Below, piece after piece: positions 1 to 64,000 of a stretch of DNA of 64,000 bases. This stretch comes from a virus. Positions within the stretch are counted from its first letter, which is position 1. Every line of letters begins with the position of its first letter. The stretch is taken from IMG/VR virus record IMGVR_UViG_3300044984_001443, positions 1 to 64,000 of that record; one strand, given 5' to 3'. A program made the position numbers and the translations under genes. The notes beneath the pieces are model-generated. The model ran no database searches and was not told where the DNA came from. It saw nothing but the letters and a program-made list of their open reading frames with translations.

Positions 1-80
1 TGAAGCATCCATCTCCCTTTGGGTAAGAGTTTAGATAGTTGGTTCTTGAGTTTGGCGTGGAGTTTCTGTTCGGGTGTCAT
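1..80 (-). CDS. 5' end of an unidentified minus-strand gene
   Basis: Reading leftward from an ATG at 80 there is an open frame that runs off the window edge (26 codons, beginning MTPEQKLHAKLKNQL). An AAAGG ribosome-binding site lies upstream on the minus strand. It is divergent from the gene starting at 177. Too little is visible to name a family; the start is basic and helical. Confidence 0.5.
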   Translation of the reverse strand, partial: MTPEQKLHAKLKNQLSKLLPKGRWML

Positions 81-98
81 GTCATTTACCTTTGTTTA

Positions 99-158
99 AT
101 TACCTGCAATTGAACTTAAATGCAGGTAATATTTGCTTGCCGCTAACGTATGCGGTAA
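99..158 (+). promoter_or_regulatory. two successive hairpins in a leader
   Basis: A perfect 10-bp inverted repeat (99-108 with 121-130, arms ATTACCTGCA and TGCAGGTAAT) is followed by a second stem (137-143 with 152-158). Both lie between divergent genes, just before the ribosome-binding site AAGGAG at 165-170. Similar hairpins precede other small genes in this phage. Confidence 0.5.
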
Positions 159-176
159 TTCATTAAGGAGTTGGTC

Positions 177-458
177 ATGTTTCATAGTTTACCCGCAGGT
201 CTGGTTGAGCAAATGGAAGAGGTCGCTGTTCCTACGGAAGGTTATCCTTTCAGTGAGGACGGTTCTATAACCTATCTTTGCAACCCTATGGTAACAACAA
301 CGCGCAAGACTCACAACTTTCTTACGCAACAATGGCAGCAGTATTATGCCGAGTTTACCGATGCGAAACGGCCGACTCATGCTGATTACGTTGAAGCCGC
401 TCTGCATTTTGAGCTTGATTTCTGGAAAGATTCACGTGGTAACTTTTATTTCAATTAA
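177..458 (+). CDS. small hypothetical protein (93 aa)
   Basis: ATG at 177 is preferred over the in-frame TTG at 171, because AAGGAG at 165-170 is 6 nt before 177 but touches 171. The protein is short, soluble and rich in aromatic residues, with no motif I recognise. It lies 10 nt before the next gene and probably shares its transcript. It ends in a Gly-Asn-aromatic tail (RGNFYFN). Confidence 0.65.
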   Translation: MFHSLPAGLVEQMEEVAVPTEGYPFSEDGSITYLCNPMVTTTRKTHNFLTQQWQQYYAEFTDAKRPTHADYVEAALHFELDFWKDSRGNFYFN

Positions 459-468
459 GGAGATTCAA

Positions 469-807
469 ATGCCTTCCAATACCGTTAAATCCTGCGTCGC
501 TAAGTTCTTGCGTAACAAGCATCGTGATGAGTTCTTGGCAAACAATCCTTGGATGGATATCACTGTCGCTGCTGTTGTGTTCTTCCGTCGGCATACGTCG
601 CATCGTATGGCTTATGCTTCGTATAGTGACATCTGTTCGTTGCAAGATCCTTCTAACTATTGGAAAACCTTTTACGAACAGGTCAAAGGTAAGTGGTGGC
701 AAATCCCTGTGTCGCAAAAACAGGCGTTTAACATCCGCCCCGCCACGTTGGCAAAGTATGCTGGGATCATTGCCAGCCTGTCAGATCAATATCAAGATGT
801 TCCGTAA
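469..807 (+). CDS. small hypothetical protein (112 aa)
   Basis: The start at 469 has AAGGAGA at 457-463. The in-frame upstream ATG at 346 lies inside the previous gene and has no ribosome-binding site. The protein is basic at the N terminus and Trp/Tyr rich, with a conserved-looking segment TFYEQVKGKWWQIP. No family recognised. A hairpin terminator follows at 835. Confidence 0.65.
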   Translation: MPSNTVKSCVAKFLRNKHRDEFLANNPWMDITVAAVVFFRRHTSHRMAYASYSDICSLQDPSNYWKTFYEQVKGKWWQIPVSQKQAFNIRPATLAKYAGIIASLSDQYQDVP

Positions 808-834
808 GTTGCTTAAAATTTAAGCAGTTGTTTA

Positions 835-864
835 ATGCCCGCTGTTGTTCTAGCGGGCATTTTC
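835..864. terminator. bidirectional hairpin terminator
   Basis: A 9-bp stem (ATGCCCGCT, 835-843, with AGCGGGCAT, 852-860) is followed by TTT on the plus strand and preceded by TTT... A/T sequence on the other. It lies between convergent units: the plus-strand gene ending at 807 and the minus-strand unit ending at 868. Confidence 0.75.
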
Positions 865-867
865 TTG

Positions 868-930
868 TCAGACGTTCGCGGCCTTGCCGTTAAACGCTTC
901 CCATCTGTCAAGATTCTCTAGCAAACTCTT
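868..930 (-). pseudogene. displaced 3' end of the gene at 1550-2731
   Basis: On the minus strand, one frame overlapping the end of the HNH gene reads LDRWEAFNGKAANV and then a stop at 868, just before the terminator. The gene at 1550-2731 ends with LDRWTAFNSK plus a different tail. The similarity (LDRW-AFN-K) and position suggest the original end of that gene, pushed downstream when the HNH gene was inserted. Confidence 0.6.
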
Positions 931-1378
931 TGTGATGGACTTTGCGATAATGTCTGGCAGCTTCGGTCGCTTTAGAAAGTTCGTCAAAATAACCAAGGTA
1001 TGTCCCAACTCGAACAATCCACTTCTTATCGCGCTTACACCAATGAACTCCTTTGACACCAGAAGTGTTGTCTTTACGAATAGTGGTATTTCTATTGTTC
1101 TCTGCCCTAGTACAAGCTCGTAGATTTTCAATCCTATTATTGTTTGGATCATTATCAATATGATCAACGATCTCTGGTAATGTTCCGTGGAACATAAGAT
1201 ATATTATCCTATGAGCTTTGAACATTTTATCTCCGATTTGAACTTGGCGATAATTGTACATGCTTCCAGCTCTATCTCCTACTTGGATAGGTCCGTATTT
1301 CTTTCTGACTTTCCAAAACAACAGACCATCGCGGTATTCGAACAGTTCGTTTACTTTCTCTTGGGTGATTTCGTTCAT
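908..1378 (-). CDS. HNH homing endonuclease with AP2-like domain
   Basis: Site-specific DNA endonuclease of the HNH type common in phages (156 aa). The N-terminal module has NELFEYRDGLLFWK. The HNH core follows, with HRIIYLMFHG and VDHIDNDPNNNRIENLR. A C-terminal AP2-like DNA-binding segment contains GVKGVHW and LGYFD. The start at 1378 has AGGAGAAA upstream; an upstream in-frame start at 1477 would cross the structured RNA at 1410-1489. It lies behind the gene at 1550-2731 on the same strand, and its last codons overlap a displaced copy of that gene's end. Confidence 0.85.
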   Translation of the reverse strand: MNEITQEKVNELFEYRDGLLFWKVRKKYGPIQVGDRAGSMYNYRQVQIGDKMFKAHRIIYLMFHGTLPEIVDHIDNDPNNNRIENLRACTRAENNRNTTIRKDNTSGVKGVHWCKRDKKWIVRVGTYLGYFDELSKATEAARHYRKVHHKEFARES

Positions 1379-1409
1379 GGTACTTTCTCCTGTCAAGGGT
1401 TCAAATGGG

Positions 1410-1489
1410 TGCCGGGCGTTTGACACACGGAAAGAGTCGTGCAAATGGTGTTCGGTCGAAACCTCTTGTATTACCATTCACGCCCGGCA
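1410..1489 (-). ncRNA. structured leader, possible three-way junction
   Basis: A perfect 10-bp closing stem (TGCCGGGCGT, 1410-1419, with ACGCCCGGCA, 1480-1489) encloses two further inverted repeats: ACGG.../...TCGTG near 1427-1440 and AATGGT/ACCATT near 1444-1478. It sits in the 171-nt gap between the stop of the gene at 1550 and the start of the HNH gene, in minus orientation. It resembles a structured 5' leader; no known riboswitch family was recognised. Confidence 0.4.
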
Positions 1490-1549
1490 TTGAAACTTGG
1501 AAATCAACTCCTGATGTCGGATGAGTTCACCGCTCTTTCTTAGGTGATG

Positions 1550-2731
1550 TCAAGCACCTGGAGTAATTGTACCACCGTTTTGCTTAGAGTTAAAGGCGGT
1601 CCAGCGGTCCAGAGCCTGCAACTCAATCCGCCGCATCCCGTGGTAATTGTCTTCTTTCTCGTAATCGAAGTAGACGTTCTGCTCATCTTCGGTCATGATG
1701 AGCCAACAACCGATGTGAGGGTTGGTCTTCTGCTCAATTTCTGCGCGGGTCATTGATTTCAAACGTTCGTTGAAGGTGCAATGTTGAGTCAAATACTCTG
1801 CGCGATTGGCATCTTTCTGATTCTGTATGAAGTCTTCGTATGGGACATCGCGATACATATCTTTACAATCTAGAGCGGATTCGAATGCAATCTTGTCTTT
1901 CCAATAAGCGCCATCGACTTCGTATAGATTGTGAGATGGGATGTAATCGTTGTTACCTGACGCTTCTCCGGGCTTGAGAATTATCTTTTTCTTCTCGCTG
2001 TCGTAATCGAACTCGTCATTCTCAATGAGAGACTCAATCAACCGTTCGCGTACCTTGCGTGTGTTGTCGGTGTTTATACCGCGAATGATGCGGAGATTGG
2101 AGAACATCATGAGCATGGTACGGAGTATTTCAGATTGACCAAGGGTGGAAGAATAGAGGTCAATGTCTACCTTGGAACGCAGGTCTTTAAGGGCTTCAAT
2201 AATCGGCGCGATCTGGTTGGTTAAATGACCAACATAATCAATAGGAGATTCAATCAGTGCAAAATTGCGCGGCACATGCGCTGCGACTGTCACGTTCCCA
2301 GTGTTCAAATCGATTTCAATAGTGCTTACGTCGATCTCTTTCAAATTGGCAGCGACGGGGAATTCTTTGTAGAACACCCCTTGGTGCTCAATTGATTGAA
2401 AAAGAGCGCCGAATGGGATCACAGTGCGCCGGCCAATGCGAATGAATCGTCGGCCATCTGGCTCAACTTCTCTACTTATACCAAATAGGAAGACGAAATT
2501 GTTGATGGTTTCAAATTGGTGAGTGTGCGTACCTGCTCGTTTGAATTCAGGTGTACGCATAAAGTCTGCACCTTTTTCATAATACTTTAGCTTGTGTTTC
2601 AATATACTCGATTGAGAATATTTCAAATCTTTGCGGGTCAATAGAGGGATCAGTTCACGGTTCTCATCTAATGTGAAATGGATCTTAATGCGCTTATACA
2701 TACCAAACTCGGCGTGTGAATCGTAGGTCAT
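1550..2731 (-). CDS. unidentified phage protein (393 aa), host of an HNH insertion
   Basis: A soluble protein with alternating charged and aromatic stretches and no motif I can assign. It has a good sigma70-type promoter at 2776-2804 reading into it. It is the first gene of a minus-strand unit that continues into the HNH gene at 908-1378. Its C terminus (LDRWTAFNSK and beyond) is repeated, with changes, downstream of that HNH gene at 868-930, so its present tail may have been replaced by the mobile element. Confidence 0.75.
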   Translation of the reverse strand: MTYDSHAEFGMYKRIKIHFTLDENRELIPLLTRKDLKYSQSSILKHKLKYYEKGADFMRTPEFKRAGTHTHQFETINNFVFLFGISREVEPDGRRFIRIGRRTVIPFGALFQSIEHQGVFYKEFPVAANLKEIDVSTIEIDLNTGNVTVAAHVPRNFALIESPIDYVGHLTNQIAPIIEALKDLRSKVDIDLYSSTLGQSEILRTMLMMFSNLRIIRGINTDNTRKVRERLIESLIENDEFDYDSEKKKIILKPGEASGNNDYIPSHNLYEVDGAYWKDKIAFESALDCKDMYRDVPYEDFIQNQKDANRAEYLTQHCTFNERLKSMTRAEIEQKTNPHIGCWLIMTEDEQNVYFDYEKEDNYHGMRRIELQALDRWTAFNSKQNGGTITPGA

Positions 2732-2775
2732 GTCTGTTTCCTATGTTGTCGGTCGTTAGTCAAGTGACTGGTTGC

Positions 2776-2804
2776 ATTGTACGCTAGTTAAAGGTTAGTT
2801 GCAA
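2776..2804 (-). promoter_or_regulatory. sigma70-type promoter for the minus-strand unit
   Basis: On the minus strand, TTGCAA (2804-2799) and TACAAT (2781-2776) are separated by exactly 17 nt. A short palindrome AGTCA-AG-TGACT at 2758-2769 covers the expected transcription start. The gene begins at 2731. Confidence 0.65.
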
Positions 2805-2814
2805 GCCATTGTTA

Positions 2815-3010
2815 ATTGCTCGGCAGCGCTCCAGTTTAGTGCCGATGTGGCATATAGGGTATTTAAGGTTAGTGATATTGCTTCGATTGGTGGGTGTTAG
2901 CAATGTTTATTACGCCAGCCAATATGTGCTTTGTAAAAAGCTGGCATATATTACGAGCCTAATAGCTAAATGTTTAATTTTTAACTTTGTAGGTGATTGT
3001 TTTTATTGGG
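2815..3010 (+). repeat. dispersed non-coding element, copy A
   Basis: This segment aligns with 41955-42120. Shared blocks are TAGTGCCGAT and CATATAGGG, a TTAG...GTTTATT...GCCA block, an AAAAAGC-GGCATATATTAC-AGCCTAA block, and a terminal GTTTTTATTGGG. No convincing reading frame spans it. It is part of a gene-free stretch (2732-3817) that also holds the palindrome, iterons and Fur-like site listed separately. Confidence 0.7.
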
Positions 3011-3052
3011 TTTGAATGGTTGTGTCTTTTAAAGTTGGATGGGTATCGATTT

Positions 3053-3069
3053 ATGCAACTAAGTTGCAT
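3053..3069. promoter_or_regulatory. 17-bp palindrome, candidate operator
   Basis: ATGCAACT-A-AGTTGCAT. The same two 8-bp arms with a C in the centre recur at 4414-4430, on the other side of the gene at 3818-4279. Two identical arms about 1.35 kb apart suggest a shared binding protein. Confidence 0.5.
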
Positions 3070-3199
3070 TTGTAAGCAGTATGCAAAAAACGTAATACTG
3101 CTTAATTTTTGAGTCATAATGAGAATGAAGGACTAAATGAAGTTGAATCGAAGTTTAGTGATTTCAGTGGAATTTGTTTGTTTGTTGAATAAATGTTCG

Positions 3200-3481
3200 T
3201 TGTCACTCAGCATTTTGAAATAGAATATTATTAGGGTTGAAAATTGATGTGAGGAGACGATATGGAAGAGGATCGGACGAGTTTAGAGCAGCCAACTGTT
3301 CGACCTCCAGAGATTATACGACCGTTGACCTCAAATCGACTCAATTGATTATACGACCGTTGACCTCAAATCGACTCAATTTAGTCAGCCCAACTTCCAT
3401 TGATCTTTTGAAATTCCGATTATACAAGAATATCAGACATTTGATCTATCGTCATTGTCACTCAGCATTTTGAAATAGAAT
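3200..3481 (+). repeat. 27-bp direct repeat, two copies
   Basis: The 27-bp sequence starting TTGTCACTCAGCATTTTG occurs at 3200-3226 and again at 3455-3481, with no mismatch. A degenerate unit (GAGACGATAT then GAGGATCGGACGA) follows both copies, at 3253 and 3508. Confidence 0.75.
3312..3381 (+). repeat. 35-bp perfect tandem duplication
   Basis: Two identical 35-bp units, 3312-3346 and 3347-3381, each beginning GATTATACGACCGTTGACC. No unique spacer separates them, so it is a tandem duplication and not a CRISPR array. Each unit carries one GATTATAC iteron. Confidence 0.85.
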
Positions 3482-3611
3482 TCTTTAGATCATGAGATCT
3501 GTTGATCGAGACGATATAAGAGAGGATCGGACGATTATACAGATCATCGATTATACAGATCGTTTGATCTAGCGACAATTTGACTTCTGCTGATCCCGAG
3601 ATCGCCTGATC
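3312..3611. other. candidate replication origin: iterons and GATC cluster
   Basis: GATTATAC occurs five times (3312, 3347, 3418, 3533, 3549). The two last are followed by AGATC, giving TTATACAGA, one mismatch from a DnaA box TTATACACA. GATC occurs ten times in 3488-3611, several at exact 8-nt steps (3488/3496/3504, 3558/3566, 3592/3600/3608). Iterons plus dense Dam sites in a gene-free stretch are typical of origins. Functional assignment is inference. Confidence 0.4.
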
Positions 3612-3612
3612 T

Positions 3613-3631
3613 AATAATGATAGTCATTATC
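3613..3631. promoter_or_regulatory. Fur-box-like site 1
   Basis: AATAATGATAGTCATTATC matches the 19-bp Fur consensus GATAATGATAATCATTATC at 17 of 19 positions. It directly follows a GATC-N4-GATC module, as does site 3 downstream of the next gene. Confidence 0.5.
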
Positions 3632-3748
3632 ATTCGAGCTCCACATATAACATATGGCGCGTGTGCGCGAGTAACATAGTTTATTGGTCGGAGCAATAGT
3701 TAATTTGTACTACTCCAAACTATTTGCTCAACTAGTACAAAGATACCA

Positions 3749-3777
3749 TTGCACAACGAAACCGGTATAGGCACAAT
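3749..3777 (+). promoter_or_regulatory. promoter for the gene at 3818
   Basis: TTGCAC (3749-3754), 17 nt, CACAAT (3772-3777). It is the same type as the promoter at 42359-42387, and like it is followed at once by a perfect palindrome. Confidence 0.55.
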
Positions 3778-3783
3778 GGCTCC

Positions 3784-3799
3784 ACCGTAACGTTACGGT
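3784..3799. promoter_or_regulatory. 16-bp perfect palindrome, likely operator
   Basis: ACCGTAACGTTACGGT lies at the expected transcription start of the promoter at 3749-3777 and 18 nt before the ATG at 3818. A repressor bound here would block the gene; it may be the gene's own product, but that is inference. Confidence 0.5.
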
Positions 3800-3817
3800 A
3801 TAACCTAGGAGTTAATC

Positions 3818-4279
3818 ATGAAAAACGCTACTGCCACCAAGCCTGCCACCAAGCCTGCCACCAAGCCTGCCACCAAGCCTGCTCCCGCTAATGCTATGGC
3901 GCAACTTGCCGCCGCCGCTGTGCAACCCGTTGCTGTGCATACCCCGTTGCCGCAAGTTGCTCCGGATTCCTTGGTTACGGCGTTGGCAAGCGAGCAGCTG
4001 GAGCCGCTGCTGGGTTGTAACAACCAAAGCAGCTTTTGGAAAACCCATGCGCGGCAAGTTGGCAAGCCGCTGCCGGAGGAATGGTCCGCTGGCTTTACAC
4101 TGGGTAAACTGGCAAAAGGTCCGTGTGGTGTAGTTGGTAAGGCGGACCGGGAGTTGGCTACCTTGGCAATTGCCGCCAGTGTAAACGGTACGCTTACGGC
4201 ACAAGCCGCACGGGAAATTGGGCTTGCGCCCCACAACATACACGCATGGCTTAAACGCGGCTGGATTAATAAAGCGTAA
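3818..4279 (+). CDS. possible DNA-binding protein with KPAT repeats (153 aa)
   Basis: ATG at 3818 follows TAGGAG. Residues 5-22 are four copies of ATKP, encoded by a 12-bp tandem repeat (3837-3884), then an Ala/Pro-rich linker. The C-terminal 40 residues (LTAQAAREIGLAPHNIHAWLKRGWI) look like a helix-turn-helix. A basic Lys-Pro-Ala tail followed by a small domain recalls histone-like phage or bacterial proteins, but no family is recognised. The gene stands alone with its own promoter, palindrome and terminator, and Fur-like sites lie on both sides. Its GC content is higher than that of its surroundings. Confidence 0.65.
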   Translation: MKNATATKPATKPATKPATKPAPANAMAQLAAAAVQPVAVHTPLPQVAPDSLVTALASEQLEPLLGCNNQSSFWKTHARQVGKPLPEEWSAGFTLGKLAKGPCGVVGKADRELATLAIAASVNGTLTAQAAREIGLAPHNIHAWLKRGWINKA

Positions 4280-4297
4280 GCCCTACCACCAAAACCA

Positions 4298-4319
4298 AGC
4301 CGGCGCAAGCCGGCTTTTT
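4298..4319 (+). terminator. intrinsic terminator
   Basis: Stem AGCCGGC/GCCGGCT (4298-4304, 4309-4315) with a GCAA tetraloop and then a run of T. It is 19 nt after the stop of the gene at 3818-4279. Confidence 0.9.
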
Positions 4320-4331
4320 ATTGCCCGGAGT

Positions 4332-4360
4332 ATGATAATGACAATCATACTCATTATCAT
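4332..4360. promoter_or_regulatory. Fur-box-like site 2 inside a 10-bp inverted repeat
   Basis: ATGATAATGA (4332-4341) and TCATTATCAT (4351-4360) are perfect inverted arms. The 19-mer from 4334 matches the Fur consensus at 16 of 19 positions. Confidence 0.45.
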
Positions 4361-4386
4361 TAAGTCGCCCGATCCGTGGATCTCTT

Positions 4387-4405
4387 GATAATGATAATGA
4401 CTATC
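4387..4405. promoter_or_regulatory. Fur-box-like site 3
   Basis: GATAATGATAATGACTATC matches the Fur consensus at 17 of 19 positions. It is preceded by GATC-N4-GATC (4371, 4379), as at site 1. Confidence 0.5.
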
Positions 4406-4413
4406 GTTACTCA

Positions 4414-4430
4414 ATGCAACTCAGTTGCAT
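4414..4430. promoter_or_regulatory. 17-bp palindrome, second copy
   Basis: ATGCAACT-C-AGTTGCAT has the same arms as the palindrome at 3053-3069. Confidence 0.5.
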
Positions 4431-4432
4431 AA

Positions 4433-4490
4433 CGCCAGCCCGCCAGCCCGCCAGCCCGCCAGCCCGCCAGCCCGCCAGCCCGCCAGCCCG
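4433..4490 (+). repeat. 8-bp tandem repeat, seven copies
   Basis: CGCCAGCC repeated seven times plus CG. It lies in the gene-free stretch 4280-4832. The rest of that stretch (4491-4832) has several short palindromes (GTTACC-AAAC-GGTAAC at 4599-4614, CTAGTAC-GATT-GTACTAG at 4688-4705) but no reading frame I would call a gene. Confidence 0.85.
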
Positions 4491-4832
4491 CACGCGTCTC
4501 GACCCACTCTCGATGCACGCAAACAAGCAAGGGTATAGTAAGGTATAGGCCAGCCAATTGCGTGCGCGTATGGTACGTCGTAGCTCGTCCTAGCCCTAGT
4601 TACCAAACGGTAACGCCCCTTGTACAGTGCACCATGCTAGGTGGCATGGCCTATGCTATTAGCACGCGGCGTGCCAACGACATGCGTCTAGTACGATTGT
4701 ACTAGGACGGACGACGAAGCAAGGACCGTGCCAGCAGTCAGGCGATCGGCGGAGGGCTATACCACCTGATCTGAGCGGCGATTGGGTCCCCACTGTAGGC
4801 TCCTTTACTCCTACCCTGCCGCCAACATATAG

Positions 4833-5333
4833 TCAGCAATGTTCATGACAAAATTTTCCAAAAATTTCAAAAATTTCAGAACTCGCCACTTCTTTAAATT
4901 TAGATCCGTAATATGCAATCGCCTCAAATATAGCCGACTGCTTATTTGAAAAATTACCAAGACTCACAGTCTTTCCATCTTCCTCAACAACCAATCGCCA
5001 AATACCGTGATGTCTAGTTAAACCGACGATACCCGATCGGTTCGCTTTCCTTAAATTTTCAGAATTCGAAACTTCTTGAAGATTCTCTATTCGATTGTTT
5101 AAACGATTCTCATCAATATGATCAACGATCTCTGGAACATGACCGTGGTGCATTAGATAAATCAAACGATGAACTCTGAACTGCTTATTATCAACTCCGA
5201 CATAGACGTAACCTTTTGCCTTCACACAACCTGCCTTCTTACCTTTCATTTTCGTATTGACATCCTTCCAAACCAAATTGCCATCTTTGTAATAGAAAAG
5301 TTCATTTAATCTTTCAACAGTCGGCTCATTCAT
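4833..5333 (-). CDS. HNH homing endonuclease (166 aa)
   Basis: Same family as the HNH gene at 908-1378: N-terminal NELFYYKDGNLVWK, then HRLIYLMHHGHVPEIVDHID and NRLNNRIENLQ, then a degenerate AP2-like segment (VGLTRHHGIW, SLGNFSN). Start at 5333 with AGGAGAG upstream. It stands alone on the minus strand between a gene-free region and the terminase operon. Its 3' end is very AT-rich, and a similar AT-rich sequence lies beyond its 5' end. Confidence 0.85.
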   Translation of the reverse strand: MNEPTVERLNELFYYKDGNLVWKDVNTKMKGKKAGCVKAKGYVYVGVDNKQFRVHRLIYLMHHGHVPEIVDHIDENRLNNRIENLQEVSNSENLRKANRSGIVGLTRHHGIWRLVVEEDGKTVSLGNFSNKQSAIFEAIAYYGSKFKEVASSEIFEIFGKFCHEHC

Positions 5334-5425
5334 TTCACTCTCCTAAAAGAATAAGTTTACCACATACCTTTGTAAAAGTACAGGTCAAACATGAGACGAC
5401 AAAAATTTTAAAATTTCAAAAATTG
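4847..5425. repeat. AT-rich imperfect direct repeats flanking an HNH gene
   Basis: GACAAAATTTTCCAAAAATT... at 4847-4879 resembles GACAAAAATTTTAAAATTTC... at 5399-5425, in the same orientation. They bracket the HNH gene and could mark its insertion site, though low complexity makes chance similarity possible. Confidence 0.3.
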
Positions 5426-5481
5426 TGGTACAATTGAGCTAAGGAAGATCGCAAACAGACCTTCGTAAAAGGATAGATAAT

Positions 5482-6123
5482 ATGGCCCGACCTAGAAAGC
5501 GCAAACAGCAAGACGACGACCACACCCCGCCATTCGAATTGGGTGAAGACTTTGTACCTGAGGTAGTCAAACCGTTTGTTCCTAAGCGTTACAACGCCGA
5601 AGGCGAACTATTGACCGATGTCGTGGGTGGCGAGAACGGCCCTGTCGGACTTGGACGTGATCCATTGGTTGCTCAGTATCTCCTACCCGAATGGTCTAAG
5701 AACATAAGCGACGCGCTAATCAATCAGGCAAATATCAAGGGTAGTCCTGGATTTGATCCAGGATTTGAGCAAGCGAAGCAGGTAGAACAAATGACCGCAT
5801 TGGGCCTCAGTGTCCAAGACATTGCCGCGACCTTGAGAATTGAACCCAAGCTCCTTGAGAAGTATTACAAGTACGAGATTGAGACATCTGCCCAACGTAT
5901 CAATCAAGCGGTAGCCAAAGTCGCCCTCCAAAGCGCCCTCGGAGGAGATACGGATATGGTCAAATTCTGGCTCAAGACTCGAGCTGGATGGAAGGAGACG
6001 AAGGAAGTTCAGATGACCGGAGCCAACGGAGGACCTATCCAATTTCAGGAAGTCAAGGCGAACTTCTTGGCCTCTATTGAAGCTGAGATCACCGACATTG
6101 ATTACGAAGAAGACTCGAAATAA
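5482..6123 (+). CDS. terminase small subunit-like protein
   Basis: A 213-aa protein two genes before the large terminase. Residues 105-170 contain a helix-turn-helix-like segment (MTALGLSVQDIAATLRI) and then helices ending in MVKFWLKTRAGWKE, a layout typical of phage small terminases that recognise DNA and recruit the motor. The N terminus is a basic tail (ARPRKRKQQ) and the C terminus is acidic. TACAAT at 5429-5434 may be its -10, with a weak -35. Family assignment is from pattern and position. Confidence 0.7.
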   Translation: MARPRKRKQQDDDHTPPFELGEDFVPEVVKPFVPKRYNAEGELLTDVVGGENGPVGLGRDPLVAQYLLPEWSKNISDALINQANIKGSPGFDPGFEQAKQVEQMTALGLSVQDIAATLRIEPKLLEKYYKYEIETSAQRINQAVAKVALQSALGGDTDMVKFWLKTRAGWKETKEVQMTGANGGPIQFQEVKANFLASIEAEITDIDYEEDSK

Positions 6124-6180
6124 CGCGCCAACAAAATTGAGCTATACTACTCGCAGCAAACTTCGGCAGGTGATACGATC

Positions 6181-6822
6181 ATGCAAGGTATTCTTTCAGC
6201 GTTAGCAAATAAATTTGGAAACAAAGCTCGCGACGATGTGATGCCGTTGATTGACAAAGCGTTACAAGGGAAATGGAAGGATCTTGCAGGAACTGCTTAC
6301 GAAACTGTTGCACCGCTCCCTTTGCAAGCGATGACGTATTCTCCAGAGGCCGAAGCTGCTCTGATAAAACTTTATCACGGTGGTAAAGCCTTCAAGAAAT
6401 GGGATCCTAAGAAGATTGGCAGCGGTGAAGGGTTCCTAATGCCGTTGGGTCCAGGATTGTATGCTGGAAACAATCCTCAATTGGCTGAGGTGTATATGAA
6501 ATATGGCGGAAAAGACCCCGCTCTTTTGGAACTGTTAGTAGACGATACGAACATTTTACAGACATCCAAAAAGATGTCACCGTTGCATCGAGCAGCGTAT
6601 GATGCTGCAACAAAGCGATTTGATGAAATGGGTCTAAGAGGTAGTTCCAACGGTATCCCAAACTCATTTTTAAGTGGAAGATACTACGACAAAGAGTTGA
6701 CTAGAAATGCGCTCGTAGATTCTAAAATCGATGGTCTGAAACAGCATCTGAACGATGATTTCGGTGACGAATTTGCCATTTATAACCCTGACATCATCAA
6801 ATCAATAACAAGGTTAAAATGA
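6181..6822 (+). CDS. ADP-ribosyltransferase-like protein
   Basis: Residues 65-105 read LYHGG, then FKKWD, then GPGLYAGNN and LAEVY; the C terminus ends IYNPDIIKSI. This order (YHG, F-D, G-G-LY, A-Y, Y-P-I) matches ADP-ribosyltransferase domains of the polyvalent-protein type. The presumed substrate would be NAD and a host protein. The stop overlaps the ATG of the large terminase (6819). The N terminus MQGILSALAN resembles that of the protein at 9471 (MQGILELLAN). Catalytic Glu is not clearly placed, so activity is inference. Confidence 0.6.
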   Translation: MQGILSALANKFGNKARDDVMPLIDKALQGKWKDLAGTAYETVAPLPLQAMTYSPEAEAALIKLYHGGKAFKKWDPKKIGSGEGFLMPLGPGLYAGNNPQLAEVYMKYGGKDPALLELLVDDTNILQTSKKMSPLHRAAYDAATKRFDEMGLRGSSNGIPNSFLSGRYYDKELTRNALVDSKIDGLKQHLNDDFGDEFAIYNPDIIKSITRLK

Positions 6823-8573
6823 CCGACGTTCTCAAGTCGACCGACAAACCGAGCGTCGAGTACCTCTCAGCCCGAGAAAAGTTTGACAGTCTGCCAGCGA
6901 AGAAGCGGGCGGAGATGGTACGCGCAATGTCAGACGAAGACGCTGCCAAGCTCCAATTTGACTGGGAGTTCCTTGGTCGCCCGAAACAATTGGCTCCAGA
7001 TCACAAGAAGTCAAAAGCGACTTCTTACTGCATGTGCGCCTATCTCCGCGCTCAAAGTAAGACAGACAAAAAATTAAAAATCGAAAATTTTCCAGGGTGT
7101 CATCACCATTCGAAAGTTGATCAATCGACACTTGACCGGCGTGAATGGGTTGAAGAAGAGAAAACAAACGTCGTAATCGCCTACGAACCGCCAGACGAAG
7201 ACGGATGGACTCCAATCCAACATCTTACGCCGAACGTATGGATCAAAGAAGTACCGAATCCTAATGATGACGTTTGCGAGTTCCGCAAGCAATGGGCGAC
7301 ATGGGTTCTATTGGCAGGACGTGGATTTGGTAAGACTCGAGTCGGAGCTGAACTCGCTCGAGAGATGGTTGAAACGAATCAGGCGAAGCGCATCGCAGTC
7401 ATCAGCCCGACTGCCTCAGACGCTCGTGACGTTGCGGTAGAAGGTCAATCAGGTCTAGTCAACGTTTGCCCTCCGTGGGCGCGTCCGTTGTATGAGTCAA
7501 CGAAACGTCGAGTCACTTGGCCCAATGGAGCGCAAGCATCCCTCTTCTCAGCAGAAGAACCAGAACGATTACGCGGTCCTCAATTTGACTTCGCATGGGT
7601 TGACGAGATTGCAGGTTACGACATCAACACGCAACAGATGACTTGGGACATGTTGCAGTTCTGTTTGCGCCTTGGAACAAATCCGCGATGCGTCGTAACG
7701 ACAACTCCGAAACCCACTCCATTGATCCAGCAGTTGGTCAAACTCGCAAGGCATCCGATCAATAAGATCGTGATGACAACGGGATCAACGTATGAGAACA
7801 AGACCAATCTTGCCGCGCCATTCATGCGGCAGATTACGCAATACGAAGGAACAAATCTAGGTCGTCAGGAGATCTATGCAGAACTGATTGACATCGAAGA
7901 ATCGGGTATCTTAAAGCGGTCTTGGTTCAAACAATGGTCTTCCAAGAAAGCGATGCCAGTCTTTGAATTCGTTCTTCAGAGTTACGACACTGCGTTCACA
8001 GAGAAAACTGAAAATGATCCAACCGGATGTATCACCTTTGGCGTCTTCAGACCGACACCGGATGAACCTCATTGCGTCATGCTCCTGGATTGCTGGACCG
8101 AGCATCTGAAATACCCTGAACTCCGCAAGAAAGCAGTTGAAGAATTCAAATGCGTTTACGGAGACCAAGAAGCTCCAGTTGATATGCTGTTGATTGAAGA
8201 CAAAGGTTCCGGTATTCCTTTGATTCAGGATTTGCAACGCGCAGGGTTACCGATACGGAAATACAATCCCGGAAGACCTGACAAGGTCATGCGCCTCCAT
8301 GCTGTCTCTCACCTCGTTTACAATGGGCGCGTTTACATTCCTGAGAGCAAACAGGTTCCAGGGGAATTTGTCACATGGTCAGAAGACTTCCTGCGTGAGG
8401 TTTGTAGCTTCCCCAATAGCGCACATGATGAATATGTCGATTGCCTGAGCCAAGGTCTCGCAGTCTTCAGAGATCAGGAGTGGCTCTCCATTGATCCAGA
8501 ACCTGAGCAGGATGATTGGGAACCTGACGAAGACGAGAAGAGAACCGTTTACAGTAACCCTTATGCGGCGTAG
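6819..8573 (+). CDS. terL: terminase large subunit
   Basis: ATP-driven DNA packaging motor and nuclease, 584 aa. The ATPase domain has Walker A GRGFGKT near residue 168 and Walker B FDFAWVDE near 258, followed by TTTPKPT (coupling motif region). The nuclease domain has SYDTAF near 389, LLIEDKGSG near 460 and HDEYVDCLSQ near 530 as acidic clusters. The N-terminal 100 residues are an extra segment with HHH and Cys residues. The start overlaps the previous stop (ATGA). Confidence 0.95.
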   Translation: MTDVLKSTDKPSVEYLSAREKFDSLPAKKRAEMVRAMSDEDAAKLQFDWEFLGRPKQLAPDHKKSKATSYCMCAYLRAQSKTDKKLKIENFPGCHHHSKVDQSTLDRREWVEEEKTNVVIAYEPPDEDGWTPIQHLTPNVWIKEVPNPNDDVCEFRKQWATWVLLAGRGFGKTRVGAELAREMVETNQAKRIAVISPTASDARDVAVEGQSGLVNVCPPWARPLYESTKRRVTWPNGAQASLFSAEEPERLRGPQFDFAWVDEIAGYDINTQQMTWDMLQFCLRLGTNPRCVVTTTPKPTPLIQQLVKLARHPINKIVMTTGSTYENKTNLAAPFMRQITQYEGTNLGRQEIYAELIDIEESGILKRSWFKQWSSKKAMPVFEFVLQSYDTAFTEKTENDPTGCITFGVFRPTPDEPHCVMLLDCWTEHLKYPELRKKAVEEFKCVYGDQEAPVDMLLIEDKGSGIPLIQDLQRAGLPIRKYNPGRPDKVMRLHAVSHLVYNGRVYIPESKQVPGEFVTWSEDFLREVCSFPNSAHDEYVDCLSQGLAVFRDQEWLSIDPEPEQDDWEPDEDEKRTVYSNPYAA

Positions 8574-8644
8574 AACGTGCGTCAATCGCTTCTGTTAAAT
8601 GTCAATCGAATTAGACAGATAAATTGCAGCGCAGCAATAAATAG

Positions 8645-8664
8645 TTGAGCTATACTGTGCTCAA
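8645..8664 (+). promoter_or_regulatory. hairpin before the transglycosylase gene
   Basis: TTGAGC (8645-8650) and GCTCAA (8659-8664) form a 6-bp stem, followed by a T-rich stretch. It lies 22 nt before the next ATG and may be a weak terminator or processing site. The block TTGAGCTATACT also occurs before the gene at 6181. Confidence 0.35.
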
Positions 8665-8685
8665 ACTTTTGTTTGCGGGTGATCT

Positions 8686-9468
8686 ATGGCAAAACCGACT
8701 TATCATGAACTGCTCAAACCGCATAAGGCTCGCAAGCCACATGATGTAGATAAGATCATTGCTCTGGCAAAATATTATAACGATCTGTTTGACCTGCCGG
8801 AGAACCTTGTCCCTGCTGCGGCAATGAAGGAGTCGGATTTTGACTATTTGGCAAAATCCCCCACTGGCCCATTAGGATTGATGCAGATGGGCGGTGCGGC
8901 GCGACGTGAAACAGGTGTCACAAATCCATTTGATCCTGAACAAAGTCTGATGGGCGGCGCGGCCTATTATCGCCATTTGATGGATAATTTCAAAGCCAAA
9001 CCCACAAATGTTAAAGAACTGAGCGCGATGTACACCGAAGGTCCAGGTGCAGGTGGTAAAATGGTTCGCGGCCTTCGCCCATACAATACGCAAGCAATTG
9101 AACATTATAAGAAGTTGCAAAAAGGTCGACAGAAAATCAATAGTTCAGATGAAATGATTGCTCTTGCGAATGAGGAGCAAGAAGTCCAAGGTAATCCAAT
9201 GGAAATTGATATCCCGATTAATTTCAACGGATATAGTGAAGGTTCTTTAGAACAAATCTTAAGCGGATATGGTCAGAACGAATCTAAAGGGTTAAGTACA
9301 AAGAAATACATGGAATTACCCAAGAAGGCACGCGAAATCTTGGAACGCTTTAAGAAGCTCTATATCGAACCTTCTCCTTCGCTAGTTGAACTACCTGAAG
9401 AATTTGACGAATTGCAAGATATGATGAGTTCTGTAAACAATATCGACACTGTTCCGATTAGGTGGTAA
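8686..9468 (+). CDS. lytic transglycosylase (SLT-type)
   Basis: Peptidoglycan-cleaving enzyme. Residues 40-130 carry the family pattern: catalytic Glu in AAMKESDFD (about residue 49), then GPLGLMQM, NPFDPEQSLMGGAAYYRHLM and LSAMYTEGPGA. The C-terminal half is an unrelated acidic segment. With no signal peptide and a place among head genes, it is likely a virion-associated enzyme that helps DNA cross the cell wall. Confidence 0.85.
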   Translation: MAKPTYHELLKPHKARKPHDVDKIIALAKYYNDLFDLPENLVPAAAMKESDFDYLAKSPTGPLGLMQMGGAARRETGVTNPFDPEQSLMGGAAYYRHLMDNFKAKPTNVKELSAMYTEGPGAGGKMVRGLRPYNTQAIEHYKKLQKGRQKINSSDEMIALANEEQEVQGNPMEIDIPINFNGYSEGSLEQILSGYGQNESKGLSTKKYMELPKKAREILERFKKLYIEPSPSLVELPEEFDELQDMMSSVNNIDTVPIRW

Positions 9469-9470
9469 CG

Positions 9471-9860
9471 ATGCAAGGAATTTTAGAACTTCTCGCCAAT
9501 CTAAAACGCGCCAACAGTTACAGTGATCAGGCTGAAAAGCTGACTAATCACACTGACGGTTGGGAGAACAACGGTAATGGTGACGCACTGCGCCATGCCA
9601 TCGCAGGTGGTTTGATTGCCCGCAACATTTCACCAGAAGCTGCGAAATCTGCCAATTGGATCCATGAAAATCTCCTCGGTCTCGGGCAACCTGATTCAGA
9701 AAAAGAAATGGATCTGGCGAACACTCAGTTCGGCATAACTTATGGCCCTTCGTTCCCATCAGATCAAGAGTTCATTGATTATCTTCACCGCGTAAAGAAC
9801 ACAGGTCTCCTGAAGAAAATCAACAAGTCGCATCGTTACACCGCTGAACAGGACTATTGA
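9471..9860 (+). CDS. DUF6973-like protein of unknown function
   Basis: ATG at 9471 is preferred over the in-frame GTG at 9462, because the protein then starts MQGILELLAN like the product of 6181. The core reads GDALRHAIAGGLIAR, AANWIHE-like NWIHENLL, and MDLANTQFGITYG. This order (DA-RHA, E, MDL-N--G) is what I know from DUF6973-type domains, often found in toxins and phage proteins. Function is unknown. It is tightly linked to both neighbours. Confidence 0.6.
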   Translation: MQGILELLANLKRANSYSDQAEKLTNHTDGWENNGNGDALRHAIAGGLIARNISPEAAKSANWIHENLLGLGQPDSEKEMDLANTQFGITYGPSFPSDQEFIDYLHRVKNTGLLKKINKSHRYTAEQDY

Positions 9861-9861
9861 C

Positions 9862-11805
9862 ATGGCCGACCTTTACGACCTCCTCGCTAAGATCAATAAG
9901 CAGAACACCCTCAAAGCGCCAGATCGCAATCCGCTGATTTCAAATCAGGCGGAAATGGCGAAGAAGGTGAAAGCGTTTCTGAACAAATACGAAACGAAGA
10001 AGGTCGGCAAGATCGATTCACCTTGGAATAAATACGGTGCAGGTCACGAACTCGGTTCACTTCTATTTGGCGAATCACCCGAACTTCTTGACGACATGTC
10101 CTACGGTCTGAACCCGTTGACCTCAGGTGGTAGAACCGGGCGTCTTCCGATTCCTGACAAACGCCTGCTTGACATGCCTATCCCGACTCCTGTAGAAGGT
10201 ATGCTCGGTGTTATCAAGAACAAAGGCGAAAATTGGCTGACTGGGTCGGTTGAAAATGCTTTGAAATATTTGCGACAAACTGAGGGGCCGGAAAATCCCA
10301 TTGAATATATGATGAGGAATCATCCTGATATCGCTAATCCAATTTTAGATCGACCTGATAATTTCAGAAATATAATCAATACTCCTGAATACAAAAGTTA
10401 CGTTAATTCATTACCTATTAATCAATGGATCGACGGTCCGCTTACAAACTACATCAAGAACTCAATGGCGACTCCGGAAGATCCGATTCGCCTGCGTGCA
10501 GATCGCCTTGCAAAAGCGGCAGAAGATCGCCTTTACGCAGCTAAAGATAAAGCATTCAAGAAGTATCCTGAAGGTGGTGTTCGTTTAGAAAACGATATCC
10601 GTCGTGCTCAAGAACGTTACGACGATGAAATGTCGGCGGCGTTGCATTATGATCCTTCATCATATACATTTAACACAGGGTTGTTGAATAAGAAAAGAGG
10701 TAATGAAAATTTTAATCCCGATGGGATGGCTTCTTCTGAACTTGCTAAAATGTGGGAGAATGCTTCAGATTCAGCGATACAACCAGATACTGCTGGAAAC
10801 TATTCTAGAAACTGGTTATCTAATCAAACTCCTGAAAATATAGAAAAAGGTTACGTTAAAGAAAGTCCTAACCTATGGGTTAAAAATCTTCCTTCAGATT
10901 TGACAAAAGTTTACGAGCTTTCAGGAAATTCAGTAACCGGTTTCGACCACCTCGTCGACGAAATCGGCAACGCGCTCAGCCCGACATCCGACCTACCAAA
11001 CAACCTTCGCCTCACTCCTGAAGACCTCGCAAACCCGCGCAGGAATTCTATGGAATCAATGGTTGACATGGTTGCCAAAATCAACCAACATCGCCGCCGC
11101 ATGGCGATCGAAGCTGAAAAGAAAGGTAACGAAGCGATTCGTGATTATCCTGATTGGAATGTTGTAAAAGAATACCCCGACGGTTATCGCATGGTACGCC
11201 TCCCTGATGTTGCAGATTCTGAAGAAGCCTTCAAGATCGGTAAAGCCTGCGGCGAGAAAGGTGGATGGTGTACGCAAGGTGACAACATGATCCAGAACTA
11301 TGGATCAGGTGAATCGCGTTTGAATCTCCTCCTTGATCCTGATGGAAAACCTGTTGCTCAGATTGAGACAACTAAAGAATATGTTGATCCGATAAATCAC
11401 GTATATCATAATCTTATGGACCATGACAGACGTGTAGAGATAGATGGGTATATGGGTCTCGATGACCGTGGGGCGGTCGATATGGACCCTTGGTACGCCG
11501 CCATCAAAGACTCTCCTGAATACCAAAACTATCTTCAAGAGTCTCCGAAATTCAACATCGGTCAAATCAAAGGTAAACATAACGGCAAACCGAAAGCCGA
11601 ACATATTCCGTATCTTCAAGATTTCGTGAAGTCTGGTAACTTCTCGGATGTGAGTGATTTGGATAATGTGGAAATGTATCGAAAGAATTCATTAACCCCT
11701 GACGAGCAATTGTTGGCTGACACTGATTATTTGACAATGGAGCAGATTCAACAGCTCCGTGAAGGAAAACCTTGGACCCCAATTGACACCACTGAAGATT
11801 GGTAG
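9862..11805 (+). CDS. large head-region protein with PcfJ-like segment (647 aa)
   Basis: Starts one base after the previous stop. Residues 420-500 contain GKACGEKGGWCTQGDN and LNLLLDPDGKPVAQIE, and 570-590 contain IGQIKGKHNGKPKAEH; this resembles PcfJ-like segments in other phage and plasmid proteins. The N-terminal 250 residues are charged and helical. The start MADLYDLLAKI resembles the short amphipathic starts of the 6181 and 9471 products. Role unknown; a virion or injected protein is possible. Confidence 0.55.
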   Translation: MADLYDLLAKINKQNTLKAPDRNPLISNQAEMAKKVKAFLNKYETKKVGKIDSPWNKYGAGHELGSLLFGESPELLDDMSYGLNPLTSGGRTGRLPIPDKRLLDMPIPTPVEGMLGVIKNKGENWLTGSVENALKYLRQTEGPENPIEYMMRNHPDIANPILDRPDNFRNIINTPEYKSYVNSLPINQWIDGPLTNYIKNSMATPEDPIRLRADRLAKAAEDRLYAAKDKAFKKYPEGGVRLENDIRRAQERYDDEMSAALHYDPSSYTFNTGLLNKKRGNENFNPDGMASSELAKMWENASDSAIQPDTAGNYSRNWLSNQTPENIEKGYVKESPNLWVKNLPSDLTKVYELSGNSVTGFDHLVDEIGNALSPTSDLPNNLRLTPEDLANPRRNSMESMVDMVAKINQHRRRMAIEAEKKGNEAIRDYPDWNVVKEYPDGYRMVRLPDVADSEEAFKIGKACGEKGGWCTQGDNMIQNYGSGESRLNLLLDPDGKPVAQIETTKEYVDPINHVYHNLMDHDRRVEIDGYMGLDDRGAVDMDPWYAAIKDSPEYQNYLQESPKFNIGQIKGKHNGKPKAEHIPYLQDFVKSGNFSDVSDLDNVEMYRKNSLTPDEQLLADTDYLTMEQIQQLREGKPWTPIDTTEDW

Positions 11806-11859
11806 CCAACAAGCTCCACAACCTGCTAAACTACGTCAATATTCTTAAAGAGAAACAAC

Positions 11860-14616
11860 ATGATTGAAATCACAGATCCGATGGAAGAAATGGAAGAATC
11901 AGCAGAAGAGATACTTCCGGAACAAGAAATCGATGAAGTCGTGGAACAAGAGGACGGATCTGCTGTTATTTCACTTGATGACCTTGAAGAAGGTCCGCAG
12001 ATGTTTGATGGTAATCTTGCGGAACACGTTTCTAGCAGCGAATTGTCGTATATTGCAGACGATTTGATCGAAGCGATTGAACGTGATCAGAAAGCTCGTG
12101 AGAAACGGGACAAACAATATGAAGAAGGTCTGCGTCGCACAGGTCTAGGTGACGACGCACCGGGCGGCGCTCAGTTTTCTGGCGCAAGCCGTGTCGTACA
12201 CCCGATTCTTGCTGAAGCGTGTGTCGATTTCTCTGCGCGGGCGATCAAAGAATTGTTCCCCGCAGGCGGTCCGGTCAAAATTGAGTCCGATGGAGAGCTT
12301 AACCAGGAAGAAGAGAAACAAGCTGTCTCTCTTCGTAAATGCTTGAATGAGCAATTTGTTCGTAAAATGCCCGAATATCGACGCGTTTTTGAGCAAAAAC
12401 TGACTCAATTACCCCTTGGTGGTAGTCAATTCACGAAATTCTACTATGACGCGTCCAAAGGGCGTATTCGCAGTGAATTTGTTCCAATTGACGATATTTT
12501 CCTTCCTTATTACGCAGATTCGTTCTACGACGCAGAACGGGTCACGCATCGTCAGTATCTTGTTGAGTCAGATTACCGTTCACGCGTAGAATCTGGTCAA
12601 TACTTGGACACTGCGATCCTTGCTGCAACAGATCCTGAGTTCTCATCTTCCAAAGAAGCCAATGATAAGATCGAAGGTAAGGAACGCGACGGTTATAATG
12701 AAGACGGCGCTCGCATCGTTTATGAAGTCTACACATGGCTTGAAATCGATGACGATGAATTCACGCAAGGTGTCAAAGCGCCGTATATTGTCTCTATTGA
12801 CGAGTATGACCAGAAGGTTCTTAGTATCTATCGCAACTGGGAAGAGCAAGATATTACGCTCACCAAGCTCGATTGGATCGTTGAAGACATCTTTATCACT
12901 TGGCGCGGTGCATACGGTATCGGTTTACCACACCTGATCGGCGGTTTGTCTGCCGCTGCAACAGGTTCACTCCGCGCCCTACTTGACAGCGCTCACATCA
13001 ACAACGCGCCCACATTGTTAAAGTTGAAGGCCAGTCGTATCTCTGGTCAGAATCAAACGGTTGCCGTAACGCAGATTGCAGATATTGAAGGCCCGGTCGG
13101 TATTGATGATATTCGCAAGCATATCATGCCGATGCCGTTCAACCAACCTTCTCCAGTTCTGTTCCAACTTCTTGGTTGGCTGACCGATGCGGCAAAGGGT
13201 GTCGTTAGTACCGCAAGCGAAAAGATTGCTGATGCAACGTCAAATACTCCTGTAGGTACTGTTCAGGCGTTGATTGAACAAGGGGCTGTGATCTTCTCCA
13301 GCATCCACAGTCGTTTGCATTACAGTCAGGCAAAAGCGTTTGAAATTGTTCTTCGCCTATTGAAGACATATCAACCGCAGGAATTGCAGAAGTTCGGCGT
13401 TGATCCGCAAGCGGCAAATCTGATCAACGTGCGCCCTGTAAGCGATCCGCAAATCTTCAGTGAAGCGCAACGCTTCGCACAGATGCAAGGTGTTCTTCAA
13501 CTTGCCGCTTCTGATCCTGAAATGGCGATGAAGTACAATAAGGTGGAACTTCATCGCTCGATGTTGATGTTGATGAAGGTCAACAATGTTGATCGTATTC
13601 TTCCGCCTCCGCCGCAACCTCCGCAACCTGTTGATCCTGCTGGTGAGATGATCGCATGGATGCAGGGTAAACCTGTTGCAGTTGCCCCGCAGATGGACCA
13701 CATGGCGCACATCATGGTTCACATGAACTACCTGCGGAACTCGATGTATGGGCGCAATCCTGTCATGGTTCCCATTACTGCCAAAGTTCTTGATCACCTT
13801 GGTGAGCATCTTGGTTACTTCATGGCGATGCGTTTGGCAAACAGTGTTCAACAGTCGCAAATGGAAGCGCAACAGGTAATGCAGATGGGCGGTATCCCTG
13901 CTCAAATTCCTCCTGAAACGTTGATGGCTCAGGAGTCTGCCAATATCCTTGGTATGGATGATGAAATCGCTTTTGAAGCTGTTCAGCTGATCGAAGAGAT
14001 TGCTGAGTTCGTACGCATCAATGGGCCACAAGATCCTAATATGGCTTCTGTTAAGATGACTGCAGATATCCAGCGTATGGATATTGAGCGTCAGCGCGAT
14101 AAAGACTTGATGGAAGCGAAATTGAAGTCTGAGGCAGAAATGCGTCGTGCAGAAGGTGACGCAATGAAGCTCCAACTTGACGAACGTAAGTTGGTCATGG
14201 CTCAGATGGCTGAACAGATTCGTTCTGAAACCAGTAAGAATATTGAAGAAATGCGCCAAATGGTCGAACTTCGTAACAATGAAGAAGACAACCGTATTCG
14301 TCAAATGACTGAGCTGATGAAGAATGAAGATGACAACCGCACTCGTTTGCTCGTTGAGAAGATGAAAGGTGAATTCACCGCTTTCGCACAATCTTTGAAC
14401 TCTGATAAAGAGCAAAAGGACAAGGAGGAGTCTCCTCAGTTGAAACAGATTGAGAAGATGTTGCAGCAAGCGGAAGCCACCAAGCAGGATGATCGCCTCG
14501 GTGTGATTATGGAAGGTCTTAAGGAAGCTATCGCTTCTGCAAGACAACCGCGAGTCACAACCGCAATGCGCGATGAAAATGGCGAATTAATTGGCGCACG
14601 TTCAGAACTCGCTTAA
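11860..14616 (+). CDS. portal protein (P22-like, 918 aa)
   Basis: Forms the dodecameric ring through which DNA enters and leaves. The size fits the large portals of P22-type podoviruses. After an acidic N terminus the core has GASRVVHPILAEACVDFSAR and GLPHLIGGLSAAATGSLRAL, motifs typical of this family. Residues 720-900 are a long coiled coil rich in Glu, Lys, Met and Gln, comparable to the barrel of P22 portal but longer. Own ribosome-binding site AAAGAGA. Confidence 0.85.
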   Translation: MIEITDPMEEMEESAEEILPEQEIDEVVEQEDGSAVISLDDLEEGPQMFDGNLAEHVSSSELSYIADDLIEAIERDQKAREKRDKQYEEGLRRTGLGDDAPGGAQFSGASRVVHPILAEACVDFSARAIKELFPAGGPVKIESDGELNQEEEKQAVSLRKCLNEQFVRKMPEYRRVFEQKLTQLPLGGSQFTKFYYDASKGRIRSEFVPIDDIFLPYYADSFYDAERVTHRQYLVESDYRSRVESGQYLDTAILAATDPEFSSSKEANDKIEGKERDGYNEDGARIVYEVYTWLEIDDDEFTQGVKAPYIVSIDEYDQKVLSIYRNWEEQDITLTKLDWIVEDIFITWRGAYGIGLPHLIGGLSAAATGSLRALLDSAHINNAPTLLKLKASRISGQNQTVAVTQIADIEGPVGIDDIRKHIMPMPFNQPSPVLFQLLGWLTDAAKGVVSTASEKIADATSNTPVGTVQALIEQGAVIFSSIHSRLHYSQAKAFEIVLRLLKTYQPQELQKFGVDPQAANLINVRPVSDPQIFSEAQRFAQMQGVLQLAASDPEMAMKYNKVELHRSMLMLMKVNNVDRILPPPPQPPQPVDPAGEMIAWMQGKPVAVAPQMDHMAHIMVHMNYLRNSMYGRNPVMVPITAKVLDHLGEHLGYFMAMRLANSVQQSQMEAQQVMQMGGIPAQIPPETLMAQESANILGMDDEIAFEAVQLIEEIAEFVRINGPQDPNMASVKMTADIQRMDIERQRDKDLMEAKLKSEAEMRRAEGDAMKLQLDERKLVMAQMAEQIRSETSKNIEEMRQMVELRNNEEDNRIRQMTELMKNEDDNRTRLLVEKMKGEFTAFAQSLNSDKEQKDKEESPQLKQIEKMLQQAEATKQDDRLGVIMEGLKEAIASARQPRVTTAMRDENGELIGARSELA

Positions 14617-14621
14617 ACTAC

Positions 14622-14649
14622 TTGCACAATGCTCAAGGGCGTGTAAAAT
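14622..14649 (+). promoter_or_regulatory. possible promoter before the LysM gene
   Basis: TTGCAC (14622-14627), 16 nt, TAAAAT (14644-14649), in the 57-nt gap after the portal gene. It shares the TTGCAC hexamer with the promoter at 3749. Confidence 0.45.
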
Positions 14650-14673
14650 GAGTAAATACTTGTGGAGATACAA

Positions 14674-15687
14674 ATGAACCCGATGATGCAACCTCCCATT
14701 GGAATGATGAATCGGCAACCTTCGCAAAATAACATGCCGGTCAGAGCACCGATGCCTCCTGGAATTCCTAATTCCCCGATGCCTCCTGCAGTCATGGGTC
14801 AATGGAGTCCTCCGCAAGCTCCCCAGTATATCAAAACGATGATTCAGAAAGGTGATACGCTTTCTGCATTGGCAAAACGTCATGGAACGACTGTAAGTTC
14901 TTTAATGTATTTGAATGGTATCAAAGATGCAGATACGATCTATGCAAATAAAGAAATAATGGTTCCTAACCCGCGTTTTCCCAAGATGCAACCTGGTATG
15001 ACAATGGGTGGGCAAAACCCCGCGCTTGCTCCTGCCGGTGCTACACAGAGTATGCGTAACGGCCCCCAAAACCCGAGAGGTATGCCGCAAGAACTCGGTC
15101 CTGATCAAGTTAACGACGCTATGATGCAAATGTTACCTGCCGGAAAAGCTGCAACGTTGGGCGCTGGAGCGTTAGGTGCGTTGATGCCGAAGGCGATTCA
15201 GAAACTCGGGCAAATGGCTCCTCGCATGGCACAAGCCGGGAAAGTTGATGCAGGTATGATGCGTAAAGCGTTCGGTGCTCGCGGTGATATGCCGTTAGCA
15301 ATGAATAATGTTCGCCCCACAGGTGGAAACGCTCAAGGGATGGCAGCAGCAATGTTGTCCTCACCGCTTAATCGTGTTATGGCTGGTAGAGGTAGTATCC
15401 CCGCTGGTTCAATAGATGAAGCGATGGCGAGTCTTAAAAACATCCCACCGGGTTCTTTAGATGGCGTAATGGGTGCAGGCAAAAAGGCGGCTCCGAGTCT
15501 TCTGGATGACGTTATGGCGGGGCGTAAAAACATTCCTCCAGGTTCAATTGACGACGTTATGGCGTCACGCGGAGATATTCCGGCAGGTTCATTGGACGAT
15601 GCAATCGCATCTATAAATCAATCTCCGCTTGCCGAAGAACTCAAATCGATGTTGAATCATGTTGCCCATCGCAGTAGCAAGTGGTGA
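14674..15687 (+). CDS. LysM-domain protein with C-terminal repeats
   Basis: Start at 14674 (after TGGAGATA) rather than 14662. After a Met/Pro-rich leader, residues 50-97 form a LysM peptidoglycan-binding domain (KGDTLSALAKRHGTTVSSLM, then NGIKDADTIYANKEIMVPN). The last 110 residues hold about five imperfect copies of a unit like IPPGSLDDVMASRK. It may bind cell wall during entry or lysis. It is the last gene before the GC-rich cassette. Confidence 0.7.
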   Translation: MNPMMQPPIGMMNRQPSQNNMPVRAPMPPGIPNSPMPPAVMGQWSPPQAPQYIKTMIQKGDTLSALAKRHGTTVSSLMYLNGIKDADTIYANKEIMVPNPRFPKMQPGMTMGGQNPALAPAGATQSMRNGPQNPRGMPQELGPDQVNDAMMQMLPAGKAATLGAGALGALMPKAIQKLGQMAPRMAQAGKVDAGMMRKAFGARGDMPLAMNNVRPTGGNAQGMAAAMLSSPLNRVMAGRGSIPAGSIDEAMASLKNIPPGSLDGVMGAGKKAAPSLLDDVMAGRKNIPPGSIDDVMASRGDIPAGSLDDAIASINQSPLAEELKSMLNHVAHRSSKW

Positions 15688-15792
15688 TTGTCGTTTTTGT
15701 AAACACTACATAGAATATTTTGACATGTGCGCTTTCGGAAGACATGAATTTGTAAGCGGAAAACCTTGTCCGATCTTTCGGAGGAGAGGCGA

Positions 15793-16230
15793 ATGACTGT
15801 CACATCCAAGCAAGCTGAAGAGCGTTATGGCGACCCGAAGAAGGAAACCTTCATGGTGCTGTTTGACGTACCTCCGCGTCTTGAGATCGGCGTCATCCCG
15901 AACCGCATCTACTGCAACTTGCACATGATCAAGCCGCTGACGGCTGCGTTCGAGAACCTGATCCAGCGCGGCAAGGTGGCAGAACTTAAGACATGGGATG
16001 GTTGTTTCAACATTCGCCAGAAACGCACAGGCGAGTCGATGTCCCTGCATTCATGGGGACTGGCAATCGATGTCAACGCAACCTGGAACCGCCTCGGTCG
16101 CCCGCCTGTTCTGTCACCTGAGTTCGTCGCCTGCTTAACTGATGCGGGTTTCGAATGGGGAGGGGATTGGAAACTCCCCGATGGAATGCACTTTCAACTT
16201 GCCGAGCTTCCTGCAAAGGGTTCGAAGTGA
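15793..16230 (+). CDS. M15-type peptidase, endolysin candidate
   Basis: Zinc D,D-/L,D-peptidase fold (VanY/M15C-like), 145 aa. Ligands visible: His86 and Asp93 in SLHSWGLAIDVN, and His133 in DGMHFQ; GFEWGGDW precedes the last ligand as usual. Start at 15793 with GGAGGAG, not the TTG at 15766. It is the first gene of a lysis cassette (holin-like, Rz, Rz1) so it is the probable endolysin. GC content rises sharply here. Confidence 0.85.
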   Translation: MTVTSKQAEERYGDPKKETFMVLFDVPPRLEIGVIPNRIYCNLHMIKPLTAAFENLIQRGKVAELKTWDGCFNIRQKRTGESMSLHSWGLAIDVNATWNRLGRPPVLSPEFVACLTDAGFEWGGDWKLPDGMHFQLAELPAKGSK

Positions 16231-16469
16231 TTCAGTTTCTCATCGCCCTCGATCAGTTGATCAACACCCTGTTCAAGATCAAGGGTGACGGGCGAGGCTT
16301 TGCCGACGAGACGATCTCGGCGCGGCTGTTTCGCTGTTACCTGCAAGGGCTGATTAGCGACAAGCCGTACCGAGCCATTGACGCGCTGTTCTTCTGGGAA
16401 GAGGCGCACTGCTACAACAGTTGGACAGCGGAACGCGAGCGCAGACAACTGCCAGGGCACTACAAATGA
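16227..16469 (+). CDS. small phage protein in lysis cassette (80 aa)
   Basis: GTG start overlapping the previous stop (GTGA). The protein is amphipathic, with LFRCYLQGLISDKPYRAIDALFFW and no clear membrane span. It overlaps the next gene by 4 nt. Function unknown. Confidence 0.65.
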   Translation: MIQFLIALDQLINTLFKIKGDGRGFADETISARLFRCYLQGLISDKPYRAIDALFFWEEAHCYNSWTAERERRQLPGHYK

Positions 16470-16726
16470 CAGAGACGCTTAGCAACGGCCTGACAAAATT
16501 CTGGGACTTCCTGGACACTCGCGGCGTCATCCGGCGAGTCGTGCTGGGCATCGCCATCTACATGCTCTGGGTGCAAGCGAACTGGGCCAACGAGTACGCG
16601 CTGACGGCGCTGGCGCTCGGCAAGTCGGATGCGTCCATCGCGGCAATTGTCGCGGCCATTTCAGCCCCGGCAACGATGCTGGTCGGGTACGTCTTCAAGA
16701 ACTACCTTGATTCGAGGGCCACATGA
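16466..16726 (+). CDS. holin-like membrane protein (86 aa)
   Basis: Two probable membrane segments: about residues 22-38 (VVLGIAIYMLWVQANW) and 55-75 (IAAIVAAISAPATMLVGYVF). Small size, two spans, and position between the endolysin candidate and the spanins fit a class II holin or related lysis membrane protein. Confidence 0.65.
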   Translation: MTETLSNGLTKFWDFLDTRGVIRRVVLGIAIYMLWVQANWANEYALTALALGKSDASIAAIVAAISAPATMLVGYVFKNYLDSRAT

Positions 16727-16727
16727 A

Positions 16728-17231
16728 ATGCTCGCGTTCTGGACTTTTCTGCGAAGCCCCGTTGCGAGATACCTTGGCGCTGCTATTGCTCTCGCCGCTG
16801 TTGCTTGGGGCGCTTATCTGGCTGTTGATCATCGCGGTTTTGATCGTTGCACAGCAGAGCGCGATCTGGCTGATCTCCACGCTCAGGAAGAAGCGCACCA
16901 GTTTCTGCTCGCCGAGCAAGCCCGTGGCGATGCCATCAGCGCAGAACTTGCAAAAACCCAGGGGAAGCTGAATGCAACGAAAACGGAATACCTTGCTTAC
17001 GCCAATAGCATTCACGGCCACTGCCCTGCTTCTCTCGGCTTGTTCCTCGGCACCGAAACCCTCACCCCTCCTCAACTGCCCGCAACCACCGGCGCATCTA
17101 CTGACGCCGCCCCTCCCGTGGCTGCCGCTCAAATCGCAGCCAACATCGCCGAAAACAGATGGCGGTTTGAACTCAACCGCGCCCAGTGCGCCGCTCTCCT
17201 TGAGTGGCACGGCAAAGAGGCTTTGAAATGA
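16728..17231 (+). CDS. Rz: i-spanin (Rz-like)
   Basis: A 167-aa inner-membrane protein with an N-terminal anchor (about residues 10-29, ARYLGAAIALAAVAWGAYLA) and a periplasmic Glu/Ala-rich helical region. It joins inner and outer membranes with the embedded Rz1 to complete lysis. I chose ATG 16728 over ATG 16723, which opens a different frame of 82 codons that lacks a spanin layout. The o-spanin gene lies fully inside it in the +1 frame. Confidence 0.8.
   Translation: MLAFWTFLRSPVARYLGAAIALAAVAWGAYLAVDHRGFDRCTAERDLADLHAQEEAHQFLLAEQARGDAISAELAKTQGKLNATKTEYLAYANSIHGHCPASLGLFLGTETLTPPQLPATTGASTDAAPPVAAAQIAANIAENRWRFELNRAQCAALLEWHGKEALK
16972..17226 (+). CDS. Rz1: o-spanin lipoprotein (Rz1-like), embedded in Rz
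   Basis: Signal peptide with lipobox LLLSAC (lipidated Cys24), then a Pro- and Ser-rich 60-residue periplasmic part, typical of Rz1. It is encoded wholly within the i-spanin gene in the +1 frame, as in phage lambda. Confidence 0.85.
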   Translation: MQRKRNTLLTPIAFTATALLLSACSSAPKPSPLLNCPQPPAHLLTPPLPWLPLKSQPTSPKTDGGLNSTAPSAPLSLSGTAKRL

Positions 17232-17308
17232 GAGAGTTCTGTGCCGCCTGCTTCGGTGCTGCGTTCATCGCTGTGGCGTTGTACGTCGTCGTGAGTTGGG
17301 CCATCTGA
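17228..17308 (+). CDS. mini membrane protein (26 aa)
   Basis: ATG overlaps the i-spanin stop. Product MREFCAACFGAAFIAVALYV plus VVSWAI is nearly all one membrane helix. Its stop overlaps the next ATG (TGATG), which supports translation coupling. Confidence 0.5.
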   Translation: MREFCAACFGAAFIAVALYVVVSWAI

Positions 17309-17544
17309 TGACTACCCCCGCTGACATGATCGCGCTGCTTGAGTACGCGCATCCTCACATCGCGCTGCGGATCAAGGTGCTATGGGGAATGCCGGAGTGC
17401 GCCGAGTACATGACCAAGCTGATGCTGCCGCGCCGGGTGGATCGTGTTGGGTTTGATGAGCCGACTGCACAGTCATTGGTCGCCTTGCAAGAACTTCACG
17501 CCAAGCTGTTCCCGCAACCCCACGACGTTTGGGAGGCAGCGTGA
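17308..17544 (+). CDS. small hypothetical protein (78 aa)
   Basis: ATG at 17308 overlaps the preceding stop. Soluble, with MPECAEYMTKLMLPRR and VGFDEPTAQSLVAL; no family recognised. Part of the tightly overlapping lysis cassette. Confidence 0.6.
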   Translation: MTTPADMIALLEYAHPHIALRIKVLWGMPECAEYMTKLMLPRRVDRVGFDEPTAQSLVALQELHAKLFPQPHDVWEAA

Positions 17545-17651
17545 CCCTCTACACCCTGTTGATCTTCGTTATCCCCGTTGCCCTGTTCGGCGCGGTCCTG
17601 TGGGCCGCGCTTGGCAAGTTCGATGACGAGATGAAGGGGTACGACAAATGA
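17541..17651 (+). CDS. mini membrane protein (36 aa)
   Basis: GTG start overlaps the previous stop. One hydrophobic helix (LYTLLIFVIPVALFGAVLWA) followed by a charged tail. Stop overlaps the next ATG. Confidence 0.5.
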   Translation: MTLYTLLIFVIPVALFGAVLWAALGKFDDEMKGYDK

Positions 17652-17899
17652 GACTTTGGTATCCACGATTTGCCAACTGCATCATCTGGGCGATTGGTAT
17701 GCAGCTTACTCGCGGCGGCTGGGTCTGCTGGCGGAAGAGCACTACCGGCTGGTGGCCGCACGCTGTCTGGTCGCGTGATCGGATCGACTGGTACGAATAT
17801 GTCCCGTTGAACTTCAGCGGGAAATTGAAATGGTGGCAAGTGCTCTGGATTGTGTTGTTCAGAGGTGGCCCGAGACATATTGACAGGGATGAACTCTGA
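17648..17899 (+). CDS. small Trp-rich protein (83 aa)
   Basis: Very rich in Trp (RLWYPRF, GGWVCWRKS, KWWQVLWIVLF) with several basic residues. It overlaps both neighbours by 1-4 nt. Resembles small cassette proteins that travel with phage lysis genes; function unknown. Confidence 0.6.
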   Translation: MRLWYPRFANCIIWAIGMQLTRGGWVCWRKSTTGWWPHAVWSRDRIDWYEYVPLNFSGKLKWWQVLWIVLFRGGPRHIDRDEL

Positions 17900-18165
17900 T
17901 GGTGACTAAACAGGAGAAGGACGATGTGGAAGCTCGGATTAATGCCGAAATCCAGGTGGAGGCGTTTCTTTCAATATTGGAAACACGGCACGGCCTTAAG
18001 TCTACGGACATACCTGCGATCTTGGACGATATGCGGTGGCTGCGTGAACATCGCAATGGCATTAACCGTGTCAGCTGGTCTGTCGCATTGGGGATTCTAG
18101 CCATCGCACTTTCAGGCGTCATGCACGCGTTATGGGAAGGCGTCAAAGCCTCCGCAGTTAAATAA
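17899..18165 (+). CDS. single-span membrane protein (88 aa)
   Basis: Charged N-terminal helix and a C-terminal membrane segment (about residues 60-80, SVALGILAIALSGVMHALW). Could be an additional holin or antiholin. Its ATG overlaps the previous stop. Confidence 0.6.
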   Translation: MVTKQEKDDVEARINAEIQVEAFLSILETRHGLKSTDIPAILDDMRWLREHRNGINRVSWSVALGILAIALSGVMHALWEGVKASAVK

Positions 18166-18183
18166 CTTTTAAAGGAAACAATC

Positions 18184-18648
18184 ATGGCAACAGGTGACAT
18201 CAAATGGATTTCTGGCGGCTTGCTCGCCATCGGTAACAAGATTCACAACCTCAGCAGCGACACGTTCAAGGTTGGACTGGTGACAAGCGTTGTCACCCCC
18301 GCCATTGCAGACACGGACGGACGCTGGGGCGCAGGCGGCTCAGTTAACTACGCGACCAACCAAGTTACACCGGGCGGTAACTACTCAACGGGCGGGCCGG
18401 CATTAGCGTCTGTAGGCTGGACCAATGTGTCGAATGTACCGACTCTGCGTGCCGATGACGTAGCGATTGCACAGCACGCAAGTAATCCCACCAACGCACG
18501 TTGGGGCATCATCTACAACGACACCGACGCCAGCAAACGGGCGATTGCCTTCGTTGATCTTGGTTCAGATCGCAACCTCACCACGGGCGCATTCTCCATC
18601 GATTTCGGTGGTGCTGGACGTGACGTATTGACCTTGACGCAGAGCTAA
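18184..18648 (+). CDS. structural or tail-ornament protein (154 aa)
   Basis: Rich in Gly, Thr, Asn and Val with alternating beta-type sequence and FKVGLVTS near the start. It follows AAAGGAAA. Proteins like this sit next to distal-tail genes in other phages. Probable beta-sandwich virion protein; exact role unknown. Confidence 0.55.
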   Translation: MATGDIKWISGGLLAIGNKIHNLSSDTFKVGLVTSVVTPAIADTDGRWGAGGSVNYATNQVTPGGNYSTGGPALASVGWTNVSNVPTLRADDVAIAQHASNPTNARWGIIYNDTDASKRAIAFVDLGSDRNLTTGAFSIDFGGAGRDVLTLTQS

Positions 18649-18650
18649 CC

Positions 18651-19097
18651 ATGACCACACTACTTGAAGAACTTACCACCGGACCGCTGGCCGCTGAACT
18701 CGCACCGCATATCGCAGCCGGCGCAGACGGCGTGGTTGCGGCCATTCTCAACCGGGCAGACATTCCCGCAAAGGGCAAAGTGACAAGCCACGACATCCGC
18801 CAATATTTGATGCTTGTGGATTTGCTGATTTCGATAGAAGCCAGCCCGCAGCCGGCTTGCGTCGCCGCAAAACGTGCGATGGAAGTCTTCCCAATCTTCG
18901 ACCTCTCCAACCCGATGATTCTAGGCAAGTTCACTCAAGTCTTGGACGGTCTGGTGGCGGAAGAACTGATTCCAGATTTCACTGAAGTTCACAAACTCAC
19001 GATTCTGAGTCTGGCAGATACGTTCATCAGCAGGGCGGAACAAGCAGGACTCGGTAACGTGACCATCGAACAAATCGCGCAAGCGACAAGGGGCTAA
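18651..19097 (+). CDS. hypothetical protein (148 aa)
   Basis: Mostly helical, Ala/Leu rich (PLAAELAPHIAAGADGVVAA, VDLLISIEA). Two bases after the previous stop. Position between two structural proteins suggests an assembly role, but no family is recognised. Confidence 0.6.
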   Translation: MTTLLEELTTGPLAAELAPHIAAGADGVVAAILNRADIPAKGKVTSHDIRQYLMLVDLLISIEASPQPACVAAKRAMEVFPIFDLSNPMILGKFTQVLDGLVAEELIPDFTEVHKLTILSLADTFISRAEQAGLGNVTIEQIAQATRG

Positions 19098-19100
19098 GCC

Positions 19101-19538
19101 ATGACTACTCATACCCTAGCGCAAGGCACGCGCAGCAGTGCTGTTCTAGCACTTGGCACGCTGGCGAGTGCAACCTATGTCACGTCTTCAGCGATTGACC
19201 TTGGCGCAGCGATTCCGATTGATGTGACCTTTGAAGTTGAGGCGAATGCCAACGGCACGCCATCGGGTAACAAACAGTTGATTCTGTTTTGTAAGTTCAG
19301 CCTGGACAATTCAAACTGGGGGTCTGGCCCGGAAAGCGGAACCACGGCAACGGAAGAAGCCGACCTGCATTTCATAGGCGTGTTACCAATGGTGGATACC
19401 AACGACCACCGTAAGTTCTTTTCGATCAGCGGATTGCCAACTGCGCGATACATGAAGCTGGTAGCGAAGAATGATCTTGGTGTGGCGTTGACTTCGGGCA
19501 ACGTCTATCAAGCCAATATCTCAGCTAACTCGGCGTAA
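19101..19538 (+). CDS. beta-rich structural protein (145 aa)
   Basis: Predicted all-beta sequence: PIDVTFEVEANANGT, KQLILFCKFSLDNSNWG, ARYMKLVAKNDLG. Likely a virion surface or tail component. Immediately downstream of its neighbour. Confidence 0.55.
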   Translation: MTTHTLAQGTRSSAVLALGTLASATYVTSSAIDLGAAIPIDVTFEVEANANGTPSGNKQLILFCKFSLDNSNWGSGPESGTTATEEADLHFIGVLPMVDTNDHRKFFSISGLPTARYMKLVAKNDLGVALTSGNVYQANISANSA

Positions 19539-19541
19539 GCA

Positions 19542-20387
19542 ATGTCGTCGTTGATTTTGCCTCGGAGGTTTACGCAGCAACCGCAGGGGGCTGTTGAGGT
19601 TGCTGATAGCTTAAAAAATGGTTCTATTTTTCTGCTTAATCCTGCGTTATCTCAGCCAAATAGACACATAAATTTAGTTGGAAAAAACCCAATCACGGTA
19701 GTTGGAACGACACCAACAGCGGGTAATGTAATCACTCCTATCGGAAAAGGGCTGCAGTTCCATCCCGCTGGAGGGAGTAACGGAATTCCAGCGTTGTCTG
19801 TTTCTGCTACCGCATTGGATATAACAAAAGACCTTACCTATTTTTGGATTGGGTATCCTTCTAACGTAACGGGAACGTGTGAGCTACTAGCTAGGGGCAC
19901 TGAATCAGGTAATTGGTCAATTAATTTTGGCATCTCATCTACTACTCGCGTATATGCTACTTACGTTGACAACCCACCAACGGCAGGATACACAGCAGCG
20001 TTAACAAGCCAAAGTTTTGCGATTGGTAAACTTGCTGCTGTTGCGTACCGTAGGTCGGCCAATGTTATTTCTGTTTTTGATGGCGTGGCAAAGGGTAAGG
20101 CATCAACTACAGGAACAAACGCAGGATTTAGAAATACCACCAACACTCTTGTTTTGGGTGGCGGTGGGGTAACTTCAACACCATCACTGCACGCAAAAAC
20201 AGTATTTGCGTTTGCCGTTAATTACGATATACCTGATGGCGAAGTTTTTTCTATCCTCGCAAATCCCTGGCAAATCTTCAAACCCCGCAAGAGTATCCTC
20301 TATTTCGACGCCCCATCATTCCCCGTTCTATCCTCCCTAACTGCCAGCTATATCACCAGCAGCGGCGGTCGATTGACTGCGAACTGA
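19542..20387 (+). CDS. tail or decoration protein, lectin-like fold possible (281 aa)
   Basis: Residues 90-250 read like a concanavalin/laminin-G-type jelly roll (DLTYFWIGYPSNV, GNWSINFGI, VAYRRSANVISVFDGV, TNTLVLGGGG). Such domains bind sugars at virion surfaces. The middle is more AT-rich than its neighbours, which may mean a separate acquisition. Confidence 0.5.
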   Translation: MSSLILPRRFTQQPQGAVEVADSLKNGSIFLLNPALSQPNRHINLVGKNPITVVGTTPTAGNVITPIGKGLQFHPAGGSNGIPALSVSATALDITKDLTYFWIGYPSNVTGTCELLARGTESGNWSINFGISSTTRVYATYVDNPPTAGYTAALTSQSFAIGKLAAVAYRRSANVISVFDGVAKGKASTTGTNAGFRNTTNTLVLGGGGVTSTPSLHAKTVFAFAVNYDIPDGEVFSILANPWQIFKPRKSILYFDAPSFPVLSSLTASYITSSGGRLTAN

Positions 20388-20388
20388 C

Positions 20389-21534
20389 ATGCCGCAAACT
20401 TTATACATCGTCACCTATCCCGCAGGCGGCGGAACACCGTCAAATGCGCAGATCGTCGCAGGGCAGAACGCATCCGGTGCAGCAGCATCATGGGCGGGTA
20501 ATGCGACGTGGACAGGATCAGGTCAGTATCTAGAGGCGACCGGGCTTTCAGCATCGACGGAATACGATAGTGCGGCCGTAATCTATGACGGCACGACGTA
20601 TTCCAATGTCGTTGAGGTTAGCGGGACTTGGACGACGCTGAGTTCTGGCGTCACAGTCACCTGTACCCCCGGCGCAACCACTGCCGCAGGTATTCAGGCC
20701 GGCATATCGCAGGACATTACCCTTGCGACCAATCTTGGCAACGCAGTTGCAGCAGGTACAACAGCATCCGTCGCACAAGCTGTCGGCATCGCTTGCTCTC
20801 CCGGCGCAGCTACCGCAGCGGGCATCACCGCAGGCGTCACGCAGGCCATCGCCCTCGCCGCCACGTTAGGTAATGCCACCGCAGCGGGTACACATTCGGC
20901 AATCCAGCTAGGTTCTGACACCAACATCATCGCTGTCCCCGGAGCAGCGGTCGCGGCAGGCATACCCGCTACCGTCACGCAGCAAACAGACATCATCATC
21001 ACCGCCACCGCAGGAAGTGCAACGGCAGACGGTATCAGCGCGGGCGTCACCCAAGCGATCACGATCCAGACCACCGCAGACAACGCACTGGCGGCAGGTA
21101 TCACGGCAGGTATTGACCTCGCTGGCGGTATCGACATCACTTGCTCAGTCGGTGGCGCGGTCGCTGCTGGCACTGTGGCGCAAGTCCTTGTCGGGATGAC
21201 GATTGGCTGTCAGGTCGGCGATGCGACGGCGGATGGCACAGTAGCGACCATTAGGTTGTCAGATGGCAGCGGCGTCACCCTATCACCGGAAGACATTGCA
21301 GCGATTGCGGATGCCGTCTGGGCACATTCAACCGCCGTAGATTTTGCAGACAAGATGCTGATCTGCTCCCGCATTCTGCGCAACAAGACAGTCACCAACC
21401 CAACCACAGGCGTGATGACCGTTTACGCCGACGATGGCACGACCCCGTATCTCACCGCTCAACTGCATGAAAACGTCGCTGAGACCCAGACCTATCGCGG
21501 TCAGGGGGCTGAAGTCAGGGATCGCCTACAATGA
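20389..21534 (+). CDS. Ala-rich repetitive fibre-like protein (381 aa)
   Basis: An N-terminal fibronectin-III-like segment (residues 1-85, ending VVEVSGTWTTL) is followed by about eight imperfect repeats of roughly 19-30 residues with the theme PGAATAAGITAGVTQAI, up to residue 300. The last 80 residues (ADKMLICSRILRNKTVTNPT onward) form a separate end domain. Likely extended virion fibre or decoration. Confidence 0.55.
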   Translation: MPQTLYIVTYPAGGGTPSNAQIVAGQNASGAAASWAGNATWTGSGQYLEATGLSASTEYDSAAVIYDGTTYSNVVEVSGTWTTLSSGVTVTCTPGATTAAGIQAGISQDITLATNLGNAVAAGTTASVAQAVGIACSPGAATAAGITAGVTQAIALAATLGNATAAGTHSAIQLGSDTNIIAVPGAAVAAGIPATVTQQTDIIITATAGSATADGISAGVTQAITIQTTADNALAAGITAGIDLAGGIDITCSVGGAVAAGTVAQVLVGMTIGCQVGDATADGTVATIRLSDGSGVTLSPEDIAAIADAVWAHSTAVDFADKMLICSRILRNKTVTNPTTGVMTVYADDGTTPYLTAQLHENVAETQTYRGQGAEVRDRLQ

Positions 21535-22019
21535 TTGTATCCCGTGGTTATGGTCTTCCACAGGTTGGTTCAATTGTCGCCAATGGACTTGGTCTTAAAC
21601 CGCTTGACGCCGCTATGCAGCATTCAGGTGTAGTGCGTTTGTGGATGCACGAATTGTACGCTCAGTCCATTGACGAAGATCATAAGAAACGTAAAATCGG
21701 TGCTTATGCTGAACAACCGAAGGTTGAAACGCCAAAAGCCGCAAAACCAGTGCAAAGCAAGCCAAAAACAGCAAAACCCAAGCCTACCAGACAGCCAGCA
21801 AGCCGTGTTGAGCAAGTCCGCCCTACCTACCCTATACCCCGCGTTGCTCAGGTTGATGTTTTAAAAGGACTGGAAGAGGTTATCAATCATCTTCCGTTGC
21901 CAAACTACAGCAAATTACTGAATCTTCCTAAGAACGTCAATAAACCTTTGGAAGAAAACGTAGTTCAACTAAAGCGCAGGAAGAAGGAAGAGGAGTGGTT
22001 GCTATTGCTCGCTGCGTGA
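21531..22019 (+). CDS. hypothetical head-region protein (162 aa)
   Basis: ATG overlaps the previous stop. N-terminal VGSIVANGLGL, then a Lys/Pro-rich linker (residues 60-100) and a C-terminal basic patch (LKRRKKEEEW). AT content returns to the level of the head genes here, marking the edge of the GC-richer cassette. Confidence 0.6.
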   Translation: MIVSRGYGLPQVGSIVANGLGLKPLDAAMQHSGVVRLWMHELYAQSIDEDHKKRKIGAYAEQPKVETPKAAKPVQSKPKTAKPKPTRQPASRVEQVRPTYPIPRVAQVDVLKGLEEVINHLPLPNYSKLLNLPKNVNKPLEENVVQLKRRKKEEEWLLLLAA

Positions 22020-22032
22020 GGTATTATAAATC

Positions 22033-22206
22033 ATGAATGATCCTATATTGAATATATTGATAACTCATTTGAATGAGTTGAAAGAATCCATTATCAACTA
22101 CCCTGCTCAGGATTATCCGTCCTATCGTGAGCGGGTCGGTCATTATCAAGGTTTTAAAGAAGCACTTGATATGGTGGCCGAAGCAATTAGTCAGGACGAT
22201 AATTAA
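22033..22206 (+). CDS. small conserved-type head protein (57 aa)
   Basis: Short frame beginning MNDPILNILITHLNELKESI and containing YRERVGHYQGFKEALDMVAE. Small helical proteins with a VG-Y-G-EAL pattern are common before capsid genes in podoviruses. It fills the 200-nt gap between neighbours. Confidence 0.6.
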   Translation: MNDPILNILITHLNELKESIINYPAQDYPSYRERVGHYQGFKEALDMVAEAISQDDN

Positions 22207-22224
22207 CTTCTGAAGGAGAAGTGT

Positions 22225-22629
22225 ATGTACGATGTAAATTGGGCGTTTCCAGATGTTGACTCTGGGAATCGTCCGTTGGGTGGGCGCGTATTGGTTCAGC
22301 TTAAACGAATCAAACGCACCACGGCATCAGGTATTATCCTGAACCAAGAGACTCGTGATTTTGAGAAGTACAACACTCAAATCGCCAAAGTCGTTGCCCT
22401 TGGACCCCTTGCTTACAAAGACCGCCAAACGATGCAACCTTGGCCGGAAGGCACTTGGGCTGAAGTCGGCGACTTTGTTCGTGTTCCGAAATATGGTGGT
22501 GACCGCTTTGAGGTCGCTGTTCCTAATGAGCCTGAAGAACCGATTGTTTTCATGCTCATCAACGACGTTGAAATCAGCTCTGCCATTGTTGGCGACCCGC
22601 TGAGTTTTGACCACTACATCAATAAGTGA
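22225..22629 (+). CDS. GroES-like co-chaperonin
   Basis: 134 aa with a Cpn10 fold pattern: PLGGRVLVQLKRIKRTTASG (start of barrel and mobile loop), IILNQE, AKVVALGPLAYKD, and VGDFVRVPKYGGDRFEV. It would cap host GroEL to fold the capsid protein, like T4 gp31. Good ribosome-binding site GAAGGAGAA. Placed just before scaffold and capsid. Confidence 0.8.
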   Translation: MYDVNWAFPDVDSGNRPLGGRVLVQLKRIKRTTASGIILNQETRDFEKYNTQIAKVVALGPLAYKDRQTMQPWPEGTWAEVGDFVRVPKYGGDRFEVAVPNEPEEPIVFMLINDVEISSAIVGDPLSFDHYINK

Positions 22630-22636
22630 GGACAAT

Positions 22637-23587
22637 ATGCCAGATATTGTGAGTATCAACGAAGAAATTGAAAAAGAAGTAAATGTCAACGAAGAAGGCG
22701 AAGTCGTTGAAGGTTCTACCGAAAAACCTGTAGAAGAAGGTGAGCAACTGACTTCTGAAGAGCAGCACGAAGAAGACAGTGCTCAGAATGATGAAGAACG
22801 CGAAGCGATTCGCGCTCGTCGCCGTCAGGAACGTCAGGACAAAAAGCGCCATCGTCAGGATAAGGAAGAATCTTATCGCCGCGAGATTGAAGGTCTGCGC
22901 CGTCAAGTTTCTGACATGAATGAATGGAAAAATACAGTTGAGCAGCGTCGCGTTCAGTCTGGAATTGGACAGATTGATCGCTCAATGAAAGAAGCAAACG
23001 ATGCGATTGAAATTGCCAAACAAGCGATTCGCGAGGCAACTGAGACGCAAAACGGCGCAGCATTGGTTGATGCTCAAGAGCTTTACTACGCTGCCCGCAA
23101 GCGTAGTGAGGAACTCAGTCAGTTCAAACAACGTGTCAATCAGCAAATGCAACAGCGTCCTCAGCAAAACATTGATCCTTCGATTGCAAAGAACGCGCAG
23201 AAGTGGATGGATGGTAAGGACTGGTACGATCCTGTTGGCAAGAACTCGGACAGTAAGATTGCGCTGACTGTTGACAATGGATTGGCTGAAGAAGGTTGGG
23301 ATCCACGCACTCCTGAATATTGGGAAGAGTTGGATAGCCGGCTCAAAAAATATTTACCGCACCGCTTTACAGGTGGTAATGCTCCGGCCTATAATGACTC
23401 TAACAGTTCACAAAGGAGGTCTCCGACAGGTGGTTCTGGTCAAGGTAAGTCTCAAGGTTCCGGAACTTTTACGCTTTCACCCGACAGGGTTAAGGCAATG
23501 AAAGAAGCAGGGATGTGGGATGATCCAGAAAAACGCAAGCGAATGACTAAGCGTTATATGGACATGGACAAACAGAATCGTAACTGA
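22637..23587 (+). CDS. capsid scaffolding protein
   Basis: 316 aa, start 22637 (GTGAGGAC upstream). Highly charged: Glu-rich N terminus, basic coiled coil (about residues 60-90, ARRRQERQDKKRHRQDKEE), more coiled coil, then a Ser/Gly linker and a basic C-terminal helix (PEKRKRMTKRYMDMDKQ), the usual capsid-binding end. Position before decoration and capsid genes fits. Confidence 0.75.
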   Translation: MPDIVSINEEIEKEVNVNEEGEVVEGSTEKPVEEGEQLTSEEQHEEDSAQNDEEREAIRARRRQERQDKKRHRQDKEESYRREIEGLRRQVSDMNEWKNTVEQRRVQSGIGQIDRSMKEANDAIEIAKQAIREATETQNGAALVDAQELYYAARKRSEELSQFKQRVNQQMQQRPQQNIDPSIAKNAQKWMDGKDWYDPVGKNSDSKIALTVDNGLAEEGWDPRTPEYWEELDSRLKKYLPHRFTGGNAPAYNDSNSSQRRSPTGGSGQGKSQGSGTFTLSPDRVKAMKEAGMWDDPEKRKRMTKRYMDMDKQNRN

Positions 23588-23601
23588 AAAGGACACTCAA
23601 A

Positions 23602-24135
23602 ATGGACGAACGTATTAAGAAGACCCAAGATGCAACGCGCCTCACCCGCTCTGCAGAAGTGCAACCTGCCCGTGAAGCTGCTGACGCATCGCTTGTTAGC
23701 TCACAAGAACGTCGTAAGATGTTTCGTGAGTTTTCACAAGAAGCATTGCCGACCCCGCCTGCCATTCCTGGATGGCATTTTATTTGGCTTTCGACAACCA
23801 ACCAATATGACCCGATTTACAAGCGCGAGCGAATGGGTTATGAGCCGGTGAAAGCAGAAGAAGTTCCGGGTTACACGAATTATCGTGTTAAATCTGGGGA
23901 ATTTGAAGGTCTCGTTGCGGTAAACGAGATGTTACTGTTCAAAATCCCACAAGACATCTACCAAGAGATCATGGAAGAATATCATCACAATATGCCGCTT
24001 GAGGAAGAAGAAATGCTGAAAGCCAATATCGAAAAGATGGCTGACCGCGATTCTTCTGGCAAACGCCTCGGGTCAATTGAAGGTGATGGCATCAACTCCC
24101 TAGGTCAACGGGTAAAAACTCCTGTTTTCTCTTAA
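23602..24135 (+). CDS. phage head protein (177 aa)
   Basis: Contains PPAIPGWHFIWLSTTNQYDPI and YEPVKAEEVPGY, a layout seen in small head-associated proteins that lie between scaffold and capsid. Function not known to me. C-terminal helix acidic. Confidence 0.65.
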   Translation: MDERIKKTQDATRLTRSAEVQPAREAADASLVSSQERRKMFREFSQEALPTPPAIPGWHFIWLSTTNQYDPIYKRERMGYEPVKAEEVPGYTNYRVKSGEFEGLVAVNEMLLFKIPQDIYQEIMEEYHHNMPLEEEEMLKANIEKMADRDSSGKRLGSIEGDGINSLGQRVKTPVFS

Positions 24136-24149
24136 TGAAAGGAATCTAA

Positions 24150-24773
24150 ATGAGCACTTCTAACGCTCCCTTTGGTTTCCGTCTGGCTCGTCAGCCTTCG
24201 GTTCACGGCATTGCCCGTAAGTTCCCGATTGCGTCTGGTTTGGCGGTAAATCTGTTTATGGGCGATGCAGTTAAATTGATCGGCACCATCACTGGTGAAG
24301 GTTCTATTGACTTGGCAACGACTGACGGTACTCGTACCGGCACTGCCAGCACCGTTCCTGTCCTGGGTATCTTCGTCGGTTGTGAATACACTGACGGCAA
24401 TGGTCGCCCTGTCAAAGACAATATGTGGCCGACTGGTCAAGTGTCTAGCGACGCTTTTGCATGGGTTATCGAAGGCGATCAGAACGAGTTTATCGTTCAA
24501 GCTGACGGTGCTGTTGTTGCTCTTGACATTGGTTCTCAAACCAATATCACTGGTTTCGCTGCTCCCGGTGGATCTACTATGACTGGTATCTCCGCCATGA
24601 CTGTCTCTGCTACCCCGATCGCAGACGACGCACAAGGTCAATTCCAGGTCGTTGAGTTTGTTGAAGACGGTTCCAACACCGTTGGCGACACCTACACTCA
24701 ATGTATCGTTCGTATCGCTAATCCGCAACTTGGCCGCGCCGGTCGTGTTGTTCAAAACGCCGCTGGCACCTAA
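24150..24773 (+). CDS. capsid decoration protein candidate (207 aa)
   Basis: All-beta, Gly/Thr/Val rich, beginning FGFRLARQPS, with IFVGCEYTDGNGRPV and FAWVIEGDQNEFIVQADG. It sits just before the major capsid gene, as decoration or head-stabilising proteins do. Codon use is strongly biased, as in the capsid gene, suggesting high expression. Confidence 0.65.
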   Translation: MSTSNAPFGFRLARQPSVHGIARKFPIASGLAVNLFMGDAVKLIGTITGEGSIDLATTDGTRTGTASTVPVLGIFVGCEYTDGNGRPVKDNMWPTGQVSSDAFAWVIEGDQNEFIVQADGAVVALDIGSQTNITGFAAPGGSTMTGISAMTVSATPIADDAQGQFQVVEFVEDGSNTVGDTYTQCIVRIANPQLGRAGRVVQNAAGT

Positions 24774-24786
24774 GGAGAATTAGATC

Positions 24787-25701
24787 ATGGCTACTCCGAT
24801 GCGTAGTACGGATTTCCGCTCTATTGTTGAGCCGATTCTGAACGAGTCTTTCGATGGTATTTACGACCAGCGTAAGGACGAATGGAAACAATTCATGACC
24901 GAACAGTCGGGTACTCCGCGTTCGTATCATGAAGAAGTGATGCTGTATGGTATGGGTGCGGCTCCGGAACTGCCTGACGGCCAAGCTGTCACGTATCAAT
25001 CCGGTGGCGAACTGTACGTTGCTCGCTACACCTACAAGGTCTTCGGTCTGGCTTATGCCCTGACTAAAGTCCTGGTTGAGGACGGCGATCACATCCGGAT
25101 CGGCAACACTTTCTCGAAGCACTTGGCTCAGTCTATGATTGAAACCAAGGAAACCAACTGTGCGAACCTGCTGAACCGTGCGTTCAACAACTCGTACAAA
25201 GGTGGTGACGGTGTTGAAATGATCTCCAATGCTCACCCGATCATTGGTGGTACTCAGTCCAACCTGCTGGCTTCCGCTGCCAATCTGTCGCAAACCTCTC
25301 TGGAACAGATGCTTATCCAGATTCGTAACGCGGCCGACAGCAACGGTAAGAAGATCCGTTTGAACCCGCAGAAACTGATCATCTCTCCTGCCAACGTGTT
25401 CCAAGCTGAGGTTATCCTCAAGTCGGTCCTGCGTTCTGGCACGGCGAACAATGACATCAACGCGGTCAAGTCCATGGGTCTGCTGTCTGGTGAAACCGGC
25501 GTCGTTAGCCGTATGACTAGCAACACCGCTTGGTTTGTCAAGACCGACAATGACGAAGGTATGAAACTTCTGATGCGTCGCCGTCTTGAGAAATCCATGG
25601 AAGGTGATTTCGAGACTGACAGCGTGCGTTACAAGTCCACCGAGCGTTACGGCATGGGTTGGACCGACTGGCGCGGTATCTACGGCACTGCTGGCGTTTA
25701 A
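24787..25701 (+). CDS. major capsid protein (HK97-like)
   Basis: 304 aa. Features of the compact HK97-type capsid proteins of podoviruses: E-loop-like YHEEVMLYGMG and YTYKVFGLAYALTKVLVED, P-domain LNPQKLIISPANVFQAE, and a C-terminal RYKSTERYGMGWTDWRGIYG. Strong ribosome-binding site AAGGAG and biased codon choice indicate very high expression. A structured RNA follows. Confidence 0.85.
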   Translation: MATPMRSTDFRSIVEPILNESFDGIYDQRKDEWKQFMTEQSGTPRSYHEEVMLYGMGAAPELPDGQAVTYQSGGELYVARYTYKVFGLAYALTKVLVEDGDHIRIGNTFSKHLAQSMIETKETNCANLLNRAFNNSYKGGDGVEMISNAHPIIGGTQSNLLASAANLSQTSLEQMLIQIRNAADSNGKKIRLNPQKLIISPANVFQAEVILKSVLRSGTANNDINAVKSMGLLSGETGVVSRMTSNTAWFVKTDNDEGMKLLMRRRLEKSMEGDFETDSVRYKSTERYGMGWTDWRGIYGTAGV

Positions 25702-25708
25702 TGCCACT

Positions 25709-25778
25709 ACCTGTCGCTATTCAACACTGACGGTGCGAATCCGTGTTGTTCTCGAGTAGCATGAGAATAGCGACAGGT
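25709..25778 (+). terminator. long hairpin after the capsid gene
   Basis: A perfect 14-bp outer stem (25709-25722 with 25765-25778, ACCTGTCGCTATTC and its complement) encloses a second stem AACAC/GTGTT (25723-25727, 25743-25747). No T run follows, so it is more likely a mRNA-stabilising or processing structure, or a partial terminator that lowers expression of later genes. Confidence 0.6.
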
Positions 25779-25800
25779 TATCTAATCAAAGGAGCATTAA

Positions 25801-26238
25801 ATGACCTACTTCACAGGTGCTGTCACGATCGGTAGTCACCCTTCCGAGGACGTTACTCCCGGGAAAGGTACTGTTGTTCTTTCTCAATCTACCACAGTCT
25901 CGACCGTCGCAGGTTCTCATGCTGCGGTTAGTTCTTCTGTAACACTTCCTGCCAATTCGAAGATCGTTGCGTATTATGTCGATACTTTGGTGGCTGCGAC
26001 TGGAACGATTGCCAACTTGACTACGACGGTTGGTAGTGCTGCTGGTGGCGCTCAGTATATGACGTCCACTGACTTCATTACTACGACTCGTGGTGCGGTT
26101 GCATTGACCGTTGCTCAGTTGGCTGCGATGGCTAACATTGGTTCTAATACCGATGTGTTCATTACCATTGATGCTAATGCTGCTGCGACTACAACGCAAG
26201 GCACGCTTCAGTTGACCGTCCTTTACACGATGGCTTAA
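25801..26238 (+). CDS. head or decoration protein (145 aa)
   Basis: Gly/Ala/Thr/Val-rich beta sequence (SVTLPANSKIVAYYVDTLVA, DVFITIDANAAATTTQGTLQ) with AAAGGAG upstream. Reads like a small virion surface domain. Directly after the capsid gene. Confidence 0.6.
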   Translation: MTYFTGAVTIGSHPSEDVTPGKGTVVLSQSTTVSTVAGSHAAVSSSVTLPANSKIVAYYVDTLVAATGTIANLTTTVGSAAGGAQYMTSTDFITTTRGAVALTVAQLAAMANIGSNTDVFITIDANAAATTTQGTLQLTVLYTMA

Positions 26239-26243
26239 CAAAC

Positions 26244-26263
26244 TCTCCCGCTCCGGCGGGAGA
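26244..26263 (+). terminator. GC-rich hairpin
   Basis: Stem TCTCCCGC/GCGGGAGA (26244-26251, 26256-26263), loop TCCG, between two structural genes. No T run, so termination would be partial. Confidence 0.5.
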
Positions 26264-26281
26264 TTCAGTTTGGAGTATCAA

Positions 26282-26518
26282 ATGTACGCATTGGCCCCAT
26301 TTTCAAACGCGCTGACCGTCACTAAATCCGATAGCACTGCGGTCAATTGTACTGCAATCTATATCGGTGGCGCAGGTGACCTCCATGTCAAAATGACTGC
26401 CGGTGGAGCAACTGTTATCTTCGTTGCACCTCCTGTCGGAACAGTTCTAAATCTTCACATGAACAACGGTCGCATTATGGCAGCGACCACTGCGACCAAC
26501 ATTGTCGCCCTGAGCTGA
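26282..26518 (+). CDS. small spike-base or head protein (78 aa)
   Basis: Start 26282 after TTGGAG. Contains AIYIGGAGDLHVKMTAGGATVIF and ends TTATNIVALS, a pattern of small trimeric virion base proteins. Tight spacing to the connector gene. Confidence 0.6.
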   Translation: MYALAPFSNALTVTKSDSTAVNCTAIYIGGAGDLHVKMTAGGATVIFVAPPVGTVLNLHMNNGRIMAATTATNIVALS

Positions 26519-26519
26519 T

Positions 26520-27500
26520 ATGTCAACAAGCGGAACAGTTGGTAACACTCGCATCAGCGTAACGAAGCTGATCGAACATGCTGTCCGCCGTTGCGGGCTT
26601 TCTGTAACGCAACAATCCGCTGAAACGCTAGACATTGCCAAAGATAACCTCTTCATGATGTTGTTGGCACTGGCAAATCGCGGGTATTACCTCTGGTGTC
26701 TTGAGAAATATTTTGTATCGCTAACCTCTGATCGGGCGACGTATGACACGCCGATCGGTACAATTGACGTATCAGATTTGGTACATTCCAGACCAACCCG
26801 CGTCACAGGAACTGACACAATTGCGGTTGACAGTCACATCACTGAACTTGCTGAAGCGACTAGAATTGTTCGTTTTGGTATTGATTTTTCATTGATTACC
26901 CCTGCTGAAACTATAACGTTTTCAAGTTCAGTAGATGGTATCGCTTGGAATCCTGAGAAAACAATCGTTAAAACTGATTGGAATATTGACCAGTTGTATT
27001 GGTTCGAACTTGAAACCAACGTAACTTCTGCGTTCTTCAAGATAGAGTCTACGACCGACGATATTGCTCTGAATGACTTTTACCTTGCTAACGCGGTTTA
27101 TGATTTGCCGATGGCACCGATCAGTCGTGACACATATTCAGCAATGAATAAGTACGCGCTTGGTACAAGTATCAATTACTTGGTTGAAAAGAAGCTTCTG
27201 CCGACGTTGACCCTTTGGCCCATTCCCAACAACAGTTACAATCATTTGACTATCTGGGTACATCGCCAGATTCAAGATATTGGTGTTTTCACTAACGACC
27301 TTGAAATTCCTAACCGTTGGATGGAAGCAGTTGTTTGGCAACTGGCCTTCCGCCTGTCAATGGAACTCCCTGGAATTGACCCTGCGCGTATTTCGTTGTT
27401 GAGCCAAGGTGCTGACAAGTACGTTATTGAAGCAGAACTGGATGAGGTTGACGGAATGCCTTCATACTTCCAACCTTCGATCGGTGTCTATACGTCATGA
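26520..27500 (+). CDS. head-tail connector, gp4-like
   Basis: 326 aa. N-terminal helices (LIEHAVRRCG, DIAKDNLFMMLLALANRGYYLW), a beta-rich middle, then LTLWPIPNNSYNHLTIWVHRQIQDI and PNRWMEAVVWQLAFRLSMELPG. This order matches P22 gp4-like tail accessory proteins that extend the portal. The next gene overlaps its stop. Confidence 0.7.
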   Translation: MSTSGTVGNTRISVTKLIEHAVRRCGLSVTQQSAETLDIAKDNLFMMLLALANRGYYLWCLEKYFVSLTSDRATYDTPIGTIDVSDLVHSRPTRVTGTDTIAVDSHITELAEATRIVRFGIDFSLITPAETITFSSSVDGIAWNPEKTIVKTDWNIDQLYWFELETNVTSAFFKIESTTDDIALNDFYLANAVYDLPMAPISRDTYSAMNKYALGTSINYLVEKKLLPTLTLWPIPNNSYNHLTIWVHRQIQDIGVFTNDLEIPNRWMEAVVWQLAFRLSMELPGIDPARISLLSQGADKYVIEAELDEVDGMPSYFQPSIGVYTS

Positions 27501-27718
27501 GATATTTGCCTGTCAGGACACGTGGTTCTGCGGCGATTGCAATTTGTGGGCGCTGTAGGAAAAAGGTCTATTACACAGACTTGATCAGAGATCCTAATGA
27601 TCATCAATTCTATTGTGAAGATTGTGTAGATGACCTTGATCCATATCGTAAACCTGCTCGTGAACCTGAGAATATAACACTCAGTCACCCAAGACCTGAT
27701 GAGGCGTTAGATGGCTGA
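27497..27718 (+). CDS. zinc-ribbon protein in the connector operon (73 aa)
   Basis: Two CxxC knuckles: CGRC near residue 17 and CEDC near 40, with YTDLIRDP between. Such small zinc proteins often sit between connector genes in P22-like podoviruses. Overlaps both neighbours. Confidence 0.7.
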   Translation: MRYLPVRTRGSAAIAICGRCRKKVYYTDLIRDPNDHQFYCEDCVDDLDPYRKPAREPENITLSHPRPDEALDG

Positions 27719-28313
27719 AGCACTGACTTACGATTCATTGGTTTCCGATGTTGCGTTGTATGCTGAGCGTAGTGACGAACCGTTTATAACTCAGATTCCC
27801 AGGTTCATTATGCTTGCCGAAAACCGATTGGCTAGTGAGCTTCGCGGTCTTGGATATCTTCGCTTTGCTAATTTCACAATGGAAATTGGACAACCTGTTT
27901 ATTCCAAACCTGCTAGGTGGCGTGAGACAAAAGATTTCTCTATCTTGATAAATGGTGAGCGTAAGTTCATTTATTTAAGATCGAATTCTTGGTGTCGCCA
28001 GTATTGGTCAAACACCGCTACGGTGAATGTTCCGGAATATTATTCCGATTACGATTACGAACATTTCTATATCGTCGGCACACCTGATCAAGCGTATGTC
28101 GCTGAAATATCTTATCATGAACGTCCAGAGCCATTGTCTGAATCAAATCAAACGAATTGGACAACTCAGTACGCTCCGCAACTCATATTATATGCTACGT
28201 TATTAGAAGCACAGCCATTCTTGAAACTTCCTGAGAAACTCCAAGAATGGCAAGCAATGTTCGAAAGATCTGCTCAAGCATTCGCACATGAACAACAACT
28301 GAGGGTTCAATGA
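27711..28313 (+). CDS. head-tail adaptor protein (200 aa)
   Basis: Contains RFIMLAENRLASELRGLGYL, KPARWRETKDFSI, EYYSDYDYEHFYIVGTPDQ and YEISYHERPEPLSE-type segments, characteristic of podovirus adaptor proteins placed after gp4-like genes. Helical C terminus. Overlaps the fibre gene. Confidence 0.7.
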   Translation: MAEALTYDSLVSDVALYAERSDEPFITQIPRFIMLAENRLASELRGLGYLRFANFTMEIGQPVYSKPARWRETKDFSILINGERKFIYLRSNSWCRQYWSNTATVNVPEYYSDYDYEHFYIVGTPDQAYVAEISYHERPEPLSESNQTNWTTQYAPQLILYATLLEAQPFLKLPEKLQEWQAMFERSAQAFAHEQQLRVQ

Positions 28314-30421
28314 TGGCAGGATACACCGACGTACTGTTTAATGAAGCGATACCTTTAGCTGAATCTTCGTACGCTTCGTATTCGTTAACTGAGAACGAGA
28401 CCTTTCAATGGCCTTACAATTACTCAGGGGACGAACACGTTATATGTAAACTCATTGACGTAACGTGCTCAGCAGGGGTCGTTGTAACTGCGCCCGCTGC
28501 GAATCAGGTTTCTAAAGGTGAGTCGTTCATAGTCAGAAATATTGGTTCTGAACTGCTAACAATTCTTAAGAACGACGGCACGCCTCTGGTCACAGTTGAT
28601 TTCGGTAAGACCACTTTCATATATGTCACAGACAATAGTGATGTCGGGGGTAATTGGGGCATAATTGAATTTGGAACAGGTGTTTCCGCCGCCGATGCTG
28701 TTTCCCTTGAAGGTTACGGACTCACCGTCATCGGTAGTGTCCTAAACTCTGCATTCCCCTCGGAGACACAATCTTCGAGTTGGACCATTGACCAGTATGA
28801 CCGGGCAAAAGCCTTCATTTACACGGGAGGAGCTGGAACCCTAACCCTCCCCGCCTCAGCCACAGTGGGTGACGACTTCTTCTGTCTGTTGCGTAATGCC
28901 GGATCTGGTACACTGACCATTGACCCTGATTCTACTGAAACTGTTGATGATCAGGTCACCCTCCAGATCAACCCTGGTGAATCACTGATTCTGGTATGCA
29001 ATGCGGTTGAATGGTACACCGTTGGATACGGTCGCTCAATGTTGTATCAGTTTACCCAGTTGACCAAAGACCTGACTGCTGGTGGAACCATCACCTTGTC
29101 CGACAGTGAGTCTAGCAACAAACTGTTCAAGTTCACAGGTACTCCTGCTGGAACTGTGAACGTAGTGGTTCCTGCGGTGGTTGCAGTCTATTACGTTTAC
29201 AATGCCTTTTCCTCGGCTCAGAGCATTAACCTGAAGACCGCTTCCGGAGCCTCTGCCGCCATTGGACAAGGTCAACGCGCCATTGTATTCTGCGATGGAA
29301 CCGATGTTCTGGCCGCTCAAACTGCTACGATTAGTGGTGATCTTAGTTTGACCGATGGCACAGCGGCTTCACCCTCACTAAAATTCGCTACATCCACTAA
29401 CACTGGACTACACAAGTATGGCGCGTCCGGACTGGGGTTCTCCGTAGCAGGTTCCTTGGCAGGTTTCTTTGGGACGGCAGGTTTCACGGTTTCTTCCGGG
29501 TATCTTCAACTCCCATCCAACACATCCCCAAGTCAAACCGCTGAGGGGGCGATGGTTTGGGATAATGATTCTGACTTGTTGGTAATTGGAACCGGGGCAA
29601 GTCAGAAAACAATGGTGGATACGAGCTCCACTCAAACCGTCGCGAATAAAACCCTCGCCTCTACAAATATGACTGTTGACACTAGGATTAGTGGGGTCCT
29701 AGTTTTACCATCAGGAACTGGGGACATTGGGGAGGCGGTAACTCAGTGGAACAGTTCTACTGACCACCTTACTATCGGATCCGGATCTGCGATTAAGACG
29801 CTAGTCAATGCTGATGATGTTATTGCCATAGCTCAAGGTGGAACCGGGCAGGCTTCTAAGACCCCCGCCTTTGACGCATTGGCTCCTACTACCGCCAAGG
29901 GTGACTTGATTGTCTACAACGGTACTGACAACATCCGATTGGCTGTTGGAACCAACGGACAGTTTGTATCTGCTGACTCTGCTGAAGCTTCTGGACTTAA
30001 ATGGGCATCACTACCTGCCGGCGAGGTCACACTGACTAATGCTGTAACCATCCAGAACAAGAAGCTCCAAGACTCCATCCTGATCAACTACGCAGAGTAT
30101 GACAACGGAAACAAGACCGGTGCCACTGCTATCGCTTGGGTGAATGGTCAGCGTCAGAAGATGGCAATGACTGGAAGCTGCACCGTCACATTCGATTGGA
30201 CTGGGTGTGAGGCTGGAACCTATATCCTGGTCGTGAGTATGACCAATAGCTCGGCCTATACGATCACCTGGAGCACTGGAACTCCAGCATCCACCAGTTG
30301 GATTGCTAGAACCTCTGCCCCGTCTCTTTACACTGGGGGATCCGGTCGTAAGACTATCTTCTGCTTCTACTACGACGGAACAAATGTAATCGGTTCTGGG
30401 GACAAAGTGGGGTCCGTATAA
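28310..30421 (+). CDS. tail fibre or tail spike protein (703 aa)
   Basis: N-terminal domain for virion attachment, then repetitive beta sequence with phage-fibre hallmarks: GTAASPSLKFATSTNTGLHKYG, GALFWDNDS-like GAMVWDNDSDLLVIGTG, and IAQGGTGQASKTPAFDALAP near residue 505. The last 150 residues form a distinct tip. Higher GC and C-rich synonymous sites than its neighbours suggest recent exchange. Confidence 0.8.
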   Translation: MMAGYTDVLFNEAIPLAESSYASYSLTENETFQWPYNYSGDEHVICKLIDVTCSAGVVVTAPAANQVSKGESFIVRNIGSELLTILKNDGTPLVTVDFGKTTFIYVTDNSDVGGNWGIIEFGTGVSAADAVSLEGYGLTVIGSVLNSAFPSETQSSSWTIDQYDRAKAFIYTGGAGTLTLPASATVGDDFFCLLRNAGSGTLTIDPDSTETVDDQVTLQINPGESLILVCNAVEWYTVGYGRSMLYQFTQLTKDLTAGGTITLSDSESSNKLFKFTGTPAGTVNVVVPAVVAVYYVYNAFSSAQSINLKTASGASAAIGQGQRAIVFCDGTDVLAAQTATISGDLSLTDGTAASPSLKFATSTNTGLHKYGASGLGFSVAGSLAGFFGTAGFTVSSGYLQLPSNTSPSQTAEGAMVWDNDSDLLVIGTGASQKTMVDTSSTQTVANKTLASTNMTVDTRISGVLVLPSGTGDIGEAVTQWNSSTDHLTIGSGSAIKTLVNADDVIAIAQGGTGQASKTPAFDALAPTTAKGDLIVYNGTDNIRLAVGTNGQFVSADSAEASGLKWASLPAGEVTLTNAVTIQNKKLQDSILINYAEYDNGNKTGATAIAWVNGQRQKMAMTGSCTVTFDWTGCEAGTYILVVSMTNSSAYTITWSTGTPASTSWIARTSAPSLYTGGSGRKTIFCFYYDGTNVIGSGDKVGSV

Positions 30422-30907
30422 ATGGCGACTGCAACACTTTATGCTGACTCCCTTTACACTACATCCTCCAACTGTGGAAACAATTTGGGGAATTACATAG
30501 CCCAATTTTACACCTGTGATGTAAGTGATTATAGGTATTTCGATGTAACTTTCTCGGATTGGGATTCCATTCCTATCGGATCACATATTACGTCTATACA
30601 GGTTACAGCCACGGGGTACACAACGACCTCGGGTCTAGCCTACCCTCCACGTGGAGCGATCTATACAGCGTGTGGAGATTGGGAAACGGTTATCAGCCCT
30701 AATCCAATAGCTAACGGTGTTGGATATTCTGGTGTTGATTATGTTGATATTTATCATACTGGATCTGAACCGAATGGATCCGGTTACGCATTAAGGATAT
30801 ATGTCATAAACCAGGAGGGTTTTTACTCCTCGGATGGCGGGTTTACAAACCCACAATTGATTGTCACGTACACCGAACCCCCGGCGTCACTCTTACTAAG
30901 GGACTGA
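30422..30907 (+). CDS. small tail-fibre-associated protein (161 aa)
   Basis: Begins one base after the fibre stop. Beta-rich, Tyr/Ser/Thr heavy (HITSIQVTATGYTTTSG, DYVDIYHTGSEPNGSGYAL). Possibly a second fibre component or receptor-binding head. Family not recognised. Confidence 0.6.
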   Translation: MATATLYADSLYTTSSNCGNNLGNYIAQFYTCDVSDYRYFDVTFSDWDSIPIGSHITSIQVTATGYTTTSGLAYPPRGAIYTACGDWETVISPNPIANGVGYSGVDYVDIYHTGSEPNGSGYALRIYVINQEGFYSSDGGFTNPQLIVTYTEPPASLLLRD

Positions 30908-30908
30908 G

Positions 30909-31361
30909 ATGTCAAAACATTTCTACCATGAAGAACTTGGGTTGCATACCGAAACCCCGTTTCGTAACTTCTTCTCAAGTATGTCACTCCCGTATGAGCT
31001 GAATGATGAGGTTGTTAGAAACCTCGGATGGCTTCCGGTGGTTCGTGAACCTCGCCCCGAGGATGATGAGGTTCAGTCCTTCGTTCCTTATAACCGGGTC
31101 TCAGGAGAGAACTACGTATTCGGGTGGGCACCAGTTCCTCACACACAAGAGAAACTGGATAGCATCGCTAAGAGTAAGGTCAAGAAAGCCAATGCCAGAG
31201 AAGTGAAGGAAGACCTCCAAGTCCAAAATTTCCTGGATAAGACCCCGGCTCAGATGAATCAGTATATTGAGAATCAGGTGCTCGATATTGAATCTGCCAA
31301 GAAAATCATGAAGCTGATGGGTCGTGTTTTACTGGTCATTGCCCGAAATGTCAATGAATGA
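30909..31361 (+). CDS. fibre-region hypothetical protein (150 aa)
   Basis: Mixed helix/beta; LGWLPVVREPRPEDDEVQ near the middle and a helical C terminus (MNQYIENQVLDIESAKKIMK). Small proteins of this kind near fibres can be fibre chaperones, but no clear match. Confidence 0.55.
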   Translation: MSKHFYHEELGLHTETPFRNFFSSMSLPYELNDEVVRNLGWLPVVREPRPEDDEVQSFVPYNRVSGENYVFGWAPVPHTQEKLDSIAKSKVKKANAREVKEDLQVQNFLDKTPAQMNQYIENQVLDIESAKKIMKLMGRVLLVIARNVNE

Positions 31362-32883
31362 ACTCTCATCTGATATTCGCCAAGAGGATAAGTTCCCCTC
31401 AAGGGATTCCCGCGTCTGGCAGGATTCTCAAGAGAAGATCCGTGAGGTCTCTGGCGACTATACGGTTTCAGCCGATGACGATTACCTGCTAGTAGATGCT
31501 ACGTCAGGTAGTATTGATATAACTCTACCTGATGCCATCAGCCGTAGAAAATTAACCATCGTTAGAGTAGCAGGAACTAACACGGTCGTTTTGCTCCCGG
31601 TAGGTACGGATACCATCGACGGAAGTGTTAGCAAAACGATCAGTTCTTCTAACAACCCTGTATATCTTAAGGGAGTTCCTGGTGGGTATGTGACCTCAGC
31701 CACGGGTGCAACACTAGGAGCGAACACGTTCACTGCTACTCAGACCATCCAGGGTAACTTGGCGTTTGACGGCACTGGTAGAAGGATTACTGGCGACTTC
31801 AGCAATGCGACTATTGCTAATCGTACACTGTTTCAGACGAATTTAATAAACGGATCTACCTCTGTAGGAGCCGTTCCGAATGGAACCAATGTAAATGCTC
31901 AATTCATTGCGTTTTCTAACAGTGATCCTACTAATTCTTCCTTAATAAACATTACAACAGCATTAGGGTCCGACGTTAGATTAACATCGGGGGCTACCGG
32001 AACCGGAACATCGCTCCCATTGACCATCTACACGGCGGGTGCTGAGAGGGTAAGGATTGATACGAGTGGGAATGTTGGGATTGGACAAGCACCAGTGGCA
32101 AGGCACAACGTAGTCAATACAACTGCGTCCACAGATGCCTTCTCGCTCTACCAGAACGGCTCTACCGGATTAAGTGCTTCCGATGGTTTCAAGGTTGGTG
32201 TTGGGTCGGACAACCTAGCTTATATTTGGTCGTTTGATCTTAACGACATTAAGTTTGGGACATCCAACACTGAGAGGATGCGGATAGCGTCATCTGGCTA
32301 TGTGGGGATCGGTGGAACTGCATCAACGAAACTCCAAATATATTCTTCCGCAAACACAGGTTTATTGGTTTCATCCACAGATGGAACTACCTTTAAAGGG
32401 ATTATGTACAACACCAACGACACCCAATTAACAGTTGGTACGGTGACTAATCATCCACTTGTTTTATATACAAATAATACCGAGAGGGTGCGGCTCAATT
32501 CATCCGGTAACCTCCTAGTCACCCATCCCGCATCACTAGGCTACGGGGTAGGCGCAGGTGGAACAGTTACACAGGCTACAAGCAAAGCTACGACGGTGGC
32601 GCTAAATAAACCCTGCGGCACTATCACAACACACAATGCTAACTTGAACGCTGGTGCATCGGTTACCTTTTATTTTCAGAACGACCTTATTACAACAGGC
32701 GATGTATTGATACTATGCCCAAGTTGGACTGCAATAAGTCCAACAAACTATAATATTGAAGTGGTAGGTTATGGGTCAGGAACTCCGAACTTCTTCATAA
32801 TAAAGATAACCAATATTTCAGCTACTAACCGAGCGGAAGTAATTACCATACCTTTTGTAGTAATTAAGGGGTACAGTTCGTGA
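31348..32883 (+). CDS. second tail fibre protein (511 aa)
   Basis: Start at 31348 (overlapping the previous stop) is favoured over in-frame starts at 31324 and 31354. Early beta domain, then repeated fibre units of the type ERVRIDTSGNVGIG, ERMRIASSGYVGIG and ERVRLNSSGNLLV near residues 230, 310 and 385. These precede intramolecular chaperone domains in many fibres, but no such domain is evident here; the end is a small beta tip. Confidence 0.8.
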   Translation: MSMNELSSDIRQEDKFPSRDSRVWQDSQEKIREVSGDYTVSADDDYLLVDATSGSIDITLPDAISRRKLTIVRVAGTNTVVLLPVGTDTIDGSVSKTISSSNNPVYLKGVPGGYVTSATGATLGANTFTATQTIQGNLAFDGTGRRITGDFSNATIANRTLFQTNLINGSTSVGAVPNGTNVNAQFIAFSNSDPTNSSLINITTALGSDVRLTSGATGTGTSLPLTIYTAGAERVRIDTSGNVGIGQAPVARHNVVNTTASTDAFSLYQNGSTGLSASDGFKVGVGSDNLAYIWSFDLNDIKFGTSNTERMRIASSGYVGIGGTASTKLQIYSSANTGLLVSSTDGTTFKGIMYNTNDTQLTVGTVTNHPLVLYTNNTERVRLNSSGNLLVTHPASLGYGVGAGGTVTQATSKATTVALNKPCGTITTHNANLNAGASVTFYFQNDLITTGDVLILCPSWTAISPTNYNIEVVGYGSGTPNFFIIKITNISATNRAEVITIPFVVIKGYSS

Positions 32884-33344
32884 ACACACTAAAACAAGTA
32901 ATCCACTATCCAGATACCAATTCAGTTGAAGCAACTTGGATTGATGAAAATAACATTCAAATCAAATGTCACTCCTATGCTGATGTTCAAATGTATTTGT
33001 TCCGTGCTGATGCTTTGGAACTAGGTACACCCTTAACAGAATATGAGGAAATGATTGCTTTGGTAGAAGCCAACATTGTTCCTTATGTTGAGCCTCCTCC
33101 TATTATCCCTGAAGCAGTCACTATGCGGCAAGCACGGTTGGCTTTATTAGGCGCGGGGATGCTTACCTTTGCGAATGACGCTATCGCTGCGATGGAAGGT
33201 GTCGAGGGGGAAGCTGCGCGGATTGAGTGGGAGTACGCCCACGAAGTGCGCCGAGATGCACCTCTGGTATCAGGTATGGCGTCTGCTCTTAGTTTGACTG
33301 AAGAACAACTTGATACATTGTTCCTTACTGCTCAGGGGTTATGA
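32880..33344 (+). CDS. tail fibre assembly-type protein (154 aa)
   Basis: GTG start overlaps the fibre stop. The C-terminal half shows MRQARLALLGAGML, RIEWEYAHEVRRDAP and LSLTEEQLDTLF, a pattern found in small proteins after tail fibre genes in many phages. Likely fibre chaperone or minor tail protein. Confidence 0.65.
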   Translation: MNTLKQVIHYPDTNSVEATWIDENNIQIKCHSYADVQMYLFRADALELGTPLTEYEEMIALVEANIVPYVEPPPIIPEAVTMRQARLALLGAGMLTFANDAIAAMEGVEGEAARIEWEYAHEVRRDAPLVSGMASALSLTEEQLDTLFLTAQGL

Positions 33345-33347
33345 GAT

Positions 33348-35066
33348 ATGTCTGATGTAAAGAATCTGGTCTCCCTCCTCCCCAAACCCGGAGTTCAGCG
33401 GGATGGAACGTCATTGGACTCAGATCAATACACAGATGGTCAATGGGTGAGATTCCAGCGTGGACGTCCACGTAAGATGGGTGGATTCTTTCGCATATCA
33501 GACCGTATGCGCGGCCCAATCAATAACACCTATGTCTTCTCTGAAGAAGGTATTCATTACATCAGTTCTTTCTCACCATCTGGAATTGAGGGTATTGGTG
33601 TAGATGACAATGGTTTAGGAGGCGCAGTAGCTGATCGGACTCCGTCAGGTTATACCAGCATCGAGGGCGCACGTTGGTCGGTAGATTCAATGTTCGATGC
33701 TGCCGCAGGTAGTCAGAAATCCATTATCCTGACCACCCCAACAGTTCCAAATTCTTCAACCGAACAGGCTGTGTATTGGGCCGATGCGAGTGACCTCAGT
33801 CAATTTGTTGAAATTACCGACGTCAATGCGGTGGCATCAGGTGGGGTATTCTGTGCCCCACCCTACGCAGTTCTATATGGAACTGATGGTAAAGTGACTT
33901 GGTCTAATCAGAACGAGCCGCAGAATTACACCACTGGGGATGCTGGTACAGCGCGCGTCACGGGGGCAAAGATCGTTCAGGGTTATTCCATGAGAACCGG
34001 CGCTGGTCTGGGCGGGCTACTTTGGTCACTGGACGCAGTTATCCGTATGGATTACATTGGTGGTCAGGCGGTTTTCCGGTTCCAGAAACTATCACAGTCA
34101 GCATCGATATTGACTCAGAACACCGTGGTTGAATACGACGGAATGTATTTCTGGATAGGTAATGATCGGTTCCTGATGACCGATGGTTCCAGGGTTGAGG
34201 AGCTACAGAACACCTGTAATTTGAATTGGTTCTTTGATAACCTGAACCCAGCGAATAAGAACAAAGTTTGGGGAATGAAGATTCCACGATTCGGGGAGAT
34301 TTGGTGGTTCTTCCCATTTGGTGAAAACACTGAATGTAGTCATGCTGTAATCTACAACATTCGTGAGAAGACTTGGTATGATGTAGAACTTCCACGTTCA
34401 GCCGGATTCCATGCCCAAACATTGCCGTTTCCCCTGATGTATCAGTCGGTAGCTGACAACTTGGTTAGGATAACATTGTCTGGTGTCACCGGATCATTCA
34501 CTGTAGAAGATCTAGTCAAAGGTGCAACTTCTAAGGCCGTGGGTCAGATCATGAGTATTGTTGGATCTAACTACTATGTCAAGTTGGTTTCTGGTACATT
34601 GTTACATGCTGAAGTCATCAGTAACTTAACTATCACGGGTTCAGCAACCATTGATACTCTGAACTCAACCTATAGTTTGTTTGGACATGAACGTGGTAAA
34701 GACAAAGTTGAGGGTGAGAGCATCACTGCTATCGACAGCTATTACACTACCCTGGACTTTGGTATGCCCACTGGTGGACTTGATCCGCAGGCATTACAGG
34801 GAGCAAACCGTTGGACCCGCATCACCCGTATCGAACCTGACTTAGTTCAGGTCGGTGAGATGACGGTTGAAGTGTTGAGTAGAGAATTTGCCAACTCCCC
34901 TGAGATAGCAGTTGTATCTGAACCATTTCAACCCACCACTGAAAGAATTGACATAAGAACCCAAGCTAGACACCTCAAGTTGAGATTCCGATCTAATACT
35001 CAAGGTGGTCATTACGAAGCAGGGCGCACACTGCTTCATATTGAAGTCGGTGATAACAGGACATAA
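33348..35066 (+). CDS. tail hub / packaged-DNA stabilisation protein (P22 gp10-like)
   Basis: 572 aa. N-terminal GTSLDSDQYTDGQWVRFQRG and later PPYAVLYGTDGKVTWSNQNE, IWWFFPFGENTECSHAVIYN match hub proteins that plug the portal vertex in P22-like tails. It defines the virion as short-tailed. Confidence 0.75.
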   Translation: MSDVKNLVSLLPKPGVQRDGTSLDSDQYTDGQWVRFQRGRPRKMGGFFRISDRMRGPINNTYVFSEEGIHYISSFSPSGIEGIGVDDNGLGGAVADRTPSGYTSIEGARWSVDSMFDAAAGSQKSIILTTPTVPNSSTEQAVYWADASDLSQFVEITDVNAVASGGVFCAPPYAVLYGTDGKVTWSNQNEPQNYTTGDAGTARVTGAKIVQGYSMRTGAGLGGLLWSLDAVIRMDYIGGQAVFRFQKLSQSASILTQNTVVEYDGMYFWIGNDRFLMTDGSRVEELQNTCNLNWFFDNLNPANKNKVWGMKIPRFGEIWWFFPFGENTECSHAVIYNIREKTWYDVELPRSAGFHAQTLPFPLMYQSVADNLVRITLSGVTGSFTVEDLVKGATSKAVGQIMSIVGSNYYVKLVSGTLLHAEVISNLTITGSATIDTLNSTYSLFGHERGKDKVEGESITAIDSYYTTLDFGMPTGGLDPQALQGANRWTRITRIEPDLVQVGEMTVEVLSREFANSPEIAVVSEPFQPTTERIDIRTQARHLKLRFRSNTQGGHYEAGRTLLHIEVGDNRT

Positions 35067-35071
35067 TATTG

Positions 35072-35100
35072 TTTACAACCCGAGTAACAGTTGCTACAAT
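35072..35100 (+). promoter_or_regulatory. promoter inside the late operon
   Basis: TTTACA (35072-35077), 17 nt, TACAAT (35095-35100), in the short gap before the ejection-type genes. Would give these genes extra transcription. Confidence 0.45.
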
Positions 35101-35126
35101 GTAACGAGATGAATTAGGAGTTGCCC

Positions 35127-36590
35127 GTGTTATCTTTCGACGAATGGCAGAAGTCGCAGCAACAACCGGCGCAAGCGCAACAACCTCTGTCATTCACTGA
35201 TTGGCAACAACCTATGTCGCTCCCTGATTGGGAATATGACTATGCGTATGACCCCGCCAAAGGTGTGACCCAGAACGATCTGTTGGGTGACTACTACGGC
35301 AAACTCTCCAACGAATATCTTCCTCAGCTAGATACGTTTGCTCAGCAGAATGCTGGACGAATGGTTGCGTTTGATCCTAACAAATTCAAATCCATCGAGG
35401 ATTTTGGATGGGGTGATAGTCGGGGAGATCTTCGTGGAGATTTGATAGCAGACGGTTATTACATCGGTGATCAATTCACAAGTTTTAGTTCTAATCCATG
35501 GGATGGTTTTGCTGAAGATAGACAAGTTGGAACAGGTCCGTATTATCAAGATGCTGATGGAAAATGGCAGCAGTTTAATTCTGGATATGACCCCTCAACA
35601 GGTAGAAGAATAGACGAATGGAAAAGGTATTCTGATTCGTTAGCCGACGGAACATTGCTTCATTCGGGTTATATGGACGAGTATGGTTCTTTTCAATCTA
35701 CCAAAGAACTCGGAGCATTCCGTAACGCCAGTGAAGAACAACGGTTAAAAGATATCATTGTTCAGGATGGATCCTACAAAACGGGGAACAAGGGTTATCA
35801 CGACTTCATGAGTTCTCAACAACTTGTTGATGCCTCTAAGAAAGGCGATGAGAAGTGGAGTAAAGATTATGCCTATGAAGAATCTATTGCACCACTGCTG
35901 AATGATCCTAATTGGGTTCAGCGGGATGAGTCTGGGAATATAACAAATATCCGAGCAGAACTATATCCTTATCTAATGCGTCAAGCACTAGGCGATGAAT
36001 ATAGCGGCATGTCTCGTGGGGGTACAAAGAGGTCCGGTGGTTTTGGTGATGTGGTCAAAGGTCTGGTATTAGGTGTCGCTACTGGAGGACTAGGTTTGGC
36101 CGGAGCAGGGGCACTCGGTTTGGCCTCGGGTAGTCTTGCAAGCGGTCTGACAGCAGGCGCTATTTCCGGCGGACTATCATCTGCATTGACTGGTGGCGAT
36201 GTTCTCAAAGGCGCTTTGACGGGTGGTGTCACTGGTGGTTTGACAAAGTTCGCAAGTCCTTATGTTGGTAGTGGATTGAATAACATGGGTGTTACAAACC
36301 CATTGCTTAACAAAACTCTAACCGGGGGTATAATTGGCTCCGGTGTAAGTGCTGTAAAAGGTGGAAACGCAGGAACAGGTTTCTTGACAGGTGCGACAAA
36401 TGCACTTGGTCAACAATTAGGAAATCAAGTGTTCGGTTCCGACAAGTCCTTTGTAAAAGATCTAGCTGTCAACGCCGGTACAGGCGCAGTCAATTCAGCT
36501 ATCACCGGTCGCAAATACGACCCATCTTCGTTGATTAACGGTAAGAATTTAATGTCTTTTGCTGACTGGGTCAGCTCTCAGAACGGGTGA
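35127..36590 (+). CDS. ejection-type internal protein (487 aa)
   Basis: GTG start at 35127, 6 nt after TAGGAG. A short motif recurs: LSFDEWQ and LSFTDWQ near the N terminus and LMSFADWVSSQNG at the extreme C terminus. Residues 300-420 are a long Gly/Ala-rich hydrophobic region (GLVLGVATGGLGLAGAGALG), a feature of proteins that enter the cell envelope. Probable injected virion protein. Confidence 0.6.
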   Translation: MLSFDEWQKSQQQPAQAQQPLSFTDWQQPMSLPDWEYDYAYDPAKGVTQNDLLGDYYGKLSNEYLPQLDTFAQQNAGRMVAFDPNKFKSIEDFGWGDSRGDLRGDLIADGYYIGDQFTSFSSNPWDGFAEDRQVGTGPYYQDADGKWQQFNSGYDPSTGRRIDEWKRYSDSLADGTLLHSGYMDEYGSFQSTKELGAFRNASEEQRLKDIIVQDGSYKTGNKGYHDFMSSQQLVDASKKGDEKWSKDYAYEESIAPLLNDPNWVQRDESGNITNIRAELYPYLMRQALGDEYSGMSRGGTKRSGGFGDVVKGLVLGVATGGLGLAGAGALGLASGSLASGLTAGAISGGLSSALTGGDVLKGALTGGVTGGLTKFASPYVGSGLNNMGVTNPLLNKTLTGGIIGSGVSAVKGGNAGTGFLTGATNALGQQLGNQVFGSDKSFVKDLAVNAGTGAVNSAITGRKYDPSSLINGKNLMSFADWVSSQNG

Positions 36591-36594
36591 TAAA

Positions 36595-37437
36595 ATGGAT
36601 GACTATGGTGATCTTTTCGGCGGTACTTACGAACCTGTAGATTACAGTTCTTCAAATTGGGTACCTACCCCTTGGGATACACCTCAAACTTACGACGGAC
36701 TGTCACTTACCCCTGTTGATTGGAGTCAGACGACACCTGAGCAAGAAGGTGTCGGTGTTGGTAGTTTTGGAGATTATTCGTACGATGAAGTCCTTGGGTC
36801 AATGTTTGCACCTGAATCTAATGCGAATCAAAGTACGCTGAGCAAAATTGGCAGTTTCCTTGGTGACAACTGGAAAGGTCTTTTGGCAACAGGTGTCGCA
36901 GGATTTGATGCGTATAATCGTTACGATCAACAAAACGATAAATCCGCACAAGACGCCTTAACTGCAAACTCAACTATCCTCGGTAACGACTTCCGTAATT
37001 ACTCGGGAATGACTTCCGGTGCAAGTGATCAAACGACTAAGGCGCGTGATAATGTTCTTGTCGAAGATTATATGGCTAGACAAGCATTAAGAGACGAAGT
37101 TCAACGGAGTATTTTAGAAAAAGATGGTGTCAACACAGGTGGTCTTTCTGCAATAATGAAACAATTGAACCCTGGTTACGCGGATAGAACTTCTAGAGTC
37201 GCGGGTTACGAAAATAACTTCAATCAGTATGCAGATGACTTACTCGGTGTTCGCGATGTGCAAGGTAATTATGACCGTCTAAAGTTTGCTCAGCCACAAA
37301 TTCAAACGATCGCACCAACTTCACCAGTTCAAACGGAAAATCCATTTGCAAGCCTACTATCGGGTATCCCTGAAGATGTAGACCCTGCACTTTCTTCAGC
37401 GTATATGTCCTACCTCAATTCCTTTGGTCAGGGTTAA
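36595..37437 (+). CDS. tail or ejection-associated protein (280 aa)
   Basis: Start at 36595. Acidic, Asp/Tyr/Ser-rich N terminus with a DWSQT motif, a short Gly/Ala segment (WKGLLATGVAGFDAY), then a helical part. Lies between the two Gly-rich internal proteins; role inferred from position. Confidence 0.55.
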   Translation: MDDYGDLFGGTYEPVDYSSSNWVPTPWDTPQTYDGLSLTPVDWSQTTPEQEGVGVGSFGDYSYDEVLGSMFAPESNANQSTLSKIGSFLGDNWKGLLATGVAGFDAYNRYDQQNDKSAQDALTANSTILGNDFRNYSGMTSGASDQTTKARDNVLVEDYMARQALRDEVQRSILEKDGVNTGGLSAIMKQLNPGYADRTSRVAGYENNFNQYADDLLGVRDVQGNYDRLKFAQPQIQTIAPTSPVQTENPFASLLSGIPEDVDPALSSAYMSYLNSFGQG

Positions 37438-37439
37438 TC

Positions 37440-38357
37440 ATGGCACAAATCCAAGACGCCTTCCAGTACAGCAGTCAGTCCAATAGTTCAGGTAGTTCTT
37501 CAACTGACCAGCTTCCGAATTGGTATTTGAATGCTGGGAATAAGTCTACTGACTATTTCAATAAACAACTGAACAATCTTCCGACGCAAGGTTATCAGGG
37601 TGATCGCTACGCCGGTTTGTCTGGTCTACAGCAGTCGGGTATCGGACAAGGTCAGGGGTACATTGACCAAAGTCAACCGATGTACGGTCAGGGTGCAAAC
37701 ATGATGGGTCAGGGTGGAAACCTGATGCAAGGGGCATACAATCGCTTGAGCGGTGCTGGTCAGTATGATCCTGCTCAGATGCAACAGCACATGAACCCGT
37801 ATTTGAACGGCGCATTGAACACAATGACCAATCTGGCAAATAGGAACTTGACTGAGAACGTTATGCCCGGAGTAAACAGTACCTTTACCGGGGCAGGGCA
37901 GTTTGGCTCTACACGCAACGCTGATTTTATGAACCGTGCAATTCGTGACAACCAAGACAGTATCAACAATGCAGCGGGGACAATGTTGAACCAGTCTTAC
38001 GATCAAGCTGCAAATGACTATCTGAACTGGGATAAATCTGCCATTGACGCAGGTCAGGCGATGGGTTCTACTGGTCAGAATATGGGTGCGCTCGGACAAA
38101 TGATGGGCCAATATGGTATCACTGGTCTGAACACTGGTATGAACCTTGGTCAAATGTCACAAGCTGATCAACAGGCTGCACTTGATGCACAGAAAGCTCA
38201 ATGGACTGAGAACTACACGTTCCCGAACGATGTTTACGGTGGTCTTTCTAACGCCTACAACACCTCTGTCGGACGTCTTACCAATCAAGGTTCCATGTCT
38301 CAAAGTTCTAGCGGATCGAATACTTCGTATCGTACTGACAGCGGTATCACTGTTTAA
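37440..38357 (+). CDS. Gln/Gly/Met-rich tail or ejection protein (305 aa)
   Basis: Ser-rich N terminus, then repeated GQG/MGQ segments (GQGANMMGQGGNLMQG; GQNMGALGQMMGQYG) around a helical core VMPGVNSTFTGAGQFGSTRN. This core is common in podovirus proteins encoded just before large internal proteins. Confidence 0.6.
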   Translation: MAQIQDAFQYSSQSNSSGSSSTDQLPNWYLNAGNKSTDYFNKQLNNLPTQGYQGDRYAGLSGLQQSGIGQGQGYIDQSQPMYGQGANMMGQGGNLMQGAYNRLSGAGQYDPAQMQQHMNPYLNGALNTMTNLANRNLTENVMPGVNSTFTGAGQFGSTRNADFMNRAIRDNQDSINNAAGTMLNQSYDQAANDYLNWDKSAIDAGQAMGSTGQNMGALGQMMGQYGITGLNTGMNLGQMSQADQQAALDAQKAQWTENYTFPNDVYGGLSNAYNTSVGRLTNQGSMSQSSSGSNTSYRTDSGITV

Positions 38358-38366
38358 GGAATCAAA

Positions 38367-39992
38367 ATGGCGTCTCCTTTGGATATCTACGCAGACCTGC
38401 AAGAGGAATACGGTCGCCTCACGCAAGAGGAATTGGCTAACCGCGCAGCGCAAGTCAGTTCCCTTGGTGGCGCATTGTCGCAGATGAAGTCTGCTCGTGG
38501 TTCCCGCCTTGATCCTCAGTTCTCAGCTTTGATTGGTGCGCTAGGTGGTGCTTTCCGCAACAATACCTCTGCCGGTGCAGAAGGTCTGAAGGCGTACAAC
38601 GAAGCTCAGGCACAACTCGAAGCCGATCCGGTTAACGAATACAATGCCGTCGGCGGTTATTTGACCAAAGAGACCGATCGTATTACCGAACTCAAGAAAG
38701 CCCTTTTGGCAGGTATGAAGGGGTTGAAGGCAGATCAAGGGAATGGTTGGAGAAGTGATTTCAAAGTAATCGGTAACGCAGGCGTTGCTTTCAATCCGAA
38801 CACAATGGAAGTAGAAGAGATTTATCGTAACGAAGCCAATTCGCCTTTGTATGGCAGAATTTATGATGAATTCTTGAAGCAATCTTTGAAACCTGAACTT
38901 CGTTTTGAAGGTCCTGATGCAGATGAAAAACGTCTGGCATGGGTGGCAAACAAAACTGATGCCGCTATGAAAATGGCTAAAGCTACTGACAAGACTCGTA
39001 TCGGTAGCCCTGATCCTTACCCGACTGACGGTGGTGTTCATCGCCCTGGAATGGACCCTAACACTTTGCCGAAACCTGTTCAGTTCAGCTTTACACCTGA
39101 TCAAATCGCTAAGTTCAAAGACCCTGCTTATTTGGCGCATGTTAGAAAGTCAATGTTACCTGAAGAAGCAGCACAGTTTGACGCATGGTTGAAAGCGCAG
39201 GCTCCTACATTGGCGCAACCCGCTGGCCCAGTGAGCGGTGCTCCTGCTGCAAAAGCGGCAAGTGGTGGTCCGGAGTTAATGACTCCTGAAATTCTGAAGA
39301 TGAAGGAAGAGCAGTACAAGAACTACGCTAAGGAACACGCTGCTGATAAGGATGCACTCAAGTCTTCTTTGAGCATGATACCTTCAATGAGCGTGATGAA
39401 AGCCATCCTTAGTAACAAAGACATGCGTATGATGAGTGGTCCGTTGCATGAGAAATTGGTTGCCGGTGCGGGTTATTTGAACTATCTTGATCCTGACAGT
39501 AAGTTTGTCAAGGTAGGTGATGATGTGCCGACATACTTCTCCAATATGATGAACTTGGTTCGTGACAAAATTCAAGCTCTTGGTTCAGGTACAGCAGTGT
39601 CTAACCTTGACTTGATCGTTACGCAAAAGTCCGTTGGTGACCTTCGTAACAATCCTGAAGGTAACAAGAAATTGCTCGCCATCATGGACTTGCAGAATGC
39701 CACTTTGAATGAGAAGTTGGGCAAAAAGATTGGTTACTTTGAATCCAATAAGAACGGATATGAAGGTTATGATCAGGTTGCGATAAAGAACGCGGATGAG
39801 CCGACGCACATTATTCGCCGTGATCAGAACACTGGGAATTATTACGTCCAGAACAAATCTGATTGGGTCAAAGAATGGTCTGCCAAGAAAAAGATGAAAC
39901 CTGAAGAAATCGTTAAGTATTGGAAGAACGAAGCCAATGACGCTACGGCGAAATTGGTTGACGGTACTTCTATCAAGTTCGGAGGTCGGTAA
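38367..39992 (+). CDS. internal (ejection) protein candidate (541 aa)
   Basis: Mostly helical, Lys/Glu/Ala rich, ribosome-binding site TAAGGA. N-terminal SSLGGALSQMKSARGSRLDP and AEGLKAYNEAQAQLEADP. Position as the penultimate late gene and large helical makeup match ejected proteins. No enzyme motif seen. Confidence 0.6.
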   Translation: MASPLDIYADLQEEYGRLTQEELANRAAQVSSLGGALSQMKSARGSRLDPQFSALIGALGGAFRNNTSAGAEGLKAYNEAQAQLEADPVNEYNAVGGYLTKETDRITELKKALLAGMKGLKADQGNGWRSDFKVIGNAGVAFNPNTMEVEEIYRNEANSPLYGRIYDEFLKQSLKPELRFEGPDADEKRLAWVANKTDAAMKMAKATDKTRIGSPDPYPTDGGVHRPGMDPNTLPKPVQFSFTPDQIAKFKDPAYLAHVRKSMLPEEAAQFDAWLKAQAPTLAQPAGPVSGAPAAKAASGGPELMTPEILKMKEEQYKNYAKEHAADKDALKSSLSMIPSMSVMKAILSNKDMRMMSGPLHEKLVAGAGYLNYLDPDSKFVKVGDDVPTYFSNMMNLVRDKIQALGSGTAVSNLDLIVTQKSVGDLRNNPEGNKKLLAIMDLQNATLNEKLGKKIGYFESNKNGYEGYDQVAIKNADEPTHIIRRDQNTGNYYVQNKSDWVKEWSAKKKMKPEEIVKYWKNEANDATAKLVDGTSIKFGGR

Positions 39993-41770
39993 TGGGCTTT
40001 ACATCTGACGAAGACTTTGCTTCAACAATGATTAAACCTGAAGGTTTGAAACAAGGGTTTACCACTGAAAAAGATTATGGCGCTCCGACCAACGATGCGA
40101 ATTTGAACGTCGCAAAAAGTCGCGGACGCATGTCTTCGTTTGGTACAGGTGTCGGTTACGGTACAAAGCAAATCAAGAACGCTTTAGAAGAAGCGTATCT
40201 GAAGTTTGTTGGTACTGACCAAGAACGTGAAGACTTGCAGAAAGAAATCGCGCATGAGAAGGACGTTTACGGGCGCGTCACCTCTAAATGGAATCCAAAT
40301 GCAGGGTACATGAAGGGTGGTAACACTGCTGCTCAGGTTGGATTTGGCATGGCACTGCCGACTGCACAATCAAAAACAATGGGTGCGCGTGCGTTGGTCA
40401 ATGCACTTATCGGCGGTGGTTACGAAGGACTGACCACATCAGGTTCTTTTGGTGACCGTTTGGGTGCTGCTGGCCTTGGCGCTACCGGTTCTGGAGCAGG
40501 TTCCGTTGGTATGGATTTGATTGCCAAGCGTCTTAGCTCTTGGTTGGGAAAAAGTACGCAACCTGAAGCAATCGCTCGTCGTGACGCAATGGTTCGTAAA
40601 GGTTTTGAACCTCGTATCGGTGATATTGCAGACCCCCATACCGCAACCTTACTTAAATCTGGCGAGAACCTGTTGGCTGATACCACGTTGGGCGCAACAA
40701 AGTTCACCGATGATATCGCTGGTATCGAACGCATGATTGTTCCAGATCGTGCAACAGGTATCAATGCGCTGACCTCAATCGGTAAAGAAACTGAAAAAGG
40801 TGTTCGCGCAGCTTCCAATGTAATGTGGGAACCGTTTGAACAAGCCATTCAAGGGAATGTTACCAAGGTTCGCCCCGTTGGTTTACATGAATCATTAAAT
40901 AAGATCCTTGTTGAATATCCGCAAGTGTTTAGTCAGACCAATATCCCAAATCAAATTACTCGGGATAAGCTGATGAACATTGCAAGCATGGATCCTAAGA
41001 AATTGCAATCTATTCCAATAGGTGAATATCATGATCTTCGCAAAGCGTTAGGTGCAGTCACGGCCAATGTAAAGATCAAGGCCACCCCGATTGCAGCAGG
41101 GTCTCCCGCTCCATTGGATAAGAAAGCTGTAGGGATGGTTAAAGATCTTTACCGCAAAAGTTCAGAGGACATTGACCGTTGGGGTCGCAACGGAAGTAAT
41201 CAAAAAGCGCATCAGCTTTTCAGCAAGGCCAATGAAGAGTACAAGAACGTAATCCTTCCTTGGGAAGAGAACACTATTGCCAAAGGGTTGAAAGAAGGTC
41301 CGGATAAGTTCGGTACAAAGGAAACCGCCCAATTGGTCAGTGGTGGAGATCGCCTTGAAGCCAATGAGGTTAGAGACCTTATCAAGAAGTTCGGTCCGTA
41401 TGGTGAATCTGATGCGATTGATGTGTTAACAGGTATGAGTCGTCAAGGGCAAGGTGTTACAGGGCATGATCCAATTCTTTCTGGTATGGATGTGACCAGA
41501 GGTATCTTGGCATCACCATTGGCAATGGCTTCGCGAATGAAACCTGTTCAAGATGTTTACTTTGGTGATCCACTGCTTGGCAGTAAAGCGATGAACACTG
41601 CTCGCCGTGCAGGTATGGGTTACGCAAGAGAACACGGTGATGTTCCATTAGTTGGTGGTTTGGCACTTTACGATCTTTTGTTTGGTGGCGGTGAAGACGG
41701 CGATCGTAATTCTGACGAACCGGGTGTCAATATGCCTATCAGCAGTGCAAATCAAATGGGCACAAGGTAA
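39992..41770 (+). CDS. internal (ejection) protein candidate (592 aa)
   Basis: ATG overlaps the preceding stop. N terminus GFTSDEDFASTM, then FGTGVGYGTKQIKNALEEAYLKF and a Gly/Ala-rich membrane-active-looking stretch (about residues 105-175). Helical C-terminal half. Last gene of the late operon; a hairpin follows. Confidence 0.6.
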   Translation: MGFTSDEDFASTMIKPEGLKQGFTTEKDYGAPTNDANLNVAKSRGRMSSFGTGVGYGTKQIKNALEEAYLKFVGTDQEREDLQKEIAHEKDVYGRVTSKWNPNAGYMKGGNTAAQVGFGMALPTAQSKTMGARALVNALIGGGYEGLTTSGSFGDRLGAAGLGATGSGAGSVGMDLIAKRLSSWLGKSTQPEAIARRDAMVRKGFEPRIGDIADPHTATLLKSGENLLADTTLGATKFTDDIAGIERMIVPDRATGINALTSIGKETEKGVRAASNVMWEPFEQAIQGNVTKVRPVGLHESLNKILVEYPQVFSQTNIPNQITRDKLMNIASMDPKKLQSIPIGEYHDLRKALGAVTANVKIKATPIAAGSPAPLDKKAVGMVKDLYRKSSEDIDRWGRNGSNQKAHQLFSKANEEYKNVILPWEENTIAKGLKEGPDKFGTKETAQLVSGGDRLEANEVRDLIKKFGPYGESDAIDVLTGMSRQGQGVTGHDPILSGMDVTRGILASPLAMASRMKPVQDVYFGDPLLGSKAMNTARRAGMGYAREHGDVPLVGGLALYDLLFGGGEDGDRNSDEPGVNMPISSANQMGTR

Positions 41771-41771
41771 C

Positions 41772-41815
41772 TTGAGCAAAGTGCGGTAGGCTACCATAGC
41801 TACCCACTTGCTCAA
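41772..41815 (+). terminator. hairpin at the end of the late operon
   Basis: TTGAGCAA (41772-41779) pairs with TTGCTCAA (41808-41815), and GTG/GGTAG segments extend the stem with small bulges. No T run follows. It closes the structural operon and begins the gene-free stretch 41771-42438. Confidence 0.55.
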
Positions 41816-41954
41816 ACCCTGCTGCTGGCCGTCTCCTGGCCTGCTACAAAGCAATTTAGCGCCCGTTTTGCCCTGTGTTTACAGGTTACACGGTAAGGCG
41901 TCATTTAATTTGTAAACATTCGTAAGGTCAGATGTTTACAACCTTGCTCAACAA

Positions 41955-42120
41955 CCCTACAGTGTAGTGCCGATTTAGCATATAGGGTTTATTGCATTGC
42001 AACAAAGCATTAGGGGTTAGCTAAGTTTATTGCCACCAAAACATATTGCAAAATAAAAAGCCGGCATATATTACTAGCCTAACTTACTAAACATTGGTGT
42101 AAGTGCTTGTTTTTATTGGG
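41955..42120 (+). repeat. dispersed non-coding element, copy B
   Basis: Second copy of the element at 2815-3010. It keeps TAGTGCCGAT, CATATAGGG, the AAAAAGC-GGCATATATTAC-AGCCTAA block and the terminal GTTTTTATTGGG, with diverged spacers. GAGACGATAT near 42300 and GGACGATTG after it also echo the sequences near 3253 and 3508. Confidence 0.7.
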
Positions 42121-42358
42121 CAGTTCACTAAACACAAATCGATCACTTTAACGTTAGCGTGACAGCATAAGCAAACGCTTATATAGGTATGCTTAAATTG
42201 TCGTCTTAGGAGTTTGTGCACTGCAACAATTGTAATGCTTTGGTTAATGAAACTCACTCTGACGCGGGATAGAATATTATATAAATATTTCTTGAGAATT
42301 GAGACGATATGGGTGGTCGAAGGACGATTGTTTGAGCAACTGTTGCTGCGACGTTTGG

Positions 42359-42387
42359 TTGCAATGACAATTGTTTTGTGCCACAAT
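42359..42387 (+). promoter_or_regulatory. promoter for the DNA-metabolism operon
   Basis: TTGCAA (42359-42364), 17 nt, CACAAT (42382-42387). Same hexamers as at 3749-3777 and 2776-2804. The first gene starts at 42439. Confidence 0.6.
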
Positions 42388-42392
42388 TGGCT

Positions 42393-42410
42393 TACTGTTA
42401 ATTAACAGTA
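42393..42410. promoter_or_regulatory. 18-bp perfect palindrome, likely operator
   Basis: TACTGTTAATTAACAGTA lies directly after the -10 of the promoter at 42359, where a repressor would block initiation. Confidence 0.55.
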
Positions 42411-42438
42411 TCGTAAAACATAGGTTAAAGGAGAAGTT

Positions 42439-42657
42439 ATGTTACCGAGTTTTAAATTTGGTCCGGTTGTATTGGTGATTATCGCAGCTATATCAATTGG
42501 ATATTATGCAGGACGTAATTCAATAAAACAGATTGATCGTATATGCCCTGAGCAGAAGGCGAAGTTGATAACGTCAAGTCATTCAAATGCTGGTACGATT
42601 TGTGTCTATCAAGAACCTTGGAAGAACAAAGGTAAGATCAAGAGGATTGAACTATGA
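42439..42657 (+). CDS. small membrane protein (72 aa)
   Basis: N-terminal membrane helix (residues 8-26, GPVVLVIIAAISIGYYAG), then a short periplasmic or cytoplasmic basic domain with two Cys. Ribosome-binding site AAAGGAGAAG. First gene of the early operon; overlaps the helicase ATG. Confidence 0.6.
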   Translation: MLPSFKFGPVVLVIIAAISIGYYAGRNSIKQIDRICPEQKAKLITSSHSNAGTICVYQEPWKNKGKIKRIEL

Positions 42658-44105
42658 TTTTCAAACGTAAGCCGCGTGACTATCAGCTTGAAGACTTTGA
42701 ACGGTCAAAAGACCTGCGAAACTTCGCCCTTCTATTCGAAATGGGGTTAGGGAAATCCAAGGTAACAAATGACACTGCGTTGCACTTATACAGCAAGGGG
42801 AAGATCAATGCTGTTGCGATCATTGCCCCGAAAGGTATTCATGCAAAATGGGCCAAGGAAGATTTTCCTAATGACTTCCCAGATGGATTGGAATACCGTG
42901 CCGCCGTTTGGCGTTCTGGTAATCAGAAGTCAATTGATGAATGTGAGCGATTATTCAACCCTGGTGAGCGACTTCGCATACTTTGTATGAACATTGAGGC
43001 GTTGAGTCAAGACAAAGGTCCTGCTGAAAAGTTCCTGATTCGCTTTCTTGACTCGACTGATTGCATGTTGGTTGTTGATGAGTCTGATACTATCAAGAAT
43101 CCAGATGCCAAACGAACAAAACGCTTGCTCAAATTGGGTGACAAAGCATCTTACAAGCGGATATTGACAGGTACTCCGATCAATAACTCGGTTTTTGATC
43201 TGTATTCGCAAATGACCTTCCTTGACACTGACATCTTTGGTCAATCGTTTACGAGTTTCAAGCACACTTACGCAGAAGTTCTGCCTCCGACACATCCTAC
43301 AATGATGGCAATCATGCGGAAAGGTGCGCGTTTTGCTCCAGTGCTGGTTGAAAAGGATGTTGACGGTAAGCCGAAGTGGAAGAATCTTGATAAGTTGAAA
43401 GAGGTGATGAAACCGTATGTCGCAATACGGCTCAAGAAAGACCATTCAGATCTCCCTGACAAAGTATATCAGTCAATTTATTATGATCTTGAACGTCGGC
43501 AGCGCAGATTATACGATGAATTAAAGCTCAAAGCGAAGATCGCACTTGAAGATGATACGGTGACTGTCCTGCATAAGATGACATTGATCATGCGTTTGCA
43601 GCAAGTTTTGTCAGGTTATCTTCCAGGTGATACGACTGATGATTTGATTCCATTGTTCAACAATCCAAAAGACAATCCGCGCATTGAAGCTCTATTGACC
43701 TTGCTTGAAACAGTGAGCGGTCAGGTTATCATTTGGTGTCGCTTTGTTGATGAAATCAAACAAATTGCCAAACTTCTTGGTGACGAATGTATCACCTACT
43801 TCGGTGAGACTACGAATCGTGAAGAACGCATTGAATTGTTCAAGACCGGAAAGGTTCGCTACATGGTTGCGAACACTGCGGTCGGCGGAGCAGGTTTGAA
43901 CTTGTCAAACAGTGCGACGGCTGTCTACTACAGTAACGACTTCAGTTATCGCAACCGCGCTCAGTCGGAAGACCGACAACACCGCATCGGTCAAACTGAA
44001 ACTGTGACCTGTATTGATATCGTTGCTGATAATACTGTTGATGAGCATATCACCAAGATTCTTCGTGACAAGAAGGATATCAGTCATGAAATGATGACGT
44101 TATAA
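42654..44105 (+). CDS. SNF2/DEAD-like helicase (SF2)
   Basis: 483 aa. Motif I MGLGKSKV (near residue 31), Ia IIAPKGIHAKW, II VVDESD (near 140), III LTGTPINNS, V GGAGLNLS and VI RAQSEDRQHRIGQ (near 438) are all present. ATP-driven DNA translocase or helicase likely used in replication or recombination. Confidence 0.9.
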   Translation: MIFKRKPRDYQLEDFERSKDLRNFALLFEMGLGKSKVTNDTALHLYSKGKINAVAIIAPKGIHAKWAKEDFPNDFPDGLEYRAAVWRSGNQKSIDECERLFNPGERLRILCMNIEALSQDKGPAEKFLIRFLDSTDCMLVVDESDTIKNPDAKRTKRLLKLGDKASYKRILTGTPINNSVFDLYSQMTFLDTDIFGQSFTSFKHTYAEVLPPTHPTMMAIMRKGARFAPVLVEKDVDGKPKWKNLDKLKEVMKPYVAIRLKKDHSDLPDKVYQSIYYDLERRQRRLYDELKLKAKIALEDDTVTVLHKMTLIMRLQQVLSGYLPGDTTDDLIPLFNNPKDNPRIEALLTLLETVSGQVIIWCRFVDEIKQIAKLLGDECITYFGETTNREERIELFKTGKVRYMVANTAVGGAGLNLSNSATAVYYSNDFSYRNRAQSEDRQHRIGQTETVTCIDIVADNTVDEHITKILRDKKDISHEMMTL

Positions 44106-44139
44106 CGCCGCTTGCATTGACCTGTAATAGTGGGTAAAC

Positions 44140-44167
44140 TTGCTGCACTTACTAAATTGTTTATAGG
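44140..44167 (+). promoter_or_regulatory. possible promoter with TATAGG -10
   Basis: TTGCTG (44140-44145), 16 nt, TATAGG (44162-44167). The TATAGG(G) element recurs before genes at 59974, 63429, 52706 and 46753 and in both copies of the dispersed element. Confidence 0.35.
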
Positions 44168-44175
44168 GTAACAAA

Positions 44176-44523
44176 GTGTCTAAAGTGTACTGCGTGACTG
44201 AACCGATCACTTACCGAGATGGTAATCCAGTTCCGTTATTTGATATTACGCCAGCGATTGAATATGGTGAGATTGAGATTTTGACTCGTCATAATCAGTC
44301 GATGCAATTCAGCGTTCCAATGATTAGAAGTTTGCGCGACAAGTTGAAGGATTTCAATGACAATGATTTCATTCTTCCTGTTGGTGACCCGATAACTATT
44401 GGAGCAGTCTGCGCGGTTGTAGCTGATATCAATGGTGGTTATTACAAGGTGCTCAAGTGGGATAAGAGAACTCGCAAGTACATGCCGATTGAAATTCAAG
44501 TGTGGGGTAGTCAACTTTCTTAA
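44176..44523 (+). CDS. hypothetical protein (115 aa)
   Basis: GTG start preceded by AGGGTAA. Mixed alpha/beta, PITIGAVCAVVADINGG near the C terminus. No family recognised; it lies between the helicase and the HNH-interrupted gene. Confidence 0.6.
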   Translation: MSKVYCVTEPITYRDGNPVPLFDITPAIEYGEIEILTRHNQSMQFSVPMIRSLRDKLKDFNDNDFILPVGDPITIGAVCAVVADINGGYYKVLKWDKRTRKYMPIEIQVWGSQLS

Positions 44524-44536
44524 TATAGGTGCTATA

Positions 44537-45046
44537 ATGGAAAAAGAATTTACGTTGAAAGACTTGATTTTTGCTGCAAAGTTGCAACAGGAGCTTGAGA
44601 ATCAACTCATTAACGAAGAAAATAGGTTGAAAGAAATAAAAGAACAATTGAACTACCAGCGGTACGAAATTGTTCCTGGGATGATGCAAGAACTTGGTAT
44701 CAACTCATTTGAACTTGACAACGGTTACAAGGTGTCAATCAAGGATGAGTATTACGCCAAGATCCCTGAAGCGTTTCAGTATGAGTGTTTCGAGTGGTTG
44801 CGTAAGAACGAACTTGACGGCATTATCAAAACTGCGGTAAACATGAATTTTGGCAAGGGTGAAGATGAATCTGCTCAACATCTGATTGATTGGATGACTG
44901 AGAACGGTTTAACACCTAATGTCAAAGAAACTGTTCACCCGCAGACCCTCCGCGCCTTTGTAAAGGAAAGGTTATCTAATGGTTTGGAACTTCCTATTGA
45001 CTATTTTGGAGCTTCAGTAGTAAAAACTACTGTTATTTCAAAATGA
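44537..45046 (+). CDS. early protein (169 aa) with replaced C-terminal tail
   Basis: Start 44537. N-terminal coiled coil (residues 12-45), then QELGINSFELDNGYKVSIKDEYYAKIP and a tail VHPQTLRAFVKERL...FGASVVKTTVISK. Proteins with this tail are conserved in phage replication regions; function unknown. The HNH gene starts on its stop codon, and the same C-terminal 30 residues are encoded again behind the HNH gene with different codons. Its present 3' end is AT-richer than the rest, like the HNH gene. Confidence 0.75.
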   Translation: MEKEFTLKDLIFAAKLQQELENQLINEENRLKEIKEQLNYQRYEIVPGMMQELGINSFELDNGYKVSIKDEYYAKIPEAFQYECFEWLRKNELDGIIKTAVNMNFGKGEDESAQHLIDWMTENGLTPNVKETVHPQTLRAFVKERLSNGLELPIDYFGASVVKTTVISK

Positions 45047-45603
45047 AACTTATCGATTTGGAAAGATTGAAAGAACTTCTGGACTATGATCCAGAAACAG
45101 GTTTGTTTAAGTGGAAGGTTCATTTAAAATATTCTCCAAGATACGAAGGTGACTTGGCAGGTTACAATAATGAAGGTTATGTTAAGATAACCATCGACGG
45201 CCTATCTTATAGAGCACATCACTTAGCATGGTTTATAACTACTGGAAATTGGCCCAAGTTAGAGATTGATCATATTAATGGTGACAAATCTGACAATTCA
45301 ATCTCTAACCTCAGAGATGTGACCAGAATTGTCAATATGCACAACAAAGGTGAATACAAAAATAACAAAACAGGATACACAGGTGTTCACTGGTATCCTA
45401 GATATGAAAAGTTTGCAGCACAGATAAGAACTAATGGTAAGTGTAAGACGTTAGGTTATTTTGAAACCGCTGAAGAAGCTCACGAGGCTTATCAAGAAGC
45501 CAAACTGAAACAACACCCTTCAGCGTTTGTTAAAGAACGTATGTCGGCAGGTCTTGAACTACCTGTTGACTTTTCGGAGCCTCTGTCGTTAAAACGACGG
45601 TGA
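45043..45603 (+). CDS. HNH homing endonuclease with AP2-like domain, 3'-inserted
   Basis: 186 aa. N-terminal LLDYDPETGLFKWK, HNH core AHHLAWFITTGNWPKLEIDHING and NSISNLRDV, then AP2-like TGYTGVHWYPRYEKF and LGYFETAEEAHEAY. ATG overlaps the stop of the preceding gene (ATGA). The frame runs on into a remnant of that gene (AFVKERMSAGLELPVDF) before a frame difference ends it. AT-rich codons differ from the surroundings. Confidence 0.88.
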   Translation: MKLIDLERLKELLDYDPETGLFKWKVHLKYSPRYEGDLAGYNNEGYVKITIDGLSYRAHHLAWFITTGNWPKLEIDHINGDKSDNSISNLRDVTRIVNMHNKGEYKNNKTGYTGVHWYPRYEKFAAQIRTNGKCKTLGYFETAEEAHEAYQEAKLKQHPSAFVKERMSAGLELPVDFSEPLSLKRR

Positions 45604-45614
45604 TTTCGAAGTAA
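45523..45614 (+). pseudogene. displaced original 3' end of the gene at 44537
   Basis: Adding one T in the TTTT run at 45571-45574 restores DFFGASVVKTTVISK and a TAA at 45612-45614. From AFVKER on, 26 of 30 residues equal the tail of the gene at 44537, but 17 of those 26 use another codon. It is no longer joined to its gene body and partly serves as the HNH C terminus. Confidence 0.8.
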
Positions 45615-45830
45615 AGACTTTGCTGGCAGGCTGACAATCCTACTGTCGTTAACGGAGCATTCTGCACCTGACTTGTCTAACGGTGTGGCGTTAGTTGTGG
45701 AACGTAGATCCGGGGCGAGCATAGCCCGATTGGTCACAACGAGTGCCGACTGACCGGCGTAAGCGGTCATTCTTCAGACTGTGGCAAGTTTGGAGTCTCT
45801 CCCTTAATTGCCAATCAAAAGGAGCCGATC
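45615..45830 (+). promoter_or_regulatory. structured intergenic leader
   Basis: 216 nt without a gene. TGACCG/CGGTCA (45751-45756, 45764-45769) makes a 6-bp hairpin with a 7-nt loop, and GC-rich segments around it suggest more folding. It ends at the AAAGGAG of the next gene. No tRNA or known riboswitch recognised. Confidence 0.35.
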
Positions 45831-46616
45831 ATGGCGAAAACCGAAGTTGCTGTAAAAGAAAACACCGCTGTTGCAATTGCTGATGATGTCTATTCGCAGG
45901 ACGCTGGAAGTGGTTTTGAGGAAACGTCGCAAGAAAGTTATGCGATTCCGTTTCTGAGTATCCTTCAGTCCGGTAGCCCGCAAGTCAAGAAGTCTGATGG
46001 GGCATATATCAAAGGTGCTGAAGAAGGTATGCTATTCAACTCTGTCACCCAGGAATGCTACGGTGAAGAAGGTGTTGAGGTCATCCCCTGTCACTACACG
46101 CAACGCTTTATTGAATGGGGTACGCGTGAATCCGGTGGCGGTTTCTTTGGTGAGCACCTACCATCTGATCCGATTTGCAGCACTACGACTCGTGACGAAA
46201 AAGGTCGCAACCTGTTGCCGAACGGCCATGCTCTCAATGACACGCGCAATCACTACGTCCTGATTCGCCGCAATGGTCAGTTGTCGCCGGCCATCATGAG
46301 CTTGAGTTCCACCCAAATCAAAGCATCCAAGCAGTGGATGTCGATGATGCAAGGTATCAAGCAAAAGAACCCGGCGACAGGTATGTTTGAAATTGCACCG
46401 ATGTTCAGCCATGCGTACAAAATCAACACCGTTGCTCAGTCTAACGACAAAGGTTCTTGGTTTGGTTACAAGTTTGCAATGGTCGGTAAGGTGACTGATC
46501 AGGCTGAGTACGAGGAAGCCAAACAGTTCAACCACATTGTCAAGTCTGGTTTGGCAAAGGTCGAGCGCAAGATGGAAACTGAGGCTGCGAGCAATACTGC
46601 GACTGAGAAGTTCTAA
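45831..46616 (+). CDS. phage DNA-metabolism protein, ssDNA-binding candidate (261 aa)
   Basis: Contains YAIPFLSILQSGSPQVKK, YIKGAEEGMLFNSVTQE, VEVIPCHYTQRFIEWG and KKNPATG-like segments. Such proteins occur beside primase and helicase genes in several podoviruses, where a single-strand DNA-binding role is suspected. Strong ribosome-binding site and biased codons suggest abundant protein, in line with that role. Function inferred. Confidence 0.5.
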   Translation: MAKTEVAVKENTAVAIADDVYSQDAGSGFEETSQESYAIPFLSILQSGSPQVKKSDGAYIKGAEEGMLFNSVTQECYGEEGVEVIPCHYTQRFIEWGTRESGGGFFGEHLPSDPICSTTTRDEKGRNLLPNGHALNDTRNHYVLIRRNGQLSPAIMSLSSTQIKASKQWMSMMQGIKQKNPATGMFEIAPMFSHAYKINTVAQSNDKGSWFGYKFAMVGKVTDQAEYEEAKQFNHIVKSGLAKVERKMETEAASNTATEKF

Positions 46617-46687
46617 TCAGGTGTAAGGGTTAAAGGTTCACTAACCTTCGAGCGGGTGAAAAGCCCGTACGAATATTGCAGTGTTAC

Positions 46688-46717
46688 CGGGCAGGGTGTA
46701 AAGTAATAGCCTGCCCG
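46688..46717 (+). promoter_or_regulatory. hairpin followed by CTATAGGGG before the primase
   Basis: 8-bp stem CGGGCAGG/CCTGCCCG (46688-46695, 46710-46717), then CTATAGGGG at 46718-46726. A smaller stem AAGGTT/AACCTT lies just upstream. Could be terminator plus promoter between the two operon parts. Confidence 0.45.
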
Positions 46718-46752
46718 CTATAGGGGTCACATAGAAAATAAAGGCACGAGTG

Positions 46753-48258
46753 ATGAGTCTTGCAGAACGCTTTTTCAATATCTACGGCGGTTTAGATCGG
46801 GCAAGAGGTAAGAATAAAACAACTGCAAAAGTTGGTAAGAATGGTAAGCGGGATTCAAGTAATCAAACCTTACGCGAACCTTACGATGTCAGGTGTTGGG
46901 ATCGTCATCTCAACGGTGAAGAAGGTCTCGGTGTTATTCCGATTACTGACAATGCGACCTGTAATTGGGGCGCAATTGACGTAGACATCTACCCGCTTGA
47001 TCTGGTTGAACTTGAAGCTAAGATCAACGGTTTAGAACTCCCATTCGTTGTTCTTAAAACCAAATCAGGTGGGGCACATCTTACAGCATATTTCAAAGAG
47101 TTCCAATCGTGTGCTGAAGTACGGGCAAAGATGGCCGAGGCCAGTTTTGCTTTAGGACTTGGAGAACGTGAGTTCTATCCAAAGCAGGTCAAGTTAGCGA
47201 ACTCAAGTGACATTGGAAACTGGCTAAACATGCCATATTTTCAAGGCGCATTGACCGAACGCTATGCAATTATCAATGGTAAGCCCGCCACACCGGAACA
47301 GTTCCTTGACTACGTTGATTCAATCCGTTTAGATGCAGTAATTGACTTCGTTGTACCAGAGACAACTTCAGAGTTCTCAGACGGCCCGCCTTGCTTGCAA
47401 GCGATCACAAGTTCAAAAGCGGGTGAAGGTGAGCGTAATACCGTCCTGTTCAATATCGGTGTCTACTGCCGAGCCAAATTTGAATCAAGTTGGGAAGACA
47501 AACTCAGCGAGTTCAATCATCAATTTGTAGCACCTCCATTAAACCATCGTGAAGTTACGGCGATTGTAAAGTCACTTGAGAAAAAGAATTATGCGTACAC
47601 TTGTAACAACGTTCCTCTATGCAATAACTGCAATCGAGAGACGTGTAAGGGTAGAGATTATGGAATTCACGCTTTTCAGCATATTGATGTTGGTATCGCA
47701 TTAGACAGCATTACCAAGATGAACTCAGAGCCACCGATGTGGATTCTGTCAATTGAGGGTGTGCGTACTGAGGTAGAAACAGAAGATATATTGTCGCAAG
47801 AACGTTTCAAGATCGTTTGCGTAAACACCATAAACAAGATCCCAGGTAAGATGAAGGCCGAAGAATGGGATAAATTTATGCGGAACAAGTTGTCAACCAT
47901 AGAGATTATAGAAGTACCTAAAGAAACGCGCATGAGCGATCGTATTACAGATCACTTGACACGCTACTTTGCAACGACTCCGCCGGCAAGGTCTCCAACC
48001 GACATTAATATTGGTCGTTGGGTTGACGAACCAGATGGTTACTATACTCGAGGTTCTGACTTTATGGACTACCTTAGAAGGCAGAACATTGAATTTGATG
48101 CTCGTAAAGTCTGGGTACTGATGATGGACTTAGGTGTAAAACCGATATATTATAGGAAAAATGAATGTTGGATTGTACCAAAAGAAGTGTATGACCCAAA
48201 CGGCAAAGAAAAGAAGTTATCACTCCCACCAAAGGACATAAAGCATGAGGATTTCTGA
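46753..48258 (+). CDS. archaeo-eukaryotic-type primase with PriCT-like segment
   Basis: 501 aa (in-frame GTG at 46750 also possible). AEP core: GAIDVDIYPLD near residue 75 (catalytic acidic pair) and LKTKSGGAHLTAYF near 105 (SGG-H). Residues 215-260 (SSKAGEGERNTVLFNIGVYCR) and CNNCNRETCKG form the usual PriCT and zinc-like linker. C-terminal half is a further helical DNA-binding type domain. Synthesises primers for the phage polymerase. Confidence 0.8.
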   Translation: MSLAERFFNIYGGLDRARGKNKTTAKVGKNGKRDSSNQTLREPYDVRCWDRHLNGEEGLGVIPITDNATCNWGAIDVDIYPLDLVELEAKINGLELPFVVLKTKSGGAHLTAYFKEFQSCAEVRAKMAEASFALGLGEREFYPKQVKLANSSDIGNWLNMPYFQGALTERYAIINGKPATPEQFLDYVDSIRLDAVIDFVVPETTSEFSDGPPCLQAITSSKAGEGERNTVLFNIGVYCRAKFESSWEDKLSEFNHQFVAPPLNHREVTAIVKSLEKKNYAYTCNNVPLCNNCNRETCKGRDYGIHAFQHIDVGIALDSITKMNSEPPMWILSIEGVRTEVETEDILSQERFKIVCVNTINKIPGKMKAEEWDKFMRNKLSTIEIIEVPKETRMSDRITDHLTRYFATTPPARSPTDINIGRWVDEPDGYYTRGSDFMDYLRRQNIEFDARKVWVLMMDLGVKPIYYRKNECWIVPKEVYDPNGKEKKLSLPPKDIKHEDF

Positions 48259-49777
48259 TAATCAGTCGTTGATACTTGGCCCTCCAGGATGCGGCAAAAC
48301 GACGAAAGTGTTGAGTGAGATCGACACGTTGTTGCAAGCTGGGGAATCACCTGACAGAATAGCATTTGTCAGTTTTACAAAGAAGGCGATTGCAGAGGCA
48401 ACGGGCAGAGCAGGTGAAAAGTTCAATCTCAAACCGCGTCAATTGCCGATGTTCAAAACGGTTCACGCAATGTGCTTCGCCGGACTTGGCATAGGTAAGA
48501 ATGATGTCGTTGGTAAGGAACATTATAGAGAACTTGGAGAATGGTTAGGTTATCGGTTTGAAGGTACTTGGGATGAAAGTGAAGGAATTCCAGTTGGCAG
48601 TGAAAAAGGCGACACGCTTTTGTTCCTGGATAATCTTGCGCGGATTACACAGAAACCGCTTCGGGAAGTATGGGAAGAGAATTACCACGAATGTGAGTGG
48701 GAAGAATTAGAACGCTTCCAAGAAGGTTATCAAGACTTCAAGTCCAGCAAGTATGTCATGGACTTTACCGACATGTTGTCTGCTTATATTGCGATGTGCG
48801 ACCCATCTCCGGCGCGGCAGGTGATTGTTGATGAAGCGCAGGACTTATCTTCACTCCAATGGTCTGTTTTGAAACACGCTTACGGCAATGTTCGGAAAAC
48901 GATAATTGCTGGTGACGATGATCAAAGTATCTACAAATGGTCTGGCGCGGATGTTAATGCGTTTCTTGCATTAGAAGGTGACAAAACTATTCTGAGCAAG
49001 TCGTACCGTCTGCCGCGTTCTGTTCATGAAATTGCCAACGGTATAGTTCAGAAGATTGAGAACCGCTTTGACAAACCGTTTGACCCGCGTGATTCAGAAG
49101 GTGAAGTCAATTTCATGACCTCACTTGAAGAAGTTACAGTGGGTGACGAAAGTACATTGTTCCTTGTTCGCAATACTTATCTTGCAAGGCGTGTGCAAGA
49201 TTACATGCACCGAATGGGTATCCCTTATACGAACAAGTATGGTTTCTCATCAGTACGTTCGGCGCATATCAAAGCTATTGAAGGTGTGGAGAAGCTGCGT
49301 AAGGCTGAACCAGCAACGGGTGCAGAAGTCAAGGCAATGTATGACAATATGCGAATTGGTGAATACCTAGCTCGCGGCTTTAAGGTCAAGGTTGCCAACC
49401 TCAAAGATACCGATCTATTTAGCTTTGCAGAACTGCGAAATAATTTTGGCCTATTAGACATAAGTTTATGGCAAAATGTACTTAGCGGTATTGGTGACGA
49501 CCTTATAGCCTATTATCAAAGATTGAAAGCAAATGGTTACAATCTTGATTCAAAACCCAACTGTTCAATATCAACAATTCATGCTGCAAAAGGAGGTGAA
49601 GCTGATCATGTGGTCCTTCTTTCAGACATGGCTTACCGTTCTCACCAAGAATATGTGAAGCAGCCAGACAATGAACGTCGGGTTGCTTATGTTGGTGTAA
49701 CAAGAGCAAAGGAAAAACTGACCATCGTTCTTCCTTCTTCAAAACTTTTCTACGATTACTACGGAGAGAGTCAATGA
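48245..49777 (+). CDS. UvrD/Rep-like SF1 helicase
   Basis: 510 aa. Walker A GPPGCGKTT (residue 12), SFTKKAIAEA (Ia), VDEAQDLS (about 196), GDDDQSIYKWSGAD (about 225), SYRLPRS, ISTIHAAKGGEADHV and AYVGVTRAKEKL near the end. 3'-5' helicase used in phage replication or recombination. It begins inside the 3' end of the primase gene. Confidence 0.92.
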   Translation: MRISDNQSLILGPPGCGKTTKVLSEIDTLLQAGESPDRIAFVSFTKKAIAEATGRAGEKFNLKPRQLPMFKTVHAMCFAGLGIGKNDVVGKEHYRELGEWLGYRFEGTWDESEGIPVGSEKGDTLLFLDNLARITQKPLREVWEENYHECEWEELERFQEGYQDFKSSKYVMDFTDMLSAYIAMCDPSPARQVIVDEAQDLSSLQWSVLKHAYGNVRKTIIAGDDDQSIYKWSGADVNAFLALEGDKTILSKSYRLPRSVHEIANGIVQKIENRFDKPFDPRDSEGEVNFMTSLEEVTVGDESTLFLVRNTYLARRVQDYMHRMGIPYTNKYGFSSVRSAHIKAIEGVEKLRKAEPATGAEVKAMYDNMRIGEYLARGFKVKVANLKDTDLFSFAELRNNFGLLDISLWQNVLSGIGDDLIAYYQRLKANGYNLDSKPNCSISTIHAAKGGEADHVVLLSDMAYRSHQEYVKQPDNERRVAYVGVTRAKEKLTIVLPSSKLFYDYYGESQ

Positions 49778-49887
49778 GCGAAGCGATAGCGATGTTGAAA
49801 GCGGTTTATAATCGTCTTATAGAGTTACAAAGGTATGTTCCGGCAGCAGAAGTTAAACGAATTATCGAAAGGTTAGAAAATGACTGA
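49774..49887 (+). CDS. mini protein (37 aa) between helicase and base-modification genes
   Basis: Overlaps the helicase stop (ATGA) and the next ATG. Product MSEAIAMLKAVYNRLIELQR, then YVPAAEVKRIIERLEND, is one helix-rich segment. Overlaps at both ends support translation; function unknown. Confidence 0.5.
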   Translation: MSEAIAMLKAVYNRLIELQRYVPAAEVKRIIERLEND

Positions 49888-50737
49888 AATGGAAGAATTG
49901 TTCGTTTATTGGGTCAAAGAACGTGAAGCAATCCGTGTCAAGAAAGAAGCGGGTGAGCCAAAACCTTGGACTGATGACCCTATTTTCCAGACTTACAAGT
50001 TCACAAATGTAAGGCGTGAAGATGATACGGTCAGCAAGTGGATCACTGAAAACTGGATTGAGCCGAACGACCCGCATCCGAACATGTGGTTTGCGATGAT
50101 CGTTGCACGTTTGTTCAATTGGCCTCCGACACTTGAAGAGATTTGTTTCCCGCAAATCACCTTTCCAGAACTTAAAGAAAAGTGGCGGCGCAATCTCAAA
50201 GGTCTGCGTGACATTGGTAAAGAGAAGATCTTCACAGGGGCATATCTTGTTTCAACCAACGGTGTGAAGATGGACAAGATTGATTACATTCTTGACCGCG
50301 TGTTGACTCCGATATGGGAGAAGGGTCGTGCTCCTAAGATACAGTTGCTAAATGAAAATAAACCAGAATCACTCGAAGGATACTGGACACACTTGCGCCA
50401 ATTCGACGGTCTCGGTAGTTTCATGGCAGGGCAGGTGATTGCAGACTTGAAGTTTACTTCTGAACTCAAAGATGCACCAGACTGGTGGACTTGGGCACCC
50501 CTTGGACCGGGTTCAATTCGTGGTTTGAATCGTTTTCACGGTCGCCCCGTTGATAAATCGTTGCGCCAAGACAAAGGGCTAGAAGAAATTCGTGAAGCAC
50601 AGCGATTGTTGTACGACGAACTTGAATGGCATCTTCCGGCGCACAACATACAGAACTGCTTTTGCGAATTTGACAAATACCTTCGCGTCAAGAACGGCGA
50701 AGGTCGTCCCCGTTCACTTTACCCAGGAGTTAAGTAA
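49880..50737 (+). CDS. 5-hydroxymethyluracil DNA kinase-like protein
   Basis: 285 aa, N-terminal FVYWVKEREAIRVKKEAGEP, PWTDDPIFQTYKFTNVRRED (residues 30-49), then WPPTLEEI, LRQFDGLGSFMAGQVIADLK and GPGSIRGLNRFHGRP. This matches the family first described as glutamyl/putrescinyl-thymine pyrophosphorylases and later shown in hypermodified phages to phosphorylate 5-hmdU in DNA. It acts after replication on hmU in phage DNA. A thymidylate-synthase-family gene is two genes downstream. Confidence 0.8.
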   Translation: MTEMEELFVYWVKEREAIRVKKEAGEPKPWTDDPIFQTYKFTNVRREDDTVSKWITENWIEPNDPHPNMWFAMIVARLFNWPPTLEEICFPQITFPELKEKWRRNLKGLRDIGKEKIFTGAYLVSTNGVKMDKIDYILDRVLTPIWEKGRAPKIQLLNENKPESLEGYWTHLRQFDGLGSFMAGQVIADLKFTSELKDAPDWWTWAPLGPGSIRGLNRFHGRPVDKSLRQDKGLEEIREAQRLLYDELEWHLPAHNIQNCFCEFDKYLRVKNGEGRPRSLYPGVK

Positions 50738-51075
50738 TGACAATGCAAATCAAAGTTTGCGGTTTACCGTTTGATGTCAACTTTGTTGAAGGTGGTCATG
50801 CCGTAAGTCACAATAAAGAACGTATCCATCTATACGGCGAAGTGTCTTACGAAAATGAGTCAATTCGCATTGACAATACCAAATCGTTGCAGATGATGAA
50901 CCAAACGTTCTGGCATGAAGTTATGCACGTTATTGTCGAACGTATGAGTATTCGTGAGTTAATGACTCAAGACAATTGTCACCTTGAAGTACCGATTGAT
51001 CAAATTGCCCTCGGTATCTTCACTGTTTTGAATAGTATCGATAAAGATGTAATTGTCTACAAGGAGGAAGCATAA
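50737..51075 (+). CDS. HExxH metallopeptidase-like protein (112 aa)
   Basis: TFWHEVMHVIVE gives an HExxH zinc motif (His60, Glu61, His64) in a small protein, followed by EVPIDQIALGIF with a possible third ligand Glu. Small zinc-peptidase-like proteins occur in phage early regions; substrate unknown. It overlaps the kinase gene's stop. Confidence 0.65.
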   Translation: MTMQIKVCGLPFDVNFVEGGHAVSHNKERIHLYGEVSYENESIRIDNTKSLQMMNQTFWHEVMHVIVERMSIRELMTQDNCHLEVPIDQIALGIFTVLNSIDKDVIVYKEEA

Positions 51076-52041
51076 ATGCTAGTTATCCGTGGTCAAAATG
51101 TAAACGATATCTTGCCAGTCGGCATCATGCACTTGAAGAATGGAGAAAAACGTGACTCAAGAAACGGACCGGTCCTCGAAATCCCAACAACTGTTGCAGT
51201 GCATTACGACTATCCCGATGAACGTGTCCTCTTCGAGCCTTTGCGAGACGCCAACCCCTTCTTTCATCTCTTCGAAAGTCTCTGGATGCTCGCTGGACGC
51301 AACGATGTGGGATTCCTTAATGAATACAACTCAAGAATGGCGCAGTACAGCGATGACGGGCAAGGATTCAATGCTGCCTACGGGCAAAGACTTCGTTCCG
51401 GATTTGGCTATGATCAACTTGATGAAGTCATTAAACGTCTCAGAAAAGATCCCGACGATAGACAGGTCGTACTTCAAATATGGGATACCGCTGACCTTAC
51501 AAAAGACACTAAAGATAAAGCCTGTAACCTAGTTATCACCCCGCGCATCCGTAACGGCAAACTCGACTGGACAGTGTTCAATCGTAGCAATGATTATTTG
51601 CTCGGCATGACCGGAGCTAATGTCGTTCACATGTCGATCATTCAAGAATATGTTGCTCGTATGATCGGTGTGCCAATGGGCAGCTACGAGCAGATCAGCA
51701 ATTGTCTACACGTTTATACAGAACTGACGCCGCATTGGGAGAAGATGAAAGACCTACCTTTGACCGTTGACTGCCCTTACAAATCTGCCCGCGTTACACC
51801 GTTCCCATTGATAACCAACAAAGAAAGTTGGATGTCAGATCTGTACACTTGGATGGACAAGCTGTGGGGCGGACAGGTTTACGTTGATCCGTTCTTTAAC
51901 TACGTTGCGAAGCCGATGGCTATCGCGCACCGGGCACACAAGGATGGGCGCAACGGGTTACAATATGTAAACGCTATACAGGCAACCGACTGGAGATTAG
52001 CTTGTGAACAATGGCTTACTCGCCGTGAATCAAGTGTTTGA
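51076..52041 (+). CDS. thymidylate synthase family, possible dUMP hydroxymethylase
   Basis: 321 aa. FHLFESLWMLAGRNDVGFLN and YGQRLR near the N terminus, nucleophile Cys150 in DKACNLVITP, RSNDYLLGMTGANVVHM with Asn182 where uracil-specific members have Asn (cytosine hydroxymethylases have Asp). The residue after Cys is Asn, not the His of ordinary thymidylate synthases. With the hmdU DNA kinase and dUTPase nearby, dUMP hydroxymethylation is likely. Plain thymidylate synthase is the alternative. Confidence 0.75.
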   Translation: MLVIRGQNVNDILPVGIMHLKNGEKRDSRNGPVLEIPTTVAVHYDYPDERVLFEPLRDANPFFHLFESLWMLAGRNDVGFLNEYNSRMAQYSDDGQGFNAAYGQRLRSGFGYDQLDEVIKRLRKDPDDRQVVLQIWDTADLTKDTKDKACNLVITPRIRNGKLDWTVFNRSNDYLLGMTGANVVHMSIIQEYVARMIGVPMGSYEQISNCLHVYTELTPHWEKMKDLPLTVDCPYKSARVTPFPLITNKESWMSDLYTWMDKLWGGQVYVDPFFNYVAKPMAIAHRAHKDGRNGLQYVNAIQATDWRLACEQWLTRRESSV

Positions 52042-52111
52042 AGATTGTATGCAAAACATTTCAAACACAATTGAAAAGAATATTAACAACACCCTCGCTA
52101 AAGGACCATTT

Positions 52112-52642
52112 ATGTCAGCAAATGATAAGCAAATCGGCGGCAACCACTATGATAAAAGTGGTGAGCAACATTGGGATCGTATGTTCCGCTTGTATGGACG
52201 AGGTTATTTTGTCGGATGTTCGACAGGTTATATTGAACGTTACCATTTGAAGAACGGTAAGCAAGATCTTAAGAAAGCCATCCACTTCATTCAGAAGTTG
52301 ATTGAACTTGAGTATCCTGAAGAGAAGGAAAAAGGTTTAGATATAGCTTTGAAAGAACCTGCTAACTGGGATGAATTCTACGCAAAACAGAGTTCCGAAC
52401 CGATTTCCGATATTCTTAAAGAATTGGATAGTATGGCGAGAGAAGTTGCAGGTATTCCCGACCATCTCAAAGAGTTCGTTCCTACCGACCGGCAGAAAGA
52501 AGTCGCTGCAAAGTTCGAAGATCTACGCGAAAAACACATGAATGCCATCAGCCCGATGATGCAAAGAATCTTGGAAGATAAAGAATGGGACGTTGACGCC
52601 GATGAACCGTTACCCAACGGTTATGTAAACCAAGACAAATAG
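52112..52642 (+). CDS. DUF3310 protein (176 aa)
   Basis: Start at 52112 (AAAGGA upstream); an in-frame start at 52004 lies inside the previous gene. N-terminal GGNHYDKSGEQHWDRMF, GRGYFVGCSTGYIERYHLKNGKQDLKKAIHFIQKL is the DUF3310 pattern (H-Y, W, G-YI-R, K-G--DL-KA). Common in phage nucleotide-metabolism regions; linked by some to nucleotide kinases. The acidic C-terminal half is extra. Confidence 0.8.
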   Translation: MSANDKQIGGNHYDKSGEQHWDRMFRLYGRGYFVGCSTGYIERYHLKNGKQDLKKAIHFIQKLIELEYPEEKEKGLDIALKEPANWDEFYAKQSSEPISDILKELDSMAREVAGIPDHLKEFVPTDRQKEVAAKFEDLREKHMNAISPMMQRILEDKEWDVDADEPLPNGYVNQDK

Positions 52643-52657
52643 TTGTGGTAATATGGG

Positions 52658-52700
52658 GTTGTGCCGTTTGTATAGCGGCACAACAACTAATCTTATAGGT
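52658..52700 (+). promoter_or_regulatory. hairpin and CTTATAGG element
   Basis: 9-bp stem GTTGTGCCG/CGGCACAAC (52658-52666, 52676-52684), then CTTATAGGT at 52692-52700, just before the small zinc-ribbon gene. Same layout (hairpin, then TATAGG, then start) as at 46688 and 63369. Confidence 0.45.
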
Positions 52701-52705
52701 GATAT

Positions 52706-52870
52706 ATGAAACATGAGCAAAGTTTGCAGTCGCAAGAAGACGAAGTTATCATTTGCCCAGAATGCGGGTCAGATGATGTTTCTCCGTTGCACTATCAAGG
52801 CGATTACGCTGTTCCTGAAACGAACTACAATCATTGTAATGAATGCGGTTATTCTTGGGGGTACGAATGA
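52706..52870 (+). CDS. zinc-ribbon mini protein (54 aa)
   Basis: CPEC near residue 17 and CNEC near 44, with Tyr/Gly-rich loops (HYQGDYAVPETNY, GYSWGYE). Too short to notice by length. Its stop overlaps the next ATG. Confidence 0.65.
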   Translation: MKHEQSLQSQEDEVIICPECGSDDVSPLHYQGDYAVPETNYNHCNECGYSWGYE

Positions 52871-53091
52871 TGATCTGTCCACACTGCCACGCAGAAGTTG
52901 AAGGTAAATGGGTTGACGAAGGTATCGGCGCTTACGAATATTGGGGCGCGAAAGGTAACGATGTGCAAATGGACTTTGTATGTGAAGAATGCGACGGTCA
53001 ACTAGAATCTGAGCAATCGTACAGCGATTACGTTTCTGACATGAAAGCTGACTACGAAATTGAATGTTACCGTGACCGGTGGGACATCTAA
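52867..53091 (+). CDS. zinc-ribbon protein (74 aa)
   Basis: CPHC at the N terminus and CEEC near residue 44, with an acidic C-terminal tail. ATG overlaps the previous stop. The in-frame upstream ATG at 52843 would overlap the previous zinc gene more; 52867 is preferred. Confidence 0.65.
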   Translation: MMICPHCHAEVEGKWVDEGIGAYEYWGAKGNDVQMDFVCEECDGQLESEQSYSDYVSDMKADYEIECYRDRWDI

Positions 53092-53258
53092 TGCAAACCT
53101 TCTTACTGACCATAACACTGACGCAGTTACAGAAGGAACTTCTCCAGGAGATTGTTGAAAAAGAACTGATGAGTATCCAAAGTTCAAACCCTTGGCCCGG
53201 TGGAGGTAAATCTCAAGTAATTATGTCTTTAAAATTCTTACTGGCGAAACTTAAATGA
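53091..53258 (+). CDS. mini protein (55 aa) before the polymerase
   Basis: ATG overlaps the previous TAA and the stop overlaps the polymerase ATG. Sequence MQTFLLTITLTQLQKELLQE, then a Ser/Gly-rich loop with PWPGGGKSQ. Overlaps at both ends support translation. Unknown function. Confidence 0.5.
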   Translation: MQTFLLTITLTQLQKELLQEIVEKELMSIQSSNPWPGGGKSQVIMSLKFLLAKLK

Positions 53259-55270
53259 CCGACAAACTCTTCCTCGACCTTGAAGTTTATCCAAACTACT
53301 TCCTTGCCAAACTCATGAACGACGAAGGTCGTTTTCGTGAGTTTGAAATGTATGAAGGGCAGGGATTAGATGTTGTCAAACTTCGCGCACTGCTCAATTC
53401 TTACACTGTTGTCACCTTCAACGGAAATAATTACGATTGGCCGATTCTGTCACTTGCTTTGAACGGTGCTGATAACGAAGCATTGAAAGAAGCTTCCGAC
53501 GCCATCATTGTCAATGACATGAAACCTTGGAACTTCTACAAGCATTTCCGTTGCCAAGCGTTGAGCTATGACCACATTGACATCAAGGAAGTTGCACCCG
53601 GCGTCATGGTCAGTTTGAAGTTGTATGCAGGGCGACTCCATGCACCAAAGATGCAAGACCTACCTTACGACCCTGATTCATTGTTGACACGTGAACAGAT
53701 GCAAGCGGTCAACCTGTATTGTGGTAACGACTTGCATGTTACGAAGCAGTTGTTTGATGCAATCAAAGGGCGTGTGACGTTGCGGGAAACTATGTCAGCA
53801 GAATACCGTACTGACCTCCGCAGCAAGTCTGACGCCCAAGTGGCCGAGGCAGTAATCAAAACGGAACTATTCCGGTTGACCAATAAGAAACTTGTCAAAC
53901 CTTCAGTAAAGGAAAAAGAATTCTTTTACAAGGTTCCGGAGTACATGAGTTTTCACACTGACCAGTTGAACAATGTGTTTGAAATGGTCAAACGCAGCCC
54001 TTTCACTGCCAAGACTAACGGTCAGATTGAGATGACCGAGGAACTTGCCAATACGCTGATTCACATCAATGGTACGACTTACAAGTTAGGCATCGGCGGT
54101 TTGCACAGTCAGGAAAGTGAGATCAGCTATCAAGCTGACGATGAGCACATGATCGTTGACCGTGACGTTACTTCGTATTACCCTAGCATCATTCTTAACC
54201 AAGGGTTGTATCCTGAAACCCTCGGTCCGCATCTGTTGGAAGTGTTCAAAGTTCTTGTTGACAGGCGCGTTGCTGCCAAGCGTAAGAACCGTGAACTTAA
54301 GAAGTTAGGTGTGAAGGGTCACACGTACAGAAGTTATTTAGAAAAGTCAAACAAAGATGACGCGTTTTCTTGTACAGAATATAAGGAACGCGTCTCACTC
54401 GAACAAGACCTTGACTTCGACCGTTCTGTCACTGTTATGGATTCATTGCGAATTACTATTAACGGGGCATTCGGTAAGTTAGGTTCTGTTTACTCTGCAT
54501 TGTATGCACCTGACTTGATGATTCAAGTTACTGTTACCGGGCAATTGACATTGTTGATGTTGATTGAGCGTTTTGAAATGGCGGGCATTAAAGTCATCAG
54601 TGCAAATACTGACGGTATTGTGACCCGTTACCCGCGTTCACGGCATGAGGAAATCGCTGCACTTGTTAAGCAGTTTGAACAGGAGACGCAATTTGAATTT
54701 GAAGACACGCACTATTCGGGACTATATTCGCGCGATGTCAATAACTACATCGCTATCAAGCCAGACGGCGAGGTTAAGACCAAAGGTACGTTCAAAGCAG
54801 GAGATCTTCAGAAGAATACTCAGAACGATATCTGCAACGAAGCGTTGATTGCTTACCTGAAAAACGGTACACCGATTGAAGAAACAATCCGCGCTTGCAA
54901 AGACATACGAAAGTTTGTTACGGTGCGAACTGTGAAGGGTGGTGGTCAATTCAATCCTAAAGAAGAGCACCCTGTTGTCGCAGCCGTTCGCGCAGTTACA
55001 AGCGGCAAAGAACCACCTGTTCAGAAGTACCTCGGTAAAGTTGTCCGTTGGTACTACGGAACTGAAGACACCGGAACAATCAACTACGTCAAGTCAGGTA
55101 ACAAAGTCCCACGAACAGATGGATGTGTGCCTTTGATGGATTTACCGCTTGACTTTCCTAGCAATGTAGACTATAATTTTTACATTAACGAGGTTAATGA
55201 TTTGTTGATGGATATAGGTTTAGTCGCCCGACCACCTGTAGTTAAGAAGACAAGGAGTAAGAAAGTATGA
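53255..55270 (+). CDS. family B DNA polymerase
   Basis: 671 aa. 3'-5' exonuclease: FLDLEVYPN (Exo I) and VTFNGNNYDWPIL (Exo II) at the N terminus. Polymerase motif A DVTSYYPSIIL (near 303), motif B RITINGAFGKLG (near 402), motif C SANTDGIV (near 450). Motif C has NTDG instead of the usual DTDS, so one catalytic Asp is Asn unless the motif is shifted. Replicative polymerase. Confidence 0.85.
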   Translation: MTDKLFLDLEVYPNYFLAKLMNDEGRFREFEMYEGQGLDVVKLRALLNSYTVVTFNGNNYDWPILSLALNGADNEALKEASDAIIVNDMKPWNFYKHFRCQALSYDHIDIKEVAPGVMVSLKLYAGRLHAPKMQDLPYDPDSLLTREQMQAVNLYCGNDLHVTKQLFDAIKGRVTLRETMSAEYRTDLRSKSDAQVAEAVIKTELFRLTNKKLVKPSVKEKEFFYKVPEYMSFHTDQLNNVFEMVKRSPFTAKTNGQIEMTEELANTLIHINGTTYKLGIGGLHSQESEISYQADDEHMIVDRDVTSYYPSIILNQGLYPETLGPHLLEVFKVLVDRRVAAKRKNRELKKLGVKGHTYRSYLEKSNKDDAFSCTEYKERVSLEQDLDFDRSVTVMDSLRITINGAFGKLGSVYSALYAPDLMIQVTVTGQLTLLMLIERFEMAGIKVISANTDGIVTRYPRSRHEEIAALVKQFEQETQFEFEDTHYSGLYSRDVNNYIAIKPDGEVKTKGTFKAGDLQKNTQNDICNEALIAYLKNGTPIEETIRACKDIRKFVTVRTVKGGGQFNPKEEHPVVAAVRAVTSGKEPPVQKYLGKVVRWYYGTEDTGTINYVKSGNKVPRTDGCVPLMDLPLDFPSNVDYNFYINEVNDLLMDIGLVARPPVVKKTRSKKV

Positions 55271-56655
55271 ACATCGCATTAGTCTATCATGAAAGTGGTA
55301 TTCCCGGAGGTCACTGTGAATACAGTGACGTTCTGTTGCAAGGGTTGAGAGAAAACGGTGCGAATGTTCGTTTCTTTTACATTAGCCCTAATGTGCAAAA
55401 TAATGGGGCGCGTGCTGCCCAAAAGAGCGCGTCTCTGAGCGCTACAGCAGGCGTAGACCAAAAGGGCAATAGGTATACCTATGGTAAAAATGTCGAGTGC
55501 TTTTACCATAGCGAGACAGGGTTTGTAAAAGAGAAAGACTTGTACGGTAACGCATTTTTGGCAAAACAACTGCGTTCTAAATTGAATCAGTTTGATGTGA
55601 TCATTTGGCAAGACCTTGGTGGTTTTAAGAATCCTCATAATGAAAAGAATAAGGACTGGTTGAAACTTGTTCAGCGCAGACCGGGGCAGAAACAGATTGC
55701 AATGTTCCACGACCACGGTGCATTTTTGAGATACCCTTGGTTTGACAAGATTCAAGATCAGTTTGACTTCTTGGTAACGGTACATCCTGCGAGTTACAAC
55801 ATGGGTGCGAACTTTGATATCCCGCGTTGCATGATCTTGAATCCTCAGTTCTTACCTGATGAGGTGGTTTCTAATTGGCGCAATAGAGACAAGATGACAA
55901 CGATGTCCATCGGTGCTTGGAAGGGTTCCAAGAAAATGCACGAAGTTGTTATGGCCGTCCCTTGGATGAATCGTGATATCAAAATAGATATGTGTGGCGA
56001 TGGTACAGAGCGCCGGTATTTGACTGCAACTGATAAGTGTAAACCTACCTATATTCGTAACAAACAGACCGATCCTAATTTTACAAAAGAAATGTCTCTT
56101 GAAGACGATCGTTTTTGGAACCATGCACTGAATCACCCTGGATTCAAATGGCACGGCCCGGTGGATGCGGTAACAAGGGACAACCTGTACGACAACTGTT
56201 TCATGTTCGTTGACCCTGCATGGTATTCTGTAAACGCTAAGATCGATGCTCACTTCTCAAGGGTGTTGGTTGAAGCTATGAAGAACGGAATCGTTCCTTT
56301 TGCAAGGGACTTGGGTTTGGGTTATGGTAACGGTACTGGTAGCATGTTTGTTTCAGGAGAGCATTATGTTAATATCCCTTGGAACGCTACGCCAAAACAG
56401 TTCGCTGACATTGTCAATAGGTTTATGGAAACCATCAATGAAGGTGAGTACGAACGAATTGTTTCTAACAATCTGAAACTAGTCGGTCAAACAGACTATC
56501 GATTGATTGGTAAGCAATTTATTGAGGCCATTGAGGGTACTGAAACTCCGGGCTATTATGGAAAATGGGAGATCGGTAAAACTTCTGCAAAGTTTAAAGA
56601 AGCTTCTGATAAACAGTGGTATGGCGAGTCCAAAGGTTTTTGTTTTGAAAGGTGA
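55267..56655 (+). CDS. GT-B glycosyltransferase
   Basis: 462 aa, start overlaps the polymerase stop. N-terminal Rossmann-like start IALVYHESGIPGGHCEYSDV with Gly-rich loop, and C-terminal FSRVLVEAMKNGIVPFARDLGLGYGNGTG with the Glu typical of family 4-like enzymes. It could glycosylate modified bases in phage DNA or a surface glycan. Next to the HAD-kinase and cytidylyltransferase. Confidence 0.8.
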   Translation: MNIALVYHESGIPGGHCEYSDVLLQGLRENGANVRFFYISPNVQNNGARAAQKSASLSATAGVDQKGNRYTYGKNVECFYHSETGFVKEKDLYGNAFLAKQLRSKLNQFDVIIWQDLGGFKNPHNEKNKDWLKLVQRRPGQKQIAMFHDHGAFLRYPWFDKIQDQFDFLVTVHPASYNMGANFDIPRCMILNPQFLPDEVVSNWRNRDKMTTMSIGAWKGSKKMHEVVMAVPWMNRDIKIDMCGDGTERRYLTATDKCKPTYIRNKQTDPNFTKEMSLEDDRFWNHALNHPGFKWHGPVDAVTRDNLYDNCFMFVDPAWYSVNAKIDAHFSRVLVEAMKNGIVPFARDLGLGYGNGTGSMFVSGEHYVNIPWNATPKQFADIVNRFMETINEGEYERIVSNNLKLVGQTDYRLIGKQFIEAIEGTETPGYYGKWEIGKTSAKFKEASDKQWYGESKGFCFER

Positions 56656-56658
56656 GAC

Positions 56659-57636
56659 ATGTACAACAAAACAGCGATGGTTGACTTCGACGACACGTTA
56701 TCGTTCACAACGAACAGAGACTTTGAAAATGCAAGGTGTGACTACGACGTTGTTGCCAAACTTCATCAGTTGAAAGCACTAGGTTGGACAATTGTTATAC
56801 AGACGGCAAGGGGTTATCTTTCTTGCAACGGTGATCGCGCTGCTGCTGATAAGAAGTACCGTGGTCAAATAGAATCATGGTTGAAACAACATGGTGTTCC
56901 TTACGATGAGCTCACGTTTGAAAAACGCCTTGCCCAACTTTACATTGATGACAAAGCAATGACCCCTGAATCTTTTAAAGATACGGTTTTCACCGAAGAA
57001 AAAGGGTTGTCAGGGGCATATGTAATACGAATTGGTAATCGTATTCATAAGACCTCACCAACTGTAAAGAAAGAAGCCGCGTGGTATGACAAAGCAGGTG
57101 GGTTCTATGTACCTGATAATCGCATCTTGTGTGGCGAAACCTTGTCAATGGATTTCATTCCGACAAACTCTGGTTACAAGTGGTATCCGATACTAGATGT
57201 GTTAGATACGATGTCAATGACAGAAGTCGATTGTAAAGATTGGTCGCATTACATCGATCGTTTGAAAGACCACGCCTCGTTAGCGGGTCTAGACTGCTCA
57301 AAAATTGAGCAACTCGGTATGAAATTTGAAACTAGAGCGAACGAACATCGGAGTTTTTGCCACGGTGACTTCTCTATTGACAATATTATCTGGTTTAACG
57401 AACTACCTTATCTGATTGATCCAATTGATATGAGCGATTCATATTCTTCGTGGGTGCTTGACTACAGTAAACTGATTCAATCTGCTGAACGTGCAGGGGT
57501 TGTTATCAAGACTGAACCACTGTTATCGCAGGATTTCTTAGGTTTCCTTGTGATGAGTCATTGGTTACGCTTGATCAAATATGTTTCAGGTGATCTGAAA
57601 GAACGCGCCATTTTGAAAGTGAAGGTATATGTTTAA
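56659..57636 (+). CDS. HAD phosphatase - APH/choline-kinase-like fusion
   Basis: 325 aa, two domains. Residues 1-110 are HAD-like: DFDDTL (nucleophile Asp9), IQTARG, YIDDKAM. Residues 150-325 look like an aminoglycoside/choline kinase: FCHGDFSIDNIIW (near 235) and LIDPIDMSDSYSSWVLDYSKL. It may phosphorylate a small alcohol, with the HAD removing or editing phosphate. It overlaps the cytidylyltransferase start by 8 nt, supporting a shared pathway. Confidence 0.75.
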   Translation: MYNKTAMVDFDDTLSFTTNRDFENARCDYDVVAKLHQLKALGWTIVIQTARGYLSCNGDRAAADKKYRGQIESWLKQHGVPYDELTFEKRLAQLYIDDKAMTPESFKDTVFTEEKGLSGAYVIRIGNRIHKTSPTVKKEAAWYDKAGGFYVPDNRILCGETLSMDFIPTNSGYKWYPILDVLDTMSMTEVDCKDWSHYIDRLKDHASLAGLDCSKIEQLGMKFETRANEHRSFCHGDFSIDNIIWFNELPYLIDPIDMSDSYSSWVLDYSKLIQSAERAGVVIKTEPLLSQDFLGFLVMSHWLRLIKYVSGDLKERAILKVKVYV

Positions 57637-58063
57637 GAACGCTAGAGCGCTAGGATTGAAAATTGGATTCACCTGCTCAACTTTTGATCTTCTTCACGCA
57701 GGTCATATTGCAATGCTTGAAGAGGCCAAAGAACAATGCGAATTCTTGATTGTAGGTCTATTGTCTGACCCTACTATCGACAGACCTGATACGAAGAACA
57801 AACCTGTTCAGTCGTTGTTTGAAAGGTGGTTGCAGTTGCAAAGTGTGCGATACGTCGATATGATTGTACCGTTTTCAAATGAAAAGGACATTGTCGACAT
57901 GTTGTTGATAATTAGACCGGACGTTAGGATAGTGGGTGAAGAGTATCGCGGGACAAACTTCACAGGGCACGATCTTCCGATAGAATTGTATTTTAACAAA
58001 CGCGAACATAGCTTCAGTTCATCCGAACTCAGATGTCGCGTTGTAAATGGAGAAAAGAAATGA
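57629..58063 (+). CDS. cytidylyltransferase (TagD/ECT-like)
   Basis: 144 aa, about the length of TagD. STFDLLHAGHIAMLEEAKEQ gives the HxGH motif (His23, His26); RPDVRIVGEEYRG and REHSFSSSELR correspond to later family motifs. It would join CTP to a phosphorylated alcohol (glycerol-, ethanolamine- or choline-phosphate class), forming a CDP-alcohol. Upstream kinase would make the substrate. Confidence 0.85.
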   Translation: MFKNARALGLKIGFTCSTFDLLHAGHIAMLEEAKEQCEFLIVGLLSDPTIDRPDTKNKPVQSLFERWLQLQSVRYVDMIVPFSNEKDIVDMLLIIRPDVRIVGEEYRGTNFTGHDLPIELYFNKREHSFSSSELRCRVVNGEKK

Positions 58064-58794
58064 ACCCTGTTCCGCATTATACATGGAGTTTCAGTAGCTT
58101 AGGTCTCTTCGAGTGTCCCCGTAAGTACGAGTTGCTCCGCGCAAAACGGTTGATCGAAGTACCGAAGTCAGAAGCTGGTAACGAAGGTGCGCGGTTACAT
58201 GAATTGATTGAAGCGTATATCAAGGGTGGTGAACTTGATCCCGATATTACCCGGTGGAAGCGCATCCTTGATGTCTACAAGGCAAAGGACGGAAAGTGCG
58301 AAGAGGAATATGCGTTCAAGTGGGAGAATAGCGGGACACTTGGTGAATTTATGGACGGCACAAACGAACGCAAACTTGTACGTTGCAGAGCCGACGACCC
58401 CGACAGGTATTACCTCGGTTACATCGATTGGATGAAGATTGACGGTAACAAGTGTGAAATTGCTGACTGGAAGACTGGTAAGGTCAAGGTGACGAAGCAG
58501 TTGCAGCTATACGCATGGGTCGTTATGCTCGCACACCCTGAAGTTGACACGGTAAAGGTCACATTCCACTTCTTGAACTATAACGACCAAGTGAGTGATT
58601 GGTTCTACCGTAAAGACATGGACAAGATGTTCAAATACTTCAAGGACATTCTTGAAGAGATTGACAACTGTTATCGCACCGATGTTTGGTTTGAAATCCC
58701 TGGAGATATAGTCAAGAAGACCGGACGCGGGCAACACTGTTCGTACTGCCCTGCAACATTGGAACACTGTTCACATGGAAAGGAGACGTTTTGA
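58060..58794 (+). CDS. Cas4/RecB-like PD-(D/E)xK nuclease
   Basis: 244 aa, start overlaps the previous stop. N-terminal YTWSFSSLGLFECPRKYEL, GYIDWM and EIADWKTGK (D...DxK) near 120-138, and QLQLYAWV. Cys19 plus CSYCPATLEHC near the C terminus is the four-Cys layout for a [4Fe-4S] cluster. 5'-3' exonuclease for DNA processing. Confidence 0.85.
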   Translation: MNPVPHYTWSFSSLGLFECPRKYELLRAKRLIEVPKSEAGNEGARLHELIEAYIKGGELDPDITRWKRILDVYKAKDGKCEEEYAFKWENSGTLGEFMDGTNERKLVRCRADDPDRYYLGYIDWMKIDGNKCEIADWKTGKVKVTKQLQLYAWVVMLAHPEVDTVKVTFHFLNYNDQVSDWFYRKDMDKMFKYFKDILEEIDNCYRTDVWFEIPGDIVKKTGRGQHCSYCPATLEHCSHGKETF

Positions 58795-59024
58795 AACAGA
58801 CGAATAGTCTCAATCTTAATCGCTTCATAAATGCAGATAAGAAGCGTCGTAATTTACTTTCTCTTCTCCCTGATCAATTCACACCCGTACAGGCGGTTGA
58901 AAAGTGGGGTATGTCAAGAGCCAATGTTGACGCAATGACGCAAAAGATGAGGTGGTACAATTTGATTGTACCGAATGAAGGTAAGAAAGGTCGTATTTTC
59001 ACCAAAGTAAAGGAACGACTATGA
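58791..59024 (+). CDS. helix-turn-helix protein (77 aa)
   Basis: TTG start with AAAGGAGA 5 nt before. FTPVQAVEKWGMSRANVDAMTQKMRWYNLI is a winged-helix-like segment, then a basic KGRIFTKVKERL. Similar in layout to the proteins at 61433 and 59682. Regulator or DNA-binding protein. Confidence 0.65.
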   Translation: MKQTNSLNLNRFINADKKRRNLLSLLPDQFTPVQAVEKWGMSRANVDAMTQKMRWYNLIVPNEGKKGRIFTKVKERL

Positions 59025-59227
59025 GTGTCACTTATACTTGTGATGTTTTCTGTGACAGATGTGGAGACTGGACACATGGGCTTTGTTCAGATAAACCGAC
59101 AGGTTTGGCAAGCAAGGCGTTGAAGATTGCAAAGAAGGAAGGTTGGTCTCGTGATGTTAAATCAACGTTCTTAGACCTATGTCCAAACTGTCTTAATGAA
59201 TTTAGAAAGGAAGAAAATGGAAATTAA
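59021..59227 (+). CDS. zinc-binding mini protein (68 aa)
   Basis: CDVFCDRC at the N terminus and CPNC near the C terminus, plus HGLC. Overlaps the previous stop, and the dUTPase start lies inside its 3' end. Function unknown. Confidence 0.65.
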   Translation: MSVTYTCDVFCDRCGDWTHGLCSDKPTGLASKALKIAKKEGWSRDVKSTFLDLCPNCLNEFRKEENGN

Positions 59228-59682
59228 GTTCTTAGATAAGAGGTTGGCTGAGTTCAAACCTTCAACCAAGTTGGCAGCAGGTTACGATCTTCGTGCTTGC
59301 ATTGACAAAGATGTGTGGATTCCACCGGGAGGGCAGGAGAAGATTCCTACGGGGGGTTGCAATGGATATTTCAACTTTGATCGACGATGAAGAAAAGGTT
59401 GAAGAAATCGTTCCTTGTGCCATCATCATGCCGCGTTCTGGCCTCGGTTGCAAAGGTGTAAAGCCTCGCAATACACCCGGCTTGATTGATGCTGACTATC
59501 AAGGTGAGATCATTGTCTGCTTATACAACGAAGGAAACGATTCAGTTCATATTCAACCGATGGACCGCATTGCACAACTCGTATTCACCCTTGCAATCCA
59601 CCCGGTAATGCAGCAAGTTCAAGAGTTCAGCAATGCGACTGAGCGCGGTGCAAATGGATTCGGAAGTACGGGGAAGCAGTGA
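59217..59682 (+). CDS. dut: dUTPase interrupted by a +1 frameshift
   Basis: Converts dUTP to dUMP. Motif 1 YDLRA (residues 23-27) is in the first frame; motif 2 PRSGLG, motif 3 PGLIDADYQGEI, motif 4 MDRIAQLVF and motif 5 RGANGFGSTGK are in the next frame. The joint is the six-G run at 59351-59356: dropping one G gives PTGVAMDIS, the expected dUTPase sequence. Read through, it is 154 aa, a normal length. Either a sequencing error, an inactivating mutation or programmed +1 slippage. Confidence 0.8.
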
Positions 59683-59918
59683 TGCCATTTAACTTTTCAG
59701 GTATGACGAAGTTGTCAGGTGATGCAGAAAAGATGAGTCTTTCTTGTTTGAAACTTGTTAAAGATGAGTTCACTCGTAAAGACTTCATTGAAGCGGGTAA
59801 TCTTAAACCGAGCACTGCAACAAAGTATCTTCATCATTTGATAGGCGCAGGTAAGATTAAAGAAACGTCTGCTTACAAGACGCCAAGGACGTATATTAAG
59901 GTTGCGGCAGACGGCTAA
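59682..59918 (+). CDS. small winged-helix-like protein (78 aa)
   Basis: ATG overlaps the dUTPase stop. KDFIEAGNLKPSTATKYLHHLIGAGKI looks like a winged helix recognition segment. Possible regulator. Confidence 0.6.
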   Translation: MPFNFSGMTKLSGDAEKMSLSCLKLVKDEFTRKDFIEAGNLKPSTATKYLHHLIGAGKIKETSAYKTPRTYIKVAADG

Positions 59919-59935
59919 CGTGTAGCACAATACAC

Positions 59936-59964
59936 CTGCCGCACTTTTACGGCTTACATATAGG
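59936..59964 (+). promoter_or_regulatory. possible promoter with TATAGG -10
   Basis: CTGCCG (59936-59941), 17 nt, TATAGG (59959-59964). Ten nt later the gene at 59974 begins. TACACC/GGTGTA also pair around it. Confidence 0.35.
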
Positions 59965-59973
59965 GTGTATAGC

Positions 59974-60183
59974 ATGACACGCAACGAAATTGAAAGCTGG
60001 TTACTTGAAAAGCTGGAAAGTCAAATTGCAAAAGCCAAAGTAGCAATGGAAAAGGTACTGACCCATCTTAATCTACACGACTGGCGTGCAGCAAGTGACG
60101 CACATCGTGAGATTGATTACTGGCTCAGTCGGTGCAAGAATACTCAGAGACTTATTGACGAACTTGACGAGGTGACGAAATGA
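59974..60183 (+). CDS. small helical protein (69 aa)
   Basis: ATG 59974 (GTG 59965 in frame). One coiled-coil-like protein, Glu/Lys/Leu rich (IESWLLEKLESQIAKAKVAM). Unknown function; overlaps the next gene. Confidence 0.55.
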   Translation: MTRNEIESWLLEKLESQIAKAKVAMEKVLTHLNLHDWRAASDAHREIDYWLSRCKNTQRLIDELDEVTK

Positions 60184-60365
60184 AATTCACTGTCTGCGAA
60201 CATAAAGGTAACTCCCGCGTTGCATTGTTGTCTGAGAATGATGACCCTAAAGATTGGAATGCAAACGGGCAAGAGATTGAAGCTACCGACTGGCAAGAAG
60301 CCCGCAACAAGGTTGACATGTCGAACATCTGGGAATCTCCGTATGGGGAATATTTCTATGTCTGA
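60180..60365 (+). CDS. hypothetical protein (61 aa)
   Basis: Overlaps neighbours at both ends. Acidic, with DWNANGQEIEATDWQEARNK. Family unknown. Confidence 0.55.
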   Translation: MKFTVCEHKGNSRVALLSENDDPKDWNANGQEIEATDWQEARNKVDMSNIWESPYGEYFYV

Positions 60366-60522
60366 TAACCCTGACCACATGGATTTAATTACTGAGAATC
60401 AACAGTTGCGCGAGATTCTAGAAGAAATTCGTCAAAGGTTGGTACTTGATCTTCCTATTAACGATAGCGATATTCCCGAATTGATCGATATAATTCTCGG
60501 TTACGCGGAGGAAGAAGAATGA
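60358..60522 (+). CDS. mini protein (54 aa) before the ligase
   Basis: Starts MSDNPDHMDLITENQQLREI, inside the previous gene's end, and overlaps the ligase ATG. Acidic coiled coil. Overlaps support translation. Confidence 0.5.
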   Translation: MSDNPDHMDLITENQQLREILEEIRQRLVLDLPINDSDIPELIDIILGYAEEEE

Positions 60523-61433
60523 AACAGTTTAAACCTATGCTCGCTAGTCCTGCTGACATGAGTAAGTTACGCTTTCCGCTTTGGCTCAGCCCGAAGTTGG
60601 ATGGTATCCGTGCTCTAGTCATCAATGGTGTTGTGATGAGCCGCAGTCTCAAGCCGATACCAAATCAACATGTTCAAGAACTATTTGGTCATCTTGAAGG
60701 TTACGACGGTGAACTGATTGTTGGCTCACCAACTGACAAAGATTGCTTCCGCAATACAACGTCAGGCGTAATGTCACGCGACGGTAAACCTGATGTCAAT
60801 TACCATGTCTTTGATCGGCATGATTTGATCGACACACCTTGGAATTCTAGATTCTGCTCTATTACAACTTCTTCCAAAGTCTTTCTTGTTCCACATTACG
60901 ATGTTCATAGTCTTGAAGAGATAGAAAATGAAGAATTGGGCCATTTAGATATGGGTTACGAAGGTGTCATGCTTCGTGATCCTAATGGTCCATACAAGAA
61001 CGGTCGGTCAACTGCGAAGGAAGGTTGGTTGTTGAAAGTCAAGCGGTTTGAGGACAGTGAAGCCCTTGTGCTCGGTATGGAAGAGAAATTGCACAATGGG
61101 AACGAGGCAACGGTCGGCGAACTTGGGCAGACCAAGCGAACCTCACATCAGGAAAACCTCGTACCGCTGAATACGATGGGTGCGTTGATTGTGCGTGACC
61201 TGAAGACTGGGACGCAGTTCAACATCGGGACAGGGTTTACCGATGAAGAACGTGCTTGGTGGTGGAAGTTCTTCGGCAATCAAACCGATGACTTCAAAAT
61301 GAACAACGGCGCTTGGTGTAGGTTGGTGAAATATCCAAGTGAAGTTGTCAAGTACAAATACTTCGCACAAGGAAGTAAAGATAAACCTCGCTTTCCTGCG
61401 TATCTCGGCTTGCGCCACAAGGAGGACATGTGA
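60519..61433 (+). CDS. ATP-dependent DNA ligase
   Basis: 304 aa. Nucleotidyltransferase motif I KLDGIR (Lys27 is the AMP-binding lysine), motif III YHVFDRHD, motif IV EGVMLRDP, motif V LLKVKRFED, and a C-terminal OB-like domain with GTGFTDEERAWWW. Small phage-type ligase that seals nicks in replicated DNA. Confidence 0.92.
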   Translation: MKQFKPMLASPADMSKLRFPLWLSPKLDGIRALVINGVVMSRSLKPIPNQHVQELFGHLEGYDGELIVGSPTDKDCFRNTTSGVMSRDGKPDVNYHVFDRHDLIDTPWNSRFCSITTSSKVFLVPHYDVHSLEEIENEELGHLDMGYEGVMLRDPNGPYKNGRSTAKEGWLLKVKRFEDSEALVLGMEEKLHNGNEATVGELGQTKRTSHQENLVPLNTMGALIVRDLKTGTQFNIGTGFTDEERAWWWKFFGNQTDDFKMNNGAWCRLVKYPSEVVKYKYFAQGSKDKPRFPAYLGLRHKEDM

Positions 61434-61732
61434 TGTCCAACCGTAAACGCGGCGAGGCCCACGCCGAGCGGGTCACGATGCTGGCCGAGATGCCCGATGG
61501 GTTCTCGATCTGGGAGTTTGCAGATCACTTTGGGCTGAAGTACCAGCAAGCTCGTCACACCATCAACGCTATGGAACACAGCGGGCTTATCACCAAAACC
61601 GGTCCTCACAGCGGACGCATATTCAGAAAGGTTGTAAGTGTTGACACTCGTACTCTCGATATTCCTTACTTCAACCCCTCCGCCACCTCAACCCCCACAG
61701 GGTTGGCTGGATTGTTCTTTCGATATTCATAA
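61433..61732 (+). CDS. winged-helix protein (99 aa)
   Basis: ATG 61433 overlaps the ligase stop. SIWEFADHFGLKYQQARHTINAMEHSGLITKTGPHSGRIF is a clear winged helix-turn-helix. GC-richer 5' end than its neighbours. Putative transcription regulator. Confidence 0.7.
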   Translation: MSNRKRGEAHAERVTMLAEMPDGFSIWEFADHFGLKYQQARHTINAMEHSGLITKTGPHSGRIFRKVVSVDTRTLDIPYFNPSATSTPTGLAGLFFRYS

Positions 61733-61750
61733 CAACTATCGGTGCAAACC

Positions 61751-61924
61751 ATGACCTGGAAGATTCATCATTACGAACCTGAAACCCGGTGGTGTTCTTC
61801 TTGTAGGAACACCAAGATTGCGAAGGGTGGTGAGTTCATCACCTATAACAATGGTCTTAATCGGAAATGGATATGCTATGACTGTCGAATCGATAAAAGC
61901 GCAGATAGACCAGTTAGCGAATGA
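61751..61924 (+). CDS. zinc-ribbon mini protein (57 aa)
   Basis: ATG 61751 (GTG 61742 in frame). CSSC near residue 15 and CYDC near 42, with YNNGLNRKW between. Short zinc knuckle protein. Confidence 0.6.
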   Translation: MTWKIHHYEPETRWCSSCRNTKIAKGGEFITYNNGLNRKWICYDCRIDKSADRPVSE

Positions 61925-62171
61925 TTGCTACGAAGATGGTTGGAAAGATTGTAAGGAGAACCTTTCTTTACAACCTTTTGAACCTGAAAGAACTGAGCGA
62001 CTAGAGCGTGAGTGTAAAGAATTAGCTGCAAAGAATCGTATTCAAGCTAAGAAGCTGAACTTAGCAGTGAAGTTACTACGATCAGCGCAAGCGTCCGAAT
62101 GCGGACAACTTGGTCAGTACGACAGGTTCTTTCAAGAAGGTTACGAAGTCGGGTTTGAGGAACAGGCTTGA
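61878..62171 (+). CDS. coiled-coil protein (97 aa)
   Basis: Starts within the previous gene at ATG 61878. Charged coiled coil (ERTERLERECKELAAKNRIQ), ending in FQEGYEVGFEE. Function unknown. Confidence 0.55.
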   Translation: MTVESIKAQIDQLANDCYEDGWKDCKENLSLQPFEPERTERLERECKELAAKNRIQAKKLNLAVKLLRSAQASECGQLGQYDRFFQEGYEVGFEEQA

Positions 62172-62176
62172 TCAAC

Positions 62177-62230
62177 GGGTCGCCCAACTTTTCCGAAAGG
62201 AGAAGCTGATACCGGGATGCTTGGCGACCC
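62177..62230 (+). promoter_or_regulatory. structured region with an 8-bp closing stem
   Basis: GGGTCGCC (62177-62184) and GGCGACCC (62223-62230) are perfect inverted repeats spanning 54 nt, in the 235-nt gap after the coiled-coil gene. CTTTAAAAT follows; might be a terminator-like structure or small RNA. Confidence 0.35.
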
Positions 62231-62406
62231 ACCCTTTAAAATAGTTGCTAATGATTTTAAATGCTGTAAACTTGTAACTGCGCTGCTTAGTTATTAGAGC
62301 AATGCCGCCTTCTTCGGTTCGTATGCTTGGGGCGTTAAATGAAGAAACGGACGTATCTCAACCCAAGACCTGTCCAATAGGAAGGTCGAACATAAGGAGT
62401 TTCGAA

Positions 62407-62892
62407 ATGAAACTCGTTAAGATCTTAGCTGAAAATTGGTTCAAAAACGCCCCGTTCCATGAAGTGAAAATGGTCGGTATCAAACATCTTGGCATCCCCG
62501 CTGAGAAGTTTGAGAACAAGCAACCTGAAGGATTCAAACGGGCGCTTGTGCGGCAGACGTTCAATGCAGGTCATGAATACGGTGAGGAGTTCGAAATTAT
62601 CGAACCGCCGAATCCTTTTGGAACCCCCGGTAAGCGCAAGACAGGTAGTGAGAATTACGAATATTCGTTTGTAAGAAACGGTCTTCGTCTTCCACATACA
62701 GATTTCCGTTGGGAAATGTTGGCGGTGATTGCTCGTAACACCTCCTGGAAAGATGCTGTTGCCGATTGGGAAACAGATCATAAGCCCAATGAACGATATG
62801 TGAAACCTACTGAAAAGAAAACAACGGTTTCTTTTAAAGAACAGATCGCCTTTGCTCTGAAGCAAGGCTGGATCATCAAGACTGGAGAATGA
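62407..62892 (+). CDS. hypothetical protein (161 aa)
   Basis: Start at 62407 with AAGGAG at 62394-62399. Basic, aromatic N terminus, loop with PPNPFGTPGKRKTGSEN, then a helical end (FKEQIAFALKQGWII). No family recognised. Confidence 0.6.
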   Translation: MKLVKILAENWFKNAPFHEVKMVGIKHLGIPAEKFENKQPEGFKRALVRQTFNAGHEYGEEFEIIEPPNPFGTPGKRKTGSENYEYSFVRNGLRLPHTDFRWEMLAVIARNTSWKDAVADWETDHKPNERYVKPTEKKTTVSFKEQIAFALKQGWIIKTGE

Positions 62893-62895
62893 ATC

Positions 62896-63111
62896 ATGCT
62901 CTACAACATCTACAAACAAAATATCCCTTCAGTCATCGCCAAGAGTAAGAGCAATTATACAAAGATGTTCGAAGCTGATCTTCAATTAGTCGACACCATC
63001 TACGTTGAACGTGGTTGTCCGTTTGATGCAGCGAAAGCAAAAGGTTACATTCACCCGGTAATCGAAGCCGTCAATGGATATCACCCTGAAACAGGGAAAC
63101 CGTTAAAATGA
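62896..63111 (+). CDS. hypothetical protein (71 aa)
   Basis: Begins after the stop of the previous gene; GAATC before it is a weak ribosome-binding site. Helical with FDAAKAKGYIHPVIEAVNGY. Overlaps the next ATG. Unknown. Confidence 0.6.
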   Translation: MLYNIYKQNIPSVIAKSKSNYTKMFEADLQLVDTIYVERGCPFDAAKAKGYIHPVIEAVNGYHPETGKPLK

Positions 63112-63356
63112 AATTCTCTCCTGATACGTTAAGTGTGATCATTCAGGTTGTCAACGCTATTGCACCCGATGCAATGGATATTTGCGAAGCGAATGATGAG
63201 TTGATTGAAATGGCGATCGATGCCAACCGGCCGAGCACCTTCTGCGGTACGAAAGGTGAGGAAGCTGAACTTGAGATCACCGCGCTCATCAAAGAACACG
63301 GTTACGAGGTTGTTCTTGAGCACTTGTCAAAGCAACGTAATCTGCAGTTTATTTAG
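63108..63356 (+). CDS. hypothetical protein (82 aa)
   Basis: Overlaps the previous stop. Acidic helical, DAMDICEANDELIEMAID near the N terminus. No family recognised. Followed by a hairpin leader. Confidence 0.6.
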   Translation: MKFSPDTLSVIIQVVNAIAPDAMDICEANDELIEMAIDANRPSTFCGTKGEEAELEITALIKEHGYEVVLEHLSKQRNLQFI

Positions 63357-63368
63357 CTTGTTAATGAA

Positions 63369-63420
63369 CTTACGGCATGGCACTATTTGCTTGCCGTAAG
63401 TTTACGGCCAACCATATAGG
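63369..63420 (+). promoter_or_regulatory. hairpin and TATAGG promoter-like element
   Basis: 9-bp stem CTTACGGCA/TGCCGTAAG (63369-63377, 63392-63400). TTGCCG (63391-63396), 18 nt, TATAGG (63415-63420) overlaps it. Then AGGAGC and the ATG at 63429. Confidence 0.45.
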
Positions 63421-63428
63421 AGCTAGAA

Positions 63429-63647
63429 ATGAAATTCGGAATGCGTATCAGTTACAATCAATACTTGGTCATGGACCAAGCGACCTTCAACAAACTCACT
63501 GAAGTGCTGAGCAAGTCTGAAGTCCGTTATCAAAACGGTTATGGTGCTGACGCACTGTTCACACCTGACCAGATGGAAATTGCTATCGCAACCATCAAGG
63601 AGCATCAGTTGGTTGACGCTCTTCCTTCTGTTGAACCTGCTGAATAA
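63429..63647 (+). CDS. hypothetical protein (72 aa)
   Basis: ATG follows AGGAG. Helix-rich (MDQATFNKLTEVLSKSEVRYQN). A perfect hairpin follows at 63654. No family recognised. Confidence 0.6.
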   Translation: MKFGMRISYNQYLVMDQATFNKLTEVLSKSEVRYQNGYGADALFTPDQMEIAIATIKEHQLVDALPSVEPAE

Positions 63648-63653
63648 CTTTCC

Positions 63654-63677
63654 GCCGGAGGCGTAACAACCTCCGGC
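63654..63677 (+). terminator. GC-rich hairpin before the last gene
   Basis: 8-bp perfect stem GCCGGAGG/CCTCCGGC (63654-63661, 63670-63677), followed by ACTTAGGAG. No T run. May be a partial terminator or leader. Confidence 0.5.
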
Positions 63678-63693
63678 ACTTAGGAGAAATGAA

Positions 63694-64000
63694 ATGAGTC
63701 ATGAATTAGATTTTAGCACCGGCGAAGCTGCGATCGCATATACAGGAACGAATGTTCCTTGGCACGGCCTGGGATTTAACCTTGAAAAAGGTGCGTCTAT
63801 TGAGGACTGGTCAAAAGCTGCACGAATGGAATGGGAGATTTTCCGTGCTCCTGTGAAGTTTGATGTGGTTAATGACATTGCGAATGTCGACGAACTGACA
63901 AAGACTCTTATCTATCCTGACAAGCATGTCTTATATCGCAGTGATACGAACAGCCCGTTGTCAGTAGTTAGTCCGTCGTACAACATTGTGCAACCTCAGG
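63694..64000 (+). CDS. DUF932-type protein, 3' end outside the window
   Basis: ATG 63694 after TAGGAGAAATGAA. MSHELDFSTGEAAIAYTGTN, then VPWHGLGFNLEKGASIEDW and SVVSPSYNIVQPQ are the typical start of phage/plasmid DUF932 proteins. Continues past the window end. Function of the family is not established; linked to phage and plasmid DNA maintenance. Confidence 0.7.
   Translation, partial: MSHELDFSTGEAAIAYTGTNVPWHGLGFNLEKGASIEDWSKAARMEWEIFRAPVKFDVVNDIANVDELTKTLIYPDKHVLYRSDTNSPLSVVSPSYNIVQPQ

Follow-up and report, generated by a model that had tools for sequence, protein, structure and literature searches.

In a 64,000-nucleotide stretch of DNA (hereafter the window) from a virus record of 69,607 bases, a cassette with an HNH endonuclease gene is inserted at a single point in the 3' part of a gene, and the native end of that gene now lies beyond the HNH gene. 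The upstream open reading frame (ORF) ends in another version of the native end, divergent in DNA and conserved in protein. The same type of gene-end replacement, at the 3' or the 5' end, was found in a survey at about ten other phage loci, with targets that include the large and small terminase subunits, ThyX and a RecA-dependent nuclease. We interpret the cassette (1612-913), in which a replacement 3' end precedes the HNH gene, as a homing-type HNH element, and give this reading a probability of about 0.84; cleavage and homing are inferred from the sequence, as no cleavage, homing or expression data were available. Such an element would account for a selfish nuclease gene residing in essential phage genes without the help of an intron or intein.

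Structure of the first locus

The locus around 908-2731 was named W1 and the locus at 45 kb of the window W45 (Table 1). The product of the W1 target gene has the C-terminus ...ELQALDRWTAFNSKQNGGTITPGA, followed by a stop. No family match was obtained for it in Pfam and PHROG profile searches, and blastn and tblastn searches with the gene against cultured phages gave no matches. An AlphaFold model from four sequences reached a pLDDT of only 33 and was not used. Three relatives that lack the HNH gene were identified by tblastn on contigs L002, L003 and L004 (90, 85 and 77% identical, respectively). They terminate in ELQALDRWEAFNGKAANV, QAIDRWEAFNGKFGA and QAIDRWKAFNGLV, each before a stop, and these termini contain LDRWEAFNGKAANV, IDRWEAFNGKFGA and IDRWKAFNGLV, respectively. 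The limits of the cassette were inferred from these relatives with a precision of a few bases.

Table 1. Features of the W1 and W45 loci (window coordinates)
Feature	Coordinates	Strand	Remarks
Target gene of W1, now chimeric (native body and replacement 3' end)	1550..2731	-	393 aa; homologs L002-L004 aligned
Replacement (imported) 3' end of W1, LDRWTAFNSKQNGGTITPGA and stop	1550..1612	-	67% identical to L002 native end vs 91% for the body
Inserted cassette (replacement end, spacer, HNH gene)	913..1612	-	~700 bp; absent from L002, L003, L004
Structured spacer RNA resembling Rfam RF02221 (sRNA-Xcc1)	1402..1489	-	46.4 bits, E 1.3e-7, full length
HNH endonuclease gene	908..1378	-	156 aa; PF13392 E 1.3e-17, PHROG_99 E 6.6e-58; AGGAG upstream
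Left-behind native 3' end of W1, LDRWEAFNGKAANV and stop, own start missing	868..912	-	14 codons
Hairpin with T-run on + strand	834..861	+	Equivalent hairpin after the native gene end in L002, L003
Target gene of W45 (DUF7307, Pam3 gp33-like) with replacement 3' end	44534..45046	+	PF23984 E 2.7e-33
Replacement 3' end of W45	44954..45046	+	vs left-behind copy: 17 silent and 4 amino-acid-changing codons of 30
HNH/AP2 endonuclease ORF extending into left-behind native end	45043..45603	+	PF13392, PF00847
Left-behind native 3' end of W45, 1-bp deletion	45523..45614	+	Final 39 nt identical to HNH-free L011

A preliminary description of this DNA had noted a displaced LDRW-type frame behind the HNH gene, overlapping its stop, and had predicted that homologs without the HNH gene would end with the displaced tail. 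The frame was confirmed at 912-868, with the HNH stop codon (910-908) falling inside the left-behind end in a different reading frame, and the predicted tail was seen in all three relatives; ITPGA-like tails, which would have refuted the proposal, were present in 0/3. The left-behind DNA matches the native end of L002 at 37/42 nt and that of L003 at 29/30 nt. The W1 gene finishes with LDRWTAFNSK..., and this upstream end shares only 20/30 nt with L002, whereas the preceding 300 nt of the gene are 91% identical (P=7e-4 for end versus body). The native end was thus displaced and the gene re-ended. The interpretation offered in the preliminary description is therefore supported, in addition to its observation being confirmed.

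The same description had the native end running straight into a terminator. A GCCCGC hairpin does follow the native ends of L002 and L003 directly, but since the T-run of the 834-861 hairpin lies on the + strand, it most plausibly serves to terminate the convergent + strand gene, perhaps acting in both directions.

The two LDRW segments of W1 have 20/30 nt and 8/10 amino acids in common. The likeness is confined to about 10 codons, and the preliminary description had already called it shorter than at 45 kb; beyond them the tails diverge (QNGGTITPGA in the replacement, AANV in the native end). The 10 codons alignable with the native end contain 3 silent and 2 amino-acid changes. With so few similar codons, and with every HNH-bearing case coming from metagenome contigs, chance similarity or an assembly chimera might be suspected. 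We regard both as highly improbable, because separate contigs agree: L001 has the W1 arrangement with 1 mismatch in 2,300 nt, which rules out a one-off assembly error, and the W45 arrangement is carried by three separate contigs (L008, L009 and L010) and, in a diverged form, by L037. Moreover, the W1 match was never equalled in shuffled flanks (see below), and HNH-free relatives with empty sites exist for four target genes.

The product of 908-1378 passes the PF13392 (HNH_3) cut-off and thus belongs to the HNH_3/PHROG_99 family; D72 and H73 are invariant in the HNH protein alignment. A scan of genome contigs detected no relative of this HNH gene.

Replacement end and HNH gene are separated by a spacer of 171 nt that folds as a stable hairpin. 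Its match to RF02221 is below the gathering score (46.4 vs 53 bits); no blastn relative of it was found in phages or plasmids, and no such match was present at 13 other HNH loci examined. The stable fold, together with a coding sequence interrupted by an endonuclease-bearing insertion as in mobile introns, is what would be expected if the HNH gene resided in a self-splicing intron or intein. The native end would then serve as 3' exon or extein, and mere read-through would account for the upstream tail. However, no Rfam intron match was obtained in the window, nor at 860-1700 with relaxed thresholds, and without an intron RNA core the locus does not qualify as a group I or II intron. The upstream ORF is closed by a stop at 1550, the HNH gene has a start and stop of its own, and no continuous frame passes through the flanks, as an intein would have. 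Read-through would not yield a copy of the 3' exon that is divergent at silent sites, and the remnant at W45 is frameshifted, so that splicing could not restore it. An intron or intein is hence very doubtful.

A second locus at 45 kb

The preliminary description had equated the architecture of W1 with that at 45 kb. This holds, as the HNH-free relatives of the W45 target gene (L011-L016) also terminate in the displaced version (FVKERMSAGLELPVDFFGASVVKTTVISK, with at most one substitution). The left-behind copy matches L011 at 39/39 of the last nucleotides and at 46/51 of the preceding part, and its frame is broken by the deletion; the replacement end matches the native one at only 29/39. The contrast between body and end falls short of significance at W45 (P 0.2-0.6), because the gene body itself has diverged from the HNH-free relatives. 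This divergence climbs gradually toward the gene end from about 44800, from which it appears that the imported tract probably extends into the body. L037 contains the W45 target gene again, in the same arrangement with yet another end and with an HNH protein that is 72% identical.

The left-behind ends could in principle be translated and act in trans, giving genes in pieces. There is a precedent in phage Aeh1, whose nrdA is split by an HNH insertion with function kept (cited in PMC2988022). The remnants found here are only ~14-30 codons long, fused to the HNH ORF, out of frame or startless: that of W1 has 14 codons without a start and that of W45 is frameshifted, so that neither qualifies as a gene of the Aeh1 nrdA type. 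As a full replacement end is already present upstream, we see little room for this possibility.

Survey of HNH loci

HNH genes from IMG/VR (among the matches listed) and a few loci from cultured phages were assembled into 222 non-redundant loci with flanks; the sample was not random. Each locus was scored by the best ungapped protein match (BLOSUM62) between 300 bases upstream and 120 bases downstream of the HNH gene, with a threshold of at least 50. A flank duplication was found in 11/222 of these loci, or about 5%: W1 (L001), W45 (L008), L037, L154, L028, L044, L042, L057, L089, L090 and L060. W1 itself scores 50, a value that none of ~3,300 shuffled flank pairs (15 rounds) reached. When the HNH genes were ranked with a model built from those of the window and phage relatives, 9 of the 11 loci were within the best-scoring 107. 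The diversity of a mixed HNH alignment made it unsuitable for scanning the collection. None of 24 sampled HNH genes from cultured phages had a duplication near the HNH gene.

Weaker cases (L053, L170, L189 and L113) were left out of the 11. Enterobacter phage ENT1 gave a flank score of 52 that was dropped, the match lying >200 bp from the HNH gene on both sides, and L105, L094 and L062 from a wide-flank survey were dropped as GC-rich low-complexity matches. In L069 (-), two HNH genes directly follow each other at about 2100-3588 (reversed strand), and their mutual similarity registers as a flank match.

The preliminary description had also argued for a general mechanism used by an HNH/AP2 family. 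The nine further loci, eight of them in other genes, bear out the generality, but not the link to AP2, for which a Pfam search of the 908-1378 protein gave no match. By HMM search, the targets are the terminase large subunit (TerL) in L154, ThyX (thymidylate synthase) in L028, the terminase small subunit in L060 and a RecA-dependent nuclease in L057. By eye, the target looks RusA-like in L044 and Gp157-like in L090, without a Pfam match for either.

Six of the loci (W1, W45, L037, L154, L028 and L044) are of the 3' type, with the native end behind the HNH gene, and in 6/6 the HNH ORF ends at a stop codon supplied by the left-behind end. The other five (L042, L057, L089, L090 and L060) are mirrored: a 5' stub precedes or opens the HNH ORF, which is followed by the gene with a new start. 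The weaker case L053 (score 43) is a ThyX gene affected at its 5' end; HNH insertions thus occur at opposite ends of ThyX in different phages (3' end in L028, 5' end in L053). In L334, an HNH gene lies downstream of a terminase homologue without a duplicated end, and an HNH neighbour alone is therefore no proof of the feature. The sequence TTGACAG at the W1 and TerL junctions and TTAAAG at 45 kb could be a junction motif, which we do not claim, three sites being too few.

Comparison with HNH-free relatives

The HNH gene is present or absent at a fixed site, being missing in L002-L004 for W1, in L011-L016 for W45 and in L285-L288 for TerL. Eighty homologs of the L154 terminase were fetched, among which only one contig, represented by both L154 and L284, had the duplication. 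Compared to the HNH-free L288, the left-behind end of L284 matches at 70/72 and the replacement end at 51/72; the TerL body is 96% and the end 70% identical (P=1.6e-10). In the 5' case L042, HNH-free homologs agree with the left-behind stub in as many as 62/66 positions and with the new start in 40/66; beyond codon 26, the L042 body shares 96% identity with L370 (P=4e-12).

These values bear on another scenario, a simple tandem duplication of the gene end in which the HNH gene landed between the copies and the upstream copy drifted later. It would predict that the downstream copy, free to drift, had diverged, but at W1, 45 kb, TerL and L042 that copy matches the native DNA and the copy in the working gene diverges. 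In addition, at W1, TerL and L042 the gene bodies are 91-96% identical to the HNH-free relatives and differ significantly from the ends in this respect. In L028 the copies behave as expected from a recent local duplication, being 86% identical without an excess of silent changes (P 0.11), and L028 may be such a duplication. As a general explanation tandem duplication is improbable, albeit somewhat less so than the other alternatives considered here.

In most cases the changes in the replacement ends are mostly silent. Under a simple random-substitution model, the silent excess in W1, W45, L037, L044, L042, L057 and L089 has P values from 5e-5 to 3e-3, which supports a function of the new end; it is weaker in L284 and L090 (P 0.01-0.02).

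Proposed mechanism and related systems

If the cassettes are homing-type elements, the HNH enzyme would cut the unoccupied gene end, and repair from an element-bearing genome would copy in the cassette via homology on either side. The carried end would keep the target gene whole, so that insertion leaves it unbroken, and would itself escape cutting by its different DNA spelling. Such spelling would be useful, as an exact copy beside the body would rebuild the uncut site and create a deletion-prone direct repeat. A divergent homologue of the target gene would be its simplest source; no donor was identified for any replacement end. It is somewhat more probable than not that phages harbour a class of homing elements for which the differently spelled end, 3' or 5', is a functional component that repairs essential genes (terminases, ThyX) upon insertion and makes the occupied gene uncuttable.

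The closest known systems are the mORF gene hybrids of fungal mitochondria, described for atp6 of Allomyces macrogynus and for atp6, atp9, cox2 and nad3 of Glomus sp. (PMC3630166). In Glomus, carried and native ends are 64-81% identical in DNA and 94-100% in protein. There, too, an endonuclease ORF sits in an essential gene, with the native carboxy-terminal part downstream and a divergent, protein-conserved end fused to the gene. Judged against HNH-free relatives, W1, 45 kb and TerL share the native end downstream of the endonuclease ORF. They also share a carried end that is in frame, divergent in DNA and conserved in protein, the contrast being significant in W1 and TerL and not at 45 kb. 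They differ in the enzyme and the genome, HNH in phages instead of LAGLIDADG or GIY-YIG in mitochondria, and mirrored 5' cases occur in addition. We therefore consider the phage cassettes to function like mORFs without classing them as such. The parallel with different enzymes suggests convergent evolution of one solution.

In mitochondria of Tremella fuciformis, introns with host-gene duplication have been described whose splicing is perhaps lost (PMC7315562). These mobile elements likewise import a divergent host-gene segment in place of the resident one, but they are called introns, whereas no intron RNA was found at the phage loci. The free-standing endonucleases of T4-like phages are described in a review as intergenic and as cutting hundreds to thousands of bases away (PMC2988022); in common with them, the HNH genes spread among phages without an intron. 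The insertion in Aeh1 nrdA, cited there, is that of mobE; it leaves two working halves and supplies no new end. Term searches of two recent papers on phage HNH and homing endonuclease genes (PMC10448857, PMC12724721) found no mention of duplicated gene ends, and no phage example of the architecture was found in the literature searched, most subscription papers being outside its scope. Read as homing elements that carry a divergent replacement end, the phage HNH cassettes match an architecture already known from fungal mORFs.

An engineered analogy is the HomeR home-and-rescue drive (PMC7968924). It too is a nuclease element, aimed at the 3' end of the coding region in an essential gene, whose final 22 or 27 residues it carries in re-coded form, but being a synthetic Cas9 design in Drosophila it is a mechanistic analogy and not kin. 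At the phage loci, the recoded-rescue logic of gene drives could be tested in a natural setting. If the carried end is indeed a working part, they would be the natural counterpart of home-and-rescue drives, and ends of core phage genes would be reshuffled among lineages. Gene-end swaps in phage core genes are predicted to be traces of such elements, and a short gene fragment adjoining an HNH gene to mark the insertion site; likely HNH homing target sites could then be read from the sequence alone.

Other HNH genes in the virus record

A third HNH gene of the window (4833-5333, -) encodes a protein 53% identical to that of 908-1378 over 106 aa. It is oriented divergently to the adjoining ORF 5482-6123, and no conspicuous flank duplication was seen there in the survey. 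A fourth HNH_3 match lies in the same virus record outside the window, within a 234-aa ORF (G000:C1:67143-67313, +; L417). The window ORF at 3818-4279 (+) starts with a repeated peptide, ATKPATKPATKPATKP.

Follow-up and report, generated by a model that had tools for sequence, protein, structure and literature searches.

The window (the whole stretch of DNA analysed here, 64,000 nucleotides of a 69.6-kb IMG/VR virus record) carries an HNH endonuclease gene directly behind a gp33-like gene whose 3' end has been replaced, and the native 3' end of that gene is found displaced beyond the HNH gene. As judged by sequence comparison, the same end-swapping, at either end of a gene, is present in several unrelated phages. 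The best explanation, to which a probability of roughly 0.75 is given, is that these loci are end-replacing, splice-free HNH homing elements, in which the mobile unit would consist of an HNH endonuclease gene together with one end of the targeted gene in a form that has diverged in sequence.

The interrupted gene, gene A (44537-45046, + strand), encodes 169 aa and stops with TGA at 45044-45046. It was assigned by profile matches to the Pam3 gp33-like family (PF23984, phrog_2378), and some of its phage relatives are annotated as host-nuclease inhibitor or DNA-end protecting protein. The HNH reading frame starts with the ATG at 45043, which gives a 4-nt overlap (ATGA) with the stop of gene A, and ends at 45603; it contains HNH_3 and AP2 domains (phrog_99), with the HNH domain intact and AP2 slightly under the Pfam cut-off. 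A repeat copy of the last 30 codons of gene A, one T short, was found at 45523-45614. With one T restored this copy reads AFVKERMSAGLELPVDF(F)GASVVKTTVISK followed by a stop, and its counterpart in gene A is AFVKERLSNGLELPIDYFGASVVKTTVISK followed by a stop. The features are as follows.

44537-44956, + strand: native body of gene A, codons 1-140, with 80% nucleotide identity to the HNH-free contigs L005 and L009
44957-45046, + strand: attached recoded 3' end of gene A, codons 141-169 and stop, sharing 62/87 nt and 9/25 codons with native L005
45043-45522, + strand: core of the HNH homing-type endonuclease (HNH_3 and AP2, phrog_99), its start overlapping the gene A stop (ATGA)
45523-45614, + strand: displaced native 3' end of gene A, sharing 84/87 nt and 25/28 codons with L005
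45571-45574, + strand: T run shorter by one base than in HNH-free relatives, also in contigs L002-L004

The start of the HNH gene on the stop of gene A and the position of the second copy, both reported in the initial annotation, were confirmed to the base. From F141 onward, attached and displaced tails were identical at 25/29 residues and used the same codon at 9 of those 25; with A140 (GCC/GCG) included, 26/30 residues were identical and 17 of these were recoded, exactly the counts given before. The protein-level score of the tail pair was above 99.9% of 3,000 mismatched pairs (scored for contig L037, which carries the same allele; p=0.0007), the null being made of upstream and downstream pieces drawn from different HNH loci. 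The first ~17 codons of the displaced tail form the in-frame C-terminus of the HNH reading frame, and the shortened T run puts the displaced copy out of frame. The same allele was found in three further contigs (L002-L004, 99.9-100% over 5.7 kb) with the T missing in each, so the shortened run is not an assembly error. As had been claimed at the outset, neither an intron nor an intein is needed to account for the arrangement: a group I intron was rejected since 44000-46600 gave no Rfam match at E<=1 and gene A has its full length ahead of the HNH gene, and an intein was rejected since the stop of gene A precedes the HNH gene, which lies in another frame with no continuous host-nuclease-host frame.

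The HNH-free relatives identify the displaced copy as the native end. Six contigs without the HNH gene (L005-L010), with gene A proteins 74-80% identical to that of the window, end gene A in sequence of the displaced type with the extra T present, and then continue directly into an intergenic region and a gp34-like gene. Over 87 nt compared with L005, the displaced copy has 84 matches and the in-frame tail 62, and at identical residues the displaced copy shares 25/28 codons with L005 and the in-frame tail 9/25. In the body of gene A 72/107 codons are common with L005, thus the drop is limited to the tail. The native junction lies around codon 141 of gene A, TTTGTTAAAGAACG. These results agree with the earlier expectation that relatives free of the HNH gene would match the displaced copy better, and no relative among L005-L010 ends in the in-frame type of tail. 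The element has therefore broken the gene and supplied it with a new tail, as was proposed: the reading frame of gene A is complete and its native end stands behind the HNH gene.

A second, more distant allele was found in contig L014, where gene A has 62% and the HNH protein 72% protein identity to the window. The ATGA overlap is common to both, as is the right-hand joint, HPS before AFVKER, and the displaced tails go with their respective lineages. In L014 the displaced tail is in frame and makes up the C-terminal 29 residues of the HNH protein, from which the copy in the window is understood as this fusion after the loss of one T. L032, an HNH-free relative of L014, matches the displaced tail of L014 at 74/87 positions and its attached tail at 62/87. 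Thus the HNH gene is present at this one site in L002-L004 and L014, and absent from it in L005-L010 and L032. The similarity of the two tails could in principle be due to chance, to an assembly chimera or to an ordinary duplication of paralogues unrelated to the HNH gene. Nothing in favour of this was found, and it is refuted by the relatives, since the allele recurs in three more contigs, the displaced copies match the orthologues of HNH-free relatives and the tail-pair score exceeds 99.9% of the null; its probability is negligible.

Two further observations concern the surroundings of this site. An unrelated small ORF in L032 (3490-3700) starts in the ATGA overlap that is used by the HNH gene in other phages, and its last codons (ATAAGCAAATGA) match the recoded tail of L014; perhaps it is a relic of a lost insertion. 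The intergenic stretch 45615-45830 contains a GACCGGCGTAAGCGGTC hairpin and is homologous in the window, L014 and the HNH-free L032, with another sequence at the corresponding place in L005, L009 and L010. No Rfam family was matched by this stretch, which is possibly an unrecognised structured RNA. As a part of the element it was ruled out because L032 has it too.

The same layout was found once more in the window, on the other strand, in a gene encoding 393 aa for which no Pfam or PHROG match was obtained.

1613-2740, - strand: native body of the second interrupted gene, 393 aa, with 80% nucleotide identity to the HNH-free L430 up to ~1620
1550-1612, - strand: attached recoded 3' end of this gene, 19/30 nt to L430
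908-1378, - strand: second HNH gene (HNH_3, phrog_99), with no overlap with the gene in front
868-912, - strand: displaced native 3' end of this gene, overlapping the HNH stop, 29/30 nt to L430

A third HNH gene of the window (5342-4833, - strand) was also searched for a duplicated gene end and none was seen. Repeats reading GWRAGGLA are located at ~4410-4600, near this gene.

Further cases came from a comparison of the two flanks of HNH genes. Replaced tails (3' type) were found in a rusA-like gene (L021) and in L240/L243; L145 and L129 are, from their sequences, likely cases of this type as well, L145 being weak (30 v 26 of 42) and L129 having no close native. Replaced heads (5' type) were found in L017, in thyX of L050, in rusA of L122, in a helicase gene (L383) and in a DNA methyltransferase gene (L377), and in this type the native head is stranded on the upstream side of the HNH gene. 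The HNH frame of L122 takes its start codon from the stranded head, and in L017 the frame of the stranded head terminates at the start of the HNH gene (ATGCTGA). The insertion lies at Walker A of the helicase in L383 and at the DIPYN motif of the methyltransferase in L377. Beside the end replacement at Walker A, the helicase of L383 (2096-3510) contains an apparent intein-like segment further on (CLDEKTEVLTENGWKS...). L240/L243 and L017 belong to one small gene family (phrog_37302), which has thus been entered at the 3' end in the former and at the 5' end in the latter, by different HNH classes. The displaced end was closer than the attached end to the nearest native sequence in every case compared at the DNA level (both cases of the window, L014, L021, L240, L145, L017, L122 and L050), L145 weakly. 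Matches to the native sequence were 44/57 displaced versus 29/57 attached for rusA of L021, 30/30 versus 17/30 for L240 and 30/42 versus 26/42 for L145 (weak) among the tails, and 62/66 versus 40/66 for L017, 32/36 versus 22/36 for rusA of L122 and 33/33 versus 26/33 for thyX of L050 among the heads.

The origin of the carried end is clearest in thyX of L050. Over nt 61-400 its body shares 97.9% identity with the HNH-free L327, while the first 60 nt (20 codons) match L327 at 37/60 positions (62%) and match L333, which belongs to a different thyX clade, at 47/60. The change occurs at a sharp breakpoint, with 13, 11, 5 and 8 matches in successive blocks of 15 nt and then 15, 14, 15 and 15. The contrast between a body at ~98% and a head at 62%, together with the likeness of the head to another clade, means that a foreign end arrived beside the HNH gene; the thyX end was imported. 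In L017 the matches per 15 nt are 7, 9, 10, 10 and 8 and then 15, 14, 14 and 15, with an equally sharp step at nt 75, and this end, too, was most likely imported. Base composition leans the same way: GC3 of the attached end, the HNH gene and the native gene is 0.55, 0.56 and 0.89 in L017 and 0.32, 0.35 and 0.47 in L021, and in these two and in the window the attached end leans to the HNH gene, not to the host gene.

For the gp33-like gene, whose body is only 80% identical to the nearest native, the border is accordingly not as sharp as those of thyX and L017. In a maximum-likelihood (ML) tree of the 87 nt each attached tail is placed, on a long branch and by a slight preference, with its own lineage; the attached tails of the two phages stand apart in it, and their grouping as sisters is not rejected (deltaL 8.0, AU p=0.08). 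Six codons separate attached from displaced tails in both phages, against one that splits the lineages. Three of the six are two-fold sites, at which recoding has only one possible outcome. A shared ancestry of the two recoded tails is not claimed, since coincidence is forced at those three sites and ML favours the lineage grouping. The initial annotation had regarded the recoded end and the HNH gene as a single mobile unit; the sibling genes and the foreign end of thyX bear this out, and the gp33 tree fails to show an outside origin. From the sibling cases, the gp33 tail would have moved together with its HNH gene. The position of the attached tails among their own lineages in the tree, and the resemblance of their amino acids to those lineages, would also be expected if the end had been duplicated in tandem within the phage lineage, with the attached copy diverging fast to escape self-cutting and no foreign import. 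This is improbable, as the bodies of thyX and L017 are 92-98% identical to HNH-free relatives and the ends only ~60%, a contrast too steep for drift over that time, and the thyX head is closer to another clade.

The end-replacing homing element would work as follows, the cutting site, the repair route and the immunity through recoding being deduced from sequence. The HNH nuclease would cut the uninterrupted allele near the end of the gene, and repair off the element-bearing copy would join the body of the recipient gene to the carried end, so that a full reading frame is restored. The HNH gene would thereby land behind the carried end in the 3' type or ahead of it in the 5' type. The own end of the recipient would be stranded beyond the HNH gene, where at most it could lengthen the HNH protein, and would decay. 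As most synonymous sites are altered in the carried end, the repaired gene would probably no longer show the target. The displaced copy would be without the left half-site and would need no recoding, which is consistent with its near-native state.

Some of the same facts could be produced by a recombination scar. A free-standing HNH gene would then have stood behind a diverged copy of the gene in the donor, homing would have co-converted the adjacent gene end, and an illegitimate far joint inside the end of the recipient gene would have stranded a piece, the replacement end being a by-product. Free-standing phage homing genes do adjoin and often overlap conserved genes and spread flanking sequence (PMC2988022), the displaced pieces differ in length among cases (~30 to 92 nt), and the signature is absent from most HNH loci. 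The single right joint (HPS before AFVKER) shared by the window and L014 with lineage-specific displaced tails, and the repetition of the layout at both gene ends and with two HNH classes, speak against a scar, whose mechanism overlaps in any case with that of the end-replacing element; we regard it as rather unlikely.

Among 164 dereplicated HNH loci, 10 had pair scores above 99% of the null of mismatched pairs, where 1.6 were expected, and 6 of the 10 were real end duplications by inspection. Several high-scoring matches were false: in L095 and L043/L044, HNH genes or fragments with similar C-termini lie next to each other in tandem, and the frames of L133, L101 and L079 seem to be non-coding or of low complexity. 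L122, L377 and L145 scored below the 99% level or fell beyond the narrower range that was searched. The end-replacing layout is thus a minority form, amounting to a few percent of HNH loci. None of eight HNH loci checked in cultured phages had it, so that most HNH genes are not end-replacing.

Homing genes without an intron or intein are known to sit between genes or to split them. The present elements would enter coding sequence near the end of a gene yet leave a full-length gene by means of the replacement end, which would be a third way in which homing genes stay harmless. This would account for some of the chimeric genes of phages and for odd C-termini of HNH proteins, and if true, such elements shift gene ends between phage lineages and so make chimeric genes. 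The presence of native and recoded ends in one genome is in addition a ready test of immunity by recoding alone. On balance we lean towards a widespread and undescribed phage class with at least two HNH classes, in which the carried tail or head works within the element by preserving the gene and removing the cut site, and which produces chimeras.

End-replacing homing appears to be undescribed outside fungal mitochondria. No phage description of it was found in the literature that could be covered, mostly outside subscription journals, which is weak evidence of absence. A review on T4, a survey of homing genes in phages from 2023 and a study of HNH genes in lactococcal phages from 2025 deal with free-standing, intron-borne, intein-borne and gene-splitting nucleases, and term searches of these texts gave no end replacement.

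The free-standing phage homing genes (T4 seg/mob, Skunavirus HNH) resemble the present elements in that the nuclease adjoins or overlaps a conserved gene, and in mobE/nrdA it starts on the stop of its neighbour (UAAUGA); they differ in being inserted between genes or splitting one, and the accessible portions of the reports mention neither a carried end nor a displaced native end (PMC2988022, PMC12724721). According to the same portions, the recipient is assumed to gain resistance when donor sequence takes the place of its target. In the T5-like phages Shivani and phiR201 the spanin pair is split by a GIY-YIG gene, which lies at the very end of a gene whose new terminus is unlike that of relatives, but the nuclease is of another family and no displaced second copy of the end is reported (PMC6139136). 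In mitochondria of the ascomycete Endoconidiophora resinifera, C-terminal duplications of atp6 and cob occur with endonuclease ORFs, the partial copy being near the gene or set apart from it by these ORFs; as far as the source was available, the ORFs are several or degenerate, intergenic and mitochondrial, with no mention there of a head-replacing form (PMC6279837).

The closest parallel is that of the fungal mitochondrial mobile ORFs that carry the C-terminus of a gene, and the likeness to atp6 of Allomyces suggested in the initial annotation is a real one (PMC3630166). The available text of this source describes such ORFs in atp6 of Allomyces macrogynus, in atp6, atp9, cox2 and nad3 of Glomus sp., in atp9 of Rhizopus and in cox2 of Mortierella, the displaced native C-terminus being 91-98% identical to relatives and the attached one 64-81% (PMC3630166). 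In both systems an endonuclease gene stands behind a replaced end, the displaced native end is closer to relatives and there is no splicing element. The fungal ORFs, as given in that text, are of the LAGLIDADG or GIY-YIG type, in organelle genes and of the 3' type only (PMC3630166), whereas the present elements carry HNH(-AP2) nucleases, lie in phage and prophage genes and include 5' cases in which the head of the gene is replaced.
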